The notes below the pieces were generated by a model that worked only from the letters and a program-made list of their open reading frames with translations, did no database searches and was not told the DNA's origin. Below are positions 1 to 51,342 of a stretch of DNA of 51,342 bases, in pieces. The position numbers and the translations under genes are program-made. This stretch comes from Armatimonadota bacterium (GTDB lineage Bacteria; Armatimonadota; Fimbriimonadia; Fimbriimonadales; Fimbriimonadaceae). The DNA is taken from positions 1 through 51,342 of the forward strand of contig JAIUNY010000023.1 in NCBI GenBank assembly GCA_020161505.1. The letters run 5' to 3'. Numbering within the stretch: position 1 is the first letter of the stretch; the number at the start of each line of letters is the position of its first letter.

Positions 1-104
1 GGAGTGCTTGAAGTCTACTTCTGCGATGTCAAACTCGCACCCCTTGACGACCTCAAAGTGTCACGGATGTCGTGTCCTGAAGTGTCACGAATGTATTGAC
101 ACTT
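1..104 (+). mobile_element. Remnant/end of an insertion sequence (transposase C-terminal tail plus terminal repeats)
   Basis: Frame 1 is open from the window edge to a TGA at 97-99 and begins GVLEVYFCDVKLAPLD, which resembles the last strand of integrase-type (IS481/IS3-like) transposases, where WEVYF...IDL endings are common. The last part overlaps two direct copies of AAGTGTCACGRATGT (56-70 and 80-94, period 24) and an inverted pair AAGTGTCA (80-87) / TGACACTT (97-104), the kind of TGTCA-rich ends such elements carry. The rest of the element lies upstream of the window. The family assignment is inference from a short tail. Confidence 0.45.
56..104. repeat. Direct and inverted TGTCA-type repeats
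   Basis: AAGTGTCACGGATGT at 56-70 is repeated as AAGTGTCACGAATGT at 80-94. The second copy begins an 8-bp inverted repeat, AAGTGTCA at 80-87 with TGACACTT at 97-104. The arrangement suggests transposase-binding sites at an element terminus. Confidence 0.6.
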
Positions 105-156
105 GACATCAAGCTCGGAGAGGGCGTGGGCGGGGGTCGGTGGCAAGGGCCTGACG

Positions 157-182
157 CCCGACAGTCAAGGGATCGGGGCACC
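157..182 (+). repeat. Lone diverged arm of the palindromic repeat found at 18305-18442
   Basis: CCCGAC (157-162) followed after four bases by AAGGGATCGGGGCACC (167-182) matches the arm at 18413-18438 in 22 of 26 positions, the differences being confined to the four bases 163-166. No partner arm is visible nearby. It supports a dispersed repeat family rather than a one-off palindrome. Confidence 0.55.
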
Positions 183-214
183 ACGATGGGGGGAAATCGT
201 TCTGTGATGGGGAA

Positions 215-246
215 GCGCTCCTCTGACCACGTGATCGGAGGAGCGC
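215..246 (-). terminator. Possible terminator hairpin of the DUF4139 gene
   Basis: GCGCTCCTC (215-223) and GAGGAGCGC (238-246) form a perfect 9-bp stem with a 14-base loop, about 40 bases past the stop of the minus-strand gene ending at 287. On the minus strand it is followed by TTCCCC rather than a clear U-run, so intrinsic termination is uncertain. Confidence 0.4.
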
Positions 247-286
247 GAGGAGGCCGATTCTTGGCCGCGAGGATTCGGGAAGAGCT

Positions 287-1726
287 CTACCAGCGAGTCT
301 CGACGGAGTAGATCACCTGGCGTACTTCATTGGCCTTGAGCGGGACGGTGAACTCGTAGGTTTCGCTGTCCAGCTTCACCGGTTCGAGGTTGGTCTTGAG
401 GATCTTGTGCTGTCCCCAATGACGCTCGATCAGCGTGACGGTATCCGCCGTTTCCTTGCGATTCCGGAGTTCGATCACGAACGTCTCGCGCATCCCGCTC
501 CGGTTGTTGTTCGAGCCGATCCAGCTGAATTCGCTCCGCTTGCGCTCGACCACAACGTCGAAAGCTCGACCGACGTCCAGGGTAATTTTCTCTTCACGCG
601 GCGTGTGGTTGATCGTGCTCTCGCCGAGGAGTTGTAAGGAACCGGATGAATCGCGTTGGAAAACCTTGAATGTTCCGGCAGGCAGAGGCATCCCGAGCTT
701 GCTGGCCTTGTCATTTTTGAATTCAAGTCGAATGGTGGGTTTGATCGGCCCCGTGCCGACCTCGCCTTCACTCGGGCGGAATCCAGCGTAGTAGCGCATC
801 GGATCGACGATGAGCTTCTTTCCCACCGGAACTCCCACGGCCTCGAGGAGCGAGAGCTGCTTGATCTCCTTGTTGCGGATATCTGATGGTCGCCCGAGTG
901 TGTAGAGGTGGTAGTCGCCGAACTGTTCTTCCGAGAAGCTGTCCTTGGCGGCCGCCATGGCTGCCCGCTCCGGGCCACCCCGCGCGAATCCTGGCGGGTA
1001 GGTCGGCTGGACGCGGTTGACTTCACCGGCGAGGAGTTTGAGCTTGGCTCCGGGGAAGGTGGTTCCCGTGTTGTTGGTCACGGTCACCCAGCCTTTGAGA
1101 TCGCCGATTTTGCCCGCCTCATCGAGCGCGAGGACGTAGTCTGATTTCCAGCTGATCGCCTGAGCGAGATAGCTCAGTTCCACCGTGTTGACCCCCGCCA
1201 TGGCGGATTGCAGCATCCACACGAGTGTCGGCCGCGAGATCAGCCCAGAGGGGAGGGAACTGACCTCAATCTCTCCGTTCGGATTCAGGAGAATTCGCCC
1301 GTCGTCGGTCTGGATGACCATTCCGTTCCAGGTGCTACCCAGGTTGCCATTGGCATCGCTGACCACTGCGGTCGGGGCACTGACCAGGGTTCCTTCCAGC
1401 CGCTCTTTGACGCCGTTCGGCAGAATGCGGTTGAAGACGATTCTCTGCCCGACGGCTTTGTTCAAAATCGCGCTGGTGCTGATCAGGTCGTACTGGTAGC
1501 TCTGCTCCAGCACCGAGAATGAGCCAGGCTTGGTGACCGACCGGATGGCGACGCTGTTTGCCTCAATGGTCTGGGCGACATCTTCAATTCCGATGGTCTG
1601 AATCCCCTCTTGCAGAGTTAGATCGCGCTGCTGTTTGACGAGGGCGAAGCCTCCGTTGTAGATTGTCAGCTCCGTTTGCGAGGGCGCGGCCATGCCTAAA
1701 ACTACCCCCAAAGCGATTCCCGTCAT
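287..1726 (-). CDS. DUF4139-type exported protein
   Basis: 479 residues. It starts MTGIALGVVLGMAAPSQTELTIYNGGFALV, a short hydrophobic signal-like segment followed by the 'yNgGfAlV' strand typical of DUF4139 proteins; the body is beta-rich with the usual late segment around RNRKETADTVTLIERHWG. The function of the family is unknown; members are usually secreted or surface-associated. The ATG at 1726 is chosen because AGGAG lies about 10 bases upstream; an in-frame start at 1780 would add 18 charged residues before the signal segment. A small dyad CCGTCC-GA-GGACGG (1746-1759) lies in the leader. The gene is transcribed divergently from the DinB-like gene at 1849 and appears to be single. Confidence 0.7.
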   Translation of the reverse strand: MTGIALGVVLGMAAPSQTELTIYNGGFALVKQQRDLTLQEGIQTIGIEDVAQTIEANSVAIRSVTKPGSFSVLEQSYQYDLISTSAILNKAVGQRIVFNRILPNGVKERLEGTLVSAPTAVVSDANGNLGSTWNGMVIQTDDGRILLNPNGEIEVSSLPSGLISRPTLVWMLQSAMAGVNTVELSYLAQAISWKSDYVLALDEAGKIGDLKGWVTVTNNTGTTFPGAKLKLLAGEVNRVQPTYPPGFARGGPERAAMAAAKDSFSEEQFGDYHLYTLGRPSDIRNKEIKQLSLLEAVGVPVGKKLIVDPMRYYAGFRPSEGEVGTGPIKPTIRLEFKNDKASKLGMPLPAGTFKVFQRDSSGSLQLLGESTINHTPREEKITLDVGRAFDVVVERKRSEFSWIGSNNNRSGMRETFVIELRNRKETADTVTLIERHWGQHKILKTNLEPVKLDSETYEFTVPLKANEVRQVIYSVETRW

Positions 1727-1848
1727 GTTCTGTTTTCTCCTGTTGCCGTCCGAGGACGGTCTCCTTTCCATTGGACGCACGGGTGGAACAGTCGTTACGG
1801 AAAATGGGGAACCATTCTTGCGCTGAAGCCCGGTATCGTGGAGTTCTC

Positions 1849-2319
1849 ATGTCTGTTCTGAAGGCACATATTGTTGGCGCACTCGAAGAAGCGAAGCGCT
1901 GTTACCTCAAAGACTTCGCCGCCCTTTCTCACGATGTCCTCGCGAAGTCTCCGGGTGGGGCGGCCCGATCTGGCTATGATTTCACCTATGAAGTCTGCGT
2001 GGTGAATGACCGGTTTGCCAAGATCGTGGCGGGAGAGAATCCGGGAGAATGGCCGTTCGACGGATGGGTGACCTGCCCGGCGGAGAAGCAGAACAAGGAT
2101 CTCCTTGCGGCCGAGCTCACGGCAGCGACGGATCGGTTCATCGCGGCAATTGATGCGGCGAGCGAAGAGAGTCTGCTTGCTCCGACGGAGAGCATGGGGC
2201 AGCCCTCGAGCAACTCAAAGCTCGCGTTCCGCATGGCGGTTCACATGATGTATCACACCGGTCAGCTGAACTATCTTCAATCGATGAACGGCGACGACGA
2301 CATGCACTGGATGGACTAA
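1849..2319 (+). CDS. DinB-like four-helix protein
   Basis: 156 residues, starting MSVLKAHIVGALEEAKR. The helical composition and the C-terminal HMMYHTGQLNYLQ resemble the last helix of the DinB/YfiT superfamily, where spaced histidines bind a divalent metal; a further His is at HDVLAKSP near residue 28. DinB-superfamily proteins are often thiol-dependent transferases or of unknown role. The frame is open further upstream, but that stretch runs into the divergent gene's promoter region and its composition is unlike a protein of this family. It converges on prfC with 31 bases between stops. A second, clearly different DinB-like protein is at 3982-4602. Confidence 0.7.
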   Translation: MSVLKAHIVGALEEAKRCYLKDFAALSHDVLAKSPGGAARSGYDFTYEVCVVNDRFAKIVAGENPGEWPFDGWVTCPAEKQNKDLLAAELTAATDRFIAAIDAASEESLLAPTESMGQPSSNSKLAFRMAVHMMYHTGQLNYLQSMNGDDDMHWMD

Positions 2320-2350
2320 AGTTCTCTGCGTGTAGCTGCGAAGCTAGTCA

Positions 2351-3946
2351 TTAAGGCTGCTGACTGAGCAAGCGGCTCTCGGTGAGCTTCGTTTCGAAAT
2401 TCGTGATCTGAAAAGGACTCGAGAAGAGGAGCACGAGACGCCCTTTCAGGTCACGAAGTCTCTTTACGTCGCTGGTAAAGAAAAGCCGGTTTAGCTCGCC
2501 TTCGTTCCCGTCAAACCAGCGGATGTGTGGGTGAGGGAGTCTTTGGAATCGTATGTCGATATTGTATTCAGTTTTCATTCGAAAAGTGACGACATCAAAC
2601 TGAAGTTCACCGACCGCCCCTAGCACGTACTGACGTTGTGATGAGGTGGCATCGAGGAAGAGATTCACCAGTCCTTCTTCGGCAAGCTGCTCGATGCCCT
2701 TTTCGTATTGCTTAAACTTTGTGGTGTCGTTGTTCATCACCGAAGCGAAGAGCTCCGGAACAAACTGAGGAACGCGATCGTACGACAGAGCGGGATCGGT
2801 GGAAAGTGTATCACCAAGCCTCAAGAATCCTGGATTAGGAATCCCGATGATATCGCCCGGGAATGCCTCCAAGATGGTTTCTCGGTCGCTCCCGAAAATG
2901 CGGACTGGGCGGGTGAGCTTCATCGCTTTCTTCGAATTGACATGGGTCACCTCCATGTCTTTTTCGAACTTCCCGGACACAACTCGTAGGAATGCAATTC
3001 TGTCACGATGGTCCGGGTTCATATTCGCCTGAATTTTGAACACGAATGCACTGAATTCGTCCGATTTCACCATTTCTACGGTCTCCGGACTGGGAGCCAT
3101 TTGGATGAAGCTATCCAGAAATTGATCGACACCGAAGTTCGTGAGCGCGGAGCCGAAATACATGGGGGAAATCCGGCCAGCGAGGACGGCTTCGGAAGTC
3201 AACGGCTCCGTTGCAATATCAAGCAACTCGATATCTTCGATCAACTTATCGTACTGAGTTTGACCAATAAGCTCTGGCAGGTCAGGATCGTTCAGAGATA
3301 CCGTGCTTTGAGTCGCTTTGGTGGAACCCCGAGCCACTCTTTGGTAGAGAACTACTTCTTTTCTATCGCGAACGTAGATGCCCTGGAAGGCGATGCCATC
3401 CCCAATCGGCCAGTTGACCGGGACACACGTGAGCCCAAGGTACTTCTCAATATTCTCAAGAATCTCAACCGGTCCAAGACCATCGTGATCGAGCTTGTTC
3501 ACGAACGTAAAGATGGGGGTTCCGCGCTGCTTACAAACGGCAAAGAGCTTCGTCGTCTGGGGCTCTACGCCTTTGGCAAAGTCGATCACCATCACGGCAC
3601 TATCCGCGGCGGTGAGAGTTCGGTATGTGTCGGCGGAGAAGTCGTTGTGGCCGGGCGTGTCGAGAAGGTTGAGCACGTGGTCGTCATACTCAAATTGCAG
3701 CACGGTGGATGTAACGGAGATACCGCGCTGCTTCTCAAGTTCCATCCAGTCGGATGTCGCTTTCTTACCCGCTGAACGAGCCTTCACCGCCCCGGCCGAC
3801 TGAATCGCACCCCCGTAAAGAAGCAATTTCTCGGTGAGGGTGGTTTTCCCGGCGTCCGGGTGCGAGATGATCGCAAACGTACGTCTTCTTGAGGCTTCTT
3901 TCTTGGTATGTGTGGGCATATCGCGTAACAAAGGGCGCTCGGTCAT
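2351..3946 (-). CDS. prfC: Peptide chain release factor 3 (RF3)
   Basis: 531 residues. RF3 is the GTPase that recycles RF1/RF2 from the ribosome after peptide release. The G1 loop HPDAGKTT (about residues 29-36), the G3 DTPGHNDF and G4 NKLD motifs are present, and the SRRRTFAIISHPDAGKTTL start region is very close to classical bacterial RF3; length also matches (about 529). The C-terminus includes the QFDVVTFRMKTEYN segment of domain III. Two ATGs are possible: 3946 (used here, weak GAGA upstream) and 3919 (MPTHTKKEAS), which fits the family N-terminus better. The gene looks more AT-rich than its neighbours, suggesting possible horizontal acquisition. Confidence 0.95.
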   Translation of the reverse strand: MTERPLLRDMPTHTKKEASRRRTFAIISHPDAGKTTLTEKLLLYGGAIQSAGAVKARSAGKKATSDWMELEKQRGISVTSTVLQFEYDDHVLNLLDTPGHNDFSADTYRTLTAADSAVMVIDFAKGVEPQTTKLFAVCKQRGTPIFTFVNKLDHDGLGPVEILENIEKYLGLTCVPVNWPIGDGIAFQGIYVRDRKEVVLYQRVARGSTKATQSTVSLNDPDLPELIGQTQYDKLIEDIELLDIATEPLTSEAVLAGRISPMYFGSALTNFGVDQFLDSFIQMAPSPETVEMVKSDEFSAFVFKIQANMNPDHRDRIAFLRVVSGKFEKDMEVTHVNSKKAMKLTRPVRIFGSDRETILEAFPGDIIGIPNPGFLRLGDTLSTDPALSYDRVPQFVPELFASVMNNDTTKFKQYEKGIEQLAEEGLVNLFLDATSSQRQYVLGAVGELQFDVVTFRMKTEYNIDIRFQRLPHPHIRWFDGNEGELNRLFFTSDVKRLRDLKGRLVLLFSSPFQITNFETKLTESRLLSQQP

Positions 3947-3972
3947 ATTTTCTCAGCGACGCCCGAGCGCCC
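3933..3972 (-). terminator. Inverted repeat overlapping the 5' end of prfC
   Basis: GGGCGCTCG (3933-3941) and CGAGCGCCC (3964-3972) are perfect 9-bp arms. On the minus strand the hairpin follows the stop of the gene at 3982 by ten bases and is followed by TTTGTT, as expected of a terminator, yet its loop contains the first possible prfC ATG (3946). This favours the internal prfC start at 3919, or a hairpin that controls prfC. Confidence 0.5.
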
Positions 3973-3981
3973 TAGTATTCA

Positions 3982-4602
3982 TCAAAGGGAAGAAACGTCC
4001 TTGGCCCGATCTTCAATCTGCCTCACGTGACGCTCCGTGTGTTCGCACAAGATCAGCAGCCCGTCGGCTAGAGTCAGTTTGAGGATCGGGATGAAAGGGT
4101 TGGCGAACTTGCCGCTGAGATCGCTGCCGTGCAGGGCTTGGCACCATGCCGCGACCTGATGCTGGCGCGCCGTCCACTCGGAGAGGAGACGGTCTTTTTC
4201 ATATCTCTTCGCCTGCGGCGTCATGCCTCGGGGCACCGGGACATCTTTGCTTGGGCCGGCCATTTTGGCAATTTGCTTCCCGAGGTAGGTGTGGGGGATC
4301 GGTTGATCGGGAGCTTTGATGGCTCTGAGGACAAGCGGCTCCATTTTTGAGCAGTAGGGTCGCGCGCTCAGGTTCAGGTGTTCGATCACCTCGGCGCATG
4401 ACCAAATGCCGGGCTGGGGTTGCTGGTTGAATTGATCCTCCGTGAGAGGGGCGCAGGCTTCGGCAACCCGCTCCGCGTGATTTTCCAAGGCATGCTCCCA
4501 GGCAATGAGTTGATCGACAGCTGGCACGCCAGGAGGGTACCAGTCTGTGAACGGGCTATCGGTATTCGGCCCGCTCGATCTGGGCGCGGAAGAATTCGCC
4601 AT
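3982..4602 (-). CDS. DinB superfamily protein
   Basis: 206 residues. The pattern is that of a DinB_2-type four-helix bundle: PGIWSCAEVIEHLNLS (an early helix with His), a middle basic stretch, then LILCEHTERHVRQIED near the C-terminus with paired histidines that in the family bind a metal. Enzymatic function is unknown. AGGAG lies 10 bases before the ATG at 4602. The start lies inside the end of the upstream DUF6544-like gene (47-bp overlap), suggesting coupled translation of the two genes. Confidence 0.75.
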   Translation of the reverse strand: MANSSAPRSSGPNTDSPFTDWYPPGVPAVDQLIAWEHALENHAERVAEACAPLTEDQFNQQPQPGIWSCAEVIEHLNLSARPYCSKMEPLVLRAIKAPDQPIPHTYLGKQIAKMAGPSKDVPVPRGMTPQAKRYEKDRLLSEWTARQHQVAAWCQALHGSDLSGKFANPFIPILKLTLADGLLILCEHTERHVRQIEDRAKDVSSL

Positions 4603-5299
4603 TCTCCCCGAACTCCTGATCGCTTTCTGCCCAACCGGCGCTGATCTTGGTGGGGATTCGGAATCCGTCGAACGCGCCGGTCTCCTCGACTACGACACGG
4701 AAGGTGCGCTCCTTGAATCCTTCGCCCGGCACCTCGCCCCATCGGGCGATGGAGCAGCCTCGCAATCGGCCATTCGGTTCGATTTCAAACGCGACCGGAA
4801 CCTTGGCACCGGCGACCGAGATGAGAGCGCGAGCCTGGCCCGGCCTGTCAGCCTCCCACCGAACTTGCGTGCCGAGCAGGGCCGGAGGGAGCCAGCAGAG
4901 TTCACCGGCGTAGCGACCTGCAGCGGACTTCGTGATGTCTGGGCCGGATGCTTTCATCAAGGGGATGAGGCCGAGGATTTTCCAGGCCATTTCTCCCTGA
5001 CCCAGGATCAAGCGATCTGCTCCCGAGACGGGGAGGCTTTGCACCTTCGTGCGCGCTGACCATTCAAATCCTTGTGAGGAATGGAGCCATTCCGTGGCTT
5101 CGAACTTGGCCCAGCTCTTGAGCCTGATCTCGCCGGACATGGTCAGGCGGGTGATGGTCGGGAAGGGCGTGCCTTCCTCGATCGCCCACCTTAAGTAACT
5201 TTGTGCGTTCTGCGGTAGCCGCGAGATCAGTCCGCTATGAAACAGTGTGGTGCGCGGGGGCGCACTCTCCCACAGAGTCTGCAGAGAAGTTTCTCCCAT
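4556..5299 (-). CDS. DUF6544-like protein of unknown function
   Basis: 247 residues. Begins MGETSLQTLWESAPP and contains FHSGLISRLPQNAQSYLRWA followed by SGEIRLKSWAKFEA and later GELCWLPPALL, an arrangement I associate with the DUF6544 (formerly DUF6920) family; no enzymatic role is known and no catalytic motif stands out. No signal peptide or membrane segment is evident. GGAGG sits six bases before the ATG. It overlaps the following DinB-family gene by 47 bp and lies 80 bp downstream of the GYF/TM2 gene on the same strand, so the three may share a transcript. Confidence 0.6.
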   Translation of the reverse strand: MGETSLQTLWESAPPRTTLFHSGLISRLPQNAQSYLRWAIEEGTPFPTITRLTMSGEIRLKSWAKFEATEWLHSSQGFEWSARTKVQSLPVSGADRLILGQGEMAWKILGLIPLMKASGPDITKSAAGRYAGELCWLPPALLGTQVRWEADRPGQARALISVAGAKVPVAFEIEPNGRLRGCSIARWGEVPGEGFKERTFRVVVEETGAFDGFRIPTKISAGWAESDQEFGENGEFFRAQIERAEYR

Positions 5300-5379
5300 C
5301 GTTTGCCTCCGGATTCAGTATCTCCGGGAAATGCTGTGACGGTGATGGGACGATTTGGGACACGCTGCGCCCTAGAGAA

Positions 5380-5949
5380 TTAGTCCACGAGCTCGCGCCC
5401 GTAGCCATCGTGGCGAAGTCCGCCGACGAGAATATAGATCGCGTCAAGCCAGGCCCAGATCAGGCCAACGAAGCACATGGTGGTGATGAGCTGAAGCATC
5501 CCGTGGGCGGCGTAGCCCAGATAGAAGCGTCCGAATCCGGGGATGAAGTTGAGGAGCCCGGCAACGGCGCGCTTTTTGTCGCTCTTCAGGGTGTTCAGGG
5601 TGCCGTAGGGCATCGGGTATCCACCGTAGGGTGCGGCTGCGGGGGTGAACTCCGGGTTCGGGACGAAGCTGGTGGAGATGCTTGGAGTGGGTGACTGAAC
5701 CGTCGGGGATGGGCGGGTTCCCGGCATTGGCGTTGGAGGAGGTTGCTGGGGAAGGGCACCGAACTTGTCTCTGAGCTCGAAGATGCCTCCTGCCGGCTGC
5801 CAATCTGCCATCCCGGGGCGCCAGAGATAGGTTTCTCGGTCAATGACGCCATCGGAAACGAGTTCGGAAATCTGCTGGAACGTGAGCGGGCCCAATTGGC
5901 CGTAATGGCCCACGTAATACCATTCCGGTTGCTCGTCGACAATGCTCAT
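5380..5949 (-). CDS. GYF_2 + TM2 domain membrane protein
   Basis: 189 residues from the ATG at 5949 (an in-frame GTG at 5961 is also possible). The N-terminal 50 residues, WYYVGHYGQLGPLTFQQI with GVIDRETYLWRPGMADW, are a GYF_2 (DUF4339) domain, a small peptide-binding fold. A Pro-rich linker (PQQPPPTPMPG and on) follows. The C-terminal third (KKRAVAGLLNFIPGFGRFYL, then GLIWAWLDAIYILVGG) is a TM2 domain with two membrane segments. Such proteins are common in diderms, but their roles are mostly unknown. It is divergent from gltX. Confidence 0.8.
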   Translation of the reverse strand: MSIVDEQPEWYYVGHYGQLGPLTFQQISELVSDGVIDRETYLWRPGMADWQPAGGIFELRDKFGALPQQPPPTPMPGTRPSPTVQSPTPSISTSFVPNPEFTPAAAPYGGYPMPYGTLNTLKSDKKRAVAGLLNFIPGFGRFYLGYAAHGMLQLITTMCFVGLIWAWLDAIYILVGGLRHDGYGRELVD

Positions 5950-5963
5950 AAGCCCAGCCACTT

Positions 5964-5979
5964 CGCAGAATGTTCTGCG
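5964..5979. promoter_or_regulatory. Perfect 16-bp dyad, candidate operator
   Basis: CGCAGAA (5964-5970) TG TTCTGCG (5973-5979) is a perfect inverted repeat with a 2-base centre, 15 bases from the ATG of the GYF/TM2 gene and about 120 bases before gltX. The symmetry and spacing are typical of a homodimeric repressor site. The regulator is not identified. Confidence 0.4.
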
Positions 5980-6067
5980 TGCTTCATTCTAGGACATGAA
6001 TGGCCCCGGAGAGGTTGCGCGGGCCTAACGACTCTTTGCGAGAACGCGATCCGCAGACCGTCCGGGA

Positions 6068-6084
6068 GGCAGGATCGCCCTGCC
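6068..6084 (+). other. Small hairpin in the gltX leader
   Basis: GGCAGG (6068-6073) and CCTGCC (6079-6084) form a tight 6-bp stem with a 5-base loop ending 16 bases before the gltX ATG. No U-run follows, so it is not an obvious terminator. It may be a translational control element or chance; no T-box motif was seen. Confidence 0.3.
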
Positions 6085-6100
6085 AGGTAGCCTCTGACGC

Positions 6101-7648
6101 ATGTCAGTACGCGTTCGGTTCGCCCCGTCGCCCACCGGATTGCTCCATGTGGGAGCCCTTCGCACCGTGGTCTTCAACGATCTCTTTGCGAAGCGCCACC
6201 AGGGCACCCTCATTCTGCGGATTGAGGACACGGACCGCACGCGCTACAACCCGGAAAGCGAGGCGGAGTTTATCGAGACCCTGAAATGGGTCGGGATCGA
6301 ATTCCATGAGGGCCCTCACGTTGGCGGCGACTTTGGGCCGTACCGGCAGAGCGAGAGAAAAGAGGCGGGAATCTACACACCGTTTGTGGAGGAATTGCTC
6401 GCAAAGGGCGCGGCGTATGAGGCCTTTGAGACTCCCGAGGAGCTGGAGCAGATGCGTGAGTTCCAGCGCATTAACAAGATGCCGACGGGTTACTTTGGTG
6501 GCGACTGGCGCGATGCCACGCCAGAGCAAGTCGCGGCGGCGAAGGCCGAGGGCAAGCCATGCGTGATCCGGCTGAAGATTCCACGCAACACCGCGATTGT
6601 TGGCGAGGACGTCGTGCGGGGCAAGCTGGAGTGGGACAGCAACACCGTTGATGATCCGGTGATTATCAAGGCCGACGGGATGCCGACCTATCACTTTGCT
6701 GCGATGGTGGATGACCATCTGATGCAGATCACCCACGTCTTCCGAGGCGAGGAATGGATCAGTAGCTATCCGAAGCATATTGCGCTGTTTGATGCGTTTG
6801 GGTGGGACAAGCCGGTGTTCGTCCACTGCCCGGTCATTGTCGGGAACGACGGCAAGAAACTGAGCAAGCGCCACGGCGCCACTCGCGTGCTGGACTACAA
6901 GTACGATGGCTTCCTGCCGGATGCGCTCAAGAACTTTGTTGCCTTGATCGGCTGGAACCCGGGTGATGATCGTGAGATCATGGCTCCGGACGAGCTGGCT
7001 TCCGCGTTCCACTTGGAAGGAATTCAGGCTAGCCCGGGCAAGTTCGACATGGAAAAGCTCAAGTGGATGAACGGCGTGGGCATTCGTTCTCTTGACCGCG
7101 ATTCGCTCATTTCGACGGTTTCCGAACTGGTTAAGGATCCCGAGATCTTGTCGTACTATGCGGGCAAGGAACCCGAAGATCCGGCTCCGAAGATTTCGGC
7201 TGACGAGTACCATCGGGCGATCAGCACCTTGGCATCTGCGCTGGATAACGACTCTGCGTTCGCCGAGCAGTGCGTGGTTCTCGAGCAAGAACGGGTGCAA
7301 ACCCTGGCTGATTTTGGCCCCGCGACGGAGTTCTTCTTGGTTGAGGAGCTGAGCTACGATGAGAAAGCGGTCGAAAAGTGGTTCGGCGAGCCGCACGTCC
7401 GCAAGTTGCTTGATGATTTGGCGGGCTTTGTTTCCGGCAAGAGCGAAGTCTCGGTGGAGGAATGCGAGGGGTTCGTGAAAGGCTGGGCGGCAGAGAACGG
7501 GTTTGACAAAATCGGCCCGGTGGTGCACCCCACTCGCGTGGCTCTGAGTGGAAAGACCTCCGGGCCGGGGCTGTTTGACCTGATGTCCTGTCTGGGGCCG
7601 GATCGGATCGCCAAGCGAATCGCCCGGGCCAAGGAACTTCTTCGATGA
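6101..7648 (+). CDS. gltX: Glutamyl-tRNA synthetase
   Basis: 515 residues, class I synthetase charging tRNA-Glu. VRFAPSPTGLLHVGALRT carries the HIGH-type signature (H16-V-G-A) and KKLSKRHG (about 252-259) the KMSKS-type loop. RIEDTDRTR and the EEWISSYPKH region, typical of GltX, are present. The zinc-binding cysteines of E. coli GltX are absent (AYEAFETPEEL), as in many bacteria. GluRS may be discriminating or non-discriminating; this cannot be decided here. The C-terminal anticodon-binding region is shorter and more divergent than the catalytic core. hisD follows with a 4-base ATGA overlap. Confidence 0.96.
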   Translation: MSVRVRFAPSPTGLLHVGALRTVVFNDLFAKRHQGTLILRIEDTDRTRYNPESEAEFIETLKWVGIEFHEGPHVGGDFGPYRQSERKEAGIYTPFVEELLAKGAAYEAFETPEELEQMREFQRINKMPTGYFGGDWRDATPEQVAAAKAEGKPCVIRLKIPRNTAIVGEDVVRGKLEWDSNTVDDPVIIKADGMPTYHFAAMVDDHLMQITHVFRGEEWISSYPKHIALFDAFGWDKPVFVHCPVIVGNDGKKLSKRHGATRVLDYKYDGFLPDALKNFVALIGWNPGDDREIMAPDELASAFHLEGIQASPGKFDMEKLKWMNGVGIRSLDRDSLISTVSELVKDPEILSYYAGKEPEDPAPKISADEYHRAISTLASALDNDSAFAEQCVVLEQERVQTLADFGPATEFFLVEELSYDEKAVEKWFGEPHVRKLLDDLAGFVSGKSEVSVEECEGFVKGWAAENGFDKIGPVVHPTRVALSGKTSGPGLFDLMSCLGPDRIAKRIARAKELLR

Positions 7649-8967
7649 GCCTCTGCCCGATTTTGGGTTCCCGCGACCCTGGGCTGAGCCGCTGGCTGAA
7701 TCGACGCCCGAGCTTCGACCCGAAGCTTGTGAGTTCGGTCGCCGAGATCATTGATGAGGTGAGTCGTGAGGGAGCCGAAGCAGTTTTGCGCCACTCCCGT
7801 CGCTATGATTCTCCCGCTCTCGAATCGCTTTTTGTGACGCCGGAGGAACTAGAATCTGCCGTGGTGACCACGGATGAGTTGGAGGCCTTGCGTCTTGCCA
7901 TCAGCCGGGTGCAGGAGTTCCACGAGACTCAGAAGAGTGTGATCACCAAGGACTGGCAAGAGCTGCCCATCGGCTACGGCTGGCGCACGGATGCTACGGA
8001 ATCCGACGATCCTGGCTTTGAAGGCCAGCGACTTCTCCCGCTCGCGAGCGCGGGTATTTATGTCCCCGGTGGCCGCGCGAACTATCCGAGCAGTGTGATC
8101 ATGAACGTGATTCCGGCTCAGGTTGCAGGTGTTCAGAGGATCGTGATTGCCACTCCCGTCGGGCCGGACGGCACTCTTGCGCCTGCCGTGCTCGTCGCGG
8201 CCCGATTGCTCGGAATCCAAACGATTCTGAAGGCAGGAGGTGCAAGCGCGATTGCCGCTCTCGCCCTGGGGATCCCTGAGCTTCCTCGGGTGGACAAGAT
8301 TGTTGGCCCGGGTAACGCCTATGTCAACGAGGCCAAGCGCCAACTGTGGGGAAGTGTTGGCTTGGATGGCTATGCTGGCCCGAGCGAAGTCGCGGTCTAT
8401 GTGGACGATGAAAACTACACGGACTACGCCGCCGCCGACCTGCTCACCCAAATTGAGCACGCGCCCGACAACGTGGGAATGCTCATCGCGCCGAATCAGG
8501 AGGTCATCGATGAGACGATGGCGGAAATCGAGCACCTCCTCGCGGGTCAGAAGCACGAGGAGACGATGCGTCGCGCCCTGAAAGAGCAGTGCGTGGCTGT
8601 GATTTCTGAGTCTGCCCTCGATGCGATTCGGGTCATCAATGACTTCGCGCCCGAGCACCTCTCCTTGATCTGCGAATCAGCAGCGGCGATGGCCCAAGGC
8701 GTGGTCAACTGCGGATGTGTTCTCATCGGCGCGGAAACTCCCCAGAGCTGTGGAGACTTCATCAGCGGCCCCTCGCATACTCTGCCGACCGCTGGCGCGG
8801 CTCGGTTTGGGTCGCCGGTCAACGTGCAAGATTTCTTCAAATTCCAGTCGGTTTCCTCACTAACAATGACCGATCTGGAGATCCTGAATGCTGCCGTGCA
8901 GATGTTTGGCGAAATGGAAGGCTTCCCGATGCATGCCCTTGGAACCCAAATCCGACTCGACGAGTAG
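7645..8967 (+). CDS. hisD: Histidinol dehydrogenase
   Basis: 440 residues. HisD oxidises L-histidinol to L-histidine in two NAD-dependent steps, the last reactions of histidine synthesis. Diagnostic stretches are IYVPGGRANYPSS, KIVGPGNAYVNEAKRQLWG, GPSEVAV, the zinc-site region QIEHAPDN, DFAPEHLSL with the catalytic Glu-His pair, and CGDFISGPSHTLPT. Length is normal for the family. It is the only histidine gene in the window, and it is placed between gltX and rtcA, starting within the gltX stop (ATGA). Confidence 0.96.
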   Translation: MSLCPILGSRDPGLSRWLNRRPSFDPKLVSSVAEIIDEVSREGAEAVLRHSRRYDSPALESLFVTPEELESAVVTTDELEALRLAISRVQEFHETQKSVITKDWQELPIGYGWRTDATESDDPGFEGQRLLPLASAGIYVPGGRANYPSSVIMNVIPAQVAGVQRIVIATPVGPDGTLAPAVLVAARLLGIQTILKAGGASAIAALALGIPELPRVDKIVGPGNAYVNEAKRQLWGSVGLDGYAGPSEVAVYVDDENYTDYAAADLLTQIEHAPDNVGMLIAPNQEVIDETMAEIEHLLAGQKHEETMRRALKEQCVAVISESALDAIRVINDFAPEHLSLICESAAAMAQGVVNCGCVLIGAETPQSCGDFISGPSHTLPTAGAARFGSPVNVQDFFKFQSVSSLTMTDLEILNAAVQMFGEMEGFPMHALGTQIRLDE

Positions 8968-8975
8968 GTTGTCTC

Positions 8976-9989
8976 ATGATTGAGATTAATGGGGGATTTG
9001 GCGAAGGGGGTGGACAGATCGTGCGCACCGCGTGCACGTTTTCGGCGGTGACCGGTCAGGCTTTCCGGCTCTTCAACTTGAGGGCCAATCGGAGCAAGCC
9101 TGGTTTGCGGGCTCAGCATGTGACTTCGGTGGAGTCCGCCGCGATGCTCGTTGATGCGGAAACCAGAGGGGTTGCCGAACACTCCGTGCAATTCTCCTTT
9201 GCGCCGAGAAATCGAGCGGAGGCCGGGGACTATGGGTTCGGAATCCGAACGGCAGGCTCGGCGGTGCTCGTCCTCCAAACTCTTTATCCGATCCTCGCTC
9301 TGACGGATCGGCTGAGCCGTCTGGAGATCAAAGGGGGCACCAGCGTGCCGTTTGCGCCACCAGGGATCTACCTGGAGCAGGTGTTTGCGCCGATGGCTGC
9401 TCGCATGGGTTGGGGCGGATCTATCGCGGAGCCTGAGGTCGGATTTGCCCCGATTGGAGGAGGACTGATCTGGTCGCTCGTGGGTTCGGCGGATCCTCTT
9501 GAGGTTCACCTCGATGGGTCGCAACCATCGGAAACCGAATGGATATGGCGATCATCGGGCATCCCGGAGAGCGTTGCCGAAAAAGCCTCGCGCCTCATTG
9601 CTGACCAATTTGGGCAGACTCTCAAGGTCGAAAACGTGAAAGCAGAATCTTCGGGCGGGGTACTCGCTTGCATTGCGCGCGCGACCGAATCAGCGGCGCC
9701 CGCCGGATTCACCGCGCTTGCCGAGCGAGGACGTCCGATGGAGAAACTCATTGCGAGCATCCAGCGGCAAGTGGAGACGTGGCGCAGCGCGGGTGGTCTC
9801 GATCCGCACCTGGCCGACCAAATCGTGCCTTTGCTGGCCCTGACCCCGGGGAACCACTCGTTTGTGGCCAGCGAGGTGACCGAGCACCTGGAAACCGTGC
9901 TCGAACTCATCCCGATTTTCTCTCTCGGAACGTATGAGCTGAATCGTGAAACCAGGGAAGTCGGGATTCACTCCACGCGAATGTCCTAA
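8976..9989 (+). CDS. rtcA: RNA 3'-terminal phosphate cyclase
   Basis: 337 residues. RtcA converts a 3'-phosphate on RNA to a 2',3'-cyclic phosphate through an adenylated histidine. Visible motifs: INGGFGEGGGQIVRTA at the N-terminus, ANRSKPGLRAQHVTSV (substrate-binding arginine region), EIKGGTSVPFAPP, and DPHLADQIVPLLAL, where H278 is the presumed nucleophile. The full-length, motif-complete sequence argues for an active enzyme rather than an RCL1-type homologue. It starts nine bases after hisD. The usual partner rtcB (RNA ligase) and regulator rtcR are not in the window. Confidence 0.92.
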   Translation: MIEINGGFGEGGGQIVRTACTFSAVTGQAFRLFNLRANRSKPGLRAQHVTSVESAAMLVDAETRGVAEHSVQFSFAPRNRAEAGDYGFGIRTAGSAVLVLQTLYPILALTDRLSRLEIKGGTSVPFAPPGIYLEQVFAPMAARMGWGGSIAEPEVGFAPIGGGLIWSLVGSADPLEVHLDGSQPSETEWIWRSSGIPESVAEKASRLIADQFGQTLKVENVKAESSGGVLACIARATESAAPAGFTALAERGRPMEKLIASIQRQVETWRSAGGLDPHLADQIVPLLALTPGNHSFVASEVTEHLETVLELIPIFSLGTYELNRETREVGIHSTRMS

Positions 9990-10079
9990 GTCGCACACAA
10001 CCTGGGACAGAAAGGCCCCGCAGGAGCCGCCGCCAGGGATACACTGGTTTCACCGCGCGGCCCCGCGCAGAGTGCAAAG

Positions 10080-11411
10080 ATGCCCTACGTCCCTCATACC
10101 GAAGCCGATGTCCGAGAGATGCTCGCCACGATTGGCGTGGATTCCATCGATGACCTCTTCGTCGAAATCCCGGACGACCTGAAGCTGAAGGCTCCGCTCA
10201 ACATCCCGTCGAGCATGGATGAAGCGCAGTTGACCAAGCACCTCCAGGCTCTGAGTGAGAAGAATGTCGATCTGAGCCGGGTGACGTGCTTCCTGGGTGC
10301 AGGAATCTACGACCGATTCATCCCCGCCACCGTCGGCGCGGTGATCAGCCGGGGCGAGTACCTGACCGCTTACACTCCGTACCAGCCGGAAGTCAGTCAG
10401 GGCTATCTGCAGACGATTTATGAATTCCAGAGCATGATCGCCGAGCTCTACGATATGGATCTCGCCAACGCGAGCATGTACGACGGAGCCACCTCGCTTG
10501 CCGAAGCCGCGATCATGGCGACGGGGATCAAGCATCGGAACAAGGTTGCGGTCAGCGCGACGGTTCACCCTCACTATCGACAGGTTCTGGAAACCTATTG
10601 CTGGGCGATGGGCGTGGAGGTCGATACCCTGGGCCACGTCGATGGTTTGACCAGTGGCTACGACGGTCTTGATGAGAGCTATGCGTGTGTGCTGGTGCAG
10701 ACGCCGAGCTTCTACGGCACCATCGAAGACCTCGCTGCACTGCGAAGCGCTTGCGACCGCATCGGGGCCATGATGATTGTGGCTTCGGATCCGACGAGCT
10801 GTGGGATCATGCCTCCTCCGGGCCAGTTTGGTGCGGATGTCGTGGTGGGCGAGGGCCAGCCGCTGGGAATCCCGATGGGCTTTGGCGGCCCGCTGCTTGG
10901 TCTGTTTGCTTGCAAGAAAGAGTTTGTCCGCAACATTCCCGGCCGAATCGTGGGACGCACCACCGACGCGGCAGGGAAGAGCGGCTTCACGATGACCCTG
11001 CGCACCCGTGAGCAGGATATCCGCCGCGAAAAGGCCACCTCGAATATCTGCACGAACGAAGCCCTGATGGCTCTGGCGAGCACGGTCTACATGAGCGCTC
11101 TGGGCAAGAATGGCATCCGCCAAGTCGCGGAAACGACGGTGCGCAATACGCAGTACGCGATTGAGGTTCTGACCGCCGCTGGTGGCAAGCTGAAGTTCTC
11201 GGCCAAGGTGTTTGGTGAGTTTGTGCTGGAACTGCCGCGCTCTGCGGCTTCGATTCAGGCCGAGCTTCTGGATCACGGTGTTCTGGCTGGATTGCCGCTG
11301 GGTGAGTACGAAGCAGGCATGGAAAACTGCCTCCTCGTCGCCGTGACGGAGAAGCGCACGAAGGCCGAAATCGACGACTTCGCCGCGAAGTTGAAGCAAG
11401 TTCTGGGCTAA
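10080..11411 (+). CDS. gcvPA: Glycine dehydrogenase (decarboxylating) subunit 1
   Basis: 443 residues: the N-terminal half of glycine cleavage P-protein in its split form. Characteristic stretches are MPYVPHTEADVREMLATIG, FLGAGIYDRFIPATVG, FLGAG/YTPYQPEVSQGYLQTIYEFQ, YDGATSLAEA and the late RTREQDIRREKATSNICT. The PLP lysine is supplied by subunit 2. gcvPB normally follows directly; here the two are 1.5 kb apart because of an intervening insert (11412-12919). The 90 bases upstream contain no recognisable glycine riboswitch. Confidence 0.96.
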   Translation: MPYVPHTEADVREMLATIGVDSIDDLFVEIPDDLKLKAPLNIPSSMDEAQLTKHLQALSEKNVDLSRVTCFLGAGIYDRFIPATVGAVISRGEYLTAYTPYQPEVSQGYLQTIYEFQSMIAELYDMDLANASMYDGATSLAEAAIMATGIKHRNKVAVSATVHPHYRQVLETYCWAMGVEVDTLGHVDGLTSGYDGLDESYACVLVQTPSFYGTIEDLAALRSACDRIGAMMIVASDPTSCGIMPPPGQFGADVVVGEGQPLGIPMGFGGPLLGLFACKKEFVRNIPGRIVGRTTDAAGKSGFTMTLRTREQDIRREKATSNICTNEALMALASTVYMSALGKNGIRQVAETTVRNTQYAIEVLTAAGGKLKFSAKVFGEFVLELPRSAASIQAELLDHGVLAGLPLGEYEAGMENCLLVAVTEKRTKAEIDDFAAKLKQVLG

Positions 11412-11424
11412 GGCTCAGGGTCGA

Positions 11425-12306
11425 TCAGGAAGAGGTCATTCGCTGGGCTTTGGGTGATTCTCTGTGCCTTTTGGTCGGAGCCTTGTCGTATTCGGCCTGG
11501 GGTTCGTATTTCCAAAAGCTGAATCTCGGACTCCTGGGCCACGTGGAGAGACAGTTTTTGCTCTCAAGTGAAATCGACTGCTTGTGCTTTTTCCCAAGCT
11601 CATATATTTGAGCGGCGATCTCGGCACGCGCCTGTTCGGTCTTCCTCTCCCAAGCATCATCTCGGAATTCCTCAAAAAGCAAGCCGTTTTCGCAGTCCTT
11701 CTTCATCCTGAGGGCCCGTAAGATGTCGTCGCACTTAGAATGCGAGTAGTTTACTGCGCCCGCAAAAAGGTCGGCAACACCGAGAATCGGGAGTTCTTTG
11801 GAGCATCGCTGCGCATGCTTGAGTATTCTGAGATACCCTCGGTCGGGGCGTATCAATGGCTTTGACTTGTTGTAGATTGGGAGCTCACGAGTGCTGTTCA
11901 GAAAGTCTACAATGTCTGGGTGCCGCAAGTCCTGCTTCTGATCCGGAAACCACATCCAATCTCGCACCCCGTGCCAATCGGCGTTCCTCCGCAGGCCGTG
12001 GAACAGCATCCGGTGGAAATTCTCCCTATCGTCACGGTTTGCAATCTTGTGCCTGGAATCCTGGATGTCCCACGTCAAAACCATAACCCTCAGATTGGTT
12101 CGCTCAAAAAACTCGGTCAGGATCTGCGAAGAAACGCTAAACCTCTGGAGCGTCTCGACTTGGCTCCACTTAAACTCCGTTGCCTGCGTCGTTCCTAACA
12201 GCTGCTTGCAAATTCTGTTGAAGGCGACCATCTGCTCATTTGACCCGGAAATAAACGCTATCGACTGAAATCTGTTGCCGTGTATTCCGGACTCGTCTGA
12301 GACCAC
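11425..12306 (-). CDS. DUF3800-like protein, possibly 5'-frameshifted
   Basis: 293 residues from a GTG. The start VVSDESGIHG matches the DESG strand that opens the DUF3800 RNase H-like fold; a conserved later Asp falls in LPILGVADLFAGAVNYSHS, the counterpart of 'lqlADliAga'. The rest is poorly conserved and ends in a basic tail. DUF3800 genes are frequent in mobile and defence islands, but their function is unknown. The start is doubtful: a strong AAAGGAG with a TTG six bases later (12335) reads MGTTSN and stops, and one extra base would join it to the LANIVVSDESG frame, suggesting a 1-base deletion. The gene is antiparallel to gcvPA and gcvPB and visibly more AT-rich. Confidence 0.65.
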   Translation of the reverse strand: MVSDESGIHGNRFQSIAFISGSNEQMVAFNRICKQLLGTTQATEFKWSQVETLQRFSVSSQILTEFFERTNLRVMVLTWDIQDSRHKIANRDDRENFHRMLFHGLRRNADWHGVRDWMWFPDQKQDLRHPDIVDFLNSTRELPIYNKSKPLIRPDRGYLRILKHAQRCSKELPILGVADLFAGAVNYSHSKCDDILRALRMKKDCENGLLFEEFRDDAWERKTEQARAEIAAQIYELGKKHKQSISLESKNCLSTWPRSPRFSFWKYEPQAEYDKAPTKRHRESPKAQRMTSS

Positions 12307-12332
12307 AATGTTCGCTAGTTGCTCGTTGTTCC

Positions 12333-12359
12333 CAAGTTACGCTCCTTTCTAGGATAGTA
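12333..12359 (-). promoter_or_regulatory. -10 box, strong ribosome site and TTG of the DUF3800 gene
   Basis: On the minus strand TACTAT (12359-12354) is followed by AAAGGAG (12348-12342) and, six bases on, TTG (12335-12333). This ordering marks the real 5' end of the DUF3800 gene, although the TTG frame hits TAG after six codons. No convincing -35 was seen. Confidence 0.45.
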
Positions 12360-12587
12360 TGTCAGCATTCGGAGGCCAATAGCGAGTGGGGGTGTGGAAA
12401 ACTCCACGCCGTTACTCTAGAGTTGCTTTTCTCAACAATGCTCCTGCCGGGCGTACGAGGCCATGCCTGCAAAAGATTCCCTTATGTTAATCAATATACT
12501 TGTCAATGAACAACTCCAAGCAATGTTGCGTCTGTCGAAGAGTCTATTGAAAGTTTCCAATTCCATCTAGTCTAGGATACGAACCAC

Positions 12588-12782
12588 ATGACCGAACTCC
12601 CTGTGAAATGTCCGAAGTGCGGTGCCCAGATGACGCTGATCTCGCGGCATGGGAGAGGCGACAAGCGCTGCCTTTCACAAGCAGGCTGTCTGTTTGGCAC
12701 CGGAGTTGGGTCGCTGTTGATTCCGCTCCTCCTGCTGGCCAAGTCCACCCGGATTGTCTGTCCCAGGTGTGAAATCCCGTAG
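12588..12782 (+). CDS. Small zinc-ribbon protein
   Basis: 64 residues. CPKCGAQM near the N-terminus and CPRCEIP at the C-terminus make a CxxC...CxxC zinc ribbon; between them is a Gly/Leu-rich hydrophobic segment (GTGVGSLLIPLLLLAK) that could be a membrane hairpin or buried strand. The upstream 250 bases are AT-rich and look unlike the surrounding core genes. It lies in the insert between gcvPA and gcvPB. A weak GTTCGG/CCGAAC hairpin at 12785-12799 follows. Real gene likely because of the paired cysteine motifs; function unknown. Confidence 0.55.
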   Translation: MTELPVKCPKCGAQMTLISRHGRGDKRCLSQAGCLFGTGVGSLLIPLLLLAKSTRIVCPRCEIP

Positions 12783-12919
12783 AGGTTCGGCATCCGAACG
12801 GAAAGCTGAGAGGTCGTTTTTGCCTTAACTCCACACCTTGCCCCAAACCTATCCAACCCCTTCCACAGAGATGGGACTAAACGGAAAACTGGCCCCTTCA
12901 CCGCAGGTACGATTCACTC

Positions 12920-14410
12920 GTGCAGCGACAGACAAAGTCAGTCCCCGTCCCGCAGTTGATTTTCGAGCGATCGCGCCCTGGTCGCATCGGCTGCAGTCTC
13001 CCCAAGGCCGACACGCCGGAAGTCGATCTCAGCAAGGCGATTGGGCAAACGCGCGATGAAGTGAAGTGGCCCGAGGTCAGTGAGCTGGAGGTCATGCGCC
13101 ATTTTGTGAACCTCAGCCACCTAAACTACGGCATCGAAACGGGCTTCTATCCTCTCGGAAGCTGCACGATGAAGTACAACCCGCGCATCAACGAGGTCAC
13201 CGCCTCGATGAGCGGATTCCGCAACCTCCACCCGCTGCAGCCGGATCACACCGCAGAAGGGGCATTGGAAGTTCTCCTGAGCGTCTACGAGATTCTCGAA
13301 GAAGTCACGGGATTCGACGACATCACCATGCAGCCGGTTGCCGGTGCTCATGGCGAGATGACCTGTCTCATGCTCATCAAGGCGTACCACGAATCGCGCG
13401 GCGAAGGCGCGATGCGAACGTTGGTTCTCGTCCCGGATAGCGCGCATGGCACGAACCCCGCCAGCGCGGCTCGATGCGGATACGATGTCAAGACCATCCC
13501 GACGGACGCCGACGGGAACACCGATCTCGAAGCTCTCAAGGCCGCTCTGAACGAGAGCGTTGCCGCCTTCATGGTCACCAACCCGAGCACCCTGGGGCTG
13601 TTCGAGCCAAACATCCAAGAAGTTTGCAAGCTCGTTCATGCGGTCGGCGGGCAAGTTTTCTGCGATGGCGCGAACATGAATGCCATGGTCGGAACCACCC
13701 GACCCGGCGATCATGGCTTCGACTGCATGCACCTAAACCTCCACAAGACGTTCAGCACGCCTCACGGCGGTGGCGGCCCCGGATGCGGAGCGATTGGCCT
13801 GAAGCGACACCTTGAGCCGTTCCTGCCAGCGCCCGCTCTCAAGCGCGTGGATGGCAAGCCGGTTCTGGATCGTCATCGCCCTCTGAGCATTGGCCGGGTG
13901 AGCAGCTTCTATGGCCAGTTCCTGATGGCGGTGCGGGCTCTGACCTATCTGCTGGCGTACGGCAAGGAGCAGATGTCCCACATCAGCCGGTACAGCGTGC
14001 TCAACGCGAACTACGTGCAAGCCAGGCTCCGTGAGGTGCTCCCGCAGGCGCACAACCGGCCGTGCATGCACGAGTGCGTTCTTACGGCTCAGCAGTACAA
14101 GAAGAATGGCGTCCGCGCACTGGATATCAGTAAGCGACTCATCGACTACGGATTCCACCCACCGACAAACTACTTCCCGCTCATCGTGCCGGAATGCTTG
14201 ATGATCGAGCCCACGGAGACGGAAGCCAAGGAAACGCTGGATGCGTTCTGCGATGCCCTCATCGCGATCTGCCACGAAGCCAACACGAACCCGGACTTGC
14301 TCCACGAGGCTCCGACCACCCAAGTGGTCGGCCGACTGGACGAAGCCAAGGCCGTGAAATTGCTGGATGTCAAGTGGCAACACGCACCGGAAACCCCAGC
14401 CACGGTTTAG
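12920..14410 (+). CDS. gcvPB: Glycine dehydrogenase (decarboxylating) subunit 2
   Basis: 496 residues, the PLP-binding half of the split P-protein, which decarboxylates glycine and passes the aminomethyl group to lipoyl-GcvH. LIFERSRPGRIGCSLP, GFYPLGSCTMKYNPR, QPVAGAHGEMTCLM and LNLHKTFSTPHGGGGPG (PLP lysine K276) are diagnostic. The start used is GTG at 12920; only weak Shine-Dalgarno pairing is visible. It is separated from gcvPA by a foreign-looking insert, so it may have acquired its own promoter. A dimeric-barrel gene starts ten bases after its stop. Confidence 0.95.
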   Translation: MQRQTKSVPVPQLIFERSRPGRIGCSLPKADTPEVDLSKAIGQTRDEVKWPEVSELEVMRHFVNLSHLNYGIETGFYPLGSCTMKYNPRINEVTASMSGFRNLHPLQPDHTAEGALEVLLSVYEILEEVTGFDDITMQPVAGAHGEMTCLMLIKAYHESRGEGAMRTLVLVPDSAHGTNPASAARCGYDVKTIPTDADGNTDLEALKAALNESVAAFMVTNPSTLGLFEPNIQEVCKLVHAVGGQVFCDGANMNAMVGTTRPGDHGFDCMHLNLHKTFSTPHGGGGPGCGAIGLKRHLEPFLPAPALKRVDGKPVLDRHRPLSIGRVSSFYGQFLMAVRALTYLLAYGKEQMSHISRYSVLNANYVQARLREVLPQAHNRPCMHECVLTAQQYKKNGVRALDISKRLIDYGFHPPTNYFPLIVPECLMIEPTETEAKETLDAFCDALIAICHEANTNPDLLHEAPTTQVVGRLDEAKAVKLLDVKWQHAPETPATV

Positions 14411-14419
14411 AATAGAACC

Positions 14420-15058
14420 ATGTCCGAAATCCTCGCGATCAGCCGGTTCTCTGTACCGGAGCACCGGCTGGCAGGGTACGAGGAAATGTCGGCGGCCTTT
14501 TCGGTCCGCGTGAACACTCACCCGGGTTCGCGAGGAACTCACATTTGGGTCGGCGTCGATGATGCCGCCCATTGGATGCGCCTGACTCTCTATGCGAACG
14601 AGCAAGCGGAGCGCCATGTGCATGGTCGAGTCAGCACCTCCGATTGGATGGTGGAGAAGATTCGCGAGGCTGGAATTGTCCCAGACCTGACGCGTTGTGT
14701 GGTGGTCTGGAAGCACGGGGTGTCCCCCGAGAGGCTTCCGATCGAGCCTTTTGTCTCCTACAGCGTCCGGGCCTTTGCGACAGGGATGCAGACCGACTGG
14801 ATCGAGAAGCTGCAGTCGAACTTTGAGGAGATTTCAAACATTGATGGCTATCGTGGTTCGATCATCGCCACGACGGCCGAGACCCCGGAAGAAGTCTCCG
14901 CACTTGTCTTTTGGGAGTCGGAAGAGGCTTTCCGACGATCACTTCCCGACGGGCCCGACTACGAGATTGACCTTTACCGAGACTCCAATCTGCTGACTCC
15001 GGCACCCGAGATTGAATTGTCTCCAGAGCCCTGCGGGCCCGATTCTGACCATGATTGA
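14420..15058 (+). CDS. Two-repeat dimeric alpha/beta-barrel (ABM-like) protein
   Basis: 212 residues. The two halves look like repeats of a ferredoxin-like dimeric alpha/beta-barrel unit: ILAISRFSVPEHRLAGYEEM in the first, PFVSYSVRAFATGMQTDWIE with SNIDGYRGSIIATTAE and ALVFWESEEAF in the second; the latter pattern is typical of ABM (antibiotic biosynthesis monooxygenase-like) domains. No cofactor motif is evident, and the substrate is unknown. It is co-directional with gcvPB (10-bp gap) and overlaps the lipoate ligase-family gene by 8 bp, so it belongs to that transcript. Confidence 0.55.
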   Translation: MSEILAISRFSVPEHRLAGYEEMSAAFSVRVNTHPGSRGTHIWVGVDDAAHWMRLTLYANEQAERHVHGRVSTSDWMVEKIREAGIVPDLTRCVVVWKHGVSPERLPIEPFVSYSVRAFATGMQTDWIEKLQSNFEEISNIDGYRGSIIATTAETPEEVSALVFWESEEAFRRSLPDGPDYEIDLYRDSNLLTPAPEIELSPEPCGPDSDHD

Positions 15059-15728
15059 TCGCATCCAGGTTGTTGACGATGGCGTTCACGACGGGATCGT
15101 GAATATGCGCCGGGACACCTACTTGCTTGATCTCGACGGAGTCAGAGCGAGGGTGTATCAGTGGGATCGCGACTGGGTGAGTTTGGGGATGTTCCAAACG
15201 CCAGAGACTGCCCTGGTTGACGGGTGTCATACCCCTTGGGTGATGCGACCCACCGGAGGCAAAGCGGTTCTCCACGGCCACGATTTGACCCTCGGGATGA
15301 GTGCTCCTTTGGCGCTCATTGGCACGGACTCTCGCGGGGTGAAGACTGCCTATCGGTGGCTGGCTGAGCCGATCATTTCCGCGCTCAACGAGGTCGGAAT
15401 CCCCGCGACTCTTGCCGAGCGCACGCCGTTTGTCCGAGGGGCCGGGAAGGTTGCCGACTGTTTTGCCCACGTGGCAGCGAACGACATCGTGCATCCGGGA
15501 ACGGGGCAAAAGGTGTGCGGTTGCGCGCTGCGCCTGACTCACGATGCAGTTCTTCTCCAGGCGAGTATTCCGCTTGGCAGACCGTTGGCTGATCCCGCCG
15601 AAGTCTTCGACATCCCCGCGCTGGTTTCGATGGATCGCAGCGTGACCCGGATTGATTTCGCGGCAGCGCTTCGAGAGAGTCTGGCCGCCTGGGTCGCACA
15701 GCAGGGCGACCGAACGATTCTTGCTTAG
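15051..15728 (+). CDS. Lipoate-protein ligase / octanoyltransferase family protein
   Basis: 225 residues of the BPL/LplA/LipB fold. MRPTGGKAVLHGHDLT (about 65-80) corresponds to the lipoyl-binding RR.sGGgavfH motif, and GQKVCGCALR (about 152-161) contains the conserved lysine K154. C137 in DCFAHVAANDIV lies where LipM-type octanoyltransferases have their catalytic cysteine, so octanoyl transfer from ACP is as likely as lipoate ligation. It sits two genes after gcvPB, suggesting that GcvH lipoylation is a main job, though gcvH is not in the window. The start overlaps the preceding gene by 8 bp. Confidence 0.8.
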   Translation: MIDRIQVVDDGVHDGIVNMRRDTYLLDLDGVRARVYQWDRDWVSLGMFQTPETALVDGCHTPWVMRPTGGKAVLHGHDLTLGMSAPLALIGTDSRGVKTAYRWLAEPIISALNEVGIPATLAERTPFVRGAGKVADCFAHVAANDIVHPGTGQKVCGCALRLTHDAVLLQASIPLGRPLADPAEVFDIPALVSMDRSVTRIDFAAALRESLAAWVAQQGDRTILA

Positions 15729-15817
15729 TTCATCGCAATCGGGTCTCCCCCGGTATTTCTACTTGCCGATTCGGGACGAGAGATCGGGAAACACCCTCTC
15801 AACAGTGGAGAGCGCGT

Positions 15818-16156
15818 ATGGAAATGTCCGGCAAGATACCAGTCACGATGAAGTTATCTGCCTCGGATCGATTCGATCGCAACCAGAACGAAAAGTTCAA
15901 CATTTCGTTGACGGGCTGGCTACCAGCAACCAATCTCTCGCCCGATCGCACTCTCGCCTTTTTGGTGACCAGCGACGGGCGAAGTATCCAGATGAACATT
16001 GAGGGCACGGGGGATGCCGGGGAGCTGATACTCGTCCGGCGATTTGACCGACTGGGTCACCTGCTTTCGTTCATGGCCTATTGCCTTACTTCGGGCACGA
16101 CGACACCGCACTTTGCCGAGGCGCAAGCCCGCGAACCTGCCCATATCGCGGCGTAA
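15818..16156 (+). CDS. Hypothetical protein
   Basis: 112 residues, not recognised. The middle (KFNISLTGWLPATNLSPDRTLAFLVTSDGRSIQMNIEG) alternates hydrophobic and polar residues and looks like a beta sheet; no signal peptide or membrane helix is evident. GGAGAG lies upstream of the ATG at a usable distance. It is followed by a bidirectional terminator shared with the sigma-factor gene on the opposite strand. Codon pattern appears ordinary for the window. Confidence 0.5.
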   Translation: MEMSGKIPVTMKLSASDRFDRNQNEKFNISLTGWLPATNLSPDRTLAFLVTSDGRSIQMNIEGTGDAGELILVRRFDRLGHLLSFMAYCLTSGTTTPHFAEAQAREPAHIAA

Positions 16157-16189
16157 GCACTCGCACCTTGCGGTGGCCCAAACAAGAAG

Positions 16190-16235
16190 CAGCCCCTCTA
16201 ACGACGCTACGCCGAGAGGGGCTGTTTGACTTTTT
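16190..16235. terminator. Bidirectional rho-independent terminator
   Basis: CAGCCCCTCT (16190-16199) and AGAGGGGCTG (16215-16224) form a perfect 10-bp stem, followed on the plus strand by TTTGACTTTTT and on the minus strand by CTTCTTGTTT. It lies between the convergent genes ending at 16156 and 16248 and probably serves both. Confidence 0.85.
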
Positions 16236-16247
16236 ACTGCCTGCTGC

Positions 16248-17384
16248 TTAGTGCGGGCTTGGGGTGATGGTGAACCCTTGCAAAGCCAGCTCTTGTCCGA
16301 TGTGGCGGAGCTTCTTCATGGCCCGCAGCTCGATTTGGCGCACGCGCTCGCGAGTGACGTTGAGGGCACTTCCGACTTCTTCCAGAGTTCGGGCTCGACC
16401 ATCGTCCAGACCAAACCGAAGGCGGACCACGTCGCGCTCGCGGCTGGTGAGTCGACCAAGAATGCCGTCGATCTCTTCGCGTCGGATGAGATTCGTGGTC
16501 ACATCTTGCGGAGTCGGCATACCCGTGCTCGGGATGAAGTCTCCGATGGAGCTGTTGTCCTTTTCGCCCACCGGGGTTTCCAGTGAGAGCGGCTCAACCG
16601 CGACACGCATCATTTCATGCACGCGCTCGGCGGACATCCCCACGCGCTCAGCGACTTCTTCCGGAGTCGGCTCGCGGTGGAGTTCCTGCTGGAGGCTGTT
16701 CGCCGTCTTCATCACCTTGTTGATGAGTTCGGCGACGTAAACCGGAATGCGCACCGTTCGGCCTTGGTTGATGATCGCCCGAGCAATTGCCCGGCGGATC
16801 CACCAAGTGGCGTACGTCGAGAAGCGGAATCCCTTGCGCCAGTCGAACTTCTCGACCGCGCGGATCAGACCGAGGTTGCCCTCTTGGATCAGATCGGCGA
16901 GGGGGATGCCTCGGGCGTTGTACTTCTTGGCAATGGAGACGACCAGTCGAAGGTTGCTCTCGATGAGTTGCTGCTTCGCCAGAACGCCGATCTTCATCAC
17001 GTCCTTTCGGTCGAAGTCAGAGAACTCATAGTCCTTTGGCAGGTTCATCAGTTCGGCCACGCGGTTCCACTTGCCCTGCTCGGCAAGATCCTTCGCTTGA
17101 ACCTTCTTGGCGAGGTCTTCTTCTTGGCCCGGGGTCAGAAGGTGGGCGCGGCGCGTTTGCCGCATCCACATTTCAAGCTCTTCGCCATCATCCCGGGGCT
17201 TCTCGGCCTCTTCCTCTTCTTCTTCGGCCTCCATTTCCAGGAGTTCTTCATCTACCGGCTCCTGATCGTCCAGCATGTGCTTGCTGGCGTCGATGTATGC
17301 ATGACGGCTATGCGTCCGCACCGTGATGGCCTTGCCGCGTCGAACCTGAGTCGGAATCTTCTCGTCCACTAGTGTCTCACTCAA
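16248..17384 (-). CDS. RNA polymerase primary-type sigma-70 factor
   Basis: 378 residues, a group 1/2 sigma-70 (RpoD/SigA-like). An acidic stretch (about 45-70, including a run of glutamates) precedes region 1.2 ([12 protein letters not shown]...[11 protein letters not shown]). Region 2 contains [27 protein letters not shown] and the promoter-melting [15 protein letters not shown]; region 3 follows ([20 protein letters not shown]); region 4.2 is [20 protein letters not shown]. Region 1.1 is absent or very short. This could be the housekeeping sigma factor or a close paralogue; the single clear promoter upstream and monocistronic layout are compatible with either. Confidence 0.92.
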
Positions 17385-17500
17385 AAGGATTAACCTACAT
17401 CTTCAGGACGCCGAAGACTGGGTGAAGTCTCGCGAGTCCTGGTTTTTTGCTTGGCCCGTTCGGGTCTCCGTCCGAATCGACTCCCTGCCATAACGTTTAC

Positions 17501-17530
17501 ATAGTAACAAACGTTTGCCGTTTTGTCCAA
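17501..17530 (-). promoter_or_regulatory. Sigma-70 promoter of the sigma-factor gene with a palindrome in the spacer
   Basis: On the minus strand TTGGAC (17530-17525) and TACTAT (17506-17501) are separated by 18 bases, giving a transcript that starts about 110 bases before the ATG at 17384. Within the spacer, CAAACGTTTG (17508-17517) is a perfect 10-bp palindrome, and AACGTTT/AAACGTT (17492-17498 / 17509-17515) forms a second overlapping dyad across the -10 region. Both are placed where a repressor would block polymerase. The rest of 17385-17660 shows no gene. Confidence 0.55.
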
Positions 17531-17660
17531 CAGAGTTTCGATTCATTTTCAAAATTCTGTTTGGGTGGGAGCGGCGCTGCTCTCCAACGTGTCACAAGTC
17601 GTGCCAGTCTGATGAGACGCAAACTTACTGGTTCAGGTTGCATATGGCCCAGTCTTGAGG

Positions 17661-18869
17661 CTAAGACCTGAGCCTTTCCGCACTTTCTTTCAGTGCATTT
17701 GCCAGGGCGAGGGTGCTTTCTTTTGTGTTGGAACTGGCAAAACTCACACGGATCGTGGCCAGGGCATCGGCTTCCGAGAGACCTAGCGCGGTGAGAACGG
17801 GGCTCGGAGCCGTGCTTCGACTGCTGCAAGCGGCTCCGCTGCTGGTGCCAAATCCACGGGTGCCGAGCTCGATCACGAGGGCGTGAGCGACGAGCCCGGG
17901 GATCGTGATGCTGAGGATAAAGGGGCTCTGCTCTGGGGCGTTATTGTCTCGCGCATCGGGGATTTTGCTGATTGCTTCGAGCAGCACGTCCCGGAGTTCC
18001 GCAGCGTGGGCAAAGTTCTCGTCCTCCTCGTCACGGGCGATCTCCGCCGCGATCCCCATGCCGACGACGAGGGGAACCGGGGTGGTTCCGCTGAAGAACG
18101 TCTCTTGATAGCCACCATCGTTCGCCGCGTCTTCCGGAAGCTTGAACTGCGCTGGGTCGCGCAGGATGAAGGCTCCGACTCCCTGAGGGCCCCCGAACTT
18201 ATGGGCACTCAACGCGATCAGATCAGCGGTCTCCCAGTCGTCATCGTGGGTTTTGGCAAAGGATTGGGTGGCATCGAGAAATCTGAGTGCTTGACTTTCG
18301 GTGGCCGTGGGTGCCCCGATCCCTTCAGGGTCGGGATCACCAACCCCGTCGTTTCTCAGACCGGGGTGGAGAGTGGCCATTTCACCTGAGGTCAAGGCAA
18401 GGCTCATCCGTCCCGACCCTGAAGGGATCGGGGCACCCACGGTTTTCAGTGCGGGAATCCCGCCTGTCTCATTGCAAACTCCCATCATCGCGACCCCCAC
18501 GCCCGGCGGAACCAACACATCCCATCCCCGATTCTCGAGAACCATTCCGCCGTGGCGGGCCGCCGATTCACGAACCGCCGAATGCTCGAACGGACTCACG
18601 CCGAACGAACCACGGCTCGCCAGCAACCGCACAGCGAGATTGCACGCCTCCGTACCCCCCGAGCAGAAGAACACCTGCTCCGGAGCGACGCCGCACGCCA
18701 TCGCCACACGCTCGCGGGCCTGCTCCACCACAAACCGAGCTTTATCCCCCCACGGATGCAGGGACGAGGCATTGCCGAAATCCTCCCCGAGCCAGGGCAA
18801 CATCGCCTCCAGAACCCGAGGATCCAAAGGCGAGGTTGCGGCGTGGTCGAAGTAGTTTTCGCGCTTCAC
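17661..18869 (-). CDS. Cysteine desulfurase (NifS/IscS family) with an in-frame palindromic insertion
   Basis: 402 residues. PLP enzyme that removes sulfur from cysteine as an enzyme persulfide for Fe-S clusters and thiolated products. YFDHAATSPLDPRV, FCSGGTEACNLA, EHSAV (H96), FLDATQSF (D199), SAHKFGGPQGVG (PLP lysine K224) and TSSGAACSS (catalytic C348) are all present. Between NETGGIPALKT and TESQALRFLDATQ, where relatives have about 10-15 residues, about 46 extra residues (144-189) are encoded exactly by the 138-bp palindrome at 18305-18442. Removing them restores a normal-sized protein. The insert may form an exposed loop, so the enzyme may still work. The start overlaps the small membrane gene by four bases. 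Confidence 0.9.
   Translation of the reverse strand: MKRENYFDHAATSPLDPRVLEAMLPWLGEDFGNASSLHPWGDKARFVVEQARERVAMACGVAPEQVFFCSGGTEACNLAVRLLASRGSFGVSPFEHSAVRESAARHGGMVLENRGWDVLVPPGVGVAMMGVCNETGGIPALKTVGAPIPSGSGRMSLALTSGEMATLHPGLRNDGVGDPDPEGIGAPTATESQALRFLDATQSFAKTHDDDWETADLIALSAHKFGGPQGVGAFILRDPAQFKLPEDAANDGGYQETFFSGTTPVPLVVGMGIAAEIARDEEDENFAHAAELRDVLLEAISKIPDARDNNAPEQSPFILSITIPGLVAHALVIELGTRGFGTSSGAACSSRSTAPSPVLTALGLSEADALATIRVSFASSNTKESTLALANALKESAERLRS
18305..18442. repeat. 138-bp palindromic element with 32-bp perfect inverted repeats, inserted in-frame in a gene
   Basis: Arms at 18305-18336 and 18411-18442 are perfect complements over 32 bp (left arm begins CCGTGGGTGCCCCGAT). The total length, 138 bp, is 46 codons, and no stop is created in the desulfurase frame. 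The arms are translated as VGAPIPSGSGR and DPDPEGIGAPT. The 74-bp interior has a further imperfect stem (CCACCCCG with CGGGGTTGG on the coding strand). No transposase is encoded, and no exact target duplication is visible. A diverged single arm lies at 157-182. It behaves like a non-autonomous MITE or REP-like palindrome. Confidence 0.85.
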
Positions 18870-19063
18870 GAAGGCCTCACTTGGGGGTTCATGATCTTCC
18901 GGTCAATCCAAGCATAAGCCAGCATGGCGAGAACGAACCACAGGATCCCCCGCAGCCATGGAAACGGAAGGAGAAACCCCGCGCGGAACATGATCCCGTT
19001 GACCAAGGAAGCGAGGGCAATCCCAAGCACCAGGCTGAGCAAAGTGCGCCAAGTCAGCTTCAT
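18866..19063 (-). CDS. Small two-helix membrane protein
   Basis: 65 residues with two hydrophobic segments (LLSLVLGIALASLVNGIMF and PWLRGILWFVLAMLAYAW) joined by a short loop, and charged ends. The family is not recognised. It is supported as real by 4-base ATGA overlaps at both ends: with the PD-(D/E)XK nuclease stop upstream and with the cysteine desulfurase start downstream. It could anchor or couple the neighbouring products, but this is speculation. Confidence 0.65.
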   Translation of the reverse strand: MKLTWRTLLSLVLGIALASLVNGIMFRAGFLLPFPWLRGILWFVLAMLAYAWIDRKIMNPQVRPS

Positions 19064-19839
19064 TCAACTGGCTCCGGCGCCGCGTAGTCAAACTCAGGAT
19101 CCTTGCGGCAGAGGGGCAGGAAATCGCACGAGTGGCACAGGGGCTTGAAGGCAGGGCGATGATTTTCCCAGTCGCGATTCAGCATTTCATCGCCAATCGA
19201 GATGATGTCCTCGCGGAACTTGCTCACCTCCTCGGGCGTCAGCGAGACCGAGGCTTTGTCGCCGCTTTGCAGGGCGATGATGCTCGTCAGAACCGGGCGA
19301 TGAGGGTGCAGGTGCTCCAGAATCATCTGGTAGATGCCCATCGCCACGTCGAACTTGATCTCCTCCTCAGTCACGGTAGATCGCTTGCTCTTGTAATCCA
19401 CCACCTCCAGCGACCCATCCGGGAGTTCATCGACGCGGTCCACCCGACCCTGCAGGATGAACGCCCCTAAGTCCATCTTGATGAGCTTTTCGATATAGAT
19501 GGTCTCGGAGGTGACGGGTTCTTTTTGGATTCGTTCCGTGTAGTTTTTGACCAAAGACTTCCCCTCGGCAAGGGCCTGCATCATTTCGTCTTGCGAGCCG
19601 TACCCAGCGTCGATCCAGCTTTCTTCCAAGGCGGCGATGGCTTCTTCGGTGGTCGTTACTCCAGTGTCGCTGGCGTCGTGATAGCGCTGGAGGACTTGGT
19701 GCAGGGAAGTGCCAAAGCTGAAATAGCTCTTGGATCGCAAGTACCACTTGCCTCGGTCATCCAGATACGTCCAGCGGTACTTGGTCGGGCACGCCAGGTA
19801 AGTCGTGATCTTGCTCGGGCTCAGGGTCGGACGTCTCAA
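19060..19839 (-). CDS. PD-(D/E)XK nuclease with a Fe-S cluster motif (RecB/Cas4-like)
   Basis: 259 residues. The RecB-like nuclease order is clear: LSPSKITTYLACPTKYRW, H47 in GTSLHQVL, D134 in GRVDRVDELPDG, then LEVVDYKS (D148-x-K150) and the Y-Q pair in GIYQMIL (170-171). Four cysteines in the Cas4/AddB arrangement, C17 ... C235-x2-C238-x5-C244, should bind a 4Fe-4S cluster. Such proteins are DNA exonucleases of repair or defence; no helicase or cas genes are near. The start is TTG at 19839, just after a GGAGGAG held in a hairpin. It overlaps the next gene by four bases and is co-transcribed with a cysteine desulfurase, a plausible sulfur source for the cluster. Confidence 0.85.
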   Translation of the reverse strand: MRRPTLSPSKITTYLACPTKYRWTYLDDRGKWYLRSKSYFSFGTSLHQVLQRYHDASDTGVTTTEEAIAALEESWIDAGYGSQDEMMQALAEGKSLVKNYTERIQKEPVTSETIYIEKLIKMDLGAFILQGRVDRVDELPDGSLEVVDYKSKRSTVTEEEIKFDVAMGIYQMILEHLHPHRPVLTSIIALQSGDKASVSLTPEEVSKFREDIISIGDEMLNRDWENHRPAFKPLCHSCDFLPLCRKDPEFDYAAPEPVE

Positions 19840-19841
19840 GG

Positions 19842-19867
19842 CTCCTCCATTGTGGCTGATGGAGGAG
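19842..19867 (-). promoter_or_regulatory. Hairpin enclosing the ribosome site of the nuclease gene
   Basis: CTCCTCCAT and ATGGAGGAG (9-bp perfect arms, 8-base loop) lie two bases before the TTG start at 19839. The 3' arm contains the GGAGGAG Shine-Dalgarno sequence and the 5' arm copies the anti-Shine-Dalgarno, so the folded RNA would hide the site from ribosomes. It could alternatively be a leftover terminator of the upstream gene. Confidence 0.45.
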
Positions 19868-19925
19868 TCTTGACGTCAGCTATCCGCGCCTACTGGGCGC
19901 AATGTGAGAGCGGCTTTCGGGCAGC

Positions 19926-20270
19926 TCAACCCATCGTAATCGAGCCGGCGACGAACCAGATGCACCAGATGCCGACATAGGCGGCGGCACCGGCTCCGGC
20001 GGCTTTGCGCACGAACTCCAGGTGAGTCTTGCTGTACTTCACCATCACGAACCACGCGAGCACCAGGGTCATGCCTTTGACAGCGGCAAACAGCCATTCG
20101 CTGGTCTCGATGATCGGTTTCATCAAAGGATTCAGCTCGATGATCAGCCCGTGGTGATGCAGGAGGGCGGTGGCCACCAGGTCAACGAAGCCGATGGTCA
20201 GCAAAAGCAAAAGTGCGCGGGTCGGAAACATCTTCTTCCACAGATCCACACCAGACGTATTCTCTTTCAT
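19926..20270 (-). CDS. DUF5658-like membrane protein
   Basis: 114 residues from the ATG at 20270, which has GAGAGG just upstream. Three membrane segments are visible: RALLLLLTIGFVDLVATALL, WLFAAVKGMTLVLAWFVMV and AAAYVGIWCIWFVAGSI. The sequence D-LVATALLHHHG-IELNPLMKPIIE matches DUF5658 proteins, small integral membrane proteins of unknown role in which an asparagine-proline step follows the first helix. Its first 89 bases overlap the end of the dacB frame. Confidence 0.65.
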   Translation of the reverse strand: MKENTSGVDLWKKMFPTRALLLLLTIGFVDLVATALLHHHGLIIELNPLMKPIIETSEWLFAAVKGMTLVLAWFVMVKYSKTHLEFVRKAAGAGAAAYVGIWCIWFVAGSITMG

Positions 20271-21615
20271 AGAACCTCTCAGAGTCCAACCAAGCCAGAA
20301 GCTCACCCACTATCGTATCTTGCAACTCGCGGGCTTGTGCTGTGGAAACTACGTGATGATTCAACATGATCGAGAAGATCAGGCTTTCATCGTCTTTTCC
20401 ATGCACATACCCGCTGAGCGCCGACACGACATCAAGTGATCCTGTCTTCGCTGAGACGGCCATTCCTTTCAGGCGAGTCCGCAGAGTGCCTTCGCCCGAT
20501 TGGGGCAAACCATCCACGAAAACATCCCGATAGGGGCTGGAATACGCGTGACGCAAAACCTGTGCCAATGCACGCGGAGAGACTAAATTGTGTCGACTAA
20601 GCCCACTGCCATCGTCCGGACGAACCGCCCCTTTCTTAACCCCGACGGTTTCCGTCATGAATTTGACGAGCTCGGCCTGGGCTTTGGCGTAGGGCGCGGT
20701 GCCGAGCGGAGTGCGCTTGCTCGCGGCGGAAATCAGGAGCATTTCGGCAAGAAGATTGTCGCTGGGTTCCAGGCAGTTCTTGACCCATGTCCGCATGTCG
20801 TCGCCCTTGTGAATGTAGTCGGGCGCGCGATCGGGAACCTTGTCGGTTCGGATCAGCTTGCCGCCGAGCATGAGCGCGGCGCTCATCGTCGGATCCGGCT
20901 GAGCGAATCGGGCGACCAACGGCGTGTCTGCTTTGAGCCGACCGGTTACCGTGACAATGCGCTTTTCTCGGTCAAAACTGGCGGTGGCATCGGCTAATCC
21001 TGGTTCGTGCCGCACCTGAACCCCCGCCCAAGCGGGAGCCTTCACGATGCCATTCGCATGAGTGACCTCGAACTGCGCACGATCCGCCGAGAAAGCAGTT
21101 ACCCGGGGGGCGTAGCGGAAGGGAAGATCATCGTATTCCCACCCTGGGCCATAGCCGTCGCCAAAGGCTGATCGAACAAAGACCCTCGACTTTGGGCTCG
21201 GTTTGAATCTCGCTCGGAGTTCCGCGAGCTGCGCGGAAGATAGGCTCGGGTCTCCGACCGCATCCACCCAGATGTCGTCTCCTTCCTGCCAGAACTTCGT
21301 CTCGGGTCGATAATCCGGCCCGAATGTATCGAGAGCAAACACGGCACTGAGCACCTTCTGATTGCTCGCGGGAACCATGCGCACGTCGGCCATCCGTTCG
21401 TAGAGCACGGTGCCATCGGGTCGCATCACCACGATCCCAACCCACGACTCCTGCCACGCCTCCCCCGAGATGAGGGCTTCGATTCGGGCCGGAAGCTCAA
21501 CACCAGGGAGCGCGTGCTGCATCCGCGCATCGCCCGATGTCGGGACGGCCCCGAGGCTCATCGCCACGGTCAGCAGGAACGCAGATCGCGAAAGGGTCAA
21601 ACCCATAGACCCCAT
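20182..21615 (-). CDS. dacB: D-alanyl-D-alanine carboxypeptidase/endopeptidase (PBP4 family)
   Basis: 477 residues, periplasmic peptidoglycan enzyme of the S13 family. A signal-like N-terminus (LTLSRSAFLLTVAMSLGAV) is followed by the active-site tetrad S84-N-Q-K87 (VPASNQKVLS), the SDN motif in LEPSDNLLAEM and KTG in VSAKTGSLDVV. It removes terminal D-Ala or cuts cross-links. The last 30 residues (from about FYEREYVW) lie past the usual end of the family and are encoded over the start of the DUF5658 gene, so they may be dispensable. Starts at 21615 and 21606 are both possible. Confidence 0.9.
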   Translation of the reverse strand: MGSMGLTLSRSAFLLTVAMSLGAVPTSGDARMQHALPGVELPARIEALISGEAWQESWVGIVVMRPDGTVLYERMADVRMVPASNQKVLSAVFALDTFGPDYRPETKFWQEGDDIWVDAVGDPSLSSAQLAELRARFKPSPKSRVFVRSAFGDGYGPGWEYDDLPFRYAPRVTAFSADRAQFEVTHANGIVKAPAWAGVQVRHEPGLADATASFDREKRIVTVTGRLKADTPLVARFAQPDPTMSAALMLGGKLIRTDKVPDRAPDYIHKGDDMRTWVKNCLEPSDNLLAEMLLISAASKRTPLGTAPYAKAQAELVKFMTETVGVKKGAVRPDDGSGLSRHNLVSPRALAQVLRHAYSSPYRDVFVDGLPQSGEGTLRTRLKGMAVSAKTGSLDVVSALSGYVHGKDDESLIFSIMLNHHVVSTAQARELQDTIVGELLAWLDSERFYEREYVWCGSVEEDVSDPRTFAFADHRLR

Positions 21616-21648
21616 TTTGCCCGTATTTCAGGCTGGTTTGGCGGTGAA

Positions 21649-22644
21649 TCAGGCACGAATCGCGGACTTTTCTTCGTCAAACGTGGGCTCTATCACGTGA
21701 TCTGTGGCACCGGAGGCAATGTCCCGCGCTTGGGACTCCGCAAAGGCCCGAAGCAGAGGCTCAGCATCCTGGGTGGTGGCCCATTCGAGTTTCGCAAGCA
21801 CATCGGCCTGACGATCGGGAAGCCATTCGACGAGATGAAACACGGCATGGATCGCAGAGCGCCGTCCGATTTTGCTTGGCGCGCCGATCAGTTCGATCAG
21901 AGCGTCGGCGGCGTCGTTGTTTGAGATATGCCCGCCGAGCACTACGCCGCCTTTGTACATCGTGCGGGCATAGTCGTCGTTGGCATCCCAGAGCAGATTC
22001 TTGATCGCCGTAACCGCGCGCTTGACCTCATCGGGGGTTCGGCAGAATGCGGCAATATCCTCGAACATATCCAGCACGCACCACTGGGCAGATCGACGAT
22101 GGGGATGTCGCTCGTCTTCGAGAATCTTGAGCAGAGCTTCGGTGTAGATGCCGAGACTCGCCCGCTTCTCGATCTCGATCATCGCGGTGTGGGCGACGTC
22201 GCGATCCGGGCAATAGAGCAGGGAGACCAAATCTCCGCTTGGGAGATCAGCGGTGCGGCCGCGGTAGATTTCATCCCGACCGAGAGCTTTCTGAATGGCA
22301 AAGCGCCGCGCATACCAGGGCTCGCATCCCGAGACCAGCTCGGCGAGCATCTCCTCACGAGTTTCGCCGCGCGATTCGTTCCAAAGGCCTTCGACTCGCC
22401 CAAACACGCCACGGTCGGTGGTCGCAATCTGGATCGGCCAAGTGTCTCCGTGTACCGTGATCTCAGAAGTTTCGCTCCAGAGATCATTGGTGATGTGATA
22501 GTCGTGGCTGACGGCATGGGGCGGCCAGTGGAAGACATGCCGGTGATCGGGCTTGATCGGCGTGGTGTCGCCGCCTGCCTCCTGAACTCCACGTTCGATG
22601 GTGGCGTTCAGGCTTGCCAGCACGTCTTCCTTGGTTTGATTCAT
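21649..22644 (-). CDS. HEAT-like repeat protein of unknown function
   Basis: 331 residues, mostly helical, no signal peptide. The N-terminal half has several tryptophans and histidines (HRHVFHWPPHAVSHDYH) and the C-terminal half consists of helix pairs resembling HEAT/armadillo repeats (DVAHTAMIEIEKRASLG, RRSAQWCVLDMFEDIAAF, GRRSAIHAVFHLVEWLPD). Such proteins usually act as scaffolds. It starts MNQTKEDVLASLNATIERG, with a clear ATG. The gene lies 11 bases downstream of the metalloprotease stop region (22656), so the two are likely co-transcribed. Specific family not recognised. Confidence 0.6.
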   Translation of the reverse strand: MNQTKEDVLASLNATIERGVQEAGGDTTPIKPDHRHVFHWPPHAVSHDYHITNDLWSETSEITVHGDTWPIQIATTDRGVFGRVEGLWNESRGETREEMLAELVSGCEPWYARRFAIQKALGRDEIYRGRTADLPSGDLVSLLYCPDRDVAHTAMIEIEKRASLGIYTEALLKILEDERHPHRRSAQWCVLDMFEDIAAFCRTPDEVKRAVTAIKNLLWDANDDYARTMYKGGVVLGGHISNNDAADALIELIGAPSKIGRRSAIHAVFHLVEWLPDRQADVLAKLEWATTQDAEPLLRAFAESQARDIASGATDHVIEPTFDEEKSAIRA

Positions 22645-22655
22645 GCGTCTCTTTT

Positions 22656-25379
22656 CTAGTTCGCCGAAGCCATGGCCTGCCGTTGCAAGAACCGGTCGAT
22701 TTGACCATCCATATCGGCCAAATGGATCTTCGTTGTCTCGTCGGTGAGGTTCTTGGAAGCCAGTTGGGCCTTGATCCGCTTGCTCACCTGGCGAATCGTG
22801 ACGCCGACGATGGCGCGTGCGTCGTCGTTGATGGTGCCCCCACTCGCCAGCGAGTGGCTGATGAGCACACCCAGGTAGTACCGCTGCAAGTCGCGGCGCA
22901 GGTCGGCAATCGCCTGATCCTTCCCGATTTCACTGAAGACCTCGGTGGTGATCGATCCGTAGTGCTCGGCAAGCGTGTAGCGATTGGCAGGATTTTGCGT
23001 CTTGAACGCATTCTCCGCGATGGCATCGAGCTTGTCGTAGCTGGTGAGCATCGCGAGGACGAGGCGCTGGTTGGTGCCCATGAACTGCCGAAGCGGCGCG
23101 TTGTAGCTGTCCCCGCCAGCATCCGGATCTTGGCTCATGCCGAACAAGACGTCCTGCGGAAGATCGTTGACGCTGGCGCGGAACACCGTCGGCAGAATCA
23201 TCGCCATGGCCTGGCGTTGCTTGGCCGAGGAAACAGGTCGCAGCGTCGGAACTTCTCCGACATCTCCCTTGAGCTGCCGACGAAACTCGACGCCTCCGAC
23301 CAGCCGGATTGCGGTCATCGCGGCCCGAGATCCGGCCCGCAGAGACCGCAGAAGAAGAGCGTTTCGCCTGGTGTATGACTGCCCATTCTTCGTCGCGTCC
23401 GTGAGCGCATATTGCTTCAGAAGCTCGCTGGCTTGGAGGGACATTTTTGCGTACTCTACAGTGTCACTTCCGAGATCCCAGCGCACCGCGAGGGGGTTGA
23501 TGCCGTCGGCATCATCATCAGTCAGGTAGATCAATCCACGCGATCCGCTGCGCTGAGCGTGACTTTGCAGGAACGGCTTTTCTTCATCCGGCGTGGTGCC
23601 GGGGAAGTCTTTGTAGCCGTAAGCGATCGCCCACTCGTCGTAGACGCCGATCTTGGGGTTGTAGTACTTCGCGTGTCCTTTGAGGACGGCAGCAAGGTTG
23701 AGCGGAGTGTAGTCCATCACCGAAGCGGCCACTGCTTGAGCGTCAATGACGGCTGGATTCGCCAGAGCGGCTCCATCGTGCAGGGTGGAGGCGGCGAAGT
23801 TGTGGCGCAGTCCTAAGCAATGCCCAACCTCGTGGGCGACCAGATCGGCCACGGCAAGCCGCACGAACTCCTTCTCATCCACCGGAACGCCCGCAGCTTT
23901 CATCACCATGAAGGACTCAGATCGGTTCTCGCAGAAGCCCTCCGCGTGGTTGCAACCAACCTTGCGGAAACCTGCCTTGCGCATCGGCTCTTCCACCCTC
24001 TGCCGGAGGATGGTCTGCTCCTGATTCTCATCGAACCACTTGCCGCGTGGTGTGCCCCCTGCGACTTCCTCACGGAACTCGGTGAACATGCTCGCGGGGT
24101 AGTTGGCGTCTACCGTGACGGCGGCATTGAGAATCTCGCCGGTGATCGGGTTCGGACGGAACCAGGCCACTGCGTAGGCTGAGTTCTTGGTCATTGTCCA
24201 GCGGACGACGTTGAATCGGCCGTCGGCGTGGTCGTAGTCCGGAGTGTTGGGAGCATCCTGAACGACGATCGCGTTGCGGTAACCGATTGCTTCGTAGGTT
24301 TTGTTCCAGTAGAGAATGCCATCCCGGACGCCTTGCCGATATTCTTCCGGGATGCTCGGGTCGAGCACCCAGACGATCGGTTTCACCGGCTCGCTCATCG
24401 CGGCGGTGGGATCCTTCTTCTCCAGGTGGAATCGTTGGATCAGGCGCACCGTGCGGTCGGGCTGCTTGAGCTTGGCGACATCAAAGTAGTCGCTCGTAAA
24501 GAAACCGACCCGGGGATCGGCGTAGCGAGGCTGGTAGCCCCGGTCTCGGTCGAACCAGAAGTTGAAGCTGAGAGTGAGGGGGAGGCTTCGGCCATCCGCC
24601 AGCGGCGGGCCGGACGATCCGAAGAGCGCGGCGAGCAGGGAGCCCAGATCATCGTCACCGCCAGCTTGACTCTTGCGGAAGTGCACTCTCGTGCGAATCA
24701 CCGCGTTCTCGGGGAAGGCTCGGATGCTGGCGATGTCGGAGTTGGCACTGTCGGGCATGAAGCCGGGGCCACCCATCATGCTCACGACTTGGTTCAAGCC
24801 ATAGAGGTTTCCATCGAACAATCGGGTGACATTGACGAGCAGCTTTTTGCGCGCGGTGTCTTTGGCTTCGATTTTGAAGTTGCCGAGAATCGCCTCGGGG
24901 AAGGATCGCGAACTGCTGAGTGCGAGGGGATCACTGGCGGGCCAGCGGTAGTCCAGGTTTGGACGCATCAGGCGGAGTTCATCTTCGGCACCCCGGTCGA
25001 AGCGGAAAACATCCACTCCGTCGTAGCCCAGGGGATCGCCTGCTTGGAGTCCATCCGTGCCCACCCCGGTGGAGATGGTGGGTTGAACGAAGAAGATTTT
25101 TCCAAGCTGAGCTTCATCGAGCTCCATCAGAATCTCCTTCTTTCGCCGGTACAGGGTGACCTCGCCGGAAGTTTTTTCCAGACCCTCGATGGCTTTGGCG
25201 AACTTCTCCGCCTCCTTTTCTCCCTCGGTTTTCTCTGGAGTCGCTGGCTTAGCGGGAGGTGTCTGGGGCGCGGCGGATGCTGGAGGGGGCGCGTCGTCCT
25301 CCTCATCTTGCCGAGCAAAAGCCGGCGACGGGGCCACCATGACGGCGGCGAGAGCCAAAGTGATCCACAAGCTCTTCAT
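22656..25379 (-). CDS. Secreted zinc-dependent metalloprotease (DUF5117/DUF5118/DUF4953 type)
   Basis: 907 residues. MKSLWITLALAAVMVAPSPAFA is a clear signal peptide, followed by an Ala/Pro-rich acidic linker. HEVGHCLGLRHNF at about residue 515 is the metzincin-type HExxHxxGxxH zinc site. The preceding PDYDHADGRFNVVRWTMTKNS and the later VMDYTPLNLA, with the Met after the zinc site, fit the DUF4953 catalytic domain; the N-terminal region (KIFFVQPTISTGVG...) matches DUF5117/5118. Members are large outer-surface or secreted proteases of Bacteroidetes, Armatimonadetes and others; the substrate is unknown. Monocistronic or the first gene of a pair with the gene at 21649. Confidence 0.85.
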   Translation of the reverse strand: MKSLWITLALAAVMVAPSPAFARQDEEDDAPPPASAAPQTPPAKPATPEKTEGEKEAEKFAKAIEGLEKTSGEVTLYRRKKEILMELDEAQLGKIFFVQPTISTGVGTDGLQAGDPLGYDGVDVFRFDRGAEDELRLMRPNLDYRWPASDPLALSSSRSFPEAILGNFKIEAKDTARKKLLVNVTRLFDGNLYGLNQVVSMMGGPGFMPDSANSDIASIRAFPENAVIRTRVHFRKSQAGGDDDLGSLLAALFGSSGPPLADGRSLPLTLSFNFWFDRDRGYQPRYADPRVGFFTSDYFDVAKLKQPDRTVRLIQRFHLEKKDPTAAMSEPVKPIVWVLDPSIPEEYRQGVRDGILYWNKTYEAIGYRNAIVVQDAPNTPDYDHADGRFNVVRWTMTKNSAYAVAWFRPNPITGEILNAAVTVDANYPASMFTEFREEVAGGTPRGKWFDENQEQTILRQRVEEPMRKAGFRKVGCNHAEGFCENRSESFMVMKAAGVPVDEKEFVRLAVADLVAHEVGHCLGLRHNFAASTLHDGAALANPAVIDAQAVAASVMDYTPLNLAAVLKGHAKYYNPKIGVYDEWAIAYGYKDFPGTTPDEEKPFLQSHAQRSGSRGLIYLTDDDADGINPLAVRWDLGSDTVEYAKMSLQASELLKQYALTDATKNGQSYTRRNALLLRSLRAGSRAAMTAIRLVGGVEFRRQLKGDVGEVPTLRPVSSAKQRQAMAMILPTVFRASVNDLPQDVLFGMSQDPDAGGDSYNAPLRQFMGTNQRLVLAMLTSYDKLDAIAENAFKTQNPANRYTLAEHYGSITTEVFSEIGKDQAIADLRRDLQRYYLGVLISHSLASGGTINDDARAIVGVTIRQVSKRIKAQLASKNLTDETTKIHLADMDGQIDRFLQRQAMASAN

Positions 25380-25463
25380 AAAATCCTCGCCAGTTTAACC
25401 ACAGGAAACGCGCGTGGGGTTCCTCAATCGTGGAAAGTTCAGCGGAATCGCGGGTTCAGATGC

Positions 25464-25499
25464 AAAAAAGGCGATCTCCGTAAGGAAATCGCCTCTTTT
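25464..25499 (-). terminator. Terminator of tatA
   Basis: On the minus strand GGCGATTTCC-TTAC-GGAGATCGCC, with one imperfect pair, is followed directly by TTTTTT; it begins 18 bases after the tatA stop. The plus strand also ends in CTTTTG, so it may work in both directions. Confidence 0.8.
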
Positions 25500-25517
25500 G
25501 CGAGCAATCAGGAGTGG

Positions 25518-25748
25518 TCAGCTGCTCTTCGCGGTGCCCTTGTCATCGTCTTCGGGCATGGTGGTGGCTTCTTTGAACGCGGTCTTGCCTTCGGACAGAC
25601 CCTTTTGGAACTCGCCTGCACCCCGACCGAGACCACGCATCAGCTGCGGGATCTTTGAACCGCCAAAGATCAGCAGAATCAAGAAGCCGATGATCAGCAG
25701 TTCCTGGTTGCCCAGAAAGGCGGTGCTATTGAGAATCGCGTTCAACAT
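25518..25748 (-). CDS. tatA: Twin-arginine translocase subunit TatA
   Basis: 76 residues. One N-terminal membrane helix (QELLIIGFLILLIFGG), the hinge FGGSKIPQLMRGLG and an amphipathic helix (GRGAGEFQKGLSEGKTAF) followed by an acidic tail are exactly the TatA layout. TatA multimers form the pore that exports folded proteins; TatC is not in the window. The gene is alone, with a TATAAT box upstream and a strong terminator downstream. TatA versus TatE/TatB cannot be fully separated, but the short length favours TatA. Confidence 0.92.
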   Translation of the reverse strand: MLNAILNSTAFLGNQELLIIGFLILLIFGGSKIPQLMRGLGRGAGEFQKGLSEGKTAFKEATTMPEDDDKGTAKSS

Positions 25749-25762
25749 AAGTTTCTGATCCT

Positions 25763-25768
25763 ATTATA
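25763..25768 (-). promoter_or_regulatory. Consensus -10 box of tatA
   Basis: TATAAT on the minus strand, 14 bases before the ATG at 25748, with AGGAT between serving as a weak ribosome site. No good -35 hexamer was found at 16-18 bases. Confidence 0.5.
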
Positions 25769-25824
25769 CGACCAATGTCCTTGAAAGAAGACGGCTAGAG
25801 TCCCCGATTGTTCAGCGGTGGAGC

Positions 25825-26511
25825 CTACTCGCCCGAGGGAGCCGGGGTCGAGCCACCACTACTGGAACTGGAGCGAGAGCCCGGGTTGAACTCGATGCGC
25901 TGCTTGGTGCTCTTCTTACCGTTTTGGAATTCAACCTCGCCATCGGCGTAGGCGACATTCCATCCCCGCGATTCGCCCATCATCTTTGGCGAGTCTTTGG
26001 GATCCAGCTTCTCGAAGGGTCGGGCGGCATTGATTCCGCCTTCTTTAGCTTCAAAGAACAAGATGGTCTGGTCGGGTTTGGCGATGTCGGCGAGCTTCTT
26101 CCCGGCGATTTCCGAGTTGTAAACCAGGTAGGTCTTGGGATTCTCGGTGCTGCAGAGGAGCTCCTTCGAGATATCCTGCGGGCTCATCATGCCGCCCATG
26201 CCTGGCACATCCTTCACCTCTTCAGTGATCTTCTTGGCTTCACGGTTGTAAATCTCCGTGATGTCGGTCTGCCAAGTTGCGGCGGCAGGGAAGGCACCCT
26301 TTTCCTTTTCGTATTCCAGCAGCGCATTTTGGGCGATCGACATCGTCATCATGCAGGGCATCACGCCTCCGACTTGCCGGAACACTGTCGTGGCCATGGC
26401 ACCGAATCCGATGACGGCGATGCAGCAAAAAGCACCGAGGGCCACGAAGACCCAGACGAGGGGATTCGTCCCTTTCTTCTGAGGCGCATAAGGCGGCGGC
26501 GTATAGCTCAT
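25825..26511 (-). CDS. Pseudopilin-like membrane-anchored protein
   Basis: 228 residues. A short Pro-rich cytoplasmic start (MSYTPPPYAPQKKGTNP) is followed by one membrane helix (LVWVFVALGAFCCIAVIGFGAMA) and an extracytoplasmic domain with YEKEKGAFPAAATWQTDI, DQTILFFEA and GWNVAYADGEVEF. The last two motifs echo the C-terminus of DUF1559/pseudopilin-like proteins ('nVaFaDGHV'), but the classic GFTLIE N-terminus is missing. The tail is Ser/Gly-rich. CATAAT lies six bases before the ATG, so the mRNA may be nearly leaderless. Function unknown. It is divergent from selA. Confidence 0.55.
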   Translation of the reverse strand: MSYTPPPYAPQKKGTNPLVWVFVALGAFCCIAVIGFGAMATTVFRQVGGVMPCMMTMSIAQNALLEYEKEKGAFPAAATWQTDITEIYNREAKKITEEVKDVPGMGGMMSPQDISKELLCSTENPKTYLVYNSEIAGKKLADIAKPDQTILFFEAKEGGINAARPFEKLDPKDSPKMMGESRGWNVAYADGEVEFQNGKKSTKQRIEFNPGSRSSSSSGGSTPAPSGE

Positions 26512-26550
26512 ACGTTCATTATGTACGGGAGTCAGATAGACTAGGATTCA

Positions 26551-27888
26551 GTGAGTTCCGATCCGACCCAATCTGGCCCACGGCCGCCGAGCGTGGACGC
26601 CCTTGCGCGATCCCTGGACTCTGAGATTCCCGAGAGGATTCGTCTCCGAGCGGCACGGCAAACGTTGGCCGACGGGCGCGCCACGGGAGACTGGGCGAAG
26701 TCGGGGGACGAGTGGGTGGAACTGGCCTCCTCGAGAGCGCGTCACCTGGCAAAGCCGCGGCTCTCTCCCGTCATCAACGGGACGGGAATCATCCTCCACA
26801 CGGGCCTGGGGCGAGCCAGACTCGCGGATGCAGCGGTGGATGCCGTGCGTGCCATGGCGGGGTCGCATGCCGATGTGGAGGTTGACCGGGACACGGGGCA
26901 GAGGGGGGATCGGCAACTGGTGGTGCGGTGGCTTCTGCAAGAGCTCACGGGCGCGGCATCTAGTCTCGTCGTGAACAATTGCGCCGCTGCGACCATGCTT
27001 TCGCTCGCCGCGCTGGCTCCTGGGCGTCCGGTGATTCTTTCCCGGGGAGAAATGGTCGAGATCGGAGGGGCCTTCCGAATGCCGGAAATTGTCTCCGGAA
27101 GTGGATGTCAACTCGTCGAGGTGGGCTGCACGAACAAGACGCATCTCCGTGACTATGAGGAGGCGATGGACGTGGCGGGCGAGCCGGGGGTCATTCTCCG
27201 GTGTCATCAGAGCAACTTTGTCCAGGAAGGGTTTGTTTCTCGCCCTTCCACCACCGAGCTCGTGAGCCTGGCCCAGAAGTCGGGCTGGGTGTTCGTGGAC
27301 GACCTGGGAAGCGGGTGTTTGGTGGATACAACGCGGTACGGACTGCCGAAAGAGCGCACGTTGCGCGAAGCTCTTGCGGAAGGAGCCGATCTCGTTCTTG
27401 CGAGCGGGGACAAGCTCCTCGGAGGGCCGCAATCGGGGTTGATTCTGGGGCGTGAGGACTTAGTCTCGAAGTGCGCCAAGCATCCTCTGGCTCGGGCGAC
27501 GCGCATTGACAAACTGGATCTCGCCGCGCTCGAAGCGACGTTGCGCTTGTATCTGGAGGCCAAAGAGGCGGAGATTCCGACTTGGTGGGCATGCGGGCGG
27601 TCTTTGGGCGAACTGATCGACGCTTGCGAGCAGTTGGCACGCGCTTGGGGTGGAGAATCGCGGATTGAGCCAGGGCACTCTGAACTCGGAGGGGGATCAC
27701 TCCCCACGGCGGGGATCCCGACGATGCGCATCGGCTTGATCGGCAAAGCCACTGCCATCTACGAGCAGCTCTGGGACGCCGGACTCCTGTCCCGCATCGA
27801 ATCCGGTACCGTATGGATCGACCCCCGGGCGATTTCTGATGACGAGATGCCTCGTGTGCAGGCGATCCTGGGGAGTATCCAGCCATGA
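26551..27888 (+). CDS. selA: L-seryl-tRNA(Sec) selenium transferase
   Basis: 445 residues, PLP enzyme converting Ser-tRNA(Sec) to Sec-tRNA(Sec). The N-terminal PPSVDALARSLD is the tRNA-binding domain start; VINGTGIILHTGLGRA, DRDTGQRGDR, HQSNFVQEGF, FVDDLGSGCLVD and SGDKLLGGPQSG (PLP lysine K288) are SelA signatures, and SELGGGSLPT is near the end. The start is GTG with AGGA four bases upstream. selB and the Sec tRNA gene are not in the window, so whether selenocysteine is used cannot be confirmed. It overlaps the next gene by ATGA. Confidence 0.92.
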   Translation: MSSDPTQSGPRPPSVDALARSLDSEIPERIRLRAARQTLADGRATGDWAKSGDEWVELASSRARHLAKPRLSPVINGTGIILHTGLGRARLADAAVDAVRAMAGSHADVEVDRDTGQRGDRQLVVRWLLQELTGAASSLVVNNCAAATMLSLAALAPGRPVILSRGEMVEIGGAFRMPEIVSGSGCQLVEVGCTNKTHLRDYEEAMDVAGEPGVILRCHQSNFVQEGFVSRPSTTELVSLAQKSGWVFVDDLGSGCLVDTTRYGLPKERTLREALAEGADLVLASGDKLLGGPQSGLILGREDLVSKCAKHPLARATRIDKLDLAALEATLRLYLEAKEAEIPTWWACGRSLGELIDACEQLARAWGGESRIEPGHSELGGGSLPTAGIPTMRIGLIGKATAIYEQLWDAGLLSRIESGTVWIDPRAISDDEMPRVQAILGSIQP

Positions 27889-28319
27889 GTCAACCCGATA
27901 TCTCTGAAGCCATCCGTCAGTGGCGCGCCCTTGTGCCGAACCCCGATCCCGTGCGCAAGCGGTTCGATCTCATCATGTCGGTGATGGATGCGATGGGGGA
28001 AGATTTCGGGCTGGACTCTGATGATGCCTGGGATTTGTGGCGCGGATTTGTGCTCCTGATGGAGGGTCTTCCCGCGCAAGATTTGCCTCAAAGCGAGGCG
28101 ATCAAGACTTGGGTAGCCCAGCATTTGACGGGAGATCAGGACGATCTAATGGATGCTCACGAAGCGGCGATCATGCTCGCCAGTCTTGTGCTCGAGGAGC
28201 GGGCCACCCCCGAAGAAGCTCTGGAACGGATGCAGAGCTCCGAGGTTTTGCCCTTCCGCGAAGAGGTGATGGCCTCGCTGATCACCTTTGCTGCGACCCA
28301 CGAGTTTGAGTCGAAATGA
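27885..28319 (+). CDS. Unknown acidic helical protein in the selA operon
   Basis: 144 residues, not recognised. It is acidic and rich in helix-forming residues, e.g. DDAWDLWRGFVLLMEG and DAHEAAIMLASLVLEERATPEEAL; no signal peptide or membrane segment. The ATG overlaps the selA stop (ATGA) and its own stop overlaps the next start (ATGA), so the three genes are translationally coupled. Both small genes downstream of selA have similar size and character and contain a short 'W.F...' segment (LWRGFVLLMEG here, AWRFWMVIGEVG in the next), hinting at duplication. Confidence 0.65.
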   Translation: MSQPDISEAIRQWRALVPNPDPVRKRFDLIMSVMDAMGEDFGLDSDDAWDLWRGFVLLMEGLPAQDLPQSEAIKTWVAQHLTGDQDDLMDAHEAAIMLASLVLEERATPEEALERMQSSEVLPFREEVMASLITFAATHEFESK

Positions 28320-28771
28320 CCCCGGATTCGCGCATTTCGATCAACGACCTGCTGCGTGACCTCATGCGGCACGGTGAGGTGAAGGTTGCTGGACTCACGG
28401 CGAGGATCGACCGACTCAGCGTCTGGGCCGTGTCGGTCGGTGCGGAGCTTGGGGTGAGCGAGGAAGATCTCTTTGCCTGGCGATTTTGGATGGTCATCGG
28501 GGAAGTCGGGCAAGTGATTGACCTGACCGAGAATCTCTCCCAGAACGGCGAATGGCCGAATCCCTCTGTTACAGAAAGCCACAACTACCAATTCGCAGCA
28601 ATTCTTGCCGAGGCAAGCGAACGAGCATTTCTTGCCGGGTTGCGTGGGGAAGCGGCAATGAATGCCGTTCTGCGCGAATGCGATCGCCTTGTCCCGGAGG
28701 AGCCGAGAGCCGCCTATGCCAGGATCGCGCTTCAGATTTCGCCGCTGGAACTGCCTGACCAATCCTCGTAG
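28316..28771 (+). CDS. Unknown helical protein, third gene of the selA operon
   Basis: 151 residues, not recognised. Predicted mostly helical: ISINDLLRDLMRHGEVKVAG, LSVWAVSVGAELGVSEEDLFAWRFW, then AAILAEASERAFLAGLRGEAAM. It has no export or membrane features. It begins in the stop of the previous gene (ATGA). Its last 40 bases overlap the end of the convergent FAD-enzyme gene. It might act together with the 144-residue protein before it; a role in selenium metabolism is only suggested by position. Confidence 0.6.
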   Translation: MTPDSRISINDLLRDLMRHGEVKVAGLTARIDRLSVWAVSVGAELGVSEEDLFAWRFWMVIGEVGQVIDLTENLSQNGEWPNPSVTESHNYQFAAILAEASERAFLAGLRGEAAMNAVLRECDRLVPEEPRAAYARIALQISPLELPDQSS

Positions 28772-29997
28772 GCAGTCTCGCCCGCGACAAATCCCGTCGC
28801 CCAGGCCGCTTGAAGGTTGTAGCCCCCGACCGGTCCAGCGATGTCCATGATTTCGCCACACAGGTAGAGGCCGGGGCACTTGAGCGAGCGCATAGAATGG
28901 GGATCGACTTCGTCGAGGGGAACGCCCCCGGCGACCACTTCACCCTTTGCCAGGATCACTTTGGCAACCTCGCCGAGGCTCCATCCCTTGATCTGCTCGG
29001 CGAGTTTGTGAATCTGCTTCTTGCTGAGTTGCTGGCACTTTGTCCCGGGTTCGACTCCCGCTTGCTCCAGAAACGGATCGACGAGCCGCTGGGGCAAAAG
29101 GTCGGCGATGATGGCATCGATTTGGCGGTTAGGATTCTTGGTCTTGTAGTTCACGAGGTCGGCATCGACTCGGTCGAACTTGTGGTCAGGGAGGAGATCC
29201 ACTTCCACCGTTGCGATGCCCTCGCCCCACTGCTCGGCAATCACCCGGCTGATGCCCAGCGTGCAAGGCCCGGAGATTCCGTGGTGAGTAAAGAGCATGT
29301 CCCCGCGCCACTTGGCCGATTCCTTTCCGTTCAGCCGGCTCCGGAGGACGATGTCTCGCAGGGCCACGCCCGCCCAATCTTTGATCGACTTGAGCCTCAG
29401 ATCCATCGGCGCAAGGGCGGCTTTGATCGGAACTAGGCCGTGACCTAGTTGAGATGTCCAGGGCCAGCCATCTCCGGTGGTTCCGCTGCGAGGATAGCTA
29501 CTGCCGCCCGTACAGAGGATCACATGGTGCGTTGGAATCAACTCAGTCTCCGTGCGCACACCTTCAATCCGCCCGCCGGGAGCCACGATTTCTCTCACCG
29601 GAGACTCGAGCTTGATGATCACGCCCTCCTCTTCAAGATAGGTGCGCAGGATCGCGACGACATCCTTTGAAGTCTGATCGACGGGGAAGATGCGACCATC
29701 CTCGCGGGTGTACACCCGGAGCCCGCGATCCGTGAGCATCTCGATGATCCTCGTGTTCAGGAATCGGTAACAGGCAGGCCGGATAAACCGGGCTTCGTTT
29801 GGTCGGAAGGCTTTCAGAACGCTTTCGATTGGGCCATCGTGAGTGATATTGCACTTGCCTCCGCCCGAGATCAGAATCTTGGTGCCGATCCGGTCGGTTT
29901 TCTCGACAAGGATGACCTTGGCTCCCATCTGAGCCGCGCGCCAGCCGGCGATGATTCCTGCTGCACCAGCCCCGATCACGACAATCGGGTGCTTCAC
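28732..29997 (-). CDS. HI0933/YhiN-family FAD-dependent oxidoreductase
   Basis: 421 residues. It opens with the FAD-binding motif VVIGAGAAGIIAGWRAAQMG, then LVEKTDRIGTKILISGGGKCNITHDG, the family signature of HI0933-like flavoproteins ('GrKilisGgGrCN.tn'). ILCTGGSSYPRSGTTGDGW and CGEIMDIAGPVGGYNLQAAWATG, where the flavin's C-terminal contacts lie, are also present. The substrate is unknown; some relatives are annotated as aminoacetone oxidase. The start is GTG at 29997, overlapping the ribokinase stop by four bases (GTGA); the open frame continues upstream over ribokinase but is not coding there. Confidence 0.88.
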   Translation of the reverse strand: MKHPIVVIGAGAAGIIAGWRAAQMGAKVILVEKTDRIGTKILISGGGKCNITHDGPIESVLKAFRPNEARFIRPACYRFLNTRIIEMLTDRGLRVYTREDGRIFPVDQTSKDVVAILRTYLEEEGVIIKLESPVREIVAPGGRIEGVRTETELIPTHHVILCTGGSSYPRSGTTGDGWPWTSQLGHGLVPIKAALAPMDLRLKSIKDWAGVALRDIVLRSRLNGKESAKWRGDMLFTHHGISGPCTLGISRVIAEQWGEGIATVEVDLLPDHKFDRVDADLVNYKTKNPNRQIDAIIADLLPQRLVDPFLEQAGVEPGTKCQQLSKKQIHKLAEQIKGWSLGEVAKVILAKGEVVAGGVPLDEVDPHSMRSLKCPGLYLCGEIMDIAGPVGGYNLQAAWATGFVAGETAYEDWSGSSSGEI

Positions 29998-30932
29998 CAG
30001 GCCACCTCGACGCTCTCCCAAGGTCCAGATTGGCCCTGGGTTTTGGCAAACTCGACGACTTCGGCGAAGCTCGGAATGCTCGCCATCGCACCTGGCTTCG
30101 TGACGCTGAGTGAGGCGGCGAGAATTGCGAACTTCACTGATGCGATAAAGCTCCACTCGTGCGCGAGTCCGGCGAGCAGTCCTCCGTTGAAGACATCCCC
30201 GGCTCCCGTTGTGTCGGCGGCTTTGACGCTGGGAGCATGGAAGACGTGAGACATCTGGCGATTCGCGTAGAAGCACCCGCGATCGCCGAGCGTGATGACA
30301 ACATGCTCCGCTCCATGAGCCATCAGCCGATTCGCGGCGATCTGGGCGGAGGTGTCATCGCTCGGAACGACTCCCGTGAGGGCTTCGACCTCCGATTCGT
30401 TGGGGGTCAAGGCCCAGGTGTGATCGAGGATCACTTGCGGGATTTCTCGTGGTGGCGCAGGGTTGAGAATCAGGCGTCCGGCGTGTCCGCAAGCATGGAT
30501 CACCTCGTTCGGAACCTCAAGCTGGCAGAGAATCAGGTCGTCTTCCTGGATTCCTGCCTCGGTGATGTCGCTTGCTGTGAGGTGCCCGTTTGAGCCCACG
30601 TAGACCGCGATTTGATTCTGCCCCGTGGCATCGACGCAGATGTTCGCCTGCCCAGTGGAGGCCTCACTGGTTTGGCGAATCCAGTCCGTCGGCATGCCGA
30701 GATCTCGGTAGGCGGTCAGGAACATCTCGCCTGCTTCATCATGCCCCAGGCATTCAATCAGCCGGACATCTGCCCCGAGCTTGTGGGCGGCTACCGCTTG
30801 GTTGCTGCCCTTGCCACCCAGGAAAAGGTTGACCGCGCTCGCGAGGCTCGAAGAACCTGGTCTGGGCATGTGATCGACACTGAAAACCGTGTCCAAAACC
30901 GCGCTGCCAATCACCCAAACTGTTCGACTCAT
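29994..30932 (-). CDS. rbsK: Ribokinase (PfkB family)
   Basis: 312 residues. PfkB sugar kinase that phosphorylates ribose at O5. NLFLGGKGSNQAVAAHKLGA is the PfkB signature 1 with the GGKGxNQA loop; DTTGAGDVFNGG is signature 2 with the catalytic aspartate in GAGD; TPNESEVEALTG and VVITLGDRGCF are typical ribokinase strands. Length is right for RbsK. No ribose transporter or isomerase is adjacent, so the source of ribose (perhaps nucleosides) is unclear, and another sugar substrate is possible. It is divergent from the symporter gene at 30993. Confidence 0.88.
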   Translation of the reverse strand: MSRTVWVIGSAVLDTVFSVDHMPRPGSSSLASAVNLFLGGKGSNQAVAAHKLGADVRLIECLGHDEAGEMFLTAYRDLGMPTDWIRQTSEASTGQANICVDATGQNQIAVYVGSNGHLTASDITEAGIQEDDLILCQLEVPNEVIHACGHAGRLILNPAPPREIPQVILDHTWALTPNESEVEALTGVVPSDDTSAQIAANRLMAHGAEHVVITLGDRGCFYANRQMSHVFHAPSVKAADTTGAGDVFNGGLLAGLAHEWSFIASVKFAILAASLSVTKPGAMASIPSFAEVVEFAKTQGQSGPWESVEVAW

Positions 30933-30992
30933 GCCTTGCTCTTACTTTAGCACTTGTGTCTTGCGGGGCTCGGATCGGGAATACTGGCCCCC

Positions 30993-32393
30993 ATGTCCGA
31001 AAAAGGCAAGTCGATGGCCCTCCACAACAAGATTCTGTTGAGCTTGGTGTTGGGAGGCGTGGCGGGAATCGGAGCTCAGGCGGTCGCAGCCGGGAATCCT
31101 GCGTTCAAAGAGCAACTCGATTCGATCCTCAAGAACGTCATCGAGCCGGTCGGCAATATCTTCCTGGCGATGATCTTCATGATCGTCGTGCCCCTGCTTC
31201 TCTCGGCTCTGATCCTCGGGATTGCCCAGATCGGGGATGTGGCTCGTGTCGGGCGAATCGGACTGCGCACCCTCGCCATGACGGTGCTGCTCAGTGGAAT
31301 CGCTGTGGCCATCGCGTTCGCCCTTGTGAATCTGGCAAAGCCTGGGAGCACGATCTCGCCGGAGCAGAGAGATCAGCTCTACGCCGCGTACGCGAAAGAT
31401 GGTGAGAAGAAACTCGGAATCCGCGCGGAGAACACAGAAACCGCTTTTACGGAGGCCGAAGCCAAAGAACTGGACGGCAAAATCGCCGACGCCATCGACA
31501 AAGCCAAGCCACCCCAGGATGGCGATCCGATCCTCGGCATCGTTCCGCGCAATCCGGTTCTCGAAGCGAGCCGGGCTTTGAGTGGCGGAATCTTGCCCTT
31601 CATGTTCTTCGCGCTTGTGCTCGGACTGGGGCTCGCGAAGAGCGATCCGGAGGTCGTTGCTCCGGTTCGCGCATTCTTCGAGGGGATCTTCGAGATCAGC
31701 CAGAAGGTCATCGAGATGGCGATGGCGCTCGCTCCGATCGGCGTGTTCGCGCTTGTTTTCAAGACCGGGGCCGCGCTGGGAATTGACATCTTCCGGGTGC
31801 TCGGGGTCTACGCGATTGTGGTTCTAGTTGGGCTAGGCCTGCACATGTTTATCACGTACCCGGTGGTTCTCAAGCTGATCGCCAAGCGCAATCCCCGCGA
31901 GTTCTTCGGGCAGATTCGGAACGTGATGCTCACCGCCTTTGCCACGAGTTCCTCGAACGCAACCCTCCCGGTCGCCCTTAAGGCAGCCGAGGAAGAGGTG
32001 GGGCTACCGAAGGATGTCAGTTCGTTTGTTCTCACCGTGGGGGCCACCGCGAATCAGAACGGAACCGCGCTGTTTGAAGGCATCACGATCATTTTCTTCT
32101 GCCAGCTTTTCGATGTGCCTCTCACGGCGGCGGATCAGCTCATGGTTTTGGGCGTTTCGATCGTCGCGGGAATCGGCACGGCGGGAGTTCCGGGCGGTGC
32201 CTGGCCGGTCATCGGCGGCATCATCAAGACTCTCGGCGTGCCCGCCGGGGCGATTGGCATGGCTCTCGGCATCGACCGAATCCTCGACATGTCTCGCACC
32301 GTCCTCAACGTGACCGGCGACATCACCATCGCGGCGTGCGTGTCGGAATGGGAAGGTCGAAGCACGGCGATTCCGGAATCGGTGCAGGGCTGA
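30993..32393 (+). CDS. Dicarboxylate/amino acid:cation symporter (DAACS/SDF family)
   Basis: 466 residues, inner-membrane sodium- or proton-coupled carrier for acidic amino acids or C4-dicarboxylates (GltP/GltT/DctA relatives). Conserved transport motifs: ATSSSNATLPVAL (helical hairpin 1), VGATANQNGTALFEGI (helix 7, canonical NMDGT region), and RTVLNVTGD (helix 8). About 65 residues rich in charge (GSTISPEQRDQLYAAYAKDG to PRNP) extend a periplasmic loop compared with E. coli homologues. The start MSEKGKSMALHNKILL is used, as it leads directly into the first helix; there is no clear ribosome site. Confidence 0.9.
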   Translation: MSEKGKSMALHNKILLSLVLGGVAGIGAQAVAAGNPAFKEQLDSILKNVIEPVGNIFLAMIFMIVVPLLLSALILGIAQIGDVARVGRIGLRTLAMTVLLSGIAVAIAFALVNLAKPGSTISPEQRDQLYAAYAKDGEKKLGIRAENTETAFTEAEAKELDGKIADAIDKAKPPQDGDPILGIVPRNPVLEASRALSGGILPFMFFALVLGLGLAKSDPEVVAPVRAFFEGIFEISQKVIEMAMALAPIGVFALVFKTGAALGIDIFRVLGVYAIVVLVGLGLHMFITYPVVLKLIAKRNPREFFGQIRNVMLTAFATSSSNATLPVALKAAEEEVGLPKDVSSFVLTVGATANQNGTALFEGITIIFFCQLFDVPLTAADQLMVLGVSIVAGIGTAGVPGGAWPVIGGIIKTLGVPAGAIGMALGIDRILDMSRTVLNVTGDITIAACVSEWEGRSTAIPESVQG

Positions 32394-32455
32394 GGCCTAG
32401 TCCGGGATCGCGGCGACGTAACGGAGGCAACTCTGAGCCGTCCTAGCCGTGTAAC

Positions 32456-33112
32456 ATGATCGGAAGGATTGCATTGAGGTTAGAACCATCCCCGTTCGGT
32501 GGCAAATCCCGCGAGTTCGACACAACGTTCGGCGCGGATACCGATGACGCGCTCGTCAACCGAGCGAGGTCTGGGGACTTTTCGGCATTCGAGATTCTGT
32601 TCGAACGCCACCGCAATCTGGTCTACCGATACGCCTATCAAATGGCCCCTCGACGCGACGACGCCGAGGACATTGTTCAAGAAGTCTTTATTCGGGCGTA
32701 CCAAAACCTCCATCGCTACCGGGATGAGGCGAAGTTCACGACTTGGCTCCTGAGGATCACTGCCAACTACGGCACCGACCGAGCCCGAATGTCCACCCGA
32801 CGCCAAAACTTGGAACAGCAGGAAGCGGCCGGGGCTCTCACCTGGATGACGGTGGGATCGGGCGAGGATGACCCGATTGAGAATCTGGAACAAGCCCGCC
32901 GTAAGGCAATGGTGCGAGAAGCCATCCAGAACCTGCCGGAAAACCATCGGAACGCGATCCTTTTCCGCGATATCCAAGAGATGGAATATGACCAAATTGC
33001 CGAATATTTTGGGTGTACCGTCGGTGGCGCGAAGCTGCGCGTGCTCCGTGCCCGACGCGCCTTGAAAGATCGCCTGATGCCTCTGCTGAGCGAAAGCGGA
33101 GGAGAATTCTAA
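32456..33112 (+). CDS. ECF (sigma-E type) RNA polymerase sigma factor
   Basis: 218 residues. Region 2: FSAFEILFERHRNLVYRYAY and DDAEDIVQEVFIRAYQNLHRY; region 4: VREAIQNLPENHRNAILFRD followed by the helix-turn-helix YDQIAEYFGCTVGGAKLRV. It directs RNA polymerase to an alternative promoter set, normally under control of the neighbouring anti-sigma factor. The ATG at 32456 is used, but a TTG at 32474, six bases after GGAAGG, is an equally good start. The putative anti-sigma gene begins one base after its stop and a PDZ protein gene follows, forming a three-gene signalling operon. Confidence 0.93.
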   Translation: MIGRIALRLEPSPFGGKSREFDTTFGADTDDALVNRARSGDFSAFEILFERHRNLVYRYAYQMAPRRDDAEDIVQEVFIRAYQNLHRYRDEAKFTTWLLRITANYGTDRARMSTRRQNLEQQEAAGALTWMTVGSGEDDPIENLEQARRKAMVREAIQNLPENHRNAILFRDIQEMEYDQIAEYFGCTVGGAKLRVLRARRALKDRLMPLLSESGGEF

Positions 33113-33113
33113 C

Positions 33114-34010
33114 ATGACAAACAAGGATTTCGACGCTCTGATCCGGTCGGCTTTTCAGGAAGAAGAAGCCGGGGATCGCGAACTGGTCGCCGGAGAGGCC
33201 TCTGAGGCGATGAAGAAGGAGGCGCAGGCCTACGCCACGCTTCGCGAAGATCTTCATGCCCTGCGAGATATCCCGGAATGCCAGATGAGCACCGAACGAC
33301 TCCGAGAGGCGATTCTTGCCCGAGGGATGAAGCCCAAGCGCGTGATCCCCTGGTGGCAACCCGCCTTCGCGATGGCGGCGTGCGCGGCGGTGGCGGCCCT
33401 CGCTCTTGCGCCGGGCATGAAGTCGGCGGGAATGCCGGAGAAGACGGAGAGTCCCTTGGTGGCCACCCATACCGTGGCGGAACCGACTCAGCCCTTGGCA
33501 CTTGAGGAATCGAGCATTGCCCCGATGACTTCTCAGATGGCTCCGCAGGGTTCCTCGGCGAATACCGGCGCGGCAGTGGCTCCCCCGCTTACCGAGCGTC
33601 GGCCGGAGACGCGGGTTCGTCCGTCCAACCGACGACCGAATCGCTTTGCCCGCCTGGAGAGCCCGGCGCGAGATTCGGCTCGCCCGGCAAGCCTTGATTC
33701 GATCAACCCAGGAAGCGCGGCGGCGGCTCTTGTTGGCGCAGCCGCAGATAGTGCTGCGTTCCGCAGCGAAGATGCCGGAACCGGCGCGGCGATGCCCACG
33801 ACCTTTGGTGCCGCCGATGCGGGAACGGGGTCGGGCGGTGGCGCTGGTTTCGCGATGCCTGGAAATCAGATGAGCCGCGCGGGTGCCCCGCAAAACAAGT
33901 CGGGCGCTGAGCCTGTGACGGTGATCGTCATCCCGGGTGGGGTCGATCCTGCGACCGGGGCTCCGGTGGCGCAAGAGGTTGATAAGCGTGAAGTTGTCTT
34001 CGGTGGTTAA
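33114..34010 (+). CDS. Putative membrane anti-sigma factor
   Basis: 298 residues. The N-terminal 75 residues (MTNKDFDALIRSAFQEEEAG ... TLREDLHALRDIPECQMSTERLREAIL) are helical and charged, as in the sigma-binding part of anti-sigma factors, although no HxxxCxxC zinc motif is present. One membrane helix (WWQPAFAMAACAAVAALALA) follows, then a long low-complexity Ala/Pro/Gly/Ser-rich periplasmic part. The role is inferred from position one base after the ECF sigma gene. GTG of the next gene lies inside its 3' end (23-bp overlap). Confidence 0.7.
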   Translation: MTNKDFDALIRSAFQEEEAGDRELVAGEASEAMKKEAQAYATLREDLHALRDIPECQMSTERLREAILARGMKPKRVIPWWQPAFAMAACAAVAALALAPGMKSAGMPEKTESPLVATHTVAEPTQPLALEESSIAPMTSQMAPQGSSANTGAAVAPPLTERRPETRVRPSNRRPNRFARLESPARDSARPASLDSINPGSAAAALVGAAADSAAFRSEDAGTGAAMPTTFGAADAGTGSGGGAGFAMPGNQMSRAGAPQNKSGAEPVTVIVIPGGVDPATGAPVAQEVDKREVVFGG

Positions 34011-35088
34011 GTTCTGGGCTCTTGGGCTCCTGATTTTGGGCGTGCAGTTCGTTTCTGCCGGTCAGGTTGGACCGGGCATGCTCTCACTGCGCGAGAGCAT
34101 CCTGGAGAACACGGCTTCGGATGAGCAAGTCATCAAGCCGCAGAGCATTGCCTCACCCATGGAAAGGCCAGCGGGGGCGTATCAATCTGCTGCCTGGGCC
34201 ACGGTGCAGCCAAGCCTGGCGATCCTGCCGGACATCGAAGGTCGCCCTGGCGGCATTGCGGTGCTCATCAACAAGGAAGGGCACTTTCTTGCCCACATTT
34301 CCAGCATTTCCTACGAGCCGTTGACGGCAACTTTGAACAACGGCAAAACCGTGAAGCTCGGTCGGCTCGCCTATGATCGCGAGACTCAACTGGTGCTCCT
34401 CGGAGCCTATGAATGGGATGAGCCGAATCGGCGACCGATCCGCGTGGCGCGCGATCAGAAGACCGGGGAAGTGATGGTTGCCACGGTCAATGGTCCAGTG
34501 AAAGGGGATATCACTTCCCAAAACCGCCCGGGGCTCTTTTATCCGAGCCAGCGCTATGTGCCTTTGAGTGAGATTCAAATGGAGGCTCGAGACTATCCGG
34601 TCGGCGGAGCCGTGCTCTTCACGAACGCCGGGGATCTGGTCGGGATTCTGGGCGCGACTCTTGCGGTGGACCGTGCCTTGCCGGGGCAGGGAACCTCTCG
34701 CTTCCAGAACGTTGGTGGATTTGGCCCCCAAGGACTGACGATCGGCTACGCCCTCGGAGCAAAGATTCTCTCCCGGGTGGTCGATGGCTTCCTCGAGCCA
34801 GATCACGTGGTGGATCACCCGACGATTGGGATCTATTTCCGCGCAGGAACGAATCCTCTTGAAATCATTGTGGATCGCCTGATTCCGGACGGCCCGGCCG
34901 ACAAAGCGGGGCTGAAAGCGGGCGACGTGATCCTTGCAGCAAACGGTACGAAAGTGGACAACGTCCTCGGATTCGCCAGCTACTTGTTCGAACTCACCCC
35001 GGGCGAGACTCTCAAGCTCAAGATCCGTCGTGGGCCATCAGAAAAAGAGATCGAGGTCAAAGTCGCGGTTCAAGATCCGGATCTTTGA
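33988..35088 (+). CDS. HtrA-like PDZ protein with an inactive protease domain
   Basis: 366 residues from GTG 33988 (AGAGG upstream; GTG at 34003 also possible). A signal segment (VVKFWALGLLILGVQFVSAG) is followed by a trypsin-like domain and a C-terminal PDZ domain (about 275-360: IIVDRLIPDGPADKAGLKAG, DVILAANGTKVDN). Aligning the protease by eye to HtrA, all three catalytic residues are changed: the His site reads GHFLAHISSI (Ser105), the Asp site YDRETQLVLL (Gln134), and the Ser site YPVGGAVLF (Val205) in place of NSGGP. It is therefore probably a periplasmic ligand-sensing or scaffold protein for the adjacent anti-sigma factor. Its last 19 bases overlap recJ tail-to-tail. Confidence 0.8.
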   Translation: MKLSSVVKFWALGLLILGVQFVSAGQVGPGMLSLRESILENTASDEQVIKPQSIASPMERPAGAYQSAAWATVQPSLAILPDIEGRPGGIAVLINKEGHFLAHISSISYEPLTATLNNGKTVKLGRLAYDRETQLVLLGAYEWDEPNRRPIRVARDQKTGEVMVATVNGPVKGDITSQNRPGLFYPSQRYVPLSEIQMEARDYPVGGAVLFTNAGDLVGILGATLAVDRALPGQGTSRFQNVGGFGPQGLTIGYALGAKILSRVVDGFLEPDHVVDHPTIGIYFRAGTNPLEIIVDRLIPDGPADKAGLKAGDVILAANGTKVDNVLGFASYLFELTPGETLKLKIRRGPSEKEIEVKVAVQDPDL

Positions 35089-36803
35089 AAGTCGCGAATC
35101 AGCCATTTGAACTGAGTCCGCCCGCTCCAGGTGGACTCTTCGAGGGTGAAGACGACATCAATCTTCGCGTCGCGGGGCAACTCCGCGAGGTGATGCCCGA
35201 GCCCAAACGCCATCGCCTCGCGCGTTTGACCGTCCTGGCCTAAGGTCACCCGGGCGTGCTCGGGATTCCGAGTTGGGGTGAGCGAGAGGATTGAGAGGTT
35301 TCGGCAAAGAAACACGGGTTCCGGATTGGCCTGACCGAAGGGCTCCAGCTTGCTGATCGCCCGCAATGACTCCAGACTCGCCTCGGCGAGGGTGGCTTCG
35401 GCATCAATCGTGGTCACCGGGATGAAATCCTCTTCGGTGAGAAATCCTCGAGCGTGCCGATCGAGCCTGGCCGCGAACTCCGGGATATTCTCCACCACCA
35501 GAGAGCATCCCGCAGCGGCGGCGTGGCCGCCACCGGTGGAGAGGATGTCGCGATTGAGGTTGATCGCGTCGGCGAGGTGGAAATTGGGGATGGAGCGTGC
35601 GGAGCCGCTGGCCTTTCCGCCCTCGATGGCGAGGACAAAAGCGGGGCGCCGGAACGCCTCGACCACCTTGCCTGCGACAATCCCGACGATTCCTTTTTCC
35701 CACCCTTCTTTGGCGACAACGATCACGTACTTTTCGTCAAGGCCTCGGTTTTGGATCTCCTGGGTCGCTTCGTCGAGAATGCGCTTCTGCCGCTCGCGGC
35801 GTTCTTGGTTGGTGGTGTCGAGGAACTCGGCGAGTTCGGTCGCCTCCGAAAGTTCATTGGTGAGGAGCAAACGCAGGGCAACGTCCGCATCATCGATTCG
35901 CCCCACCGCATTCAGACGCGGCCCTAGCTGGAATCCGATGTGTCGCGTGGTCAGGGGCTTGGTGGGATCATCGAGCTGAGCAACCTTGAGGAGAGCCCTG
36001 AGTCCGGCTTTGCTACTGGATCGCAGGGTTTGCAGCCCAAAGGCGGTGATGACTCGGTTGTCGTGGTGCAAGGGCATCACGTCGGCGACGGTGCCCAGCA
36101 CGGCGAGATCCATGAAGTTCTTGTGGAAAGCAGCGGCGGGCCAGCCAATTTCGCGGCAGATTCCGTGACAAAGTTGGTACGCGATTCCTGCGCCACTGAG
36201 TTCGGTTCCTGGCCACGGGCCGTCGTGACGGTGAGGATTGACGATTGCCTCAGCTTGAGGGAGCGTTGCTTGGACCTCGTGGTGGTCGGTGACCACCGCC
36301 TTCATGCCGGCCTCGTAAACCATGTCCAGTGCTCCGTGGGCGCTGGATCCGCAGTCGCATGTCAGGAACAGATCAGCCTTGGCCTCGCTCGCCCAGTGCA
36401 CGGCTTTCGAGTGGATGCCGTAGCCCTCCTTCTCTCGGTGAGGCACATGGGAGACGACCTCGCAGCCGATTTTTCGCAGAAAGCGATCCAAAATCGCGGT
36501 GCTGCTGACACCATCGACGTCATAGTCGCCGTGGATGTAGATCTTCTCCCTTCGCTCCTTGGCCCCGAGAAGGGCCTTCATTGCGGGATCGAAATCGGGG
36601 AGTTTGGTGGGATCGGAGAGGTGGTCAAGCGAGGGATTGAGAAAGTGCTCGGCTTCCGCGGGGTCGGTGAGTCCCCGATTGACGAGGAGCTTGGCGAGCA
36701 AGCGCGAGACTCCCAGTTCATTTTGCAATCTGGCCTGCGCCTCCGGCTGGTCGGGCAAGACGCGCCACGTTGTTTGGGACGCCGAGGTCGGAAGGCCAAT
36801 CAT
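35070..36803 (-). CDS. recJ: Single-stranded-DNA-specific exonuclease RecJ
   Basis: 577 residues. 5'-3' exonuclease of recombination and mismatch repair. IHGDYDVDGVSSTAIL (DYDVDG about 93-98), the LTCDCGSSAHGALD motif, VVTDHHEVQATLPQA (DHH) and GPRLNAVGRIDDADVAL are the DHH-family metal-binding signatures; STGGGHAAAAGCSL belongs to the DHHA1 domain, and the OB-fold tail follows (NPEPVFLCRNLSILS). The ATG at 36803 gives the normal N-terminus (QTTWRVLP); the frame extends 20 codons further without family resemblance. It begins four bases after the stop of the degenerate 2H-type gene upstream. Confidence 0.95.
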   Translation of the reverse strand: MIGLPTSASQTTWRVLPDQPEAQARLQNELGVSRLLAKLLVNRGLTDPAEAEHFLNPSLDHLSDPTKLPDFDPAMKALLGAKERREKIYIHGDYDVDGVSSTAILDRFLRKIGCEVVSHVPHREKEGYGIHSKAVHWASEAKADLFLTCDCGSSAHGALDMVYEAGMKAVVTDHHEVQATLPQAEAIVNPHRHDGPWPGTELSGAGIAYQLCHGICREIGWPAAAFHKNFMDLAVLGTVADVMPLHHDNRVITAFGLQTLRSSSKAGLRALLKVAQLDDPTKPLTTRHIGFQLGPRLNAVGRIDDADVALRLLLTNELSEATELAEFLDTTNQERRERQKRILDEATQEIQNRGLDEKYVIVVAKEGWEKGIVGIVAGKVVEAFRRPAFVLAIEGGKASGSARSIPNFHLADAINLNRDILSTGGGHAAAAGCSLVVENIPEFAARLDRHARGFLTEEDFIPVTTIDAEATLAEASLESLRAISKLEPFGQANPEPVFLCRNLSILSLTPTRNPEHARVTLGQDGQTREAMAFGLGHHLAELPRDAKIDVVFTLEESTWSGRTQFKWLIRDFQRSGS

Positions 36804-36807
36804 GCGA

Positions 36808-37398
36808 TTAACCGACGGATCCCGCAAGGCGCACGCTGCGGTGAACCTGCCATTCCGGACCAAATGCCCCGGCAGTCATCACCAGCAGACTCAGCTCGTT
36901 GACTTTCAGGGTGCCTTCGTGCTCGAACTTCGCGACCCGCAAGGCGCGGCCAAGATCGGAGCGGCCCTTGTCGTTGAGAGAGCGCAGACGGGCGATTTCC
37001 AGACCGGCATCGAATGCCGGCGAATCGGGGAGAGGGAAGAGGTTGCCGGCTTGCGTGCGCAGGACTTGAGCGAATTGAATCAGGCGATCCCGGTCGCCAC
37101 CCAGCTCCACGACGACTGATTTGGGCATGGTGGCGTTCGGTCGGCCGGCGAGACTCGCGAGTGTCAGGGAGAAAGCAGGAACCACGCTCGTCTGATCCAG
37201 GAGCTCCGAGGCAAGGACGACCTGCTGGACTCTTAGTTCTCCAAGGGGGACGAGCACCAGAGCCAGTTCTCCGGGCGGGATGCCGCGCGTTTCATCGCCG
37301 CCTTTTCGACGAATTTCGGTTTGGGCCGTTTTGAAAACTTCGTGCAGGTCGTGGGGCAGAATCGCTCCGAACGCGCACCGATTCAGCTCTTGCAACAT
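36808..37398 (-). CDS. Degenerate 2H-phosphoesterase (ThpR/LigT-like) protein
   Basis: 196 residues. The domain layout follows RNA 2',3'-cyclic phosphodiesterase ThpR: NRCAFGAILPHDLHEVF, then ELALVLVPLGEL where ThpR has lHlTL.FLGe, PAFSLTLASLAGRPNATMPKSVVVEL, and FDAGLEIARLR where the family has f.PHlTLaR. Both HxT motifs are lost (L45-A-L; G132-L-E134), so it should not catalyse phosphodiester cleavage. It may still bind RNA or nucleotides. The ATG at 37398 lies four bases after a TACTAT box, suggesting a leaderless mRNA. The assignment is by eye and remote; recJ follows directly. Confidence 0.55.
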   Translation of the reverse strand: MLQELNRCAFGAILPHDLHEVFKTAQTEIRRKGGDETRGIPPGELALVLVPLGELRVQQVVLASELLDQTSVVPAFSLTLASLAGRPNATMPKSVVVELGGDRDRLIQFAQVLRTQAGNLFPLPDSPAFDAGLEIARLRSLNDKGRSDLGRALRVAKFEHEGTLKVNELSLLVMTAGAFGPEWQVHRSVRLAGSVG

Positions 37399-37402
37399 GG
37401 GG

Positions 37403-37438
37403 ATAGTATGAATCAGGCCCGGCAAAAGCCGAGCCTGA
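37403..37438 (-). promoter_or_regulatory. Hairpin and -10 box between the TrkA and 2H/recJ units
   Basis: TCAGGC.CGGC (37413-37423) and GCCG.GCCTGA (37428-37438) form a strong stem with an AAAA loop (UUUU in the minus-strand RNA) and one mismatch, 27 bases after the TrkA-type gene stop at 37465; it may end that transcript, though no U-run follows. TACTAT (37408-37403) then starts a new transcript with its ATG only four bases away. Confidence 0.5.
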
Positions 37439-37464
37439 AACTATCGCAACTTTTCCCCGAATGC

Positions 37465-38139
37465 TTAATGATCCCGGGCCATCAGGACGGCTCGAAGTTC
37501 ATCGGCTCGAACGATGGGCACCATCGCCACCACGGTGTCTCCGACCGAAAAGGTGGAGTCTCCCGTGACCTGGGTGGCGATTCCGTCTCGGAAGATCGAG
37601 ACGATGAAGCTGCCCTGGGGCAAGGCAATATCGCGCACGGCACGTCCGAGAAGAGGGGAACGCTCGCTGAGCACTGACTCCACAACTTCGACGTGGCCCT
37701 TGTGCAGGTGACCCACCGGGATCAGCTCGTCGCTGGAGATCTGCTGGTCGATCAGGCTGAAAATGATGCCAGTGGCGGAGACCGTGTCGTCGATCCCAAG
37801 TTCCCGGAAGACGGTCTCGTGCGAAGGGTCATTCACCCGGGCCACCACCCGCTTCACTTTCCAGACTTCTTTGGCGAGTTGGCAGCAGATCAGGTTGTCT
37901 TCATCCTCGCCGGTGACGCTCACGACGATATCGGCGCGGTTGAATCCGGTGCTGCGTTGGGTGATGAGGTCGCAGCCGTCGCCGTGTACGACATTCTCAT
38001 CGCCGATGAGATTCCCGAGCTTTTGGGCTTGGCGGGCATCTTTTTCCATCAGAACCACCTCATGTCCCCGGGCGATGAGGCGCTTGCAGAGCTGAACGCC
38101 AACGTTCCCGCCGCCCACGACGATGACGTAGAGGCTCAC
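37465..38139 (-). CDS. TrkA-type potassium uptake regulator, RCK N and C domains
   Basis: 224 residues. YVIVVGGGNVGVQLCKRL is the NAD(H)-binding Rossmann motif of the TrkA_N (RCK) domain; ENVVHGDGCDLITQRSTGF and DIVVSVTGEDEDNLICCQLA are conserved strands. The C-terminal 75 residues (ERSPLLGRAVRDIALPQGSF, then DSTFSVGDTVVAMVP) form a TrkA_C domain. Cytoplasmic RCK proteins gate TrkH/KtrB potassium channels in response to NADH or ATP. GTG start overlaps the stop of the other RCK gene (GTGA). No channel subunit gene is in the window. Confidence 0.88.
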   Translation of the reverse strand: MSLYVIVVGGGNVGVQLCKRLIARGHEVVLMEKDARQAQKLGNLIGDENVVHGDGCDLITQRSTGFNRADIVVSVTGEDEDNLICCQLAKEVWKVKRVVARVNDPSHETVFRELGIDDTVSATGIIFSLIDQQISSDELIPVGHLHKGHVEVVESVLSERSPLLGRAVRDIALPQGSFIVSIFRDGIATQVTGDSTFSVGDTVVAMVPIVRADELRAVLMARDH

Positions 38140-38588
38140 AGCTCCATCTCCTCGACCAGGTTGTTGTAGGTGTCGATGGGAGCGTAATCTTCCCCGAGGA
38201 GCCAATCTTTGGCAATCCCGGCGAGCAAGCCAGCGGCATTGATGGTGAAGAGCCCCATTTTGCGATACGCTTCAGCCCGGTGGGGATCGGCGACTTTCGC
38301 GGCAACCCGCCGCACACCGTAGTTCCGCATCACAAGCTGCGCGGCCATGATGTTCGTGTTGTCCCCTCGGGTCATCGCGAAGAAGGCATCGCAGTTGCGG
38401 ACGTCCGCGCGTTCCAGGGTATCGAGATCGAGGCCATTGCCAACCACAAGCTTGCACGGGTAGGTTTTGCCTAGCCGCCGGAAGGACTCCGGGCTCTTCT
38501 CGATCAAAGTGACCTGGTGATCTCGGGCAGAGAGTTGGAGAGCCAAAGACGCGCCCGAGCGTCCACAGCCGAGAATGACAACCTTCAT
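38136..38588 (-). CDS. TrkA-type protein, single RCK domain
   Basis: 150 residues: MKVVILGCGRSGASLALQL is the NAD-binding motif, LVVGNGLDLDTLERADVRNCDAFFAMTRGDNTNIMAAQL the conserved TrkA_N core. It has only the N-domain plus a short helical end (LLAGIAKDWLLGEDYAPIDTYNNLVEEMEL), lacking TrkA_C. With the following two-domain protein it makes the split pair known in actinobacteria as CeoB/CeoC, where two RCK proteins assemble on one channel. It lies 22 bases after glnD on the same strand. Confidence 0.85.
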   Translation of the reverse strand: MKVVILGCGRSGASLALQLSARDHQVTLIEKSPESFRRLGKTYPCKLVVGNGLDLDTLERADVRNCDAFFAMTRGDNTNIMAAQLVMRNYGVRRVAAKVADPHRAEAYRKMGLFTINAAGLLAGIAKDWLLGEDYAPIDTYNNLVEEMEL

Positions 38589-38610
38589 AATGCGGTTCCT
38601 GCGAGATTAC

Positions 38611-41001
38611 CTACTGCGACCGAAAGGCCTCGAGAATCGTTTCCTTTTCAACCGGTCTGCCGTCGGGATATTGCACGTAGAATGCCGCTGACCCATTTCC
38701 GGCCCATTGGCCCAGACGAGCCGCGAGAATATTGAGCCCGAGCCCCGAGATCACGCGTGAGACCCGGAAGGCTAAGCCGCGTCCTCTTGGCGCCTGAACT
38801 TCGATGATCGCAGGGTCACGGGGTTCGATCTGGATGCGCAAAGTCGTCTGTTTTCGGTTTGCGTCCCTGCCGCGCGAGGCCATGAAGCTCTCCAGATCGG
38901 AGCGATCCGTGAGAAGATCTCGGATCGCGTTCGAGAGTTGATCGACCTTTGACTTACTCAGAATTTGCCCGCTGCTGCTGACAGTGAAGGTATCGAGCAG
39001 AAGTGGGCTTTCGCCCCCCGACGTACTTGCCCGGAGCCCAACAAGGGAGAGATCGAGGGCGTAAATCGCGCCGAGAATCTTGCTGAGTGCTCCGGCAGAG
39101 TCGGGTGAGCCGATGGTGAAATCGGTGACACCGAGTTCGCGGTGATGGTAGACGTCGAACGAGACTCCACCCTCCCGAGCCGCCTCTGCAATCAGGAAAT
39201 GCCGACGCACCGAGACGGGATCGGTGCTCAGCAAGTAGTGTGGGGGCATCGTGTCGAGAAAAGCCTCGAGGGCCTCTTCGTCAATCGCCTCCTCTGCTTG
39301 TCCACGGAGGACGCGCTCTTTGGCGGCTTCCTCGGTCTTGGGGAGGGTGGATTGCTCGGTGAGGACGGCGAGCGTGCGCTCAAACAGGGCGCGGAGAAAA
39401 GTCTCCTGAACCGGCGTCCAGAGGCTGGAATTGACCGCGTTGACATCGCAATAGGTGAGGATGGCAAGGGCTCGGAGCCGTTCCGAATTTCCTACGAGGC
39501 GAGCGAATTCCTGTGCGGTTTCGGGAAGCATCACATCGCGCAACCGGATGAATCGCGACATCGCGAGGTGCTCGCGCACCAGCCAGACGACCAGGCTTTT
39601 GAGCGATTCATCCAGCCGCCAGCGGGTGCAGATCCCCTCCGCCATCTCCGCGCCGGTCTCGCTGTGCGGCCTGGCCCGATTGACCTTACCGATGTCGTGG
39701 AGCAGAATCGCGAGACTCAGGCCGAGCCTCGTATCTTCGTGGGCCTCGGAGAGCAGCGTCCCGAGGGGGTGATCCGGCGTGATCGCCTGGAAGTTTCGAT
39801 GAACCTGCAACGTGTGTTCGTAAACCGTATACGTGTGCGATTCATCGATCGGCATCAGGGATTTGCACGCGGAGAGTTCGGGAAGAAGCACTTCCAGCAC
39901 GCCGGTTCGGTCGAGATTCTCGATGATCGCGACGCCTTGAGTGACGGCAAAGAGCGATTCCGGTCCTGCTTGGTCGGTGATCGGAGCCCGGACATCCTCG
40001 ACATCCAGGCCGAGTTTGGTTCCGAGGGCGATGCCTCGGGCCGCCTCTCCAGCGGACGTGCCTGTCTCCACCCTCACCGCCCCGCGAATGACTTGGACTC
40101 CCGTTGTCAGAGGGTAGCGGTTCTCGTAAAGTCGCTCCATGCTGGAGCGGGTCGCCGCGTGGTTCTTCTCCAGGGCGTCGGCGAGTTCCTCACCCAGTTC
40201 GTACGGACTGATGCCGATGAAGCTCGCGAGTTCGTTCCGTCGAGCCAAATTGAGATGATCTCCCGCCTTACCGCTCACCAAGTGGAGCATGTTCCGGATC
40301 GACAGGATGTGATCGACTTCCGGGGTGAGAGGTTCCTTGCGCTCGCCGATCGCCAGCCCGATCCAGTTCCGAAGATGGAAATCGCGGAGGCCACCGGCTC
40401 CGTGTTTGAGATGGGGTTCGACGACCAACGGCGTCTCGTTGGTGGCGCGTTTTTCCCTGGACCGCTCGTCGAGCTTGGCGATGAGAAAGTCGGCGGTGGG
40501 AAAGCTCCCGAGAATCGCGGATTCCAGCTTTCGGAGCGGTTCCGGTGAGCCGGTGACCAGCCGGGCGTCCATCAGACTGCTGAGGGTGATCGCGTCGAGG
40601 CCAGGCGCATCTCCGACAAGGCGATAGACATAGCCGAGGCGGATGCCCAGGATCTTCTCAATCGCCTCGCGTGAGGCTCGGTAGACCCACCGGATCGCCT
40701 CATTCAGCTCCGGCGTTTCGACAAGCGGAACCAGCGAGACATCGCAGTCGCTGTAGGGGCAGACTTCCTCTCGTCCATATCCTCCGGTGGCGACGACGGC
40801 GAGCGGGGGCAGCGACGGCCATCTCTGCTGCATTTCACGTTCAAGAGCCTCCCACACCTGATCGATGAGTTCGGAGTGGCGGCGGCACCATTCGGCGCCC
40901 TGACCGGAAAACCGAAGTTCGCCGAGGTGGTTTTTTCGCTCCTCGGCAAGGCGGGCCAGGGAGCTCAAAGTCGATTCGGAAAAGAGGGGAGGAGTGGTCA
41001 C
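38611..41001 (-). CDS. glnD: [Protein-PII] uridylyltransferase / uridylyl-removing enzyme
   Basis: 796 residues. Senses glutamine and adds or removes UMP on PII. Nucleotidyltransferase motif ATGGYGREEVCPYSDCDVSL (about 71-90), the GlnD helper region (VVEPHLKHGAGGLRDFH), the HD phosphohydrolase (ILLHDIGKVNRARPHSETGA) and two C-terminal ACT domains (EGGVSFDVYHHRELGVTDFT; PAIIEVQAPRGRGLAFRVSR) are all present in order. Slightly shorter than E. coli GlnD (890). The GTG start at 41001 overlaps the preceding membrane-protein gene by four bases (GTGA); earlier in-frame sequence belongs to that gene's other frame. Confidence 0.95.
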   Translation of the reverse strand: MTTPPLFSESTLSSLARLAEERKNHLGELRFSGQGAEWCRRHSELIDQVWEALEREMQQRWPSLPPLAVVATGGYGREEVCPYSDCDVSLVPLVETPELNEAIRWVYRASREAIEKILGIRLGYVYRLVGDAPGLDAITLSSLMDARLVTGSPEPLRKLESAILGSFPTADFLIAKLDERSREKRATNETPLVVEPHLKHGAGGLRDFHLRNWIGLAIGERKEPLTPEVDHILSIRNMLHLVSGKAGDHLNLARRNELASFIGISPYELGEELADALEKNHAATRSSMERLYENRYPLTTGVQVIRGAVRVETGTSAGEAARGIALGTKLGLDVEDVRAPITDQAGPESLFAVTQGVAIIENLDRTGVLEVLLPELSACKSLMPIDESHTYTVYEHTLQVHRNFQAITPDHPLGTLLSEAHEDTRLGLSLAILLHDIGKVNRARPHSETGAEMAEGICTRWRLDESLKSLVVWLVREHLAMSRFIRLRDVMLPETAQEFARLVGNSERLRALAILTYCDVNAVNSSLWTPVQETFLRALFERTLAVLTEQSTLPKTEEAAKERVLRGQAEEAIDEEALEAFLDTMPPHYLLSTDPVSVRRHFLIAEAAREGGVSFDVYHHRELGVTDFTIGSPDSAGALSKILGAIYALDLSLVGLRASTSGGESPLLLDTFTVSSSGQILSKSKVDQLSNAIRDLLTDRSDLESFMASRGRDANRKQTTLRIQIEPRDPAIIEVQAPRGRGLAFRVSRVISGLGLNILAARLGQWAGNGSAAFYVQYPDGRPVEKETILEAFRSQ

Positions 41002-42530
41002 CGCTGCGTCAGATAGTATGCCGGTTCGTTGAGGGCAATATTCTGTATTTCGGCGCGGATTTCCTGATCCCAACGGACGCAGAAGGAAATCGAGAAGGCG
41101 CAAGCGACGATGAGGAAGGGGGTGACACGCTGGGCAAATTGTTGGAAGGCTTGCAAGAGCAGAATCCACGGGTGCCTCCGTTGGAGGAAGGCGTACACGT
41201 GGATCCAGGCCAAAGTGAGCCCGAGAACGAAGCAGAGCATCACGGGTTGAGTCGAAACCCGCCATTCACCGGACATTTGGGGCATCGCGTTCTGGATCAC
41301 GGATGCGGGCAAGCTTCGGGTGATCAGCACGCTCATGATCGCCACGCAACAGGCGAGGAGCAAAAAAGTGGTGCCAATGTTCCAGGAGAGACTGAACTTC
41401 TTGGCGGCACCTGGCACGGCGGGCCGAAGGGGAACCCCCAGCGCGGCAATCGTGAGGGTGAGCCAGAGTGCGGCAGCGACCTCGCCGGTCACCACAAAAA
41501 TCGCCACTCCGATCAGGATCGCCAAGGTGGTTGACCAGAAGGACGAAGGAACGGCCTTGTCATTCCGGCGAAGCGACGCCCCGGCGATGAGTCCGAGAAT
41601 CCCACTTCCGACGGCGAGAAGCAACAGTGTTCCGGAGAGATTGGGTGGCAACAGCGCCCGGGCGACGAGGGTGCGCAGTCGCTTCTGGATCGTGGGTTTC
41701 GAGGCAAGGGCCATCCACGCCTCGCTTTGGGCAAGGCGATTTCGCACCAAGGCTGCTTCCGCTGGCCTGTTCGCTTGGGCGAGTTCCGTGATGAAAGAGA
41801 GCCTCTGTTTGGTCTCCGTTCGCCGACTATCCCGGATGGTGGCGGGGCCGATGGCTGCAGCTTCGGCAAGTTGGAGTCCGTGCCAGCCATTCTCGACTGA
41901 TCTCGCGCCATCGCGGAGCAAAATTCCATTCCGAAAGGCGGCGACCCGGTCATCGAGCGTTGACGATGTGTTGAGCATCTGTCGCCCAAGCATGTAGGTT
42001 TCCTCAGCAGCGGCGGACTGCCGAACCTGTCGGGCCGCGTAGCCGTGCCAGGACATGGCGCTTCCAGACTCTGCCTTGAGGCCGGCGAGCACCTCTCGAA
42101 CTTTGGCCGTTTGATAGTCGTTGTAAAGCGAGCAGCGGGAGGCTCGCTCCCAAGCCCTGCGTGCCGATTCGGTGTTTCCGAGAGCATTTTGGAAGAGGGC
42201 TTCGCCTTGGGGCCAAAAAGCGTTGTTTGGCTCCTGGACTCCCGCGCTAACGCAGACTTCGGCGAGGAGGAGTTTCTCGTCGGTGGTCAGAGTTTGGCCG
42301 GATCGGATGCGGCTGGCTCCCGCTTGAACCCAGAGGGCGGCCTCTTCAGGTCCGGTTGGATCGGGAAGTGTCGCGAGATTTTCCGGCAGGATCGGCGAGC
42401 GGGCGAGAAACTGAGACGGCCCTCGATCCCAAAGTCCGTAGCGCACCCACGGCCCTGCTGCGGGGTGAAGAAGAATCACAAGGAGCGCGCCCAGGCATGC
42501 CCCAAGCCATGCCCGTCGCGCGAGTGTCAT
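40998..42530 (-). CDS. Polytopic membrane protein with a TPR-like periplasmic region
   Basis: 510 residues, family not recognised. An N-terminal membrane helix (RRAWLGACLGALLVILLHP) is followed by about 270 residues of helical, TPR-like sequence (EALFQNALGNTESARRAWERA, AEETYMLGRQML). The C-terminal 220 residues hold about five membrane helices (LLLLAVGSGILGLIAGASL, LAILIGVAIFVVTGEVAAALW, FLLLACCVAIMSVLI, VMLCFVLGLTLAWIHVYAF, VTPFLIVACAFSISFCV). It is coupled by ATGA to the small anti-sigma-like gene upstream and by GTGA to glnD downstream. It may be a sensor or effector of the ECF module, or a cell-envelope protein. Confidence 0.65.
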   Translation of the reverse strand: MTLARRAWLGACLGALLVILLHPAAGPWVRYGLWDRGPSQFLARSPILPENLATLPDPTGPEEAALWVQAGASRIRSGQTLTTDEKLLLAEVCVSAGVQEPNNAFWPQGEALFQNALGNTESARRAWERASRCSLYNDYQTAKVREVLAGLKAESGSAMSWHGYAARQVRQSAAAEETYMLGRQMLNTSSTLDDRVAAFRNGILLRDGARSVENGWHGLQLAEAAAIGPATIRDSRRTETKQRLSFITELAQANRPAEAALVRNRLAQSEAWMALASKPTIQKRLRTLVARALLPPNLSGTLLLLAVGSGILGLIAGASLRRNDKAVPSSFWSTTLAILIGVAIFVVTGEVAAALWLTLTIAALGVPLRPAVPGAAKKFSLSWNIGTTFLLLACCVAIMSVLITRSLPASVIQNAMPQMSGEWRVSTQPVMLCFVLGLTLAWIHVYAFLQRRHPWILLLQAFQQFAQRVTPFLIVACAFSISFCVRWDQEIRAEIQNIALNEPAYYLTQR

Positions 42531-42847
42531 CTGATCTTAGGTTGCTCTTGGAAGCGAGGAAGTTCCGGTTGAGATTGGCTCTCCAGCCGTGCTTCCGACT
42601 GCCCAGGCGTGAAGCTCTTGGTGGTTTCGGGCTTCTGCATTTGGAGCAGGGTCAGGAGGCCGAGAATCGTTGCGGCGGCGGCGACCAAGGCGGGCGACCA
42701 GTACCACAGAGTGTTCTTTAACTTCTGCGCGGTAAGGCGGCTCATCAAAATGTCGTTGAATGAGTCGTCCACTTCGGGCGTGATGCTCGCGTCCGCAAAA
42801 GCGGATTCAAGCTCCTCGGGCCACTCGATCGGGTGTTTTTCGCTCAT
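42527..42847 (-). CDS. Small putative anti-sigma factor
   Basis: 106 residues. The N-terminal half is acidic and helical (EWPEELESAFADASITPEVDD, DSFNDILMSRL), followed by one membrane helix (YWSPALVAAAATILGLLTLL) and a short Gln/Pro/Ser-rich outside tail. No zinc motif. The assignment as anti-sigma factor rests on size, topology and position: it starts within the stop of the ECF sigma gene (ATGA) and ends within the start of the next (ATGA). Confidence 0.6.
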   Translation of the reverse strand: MSEKHPIEWPEELESAFADASITPEVDDSFNDILMSRLTAQKLKNTLWYWSPALVAAAATILGLLTLLQMQKPETTKSFTPGQSEARLESQSQPELPRFQEQPKIR

Positions 42848-43404
42848 CGAGCTCCCTCAGTCGCGGCGATCCAGATCGCGCGGAATCTCTCCCGTGCCGT
42901 GTGAAGTCGGCTGCGCACGGTTCCAACGGGGACGCCCATGTAGTCGGCGACTTCCTCGTAGGAGAACTGCTCCATTTCGCGCAGAACCAGGGTCATGCGG
43001 AGTTCAGGGGAGAGTTCGGCCAAAAGTTTCTCGACAAGAATCTTGGTTTCGACTCGGATATCGGTGCCGCCTTCGCCTCGTTCCTGAACTTCGCCTTCCG
43101 GCTTGCGGCTTCTCAGGCGATCCATGCACAGTCGGACGCAGATCCGATAGAGGAATCCGGAGAATGCTTTGTCTTCGCGGAGCTTGCCAAGCTCGCGGAA
43201 GGCCTTCAAAAAGGCTTCTTGAGCGACATCCTCGGCTTCGTTTCGATCTCGCAGGATGTTCGCCGCGACGCGAATCAAGCGCATTCGATGCTTGGAGACG
43301 AGGGCGTCAATGGCCGCAACATCGCCAAGCCGAGCACGGGAGAGCCAGGCACTTTCTTCTGCGGCAAGTTCCGCTCGACCAAGAACCGCTGTGTCGTCCA
43401 TCAT
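42844..43404 (-). CDS. ECF RNA polymerase sigma factor
   Basis: 186 residues. Region 2: AIDALVSKHRMRLIRVAANIL and NEAEDVAQEAFLKAFRELGKL; region 4: LLAELSPELRMTLVLREME followed by the helix-turn-helix YEEVADYMGVPVGTVRSRL. The linker holds a charged stretch (RKPEGEVQERGEGGTD). ATG 43404 is chosen for GGAAGG seven bases upstream; GTG at 43422 would add six residues. It is the first gene of a long minus-strand cluster reaching recJ and is divergent from the OstA-like gene, a plausible target. Confidence 0.92.
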   Translation of the reverse strand: MMDDTAVLGRAELAAEESAWLSRARLGDVAAIDALVSKHRMRLIRVAANILRDRNEAEDVAQEAFLKAFRELGKLREDKAFSGFLYRICVRLCMDRLRSRKPEGEVQERGEGGTDIRVETKILVEKLLAELSPELRMTLVLREMEQFSYEEVADYMGVPVGTVRSRLHTARERFRAIWIAATEGAR

Positions 43405-43546
43405 CGCTTTGCCTTCCAACACCTTAAGTGTAACTTATTCGACGGCATGAGTGGCTCAGTTTGTTCGCTTCCCGATGCTTGGTTTTTGCTTCGGTACACT
43501 CGCAACTCCGGGACGCTGGAGACGTCTCTTCCTTGGTGACTGGCGA

Positions 43547-45115
43547 ATGAGGATGCTTCGATGCGCGTTTTTGATCCTGAGTCTGGGATCTGCGTGCGTC
43601 ACGCTGGCGTCACCGACGCCCCAAACGCTCTCCGAAAAGCTCACCATCGAGGCTCCGGAGTGGGAGGACAATCCAGGATCGCAAACCACGGATTTCCGGG
43701 GCGGAGTTGTCATTCGGTTTGGCCCGAGCACGATTCGGTGCGACGAGGCCACCGTTTATCGCGCGGAGGAACGACTGGTGACGCGCGGTGCGACCACGAT
43801 TTCTGATCCTGAAGGGATGATCCGCGCGGAGCAGATCGAGGTCTCCTGGCGCGAAGGGCAGCAGTTCGGCAAGGCCCTGAATCCAATCATCCAGCTTGGG
43901 GAATTGGTGATCCGGGGGAACTCTCTGGAGACCCGCACCCTTCCCACGGGGCCTCAGTGGATTGTTTACGGGGCGAAGGTGAGCCTGAATGACCTCACTC
44001 CGATTCGCACTGGGTTCCGCGCCCGCAAGCTGACGATCTATCCCGGGAAGCACGCGGATGCCGAAGGGGTTCAATACGAGCTACTTGGCGGTCGCCTGAC
44101 TTTGCTGGAGCGACAGAGGATTAATCTCGACCCCCGGGTCACCGGATTCCAGCCTCCGAGTCTCGCCGATCGTCGCGGCGTGGGGTACGGCGTCACCTGG
44201 GAGAGCACCTTTCTCCTCAGCGAGAACAGCAGCATCGGAGGCAAGTTTGGAACCTTCCCGGGGATTGCCCCGGAATCACGGCTCCAGTACACCTTTAGCC
44301 CGCTGGATCCGGCAGAAAATGCCTTCACCGTTGCCCCAAAGAGCGATCTGGAAGAGCGAATGGACGATGGCTGGTTCAACAATGTCCGCGTGAAGACGCC
44401 GGAAAGTGAGAAGGATCTGTTCCGGCGTCGAAAGCTCAGCTACTCGCTGGGCACTCTGTGGAATCTCCCCACGAAAGGCCGCGTGGACGAGGCGGAAAGC
44501 GTGAGCAAACTCGCTGAACTCGCATACGAGTTCGGCGGGACAATCGGCGATGCCGGTCACCGCACCAACCTCCGCGCCCAGCGTATTCGAGAGGACAACG
44601 AGCCCTGGGTGGATCGAGCGAACGCCCAGTCCACCGTCCACGGCCCCTGGGTCAGACTTCACGAAACCACGATTTTCCACACCCGAGCGGATATCTTTGG
44701 AACGCTGAGCGAGAAGAACAGCTACGGTTTTGCTCGCGCCGAGGCCGGTTTCATCACGAATTTTGGCAATGGCTTCCGGGTGGGGGCAGGCTATGCGGTC
44801 GGAGCGGAGACCGGCACCCCGGATTTTGCCTTCGATCGTCTCGGTGCCACCCACGTGATGCTGATCCGCGCGGACTACCGACTCGGGCCGTATGCGTTCA
44901 GCTATCTGACCAAGTACGACTTTGACCGGAAATCCTGGTACGACAAGGAATGGGAACTCTCGATCATCGCGGGGTCTTTTGAGCCTTTCGTGGCCCGCCG
45001 GGAATTTCCGAGTGATTTTCGCCTAGGGATTCGCTTCCGCGTGACGGATGTGGTCGGGCGGCTGGGGCAACGCAACGTCCGTCGCTCGCCCGAAAATCCG
45101 CCTCAGCCCAAATGA
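43547..45115 (+). CDS. OstA/LptD-like outer-membrane protein
   Basis: 522 residues. Signal peptide MRMLRCAFLILSLGSACVTLAS is followed by an OstA-like beta-jellyroll (about 30-150: FRGGVVIRFGPSTIRCDEATVYRAEERLVTRGATTIS, with GMIRAEQIEVSW), then a C-terminal beta-rich region (many alternating hydrophobic/polar strands ending in FRLGIRFRVTD) that resembles an LptD barrel but is shorter than proteobacterial LptD (about 780). LptD inserts lipopolysaccharide into the outer membrane. The identification of the barrel part is tentative. ATG 43547 is used; 43553 is equally possible. It is divergent from an ECF sigma gene with about 140 bases between. Confidence 0.65.
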   Translation: MRMLRCAFLILSLGSACVTLASPTPQTLSEKLTIEAPEWEDNPGSQTTDFRGGVVIRFGPSTIRCDEATVYRAEERLVTRGATTISDPEGMIRAEQIEVSWREGQQFGKALNPIIQLGELVIRGNSLETRTLPTGPQWIVYGAKVSLNDLTPIRTGFRARKLTIYPGKHADAEGVQYELLGGRLTLLERQRINLDPRVTGFQPPSLADRRGVGYGVTWESTFLLSENSSIGGKFGTFPGIAPESRLQYTFSPLDPAENAFTVAPKSDLEERMDDGWFNNVRVKTPESEKDLFRRRKLSYSLGTLWNLPTKGRVDEAESVSKLAELAYEFGGTIGDAGHRTNLRAQRIREDNEPWVDRANAQSTVHGPWVRLHETTIFHTRADIFGTLSEKNSYGFARAEAGFITNFGNGFRVGAGYAVGAETGTPDFAFDRLGATHVMLIRADYRLGPYAFSYLTKYDFDRKSWYDKEWELSIIAGSFEPFVARREFPSDFRLGIRFRVTDVVGRLGQRNVRRSPENPPQPK

Positions 45116-45120
45116 AAACC

Positions 45121-45144
45121 GCCCGGAGCCAGAGGCTTCCGGGC
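45121..45144. terminator. Hairpin between convergent genes
   Basis: GCCCGGAGCC and GGCTTCCGGGC pair over ten bases with one bulged base. On the minus strand it is followed by GGTTTTCATTT, so it most likely ends the gene at 45185; on the plus strand (GATTTGTGG) the U-run is poor. Confidence 0.6.
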
Positions 45145-45184
45145 GATTTGTGGAACAAAAGGGTGATTGATCGGTGCGCGCTGC

Positions 45185-45400
45185 CTAGGCTGCAGCGTGC
45201 GATTGCCACTCCACAACTTCAAAGGACTTGATTCGGTCGAGACGGAGTTCGCCCAAGTCGGTCAGCATGCACGGTCCGTAGAGAGGGACGAACGCGACAT
45301 CGAAAATCTCAGCCTGATCGGAGAACTCTTTGCCAGAGCGATCAGTGTACGTGAGATTCACGAATTGGCCGACGAGGGATTTAGCTTCAGAAATCAACAT
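45185..45400 (-). CDS. Small beta-strand protein of unknown function
   Basis: 71 residues, not recognised. LVGQFVNLTYTDRSGKEF, AEIFDVAFVPLYGPCMLTD and LGELRLDRIKSFEVVEW alternate like beta strands of a small barrel (OB/SH3-like). No signal peptide. A terminator follows and two compact hairpins (45427-45468) lie in its leader, which supports a real, separately regulated gene. It is divergent from the debranching-enzyme gene. Confidence 0.55.
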   Translation of the reverse strand: MLISEAKSLVGQFVNLTYTDRSGKEFSDQAEIFDVAFVPLYGPCMLTDLGELRLDRIKSFEVVEWQSHAAA

Positions 45401-45426
45401 AGTGTCTTTGCCTCTAATGAGCGCGA

Positions 45427-45468
45427 GAAGGTTTCAACCTTCCGACATGAGGGTTCTTCCGCGAACCC
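45427..45468 (-). promoter_or_regulatory. Two tandem leader hairpins
   Basis: GAAGGTT-TC-AACCTTC (45427-45442) and GGGTTC-TTCCGC-GAACCC (45451-45468) are both perfect dyads in the 166-bp divergent region between the small gene at 45185-45400 and the debranching enzyme gene. They could be operators or RNA structures in the leader of the small gene. Confidence 0.35.
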
Positions 45469-45552
45469 CCCGCCGATCACCCTAGCAAGATTTCTCGTTG
45501 CGCCTTCAACATCAAAATCCCGGAAATCCTGCGGGGAACAGAAGGTGGGCTG

Positions 45553-45558
45553 TACAAT
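45553..45558 (+). promoter_or_regulatory. -10 box of the debranching-enzyme gene
   Basis: TACAAT ends eight bases before the GTG start at 45567, so the mRNA would begin at or within a base or two of the start codon (leaderless). No -35 consensus is visible. Confidence 0.35.
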
Positions 45559-45566
45559 CTCCTCAC

Positions 45567-47486
45567 GTGCCACTCTCCCGCCGATGGATTGCCCCTGAGA
45601 AGTGCCGAGACTACACCTCGTCATCTCAGCTTGAATGGTTGCTCACCAACGGGATAGGGGGGTTCGCAATGAGCACGGTGAGCGGGGCGAATACTCGGCG
45701 GTACCACGGACTGCTGGTCGCTGCGACCAAGGCTCCGGAAATCCGGACGGTGCTGCTCGCCTCTGTCGAAGCCTACGTCCAGATCGGGGCGGAGAGCATC
45801 GGTTTGAGCGCGAACCAGTACGTCGGCACCGTTCATCCCCAGGGTTATGCCCACCTGAGCGCATTCAGCATCGGCGAGACGGCAGAGTGGCGGTTTGAAG
45901 TCCGTGGGGCCAAGATCACAAAACGAGTCGGAATCCACGAAGGCGTCAACGCGGTGACTCTCGAATACGAGAACGCGGGCGATGCTGCCGTACAGCTCAG
46001 CCTCAGGCCGTTGGTGAGCCACAAGTTCTATCACGACAACTTCCGAATCACTGACTTCTATCCCGAGTTCCTGGTGTTTCCCGAAGACAAGACGGTGCTC
46101 TCGCACCATGGCGTGAAGCTGGTTTTGAGTCACAAGAACGCCGAGCGCACGGCGACGACGGGTTGGTTCTACCGATTTGAGCATCCGCGTGAGACCGAGA
46201 GAGGGCTCGATCCCCTGGATGACCTGTTCTGCCCGTGTGAGCTTCGGTATCTCCTGGCTCCTGGCGAGAAGGTCTCCTTGGTTGCTTCCACGGAGGATGG
46301 GGTCGAACCGCGTGCTCTGCCACTCGCCGGCGATGCTCAAACCGCGACAAGCAGCGATGCTTTGGTGGCTCAGCTCGAGTCGGCGGCGAAGCAGTTCATT
46401 GTTGAAACGCCCGAGCGAACAAGCATCATCGCGGGATATCCCTGGTTCACCGATTGGGGCAGGGATACGATGATCTCGCTGCCAGGGGTCTGCCTGGAAA
46501 CGGGGCACTTCGATCAGGCCCGCGAGATTTTGCGCAGTTACGCCAGCCAAATGAAGCGCGGTGTGATTCCCAACCGATTCGTCGACCAAGGGGACACGCC
46601 CGACTACAACACCGTCGATGCGACACTCTGGTTCGTGAACGCGATCTACCAAACTCTCCACGCCGATTGGGATCCGGCCTTTGCTCAAGAAGCGCTCTCT
46701 TGGGTTCTTGAAATCTACGAGTGGCATCTCAAGGGGACTTGGTACGGCATCAAGGTCGATGCAGCGGATGGCTTGCTGCGACAAGGCGAGCCAGGGGTTC
46801 AGCTGACTTGGATGGATGCCAAGGTTCGCGATTGGGTGGTGACACCTCGCCACGGAAAGCCGGTCGAGATCAATGGTCTGTGGTGCAACATGCTGCGGAT
46901 CATGGAGTGGCTGAGCGAAAAGCTGGGGCATCCGAGCGGAGACTTCAGGACAGCGGCGGGGAAGGCTGAGTCAGCGATGGAGCAGAAGTTCTGGCACGCG
47001 ATGACCGGTCACTATCTCGATACCGTGGAGCCAAACGACGCCTCGCTTCGCCCCAATCAGGTCATTGCGATGTCTCTGCCATTTGCTCCTCTGAAGGGCG
47101 ACAACGCGCTCCGCGCTCTCACCAAGATCGAACGCGAACTCCTGACGCCCTTCGGACTCCGTACTCTTGGGCCGAGCGAACCGGGATATGTCGCGCGTTT
47201 TGAAGGACCGATGGAGCAACGGGATGCGGGATATCACCAGGGCACGGTCTGGCCGTGGTTGATCGGGCCGTACATCTCGGCGGTGCTCCGGCTGACCGGT
47301 GATACGAAGCGGGCGATGGCGGCTCTGAGTCATACTCTTGACTCAATGGGGCACTACGGACTCAACGGGATCGCTGAGGTTTACGACGGAGACGCCCCTC
47401 AATATCCCGGTGGCTGCCCGTGGCAGGCCTGGAGCGTCGCCGAAGCTTTGCGATCCTGGCGGGAAATTGAAAGGGCGTCTCGTTAA
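45567..47486 (+). CDS. Glycogen-debranching enzyme (amylo-alpha-1,6-glucosidase, GH133 type)
   Basis: 639 residues from GTG 45567. The N-terminal domain has [30 protein letters not shown], a hallmark of archaeal/bacterial-type debranching enzymes; the catalytic (alpha/alpha)6 barrel has [19 protein letters not shown] (acidic residues), [19 protein letters not shown], and near the end [22 protein letters not shown] (as [15 protein letters not shown] here) and [14 protein letters not shown]. It hydrolyses alpha-1,6 branches of glycogen or limit dextrin. Length is typical (about 650). No other glycogen genes are adjacent. Confidence 0.92.
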   Translation: [639 protein letters not shown]

Positions 47487-47498
47487 GTCTGTGTTGGA

Positions 47499-48011
47499 CT
47501 AGCGATCCGATGGCGTGAGCTGACGACCAAAGGGACGCCGAACATGGCATCCGTGACCACCGTTCTTCTCGAAGTACTGTTGGTGGTATTCCTCGGCACG
47601 ATAGAAATCGCTCGCTTCGGTGATTTCCGTGACGATTGGTCGCTCGAAGAACTCCTGCGCCCAAGCCTTGCTGGCTTCGGCTTCGATTCGTTGCTCCTCG
47701 GAGTGGAAATAGATCGCGCTGCGATACTGCGTTCCCATGTCCGGCCCTTGACGATTGAGGGTTGTGGGGTCGTGGATTTCCCAGAAGAGGTGGCAGAGCT
47801 CCTTGAAGCTCACCACGTTGGGGTCAAAGGTGACCTGCACGACTTCGGCATGACCGGTGAGGCCGCTGCAGACCTCTTTGTAAGTGACATTCTTGACGTG
47901 GCCACCCATGTAGCCGCTGATGGCATCGTGGACGCCGGGTTGGGAACGGAACAGGGCTTCCACGCCCCAAAAACATCCGCCGGCAAAGGTTGCCTTTTGC
48001 TCTGTACTCAT
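47499..48011 (-). CDS. msrA: Peptide methionine-S-sulfoxide reductase
   Basis: 170 residues from the ATG at 48011. FAGGCFWGVEALF carries the catalytic cysteine C13; GYMGGHVKNVTYKEVCSGLTGHAEVVQV, QYRSAIYFHSEEQ and AEEYHQQYF are the standard MsrA blocks. A C-terminal cysteine in HGCHVRRP (near residue 157) may be the resolving residue. Reduces methionine sulfoxide in proteins, with thioredoxin as reductant. Its stop lies 12 bases from the convergent debranching-enzyme stop. Upstream it is divergent from carA with about 95 bases between; AGAGAAATCTCT immediately before the ATG is a small palindrome. Confidence 0.95.
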   Translation of the reverse strand: MSTEQKATFAGGCFWGVEALFRSQPGVHDAISGYMGGHVKNVTYKEVCSGLTGHAEVVQVTFDPNVVSFKELCHLFWEIHDPTTLNRQGPDMGTQYRSAIYFHSEEQRIEAEASKAWAQEFFERPIVTEITEASDFYRAEEYHQQYFEKNGGHGCHVRRPFGRQLTPSDR

Positions 48012-48107
48012 AGAGATTTCTCTGTTCTTATCTAAGACGGTTAAGAGAAGGGGTCGTTCCCGGGACCTAGTTCGATCTCGGTCGGTATTCACCTGCCAAT
48101 CCCCGGT

Positions 48108-49250
48108 ATGATTCCCGGCGAAGTGAGCCTAGGATCATCCCGTCGCACGCCAGCCGCCCTCGTTCTGAGCGACGGCACTCAGTACCATGGTTGGCTTCTT
48201 GGCGCAGAAGGAGAGACTGTCGGAGAAGTTGTCTTCAACACCGGCATGACGGGGTACCAAGAAATCTTGACCGATCCTAGCTATGCCGGTCAGATTGTGT
48301 TGTTCACCTATCCGATGATCGGAAACTATGGGATCAACGACGACGACTTTGAGTCGGACAGGATTCAGGTCAGCGGGATCATTGTTCGGGAAGCCTGCGA
48401 GGAACCGAGCAACTGGCGGAACCGCAAAACCATCGACGCCCTTCTTCGCGAGCGCGGGATCACCGGGATTCAGGGGATCGACACGCGGGCAGTGACGAAA
48501 CGGATTCGGTCGGCTGGCGTGACGATGGGCATGGTGACCACAAACCCGGAGGGGGCGCTTGAGCGGCTTCAATCCGCGGCAGGGTACGACGATGTTGAGT
48601 ACGTCTCCCGGGTCACCACGGGTGAGGCATACGGTTGGGGATTCAGTGGTCGCGAGGCTCTCGATACTCCGCTCGATGGCTACAAAGCCCGCATCGCCGT
48701 GCTCGACTGTGGCCTGAAATTCAATATTCTTCGTCGTTTCGCGGCGCTTGGCATTCAGAGTAAGGTTTATCCCGCGACGGCGAGCCGCGATGAGATGCTG
48801 AGCGAGAATCCCCACGGGATTCTGCTCTCTCCTGGCCCGGGCGATCCAGCTCGGCTTGCCCCGGTCGTGAGTACGGTGAAGGATTTGCTGGGCACTCGGC
48901 CGCTTTTCGGAATTTGTCTTGGAAACCAGATGCTCTGCCAAGCGGTGGGCGGCGAGACCTTCAAACTCAAGTTTGGCCACCGGGGAAGCAATCACCCGGT
49001 GAAAGATCTGCTCGATGGGTCGGTCACGATCACGAGCCAAAACCACGGCTATGCGGTGAATCCCGAGAGCCTAACGGGAACGGGGGCTGAGGTGATCCAG
49101 ATCAATCTGAACGACGAGACGGTGGAAGGGATCCGGGTGAAGGATGCCGACGCTCTTTCGATTCAGTATCACCCCGAAGCTGCCCCTGGTCCGTGGGATA
49201 GCCGCAAGTACTTCGTCCAGTTCGTCGAGCGCATGATGGCGGTTCGGTAG
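48108..49250 (+). CDS. carA: Carbamoyl-phosphate synthase small (glutaminase) subunit
   Basis: 380 residues. Supplies ammonia from glutamine to CarB for arginine and pyrimidine synthesis. ALVLSDGTQYHGWLLGAEG and VFNTGMTGYQEILTDPSYAGQ belong to the N-terminal domain; the class I glutaminase triad is in FGICLGNQMLCQAVGG (catalytic Cys) and SIQYHPEAAPGP (His, Glu). GIQGIDTRAVTKRIRSAG is a standard CarA block. carB is not adjacent within the window; prepilin genes follow. The ATG used has little Shine-Dalgarno sequence. Confidence 0.96.
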   Translation: MIPGEVSLGSSRRTPAALVLSDGTQYHGWLLGAEGETVGEVVFNTGMTGYQEILTDPSYAGQIVLFTYPMIGNYGINDDDFESDRIQVSGIIVREACEEPSNWRNRKTIDALLRERGITGIQGIDTRAVTKRIRSAGVTMGMVTTNPEGALERLQSAAGYDDVEYVSRVTTGEAYGWGFSGREALDTPLDGYKARIAVLDCGLKFNILRRFAALGIQSKVYPATASRDEMLSENPHGILLSPGPGDPARLAPVVSTVKDLLGTRPLFGICLGNQMLCQAVGGETFKLKFGHRGSNHPVKDLLDGSVTITSQNHGYAVNPESLTGTGAEVIQINLNDETVEGIRVKDADALSIQYHPEAAPGPWDSRKYFVQFVERMMAVR

Positions 49251-49283
49251 TCCGGTCACGCCAAACCTTAAGTATTTGTACCA

Positions 49284-49301
49284 GGGAGCCGAAAATCTCC
49301 C
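49284..49301 (+). promoter_or_regulatory. Hairpin over the ribosome site of the prepilin operon
   Basis: GGGAG (49284-49288), the only Shine-Dalgarno-like sequence, pairs with CTCCC (49297-49301), which ends directly before the TTG at 49302. The stem is only 5 bp and could open easily. Confidence 0.3.
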
Positions 49302-50768
49302 TTGGTGCGACACCACCGACGATCCAGGGGTTGGAGCTTGCTCGAAAACCTCACCGCTGCTACGGCGCTGGCAATTATCGCCGCGTCGGTGGCTTCGGCG
49401 GTCGCGTTCTCGGCGGAAAGAATTACGCTGAACGAGCAGCGGGTGTACGTCGCCGAGCAAGTCCGGGGCGATATGATGAAGGTCATCGCGGATGCGCAGA
49501 ATGGCGTCAGTCCGGTCGTTCACCACCGTCCGGAGGGAGATCTCCCGAACTCGACTCGTGACATCACGATGTACCGCTGGGTGAACGACGTCACCTCCAC
49601 CCAAGTAGGTCGGTATGGCCTGGGAATCATGGGGCGTTGGGACAACAACGGGTTGCGCGACACCTACATTCGTACTGCGGTAAGCCTCAACCGATCCCAG
49701 CGAGTGACGATCAATTCGAGAGGCACCTTCGGGCAGAACTATAACATCGCGCCCGAGAACCCGACGATTGTCGATCTGTCCGCGCGAAACTTGGTACCGG
49801 GAGACGTCGTGCGAATCACCGGATTCGGCCGGTGGGGGCCATGGGGAGCAAACGGAAACATGGTTCCCGGAGTGGTTGCCTGCTTCAGCACATCGTCAGC
49901 TTACGATTCCAACTTTAGTCTCACCGATCGGCTCCCCGACGCCATCGCCCCCAACGAATCGCCAGGATTCCTCTCTGGGGATTTGTGGAACTTGCAGCCC
50001 TACTTTGATCCAGCAAGCTTCCAGGTGGTTGGGAACAATGCGGGTACGCGAACGACAGTAACGGTTCGCATCCCGACTGGGGCGACTCACCTCTTTCTTG
50101 CTCCGGCAGATATCCCGTATCACACGGACAACGCGAATCACCCGGATGGTTTTGGGGTGATTCTGGAGGAGATGCCCGCGCACAACAACGCGTGGTTCGA
50201 GTTTGGTCGGTCTTGGGCTCCCTTGGGGGATCAGGGCCAGAACAGTTGGAGCTACGGCTACTATGAAGGGGCCGACCCGAGCACGGTCAATCACCAGGCT
50301 TGGAAATACCTCAAGCGGTTCATCAGTTCGCCGCTGGCCTACTCGGCTTACACAATCGACGGGTTGCAGTATCAGGAAGGCATGACCCCGGTGAGCTCGT
50401 CGTGGGCGATTGTTGGGCCAGGCTGGATGCACCCCAATCACGGTGGCGGAAAGCCGAACAAGAATCCCCTGGTCGTGGCGCAAAAGTGGACGGCTCCCTT
50501 CGCCTGCAGTCGCGTCCGCGTGTTGATTACGGTGCGGCGCTTTAGTGATCTCAGTAATGGCGTGCAATGGTGCCTGGTTAAGAACGGCACTGAGGTTTTG
50601 TGGACCGGCGAGTTTATCGAGACGGATCCCTTGAACGAAAATCGCACTCTCGATCTAGACAACATTTCGATTCTCGCGGGGGATACGCTTGAGTTTCGCT
50701 TAGGCGCGAGAGGCAACGATGGATCCGACTCGACCGGCTTTTGGATGAGGGTCATTGGGATTCTATGA
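49302..50768 (+). CDS. Prepilin-type protein fused to a lectin-like (PA-IL/LecA-like) domain
   Basis: 488 residues. RGWSLLENLTAATALAIIAA is a type IV prepilin N-terminus: Gly before the cleavage site, Glu at +5, then a hydrophobic helix. After about 80 residues of pilin-like sequence comes a beta-rich region, LVPGDVVRITGFGRWGPWG ... HLFLAPADIPYHTDNANHPD, which resembles PA-IL-type galactose-binding lectins (Asp/Asn-rich end loop). The last 170 residues (from about GRSWAPLGDQGQNSW) are another beta domain. TTG at 49302 or the adjacent GTG at 49305 is the start; GGGAG upstream is paired with CTCCC in a hairpin. Translationally coupled (ATGA) to the next gene. Confidence 0.7.
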   Translation: MVRHHRRSRGWSLLENLTAATALAIIAASVASAVAFSAERITLNEQRVYVAEQVRGDMMKVIADAQNGVSPVVHHRPEGDLPNSTRDITMYRWVNDVTSTQVGRYGLGIMGRWDNNGLRDTYIRTAVSLNRSQRVTINSRGTFGQNYNIAPENPTIVDLSARNLVPGDVVRITGFGRWGPWGANGNMVPGVVACFSTSSAYDSNFSLTDRLPDAIAPNESPGFLSGDLWNLQPYFDPASFQVVGNNAGTRTTVTVRIPTGATHLFLAPADIPYHTDNANHPDGFGVILEEMPAHNNAWFEFGRSWAPLGDQGQNSWSYGYYEGADPSTVNHQAWKYLKRFISSPLAYSAYTIDGLQYQEGMTPVSSSWAIVGPGWMHPNHGGGKPNKNPLVVAQKWTAPFACSRVRVLITVRRFSDLSNGVQWCLVKNGTEVLWTGEFIETDPLNENRTLDLDNISILAGDTLEFRLGARGNDGSDSTGFWMRVIGIL

Positions 50769-51342
50769 GCAACTTTCTCCGACGGGGCGGCGCCATGCTC
50801 TATGTGGTTGTCACAGCAGCGGTGATTGCCGTGGCCACATCCGCAATGCTTCGAATGAGCGCCATCTCCAATCATGTGGTCTCGGAGAGTGAAGACAAGC
50901 TCGAAGCCGAAGCCTTGATCGAGCACTTTAATTCTTACGTGTACACGCTGCTGAGCGAGCGTCGTCTTCCGCTGAACTGGTATCCGAGCTGGAGTGGGAT
51001 CGACTATACGACCTCGCTGGCTGTGACCGATAACAGCGCGGTCGTTCCTGGCACGGTCTTGGTTGAGACAACTTGCATTTACAAAGAGAAAACCTATCGG
51101 CGCACCCAGGTCTTTGGCGTGCCGGCCGAGCTCCCAACCGTCAGCGGTCTGTGGGGGAACTACTGGCAGACGAACGGCACGAACTCTTGGTGGGTCTGGC
51201 CACCATCGCTCCTCTCGGGGCCGGAGGCTCCCAGACTTGCGCGGGTGGACCGATCTCTGAACCTGCCCGGTGGGCCGACGATGATCAGCGGCTTCTCCCG
51301 CCCGCTGACGAACTGGCTGTCGAGCAGCAAAAACGGCAGCCC
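50765..51342 (+). CDS. PilX-like pilus-assembly protein (3' end outside the window)
   Basis: The frame starts ATG at 50765 inside the stop of the prepilin-lectin gene and stays open to the window end (192 codons). RRGGAMLYVVVTAAVIAVATSAML is a short basic region followed by one membrane helix, then HVVSESEDKLEAEALIEHF, the layout of PilX/GspK-like minor pilins, whose N-terminus often reads GxAL/MxxV rather than GFTLIE. The remainder is a Trp- and Ser-rich beta-type region (VSGLWGNYWQTNGTNSWWVW). It is very likely the next component of the same pseudopilus; the C-terminal part is unseen. Confidence 0.65.
   Translation, partial: MSNFLRRGGAMLYVVVTAAVIAVATSAMLRMSAISNHVVSESEDKLEAEALIEHFNSYVYTLLSERRLPLNWYPSWSGIDYTTSLAVTDNSAVVPGTVLVETTCIYKEKTYRRTQVFGVPAELPTVSGLWGNYWQTNGTNSWWVWPPSLLSGPEAPRLARVDRSLNLPGGPTMISGFSRPLTNWLSSSKNGS

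Follow-up and report, generated by a model that had tools for sequence, protein, structure and literature searches.

According to the available text of Zheng et al. (2011; PMC3160421), bacterial leaderless genes of the TA-led kind have a TANNNT box about 12 nt upstream of the start codon (counted from the first T of the box) and no Shine-Dalgarno (SD) sequence, while a -10 motif is also described for leaderless genes of Deinococcus-Thermus (PMC12340547, again as far as the available text goes). The string "Armatimonad" is absent from the main text of the latter paper, the supplements of which hold a scan of bacterial phyla, and a literature search, judged by titles, found no study of leaderless genes in this phylum. 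The present analysis differs from both in that one gene is compared between alternative arrangements, in many relatives and in another phylum, and in using sequence only. The second system of relevance is the DUF3800 family (PF12686); a member with an RNase H fold and an association with Cas12a2 is reported in the accessible part of PMC10910872.

The DNA analysed here (the window) is one whole contig of 51,342 nucleotides (C10) from the genome of an Armatimonadota bacterium of the family Fimbriimonadaceae (G000; 3.14 Mb in 38 contigs). In it the genes for the two subunits of the glycine-cleavage P-protein, gcvPA and gcvPB, are held apart by some 1.5 kb of other DNA (Table 1). Since gcvPA and gcvPB are adjacent in all seven of the other genomes of the genus, with an uninterrupted junction and 19–41 nt between the matched stretches, these 1508 bp are an insertion. 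Its left end lies between 11412 and 11424, at most 13 nt behind the gcvPA stop codon, and its right end at approximately 12914 to 12931, at the start of gcvPB; the latter is inferred from the N-termini of the sister gcvPB proteins, which are unlike that of the window up to about codon 4, so that the first few codons are not common to both. The GC content of the insert (52.1 %) compares with 0.599 for gcvPA and 0.606 for gcvPB, and just 5 of 775 overlapping 1508-bp windows, drawn from the window (insert included) and 20 further stretches of the same genome, have a GC content as low or lower. The original prediction, which was of an AT-richer insert of about this size with one gene antisense to the gcv operon, and which called for its ends and the sister genomes to be checked, is thus borne out on all these points.

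Table 1 Features in and around the interrupted gcvPA–gcvPB junction (positions are those of the window).
Feature	Position	Strand	Remarks
gcvPA, glycine dehydrogenase subunit 1	10080-11411	+	NF001696, E=8.1e-183
Insert	11412-12919		1508 bp; GC 0.521; missing from 7/7 other genomes of the genus
DUF3800-type RNase H-fold protein (fold predicted)	11425-12306	-	293 aa from GTG; antisense, tail to tail with gcvPA
AT-rich spacer, upstream of both insert ORFs	12307-12587		GC 0.459; without Rfam match
zf-LITAF-like zinc-ribbon ORF	12588-12782	+	64 aa; PF10601, 26.2 bits (Pfam cut-off 23.8, passed)
GGTACGAT, leaderless-type -10 box TACGAT (12908-12913) with preceding GG	12906-12913	+	
gcvPB	12920-14410	+	NF003346, E=2.4e-205; GTG start
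First gene downstream of gcvPB	14420-15058	+	
Second gene downstream of gcvPB	15012-15728	+	lipoate-ligase-like (by eye)

The explanation that seems to us quite probable is that in an ancestor gcvPA and gcvPB were adjacent and presumably co-transcribed, as in the sister species, and that a piece of 1.5 kb, bringing an orphan DUF3800 gene of a restriction-associated branch together with the zinc-ribbon ORF, landed between them, which would have cost gcvPB both its original start and its position beside gcvPA. On this explanation gcvPB would now most likely depend on a leaderless promoter of its own, GGTACGAT-6 nt-GTG, a bare -10 box that would set the start of transcription at or next to the start codon; the putative promoter would thus be a working one, and read-through from gcvPA would presumably no longer matter for gcvPB. 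The DUF3800 protein would be a leftover or a solitary defence nuclease, and the insert as such an ordinary case of a defence-type gene being acquired.

As to where the inserted DNA came from, no further copy of it exists within its own genome; the part from 12300 to 12930 gives only a 21-bp match against the genomes of the genus, and a search of 84 other genomes of the family, with at most four candidates scored per genome, gave three matches of 47–48 bp (in G106 and G028), all of them inside DUF3800 relatives at other places. The ORFs of the insert include no recombinase gene (transposase or integrase), and there are no terminal or flanking repeats at its ends, so that the marks of a transposon or integrative element are missing; an imperfect 15-nt direct repeat (87 %) does link 11321-11335, inside gcvPA, with 12883-12897, but it is of a kind that the tool itself describes as often due to chance. 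No fragments of restriction-modification (R-M) genes were found in the insert, and an Rfam search of 9900-14600 at E<=1 found no RNA family.

The larger of the two inserted genes, the stop codon of which lies 13 nt behind that of gcvPA, scores 14.2 bits against the PF12686 profile (E=0.073), below the gathering cut-off of 21, and it is not among the 18 of 22 alignment members that match DUF3800 at E<=0.01. An AlphaFold2 model of the protein (pLDDT 85.2) aligns in VIA-align with human RNase H2 (Z 10.5, rmsd 4.7, 165 residues aligned) and with the RNase HII structure 1eke (Z 10.1, rmsd 4.1, 168 residues aligned), Foldseek giving a best E of 1.8e-3, and on this basis the protein is predicted to have an RNase H-like fold; a sequence search found no solved structure for it. 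D4, E5, E44, D122 and D179 are identical in all 22 rows of the alignment, that is, in the window protein and its 21 relatives. What it shares with DUF3800 is therefore an N-terminal DES motif, the predicted fold and the defence neighbours of its relatives (see below), whereas it differs in a sequence too diverged for the Pfam cut-off and in standing alone, antisense, inside a metabolic operon. It also matches the PADLOC profile PDC-M04A (7.8e-7, residues 24-192), although the other components of that candidate system were not found at the window locus. The profile of a phage protein family to which no function is assigned (phrog_3732) matches at 4.4e-7, implying phage relatives, though no phage record or viral contig with a relative was found; relatives at 25–28 % identity do occur in six plasmid records (five from Methanothermobacter and one from Thermomicrobium), four of which are annotated as DUF3800. 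Among 60 related genomes clear relatives are present in G028, G044 and G035, none of them at a gcv locus, and the gene in the window is the only one of its family in its own genome. A further candidate in G039 was weak (E 4.1e-4, with one internal stop codon) and is probably a chance match.

The 5' end of this gene presents some difficulty. The GTG start puts the conserved Asp at residue 4, as against about residue 8 or later in the relatives (with starts picked by the analyst), and in 12306-12350 on the minus strand the position at which the relatives start lacks a usual start codon; AAAGGAG (SD-like) and a TTG are present further upstream, in another frame. For these reasons the gene start may be damaged, or there may be an assembly error at that place.

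Neighbouring genes of DUF3800 relatives were searched at 12 of 23 related loci, picked by eye for an R-M look; some of the other 11 end early at contig ends. Type I R-M or BREX genes adjoin the relative at 11 of the 23: HsdR at eight of them (L041, L042, L044, L045, L046, L049, L050 and L054), HsdS at L039, HsdM at L040, and BREX PglZ and BrxL together at L055. At L058 the neighbour is an SNF2 helicase, and by eye L032 has a C5-methyltransferase-like gene and L034 a Mod-like one. The relative nearest to the window gene in DNA (L039:4631-10027, on the contig of L137) lies between the HsdS gene and a gene for a protein of 1004 aa that weakly matches a reverse transcriptase (RVT_1, 1e-8). Beside the window gene itself there is no R-M gene, none being recognisable by eye among the window ORFs of at least 190 aa, and the genome has a single HSDR_N match, which is on contig C19. 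There (G000:C19:126500-146000, L132, at about 5300–15100) it belongs to a type I R-M operon with extra genes, the remaining subunits of which were assigned by eye, adjoined by multiubiquitin-like and E2-like ORFs (also by eye), possibly a defence locus.

These neighbourhoods bear on one alternative account of origin, which is compatible with the explanation given above: that the insert is the decayed remnant of a larger mobile defence island, of which one nuclease gene and a small ORF are left. The R-M and BREX genes beside so many relatives, the match to a phage protein family and the apparently disrupted start of the DUF3800 ORF would all fit such an origin. However, neither a recombinase gene nor end repeats nor fragments of R-M genes were found in the insert, and the five residues kept in all 21 aligned relatives mean that, its start aside, the protein does not look decayed; this origin is accordingly possible, but we would not favour it. 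Where the original prediction named a DUF3800 and a zinc-ribbon gene, the zinc ribbon passes its profile cut-off, while the DUF3800 ORF stays below its own and is supported by the matches of its relatives and by the predicted fold; and where it saw DUF3800 genes as frequent passengers on mobile and defence islands, defence holds for this branch, but mobility finds no backing in recombinase genes or end repeats, despite the phage-family match.

Across the 60 related genomes nothing matches the zinc-ribbon ORF at E<=0.001. Over its first residues the ORF matches phrog_6417 (5.3e-5), for which the annotation is phage translational regulator.

Turning to the start of gcvPB, 137 nt behind the end of the zinc-ribbon ORF, the sequence immediately upstream reads GGTACGAT, then 6 nt, then GTG, which agrees with the spacing of about 6–7 nt between -10 box and start codon in leaderless genes; the GTG is preceded by no SD-like match longer than AGGT, so that by the measure used for such genes an SD sequence is lacking. 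A sigma-70 scan, which requires a -35 box, found no promoter. Whether boxes so placed are a general property of the genome was judged from the window and the 20 other stretches, together about 418 kb or 13 % of the genome, containing 326 long ORFs chosen by a greedy rule. At 6 and 7 nt before early ATG or GTG codons TANNNT occurs 24 and 20 times among 1090, as against 2–8 times at other distances and 4 and 6 times among 2987 late ATG or GTG codons; with a preceding G (GTANNNT) the counts at 6–7 nt are 28 of 1090 early and none of 2987 late start codons (Fisher 7e-17). A box at 6–7 nt is found in 45 of the 326 ORFs, preceded by G in 62 %, and, going by how often the box occurs at other distances, perhaps one in four of these 45 is due to chance. 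The pattern is that described for leaderless genes, so far as the available text of PMC3160421 and PMC12340547 allows comparison, and in the stretches from eight relatives the count likewise peaks at 6 nt (15 of 348 early and 2 of 831 late). With respect to neighbouring genes the signal hardly differs within the genome (12 of 136 ORFs with an opposite-strand neighbour, 6 of 93 with a same-strand gap below 30 nt), and for this reason the rule set out below is one for gcvPB rather than for genes in general.

In the same sample, with its crude ORF set, SD pentamers form no clear peak ahead of early start codons, a hint that SD sequences are little used in this genome.

A further comparison is available across the order. 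Out of 61 genomes, 55 have a readable region upstream of gcvPB and 52 could be classed by arrangement: G036 and G052 gave no gcvPB match, G020, G029, G039 and G057 were omitted because gcvPB is split or cut (by match coordinates the pair looks adjacent in G039 and some 1.6 kb apart in G029), and G054, G059 and G060 were left unclassed with gcvPA missing or partial, two of these three carrying GGTANNNT. The two genes are adjacent in 25 of the 52 and separated in 27, so that the original view of the subunits as normally adjacent holds for the other members of the genus but only partly for the order. Within 60 nt around the gcvPB start, GGTANNNT is present in 25 of the 27 separated and in none of the 25 adjacent genomes (Fisher 7.4e-13, with rows that are not independent), shuffled sequences giving it in a mean of 1.45 of 27 and a maximum of 6; the looser TANN[AC]T occurs in 25 of the 27 separated genomes and also in 6 of the 25 adjacent ones. 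An SD-like match of at least 5 nt to AAGGAGGTGA shows the reverse distribution, being present upstream in 18 of the 25 adjacent and 2 of the 27 separated genomes, though within the genus only three of the seven other genomes have such a match before gcvPB. From the box to the first in-frame start the distance is 5–14 nt in 25 of 26 boxed genomes, most commonly 9, and 21 in G051; as it is often 9–14 nt in the relatives, some of their transcripts would carry a very short leader instead of being leaderless. There are two exceptions to the motif rule, namely G034, which has TATACT without GG, and G011, which has a gap of 190 nt with a strong SD sequence kept and is one of the two separated genomes with an SD-like match; in the latter the junction is merely widened, in keeping with the idea that a gene which stays on the transcript keeps its SD. 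The G011 junction (L086, at about 1549–1695) contains three copies of a REP-like palindrome of some 25 bp.

The spacing of the box, its enrichment in the genome and the match with separated gcvPB genes in relatives together point to the split gcvPB having, most likely, a leaderless promoter of its own. The main competing account is that transcription reading through from gcvPA, or starting at a promoter of the zinc-ribbon gene, still provides most of the expression of gcvPB, GGTACGAT standing before the GTG by chance. A scan of 11350-13000 gave no terminator-like site on the gcv strand, and the zinc-ribbon ORF does lie on the same strand as gcvPB; against this, chance would have to account for a spacing of 6 nt that is the peak spacing of the genome, for a motif that follows separation so closely in the relatives, and for the want of any SD-like match longer than AGGT, and we regard this account as unlikely. 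The original statement that the insert must have changed the expression of gcvPB is supported as far as sequence can speak, in that a switch to a leaderless-type promoter is indicated.

A quick gcvPB tree with 55 rows requires no fewer than 11 changes of arrangement, and 15 of its 52 inner branches are left open. Well-supported branches provide five independent pairs, in a mean of 4.8 of which the motif follows the arrangement (p=0.0625); with just five pairs available p cannot reach 0.05. The cargo also differs from case to case at this same junction: in G014 there is a single antisense gene of 526 aa (sugar-dehydrogenase plus cytochrome-like, by eye) with unchanged GC, in G024 AT-rich genes on the gcv strand, and in G025 16.8 kb of DNA, and all three have GGTANNNT before gcvPB. 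The insertion in the window can thus be seen as one case of a repeated event. More tentatively, the gcvPA–gcvPB junction might in this order be a recurrent point of operon fission, at which a bare leaderless -10 box by the start codon would be the standard way for the released gene to regain expression. What these genomes offer is a replicated natural experiment, in which one gene moves between adjacent and separated states, with at least 11 changes on its own tree and those five pairs on well-supported branches, and the initiation signal goes along with it; the proposal made in 2011, that leaderless initiation evolves jointly with the position of genes in operons (as given in the available text of that paper), becomes testable at one locus. 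If this tentative reading is correct, it would be leaderless initiation that lets operons break up at little cost in these bacteria, since a single short sequence provides the starts of both transcription and translation.

The same tree raises the question of direction. The window's genome branches before six nearby rows of the genus, and next out is G011 with its 190-nt gap, an order that would fit an ancestral separation, with gcvPA and gcvPB re-joined in the sister species; given this branching order, the direction of change rests on the parsimony of re-joining. Re-joining in the same order and on the same strand, with gaps of only 8–41 nt, would have to recur, and with 25 of 52 genomes adjacent and the cargo so varied among the separated ones this course of events is very improbable. 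That the junction is an artefact of assembly or binning, for which the 38 contigs and the deviant GC of the insert might be cited, is hardly credible in view of a completeness of 99.94 and a contamination of 0.05, of insert ends that coincide with a stop and a start codon, and of downstream synteny that is held in four of eight relatives' stretches.

In those four (G001, G002, G004 and G022) the two genes that come after gcvPB in the window also come after it, either immediately or further along. They were not found in the stretches of G003, G005, G006 and G007, nor did any of the eight yield the window genes that precede gcvPA. The first of the two downstream genes has a box of its own (TAGAAT, window 14408-14422), placed 6 nt before its ATG and overlapping the stop codon of gcvPB.

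Follow-up and report, generated by a model that had tools for sequence, protein, structure and literature searches.

REP-like palindromic repeats in frame in a cysteine desulfurase gene and four other genes of an Armatimonadota bacterium

The cysteine desulfurase gene and its palindromic insert

The window analyzed here is the whole stretch of 51,342 nucleotides that forms positions 1 to 51,342 of contig JAIUNY010000023.1 (assembly GCA_020161505.1), from a draft genome of 38 contigs with 3.1 Mb and 59% GC. It contains a cysteine desulfurase gene with an in-frame palindromic insert, and a degenerate copy of the repeat concerned lies near the contig end.

17661..18869, minus strand: host gene, cysteine desulfurase of the NifS/IscS/DndA group, 402 aa, K224 and C348 intact (Pfam, alignment)
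18305..18442 (138 bp), strand not applicable: in-frame palindromic insert of 46 codons, residues 144-189, an inverted repeat missing from all aligned relatives; ends putative
18309..18336, plus strand: repeat arm 1, 28-nt REP-like hairpin unit GGGTGCCCCGATCCCTTCAGGGTCGGGA (covariance-model match, 50.5 bits, E 3.2e-8)
18337..18410, strand not applicable: 74-nt spacer between the arms (blastn)
18411..18438, minus strand: repeat arm 2, 28-nt unit as in arm 1, head-to-head (covariance-model match, 50.5 bits, E 3.2e-8)
156..183, minus strand: degenerate repeat arm near the contig end, outside predicted genes (covariance-model match, 25.2 bits; direct repeat D3)

The initial annotation had described a perfect 32-bp inverted repeat that interrupts the gene in frame without creating a stop codon, and both descriptions were borne out: the arms at 18305-18336 and 18411-18442 are 100% complementary and 74 nt apart, and the minus-strand frame at 17661-18869 is open over 402 aa. 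The repeated unit itself, however, has to be corrected to 28 nt (18309-18336 and 18411-18438) from 32 nt. Because the four outermost base pairs of the arms (CCGT/ACGG) do not recur in other copies of the repeat, positions 18305 and 18442 are putative and not proven as the exact boundaries of the insert, although 138 bp is the length expected from relatives. Without these 138 bp the desulfurase would have 356 aa, and the open frames of nine of ten relatives comprise 357-382 aa; the frame of the remaining one, with an unresolved start, comprises 430 aa. For the RNA of the 138-nt insert the predicted folding energy is -98.2 kcal/mol (z = -9.7 relative to shuffled sequences), and no Rfam family matched the window at the gathering score. 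When we searched the stretches around the repeats in this genome by blastn, no convincing second copy of the 74-nt spacer was found.

The 402-aa protein matches Aminotran_5 in Pfam (E 3.4e-36) and was assigned to the cysteine desulfurase group with DndA as the best-scoring model, no equivalog cut-off being reached. In an alignment of 26 proteins, the PLP lysine K224 and C348, both said at first reading to be intact, are invariant, and all 27 invariant columns are kept in the window protein. Alignment with relatives, which had been proposed as a check, revealed that residues 144-189 are missing in all ten orthologues, six congeneric and four from other genera. The AlphaFold2 model, built with 25 relatives, has a mean pLDDT of 85.6 and a core mostly above 90, while residues 151-192 are below 50, and Foldseek matched the model to human NFS1, IscS and other solved desulfurases (E 1e-29). 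The predicted structure fits an intact desulfurase fold that carries a disordered loop derived from the insert. The adjoining gene at 19060-19839 of the window encodes a PD-(D/E)XK nuclease that matches Cas4 weakly.

The 28-nt repeat family and its placement

The desulfurase arm is the 28-nt repeat GGGTGCCCCGATCCCTTYAGGGTCGGGA, which forms a hairpin of its own, and the consensus of the family is GGGTGCCCCGATCCCTTCAGGGTCGGGA with an 8-pair stem. With at most 3 mismatches allowed, the first 20 nt of the arm have 42 matches in the 3.14-Mb genome and the reversed control has 0, showing that this palindrome did not arise by chance. The 14-nt core GTGCCCCGATCCCT has 42 exact occurrences in the same genome, and a covariance model of the 28-nt unit gave 114 matches at E <= 10, the best 105 of which we used as the working set of good copies. 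The initial annotation had called for a genome-wide search for the arm, and this search yielded roughly 100 additional good copies, several of which lie in other genes in frame.

The pairs of the stem are held in 93% of the cells compared, with two-sided changes at 3 pairs, which gives modest covariation support within this genome. A single 28-nt arm folds at -13 to -14 kcal/mol, and paired arms are arranged head-to-head in 19 cases versus 2 tail-to-tail and 5 tandem. The tag position beside the stem reads GTGC in nearly all copies of this genome. The family shows the general features of REPs, being imperfect palindromes of 20-40 nt, repeated in one genome and mostly extragenic, with head-to-head dimers as the commonest arrangement and copies downstream of genes. 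In addition, the arm is commonly part of a longer composite that continues with CAATCGACGCCCTCCCC...GGGGGAGGG, some of which is translated in MutY and DUF5693. Downstream of the arm there is often a second and longer palindrome, CAATCGACGCCCTCCCC...GGGGGAGGGTGCCCGAAGGGCGGGAGGGGG (L091, L103, L092, L101, L102 and others), which is likewise translated in these two genes.

These matches bear on the notion that the desulfurase has here a functional loop of 46 residues that is old and palindromic in looks only, a notion that we regard as barely credible. In favour of such a loop, the corresponding segment of canonical desulfurases is somewhat longer than that of the relatives compared. Against it, each arm is an exact match to the genome-wide repeat at the DNA level, neither arm has diverged from the other, and the residues are missing from every aligned relative.

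We then determined the placement of the arms relative to genes, which were called with a home-made finder on the stretches around the repeats. Eight of the 105 arms lie in accepted genes, against a random expectation of about 91 with about 87% of the DNA coding. In this tally the script flagged 8 ORF overlaps, from which 2 were rejected and to which 2 MutY arms were added, the start of that gene having been called too late. Copies at L101 (CcmB-like) and L209 (aminotransferase-like by eye) were not accepted as in-gene copies, as the repeat is located upstream of an apparent true start or of the conserved N-terminus, and a seemingly intragenic match at L127 was dropped for want of the second half of the hairpin. 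Convergent gene pairs flank 56 of the 105 arms and a divergent pair flanks 1, compared with 48 convergent and 53 divergent among background gaps of at least 30 bp in the first batch of DNA around the repeats. The Fisher p value of 2e-12 for this difference overstates its strength since the arms of one dimer are not independent, while the direction is clear. Based on this placement, the view of the element is refined to a mainly intergenic repeat, the in-gene copies being a surviving minority. No same-strand flanking pair resembled two halves of one gene by Pfam (both neighbours were classified at 12 of 20 intergenic sites), and no hidden inserts were seen by eye in the flanking NadA and QueF genes.

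Several copies lie at most about 350 bp from contig ends (window 157-181, C13:28, C28:310, C31:325 and C33:175), suggesting that the repeats probably broke the assembly and that the copy number is a minimum.

In-frame copies in five genes

The eight in-gene arms are distributed over five genes, with two in the desulfurase, three in MutY, and one in each of the other three. Pfam supports the family of all five host genes.

MutY (L091, contig 3): three arms and part of a second palindrome, all within a single open frame; the conserved PWR is immediately followed by the insert of about 78 aa
DUF5693 membrane protein (L103): one arm; insert of about 63 aa
Nucleotidyltransferase (L170): one arm; insert of about 18 aa
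Carbon-nitrogen hydrolase (L163): one diverged arm; insert of 18 aa

Alignments revealed that the inserts of MutY, the DUF5693 protein, the nucleotidyltransferase and the carbon-nitrogen hydrolase are missing in seven of seven congeners. The structure model of MutY was poor (mean pLDDT 61) and was left out of the evidence. The consensus arm has no stop codon in five of its six frames, and the peptides encoded by the arms in genes are of the GAPIPSGSG type, the PTLKGSGHP type or PDPEGIGAP. Of the 114 frames that the 19 head-to-head pairs offer, 47 were open, so that about one random dimer insertion in seven would be both in phase and open. Five in-phase, open inserts out of five would be unlikely to arise by chance, an argument that is weakened by ascertainment: an open frame is how in-gene copies are recognised and broken genes are harder to spot, so the impression that the repeat is always in frame is partly produced by the way copies are found.

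The desulfurase might be a decaying pseudogene that is open by chance after a neutral insertion. Its loss might be tolerated, given a further desulfurase-like match in this genome at C6:85930-87039, but the gene retains 402 stop-free codons and its 27 invariant columns including K224 and C348, orthologues are present in congeners, and the pattern recurs in MutY and in three further genes whose families are intact; we consider decay improbable. It seems less probable still that the insert is untranslated, either cut from the RNA or bypassed as a hairpin by the ribosome. Hopping elements bypassed by ribosomes exist in some yeast mitochondria and provide the model for this, and the perfect 32-bp stem of the mRNA, with its -98.2 kcal/mol, would suit it. 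On the contrary, bypass needs no open, in-phase insert, yet all five inserts are open and in phase, and the single-arm inserts in two genes can give only a short stem of -13 to -14 kcal/mol. Finally, an assembly artefact, in which a repeat was collapsed or wrongly joined into the gene, is hardly to be expected: the genome is a 38-contig draft and some contig ends lie in or near repeats, but the spacer is single-copy, homology is continuous on both sides of the insert, and the in-frame pattern is repeated in five separate genes.

We suggest that, very probably, a head-to-head dimer of a species-specific REP-like repeat was inserted into the desulfurase gene and survived there by keeping the frame in a surface loop. 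The repeat unit would spread as a short piece of non-autonomous DNA, possibly in the form of a hairpin or dimer; insertions that break genes would be purged, while those that are a multiple of three in length, free of stops and placed in a tolerant loop would persist. Persistence may be helped by an arm that is stop-free in five of six frames and that encodes small flexible peptides. The insert would be translated as a disordered excursion with the enzyme presumably staying active, and the cell probably makes enzymes with extra, repeat-encoded floppy loops. The five pairs of genes with and without the insert, relative to congeners, offer a view of how much insertion a conserved enzyme tolerates, and the rarity of the repeat in genes together with the in-frame survivors amounts to a natural experiment on purifying selection.

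Distribution, mobility and relation to known repeats

No copies of the repeat were found in seven other species of the genus, and among 84 other genomes of the family matches were confined to G092, which belongs to another genus. The G092 variants have matched changes in the stem (GTGCCCCCATCCCTTCAGGGTGGGG), and the tag is GTGG in four of its eight copies. In 291 genomes of the phylum, the covariance model gave nothing further that was convincing; matches in G275 and G071 look like chance. Searching the exact arm against the contigs of 84,980 species, where our genome may be masked, gave one match, in an LCP-89 MAG, and against viral contigs none. In this MAG of a distant phylum (NJBN01000005.1, L131 88-161), the exact arm stands head-to-head with a different GGTGGCC hairpin. 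The patchy distribution fits a mobile element with occasional transfer, while the lone MAG match could be contamination or convergence.

The initial annotation had read the insert as an in-frame mobile palindromic element, and this reading is supported by the absence of the inserts from relatives and by about a hundred more copies, several in frame. Mobility is inferred here from copy number and absence in relatives. The nearest relatives are less than 50% identical in protein, so no target-site duplication or empty site can be defined. Among the features of MITEs, inverted arms are present, no obvious target duplication was seen by eye in the flanks of the listed pairs, and no parent element was found. 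A search of the 38-contig draft for the Y1 transposase PF01797 gave no match at E <= 0.001, while the controls gave matches in 5 of 14 named genomes; a Y1/RAYT gene flanked by the repeat, as in REPIN-RAYT systems, was not found in the draft genome. An IS481-type integrase-core transposase (L124 3503-4648) lies beside one repeat copy. A family that multiplied to roughly 100 copies in one species of its genus and entered at least five genes in frame, without Y1/RAYT, might represent an unrecognised way of moving REP-like DNA, a possibility that we regard as rather doubtful, and it raises the question of what mobilises REP-like units without RAYT.

Several known systems resemble this family. As in REPIN/BIME with RAYT, REP hairpins form inverted pairs around a spacer that varies, but no PF01797 protein was detected in the genome. 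The enterobacterial RU-1/RU-2/RU-3 repeats in genes, as described in PMC2759123, are likewise small mobile repeats with open frames fused to genes; they differ in that their units are longer (103-168 bp) and their hosts unrelated. The parallel with Rickettsia palindromic elements, drawn in the initial annotation, stands for in-frame insertion in unrelated genes, five of them here. The Rickettsia elements, reviewed in PMC10969869, are palindromic units some 150 bp long that have entered unrelated genes in frame and are predicted to be tolerated, as here. In contrast, the present host has 59% GC and 3.1 Mb and most copies are intergenic single or paired 28-nt arms, and the likeness is one of description.

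The family behaves like the GTAG- and CGTC-tagged REPs, which occur as intragenic dimers in several non-Rickettsia bacteria (PMC3733652, 2013). Their in-gene copies encode 20-30 aa and clusters 43-82 aa, and many lie in repair genes. The present repeats share with them hairpins of 20-40 nt, a predominance of head-to-head dimers, a mostly intergenic position between convergent or unidirectional genes, and a few copies in genes, often of DNA repair, represented here by MutY. They differ in the absence of a detected Y1 transposase from the draft genome and in the tag, which is GTGC (GTGG in the four G092 copies) and not GTAG or CGTC; a GTGG variant has been reported in Opitutus terrae (PMC3733652). 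The phenomenon of in-frame palindromic repeats is already known, and this family and its host are additions to it, giving a case of repeats turned into protein sequence outside the lineages where it has been described.
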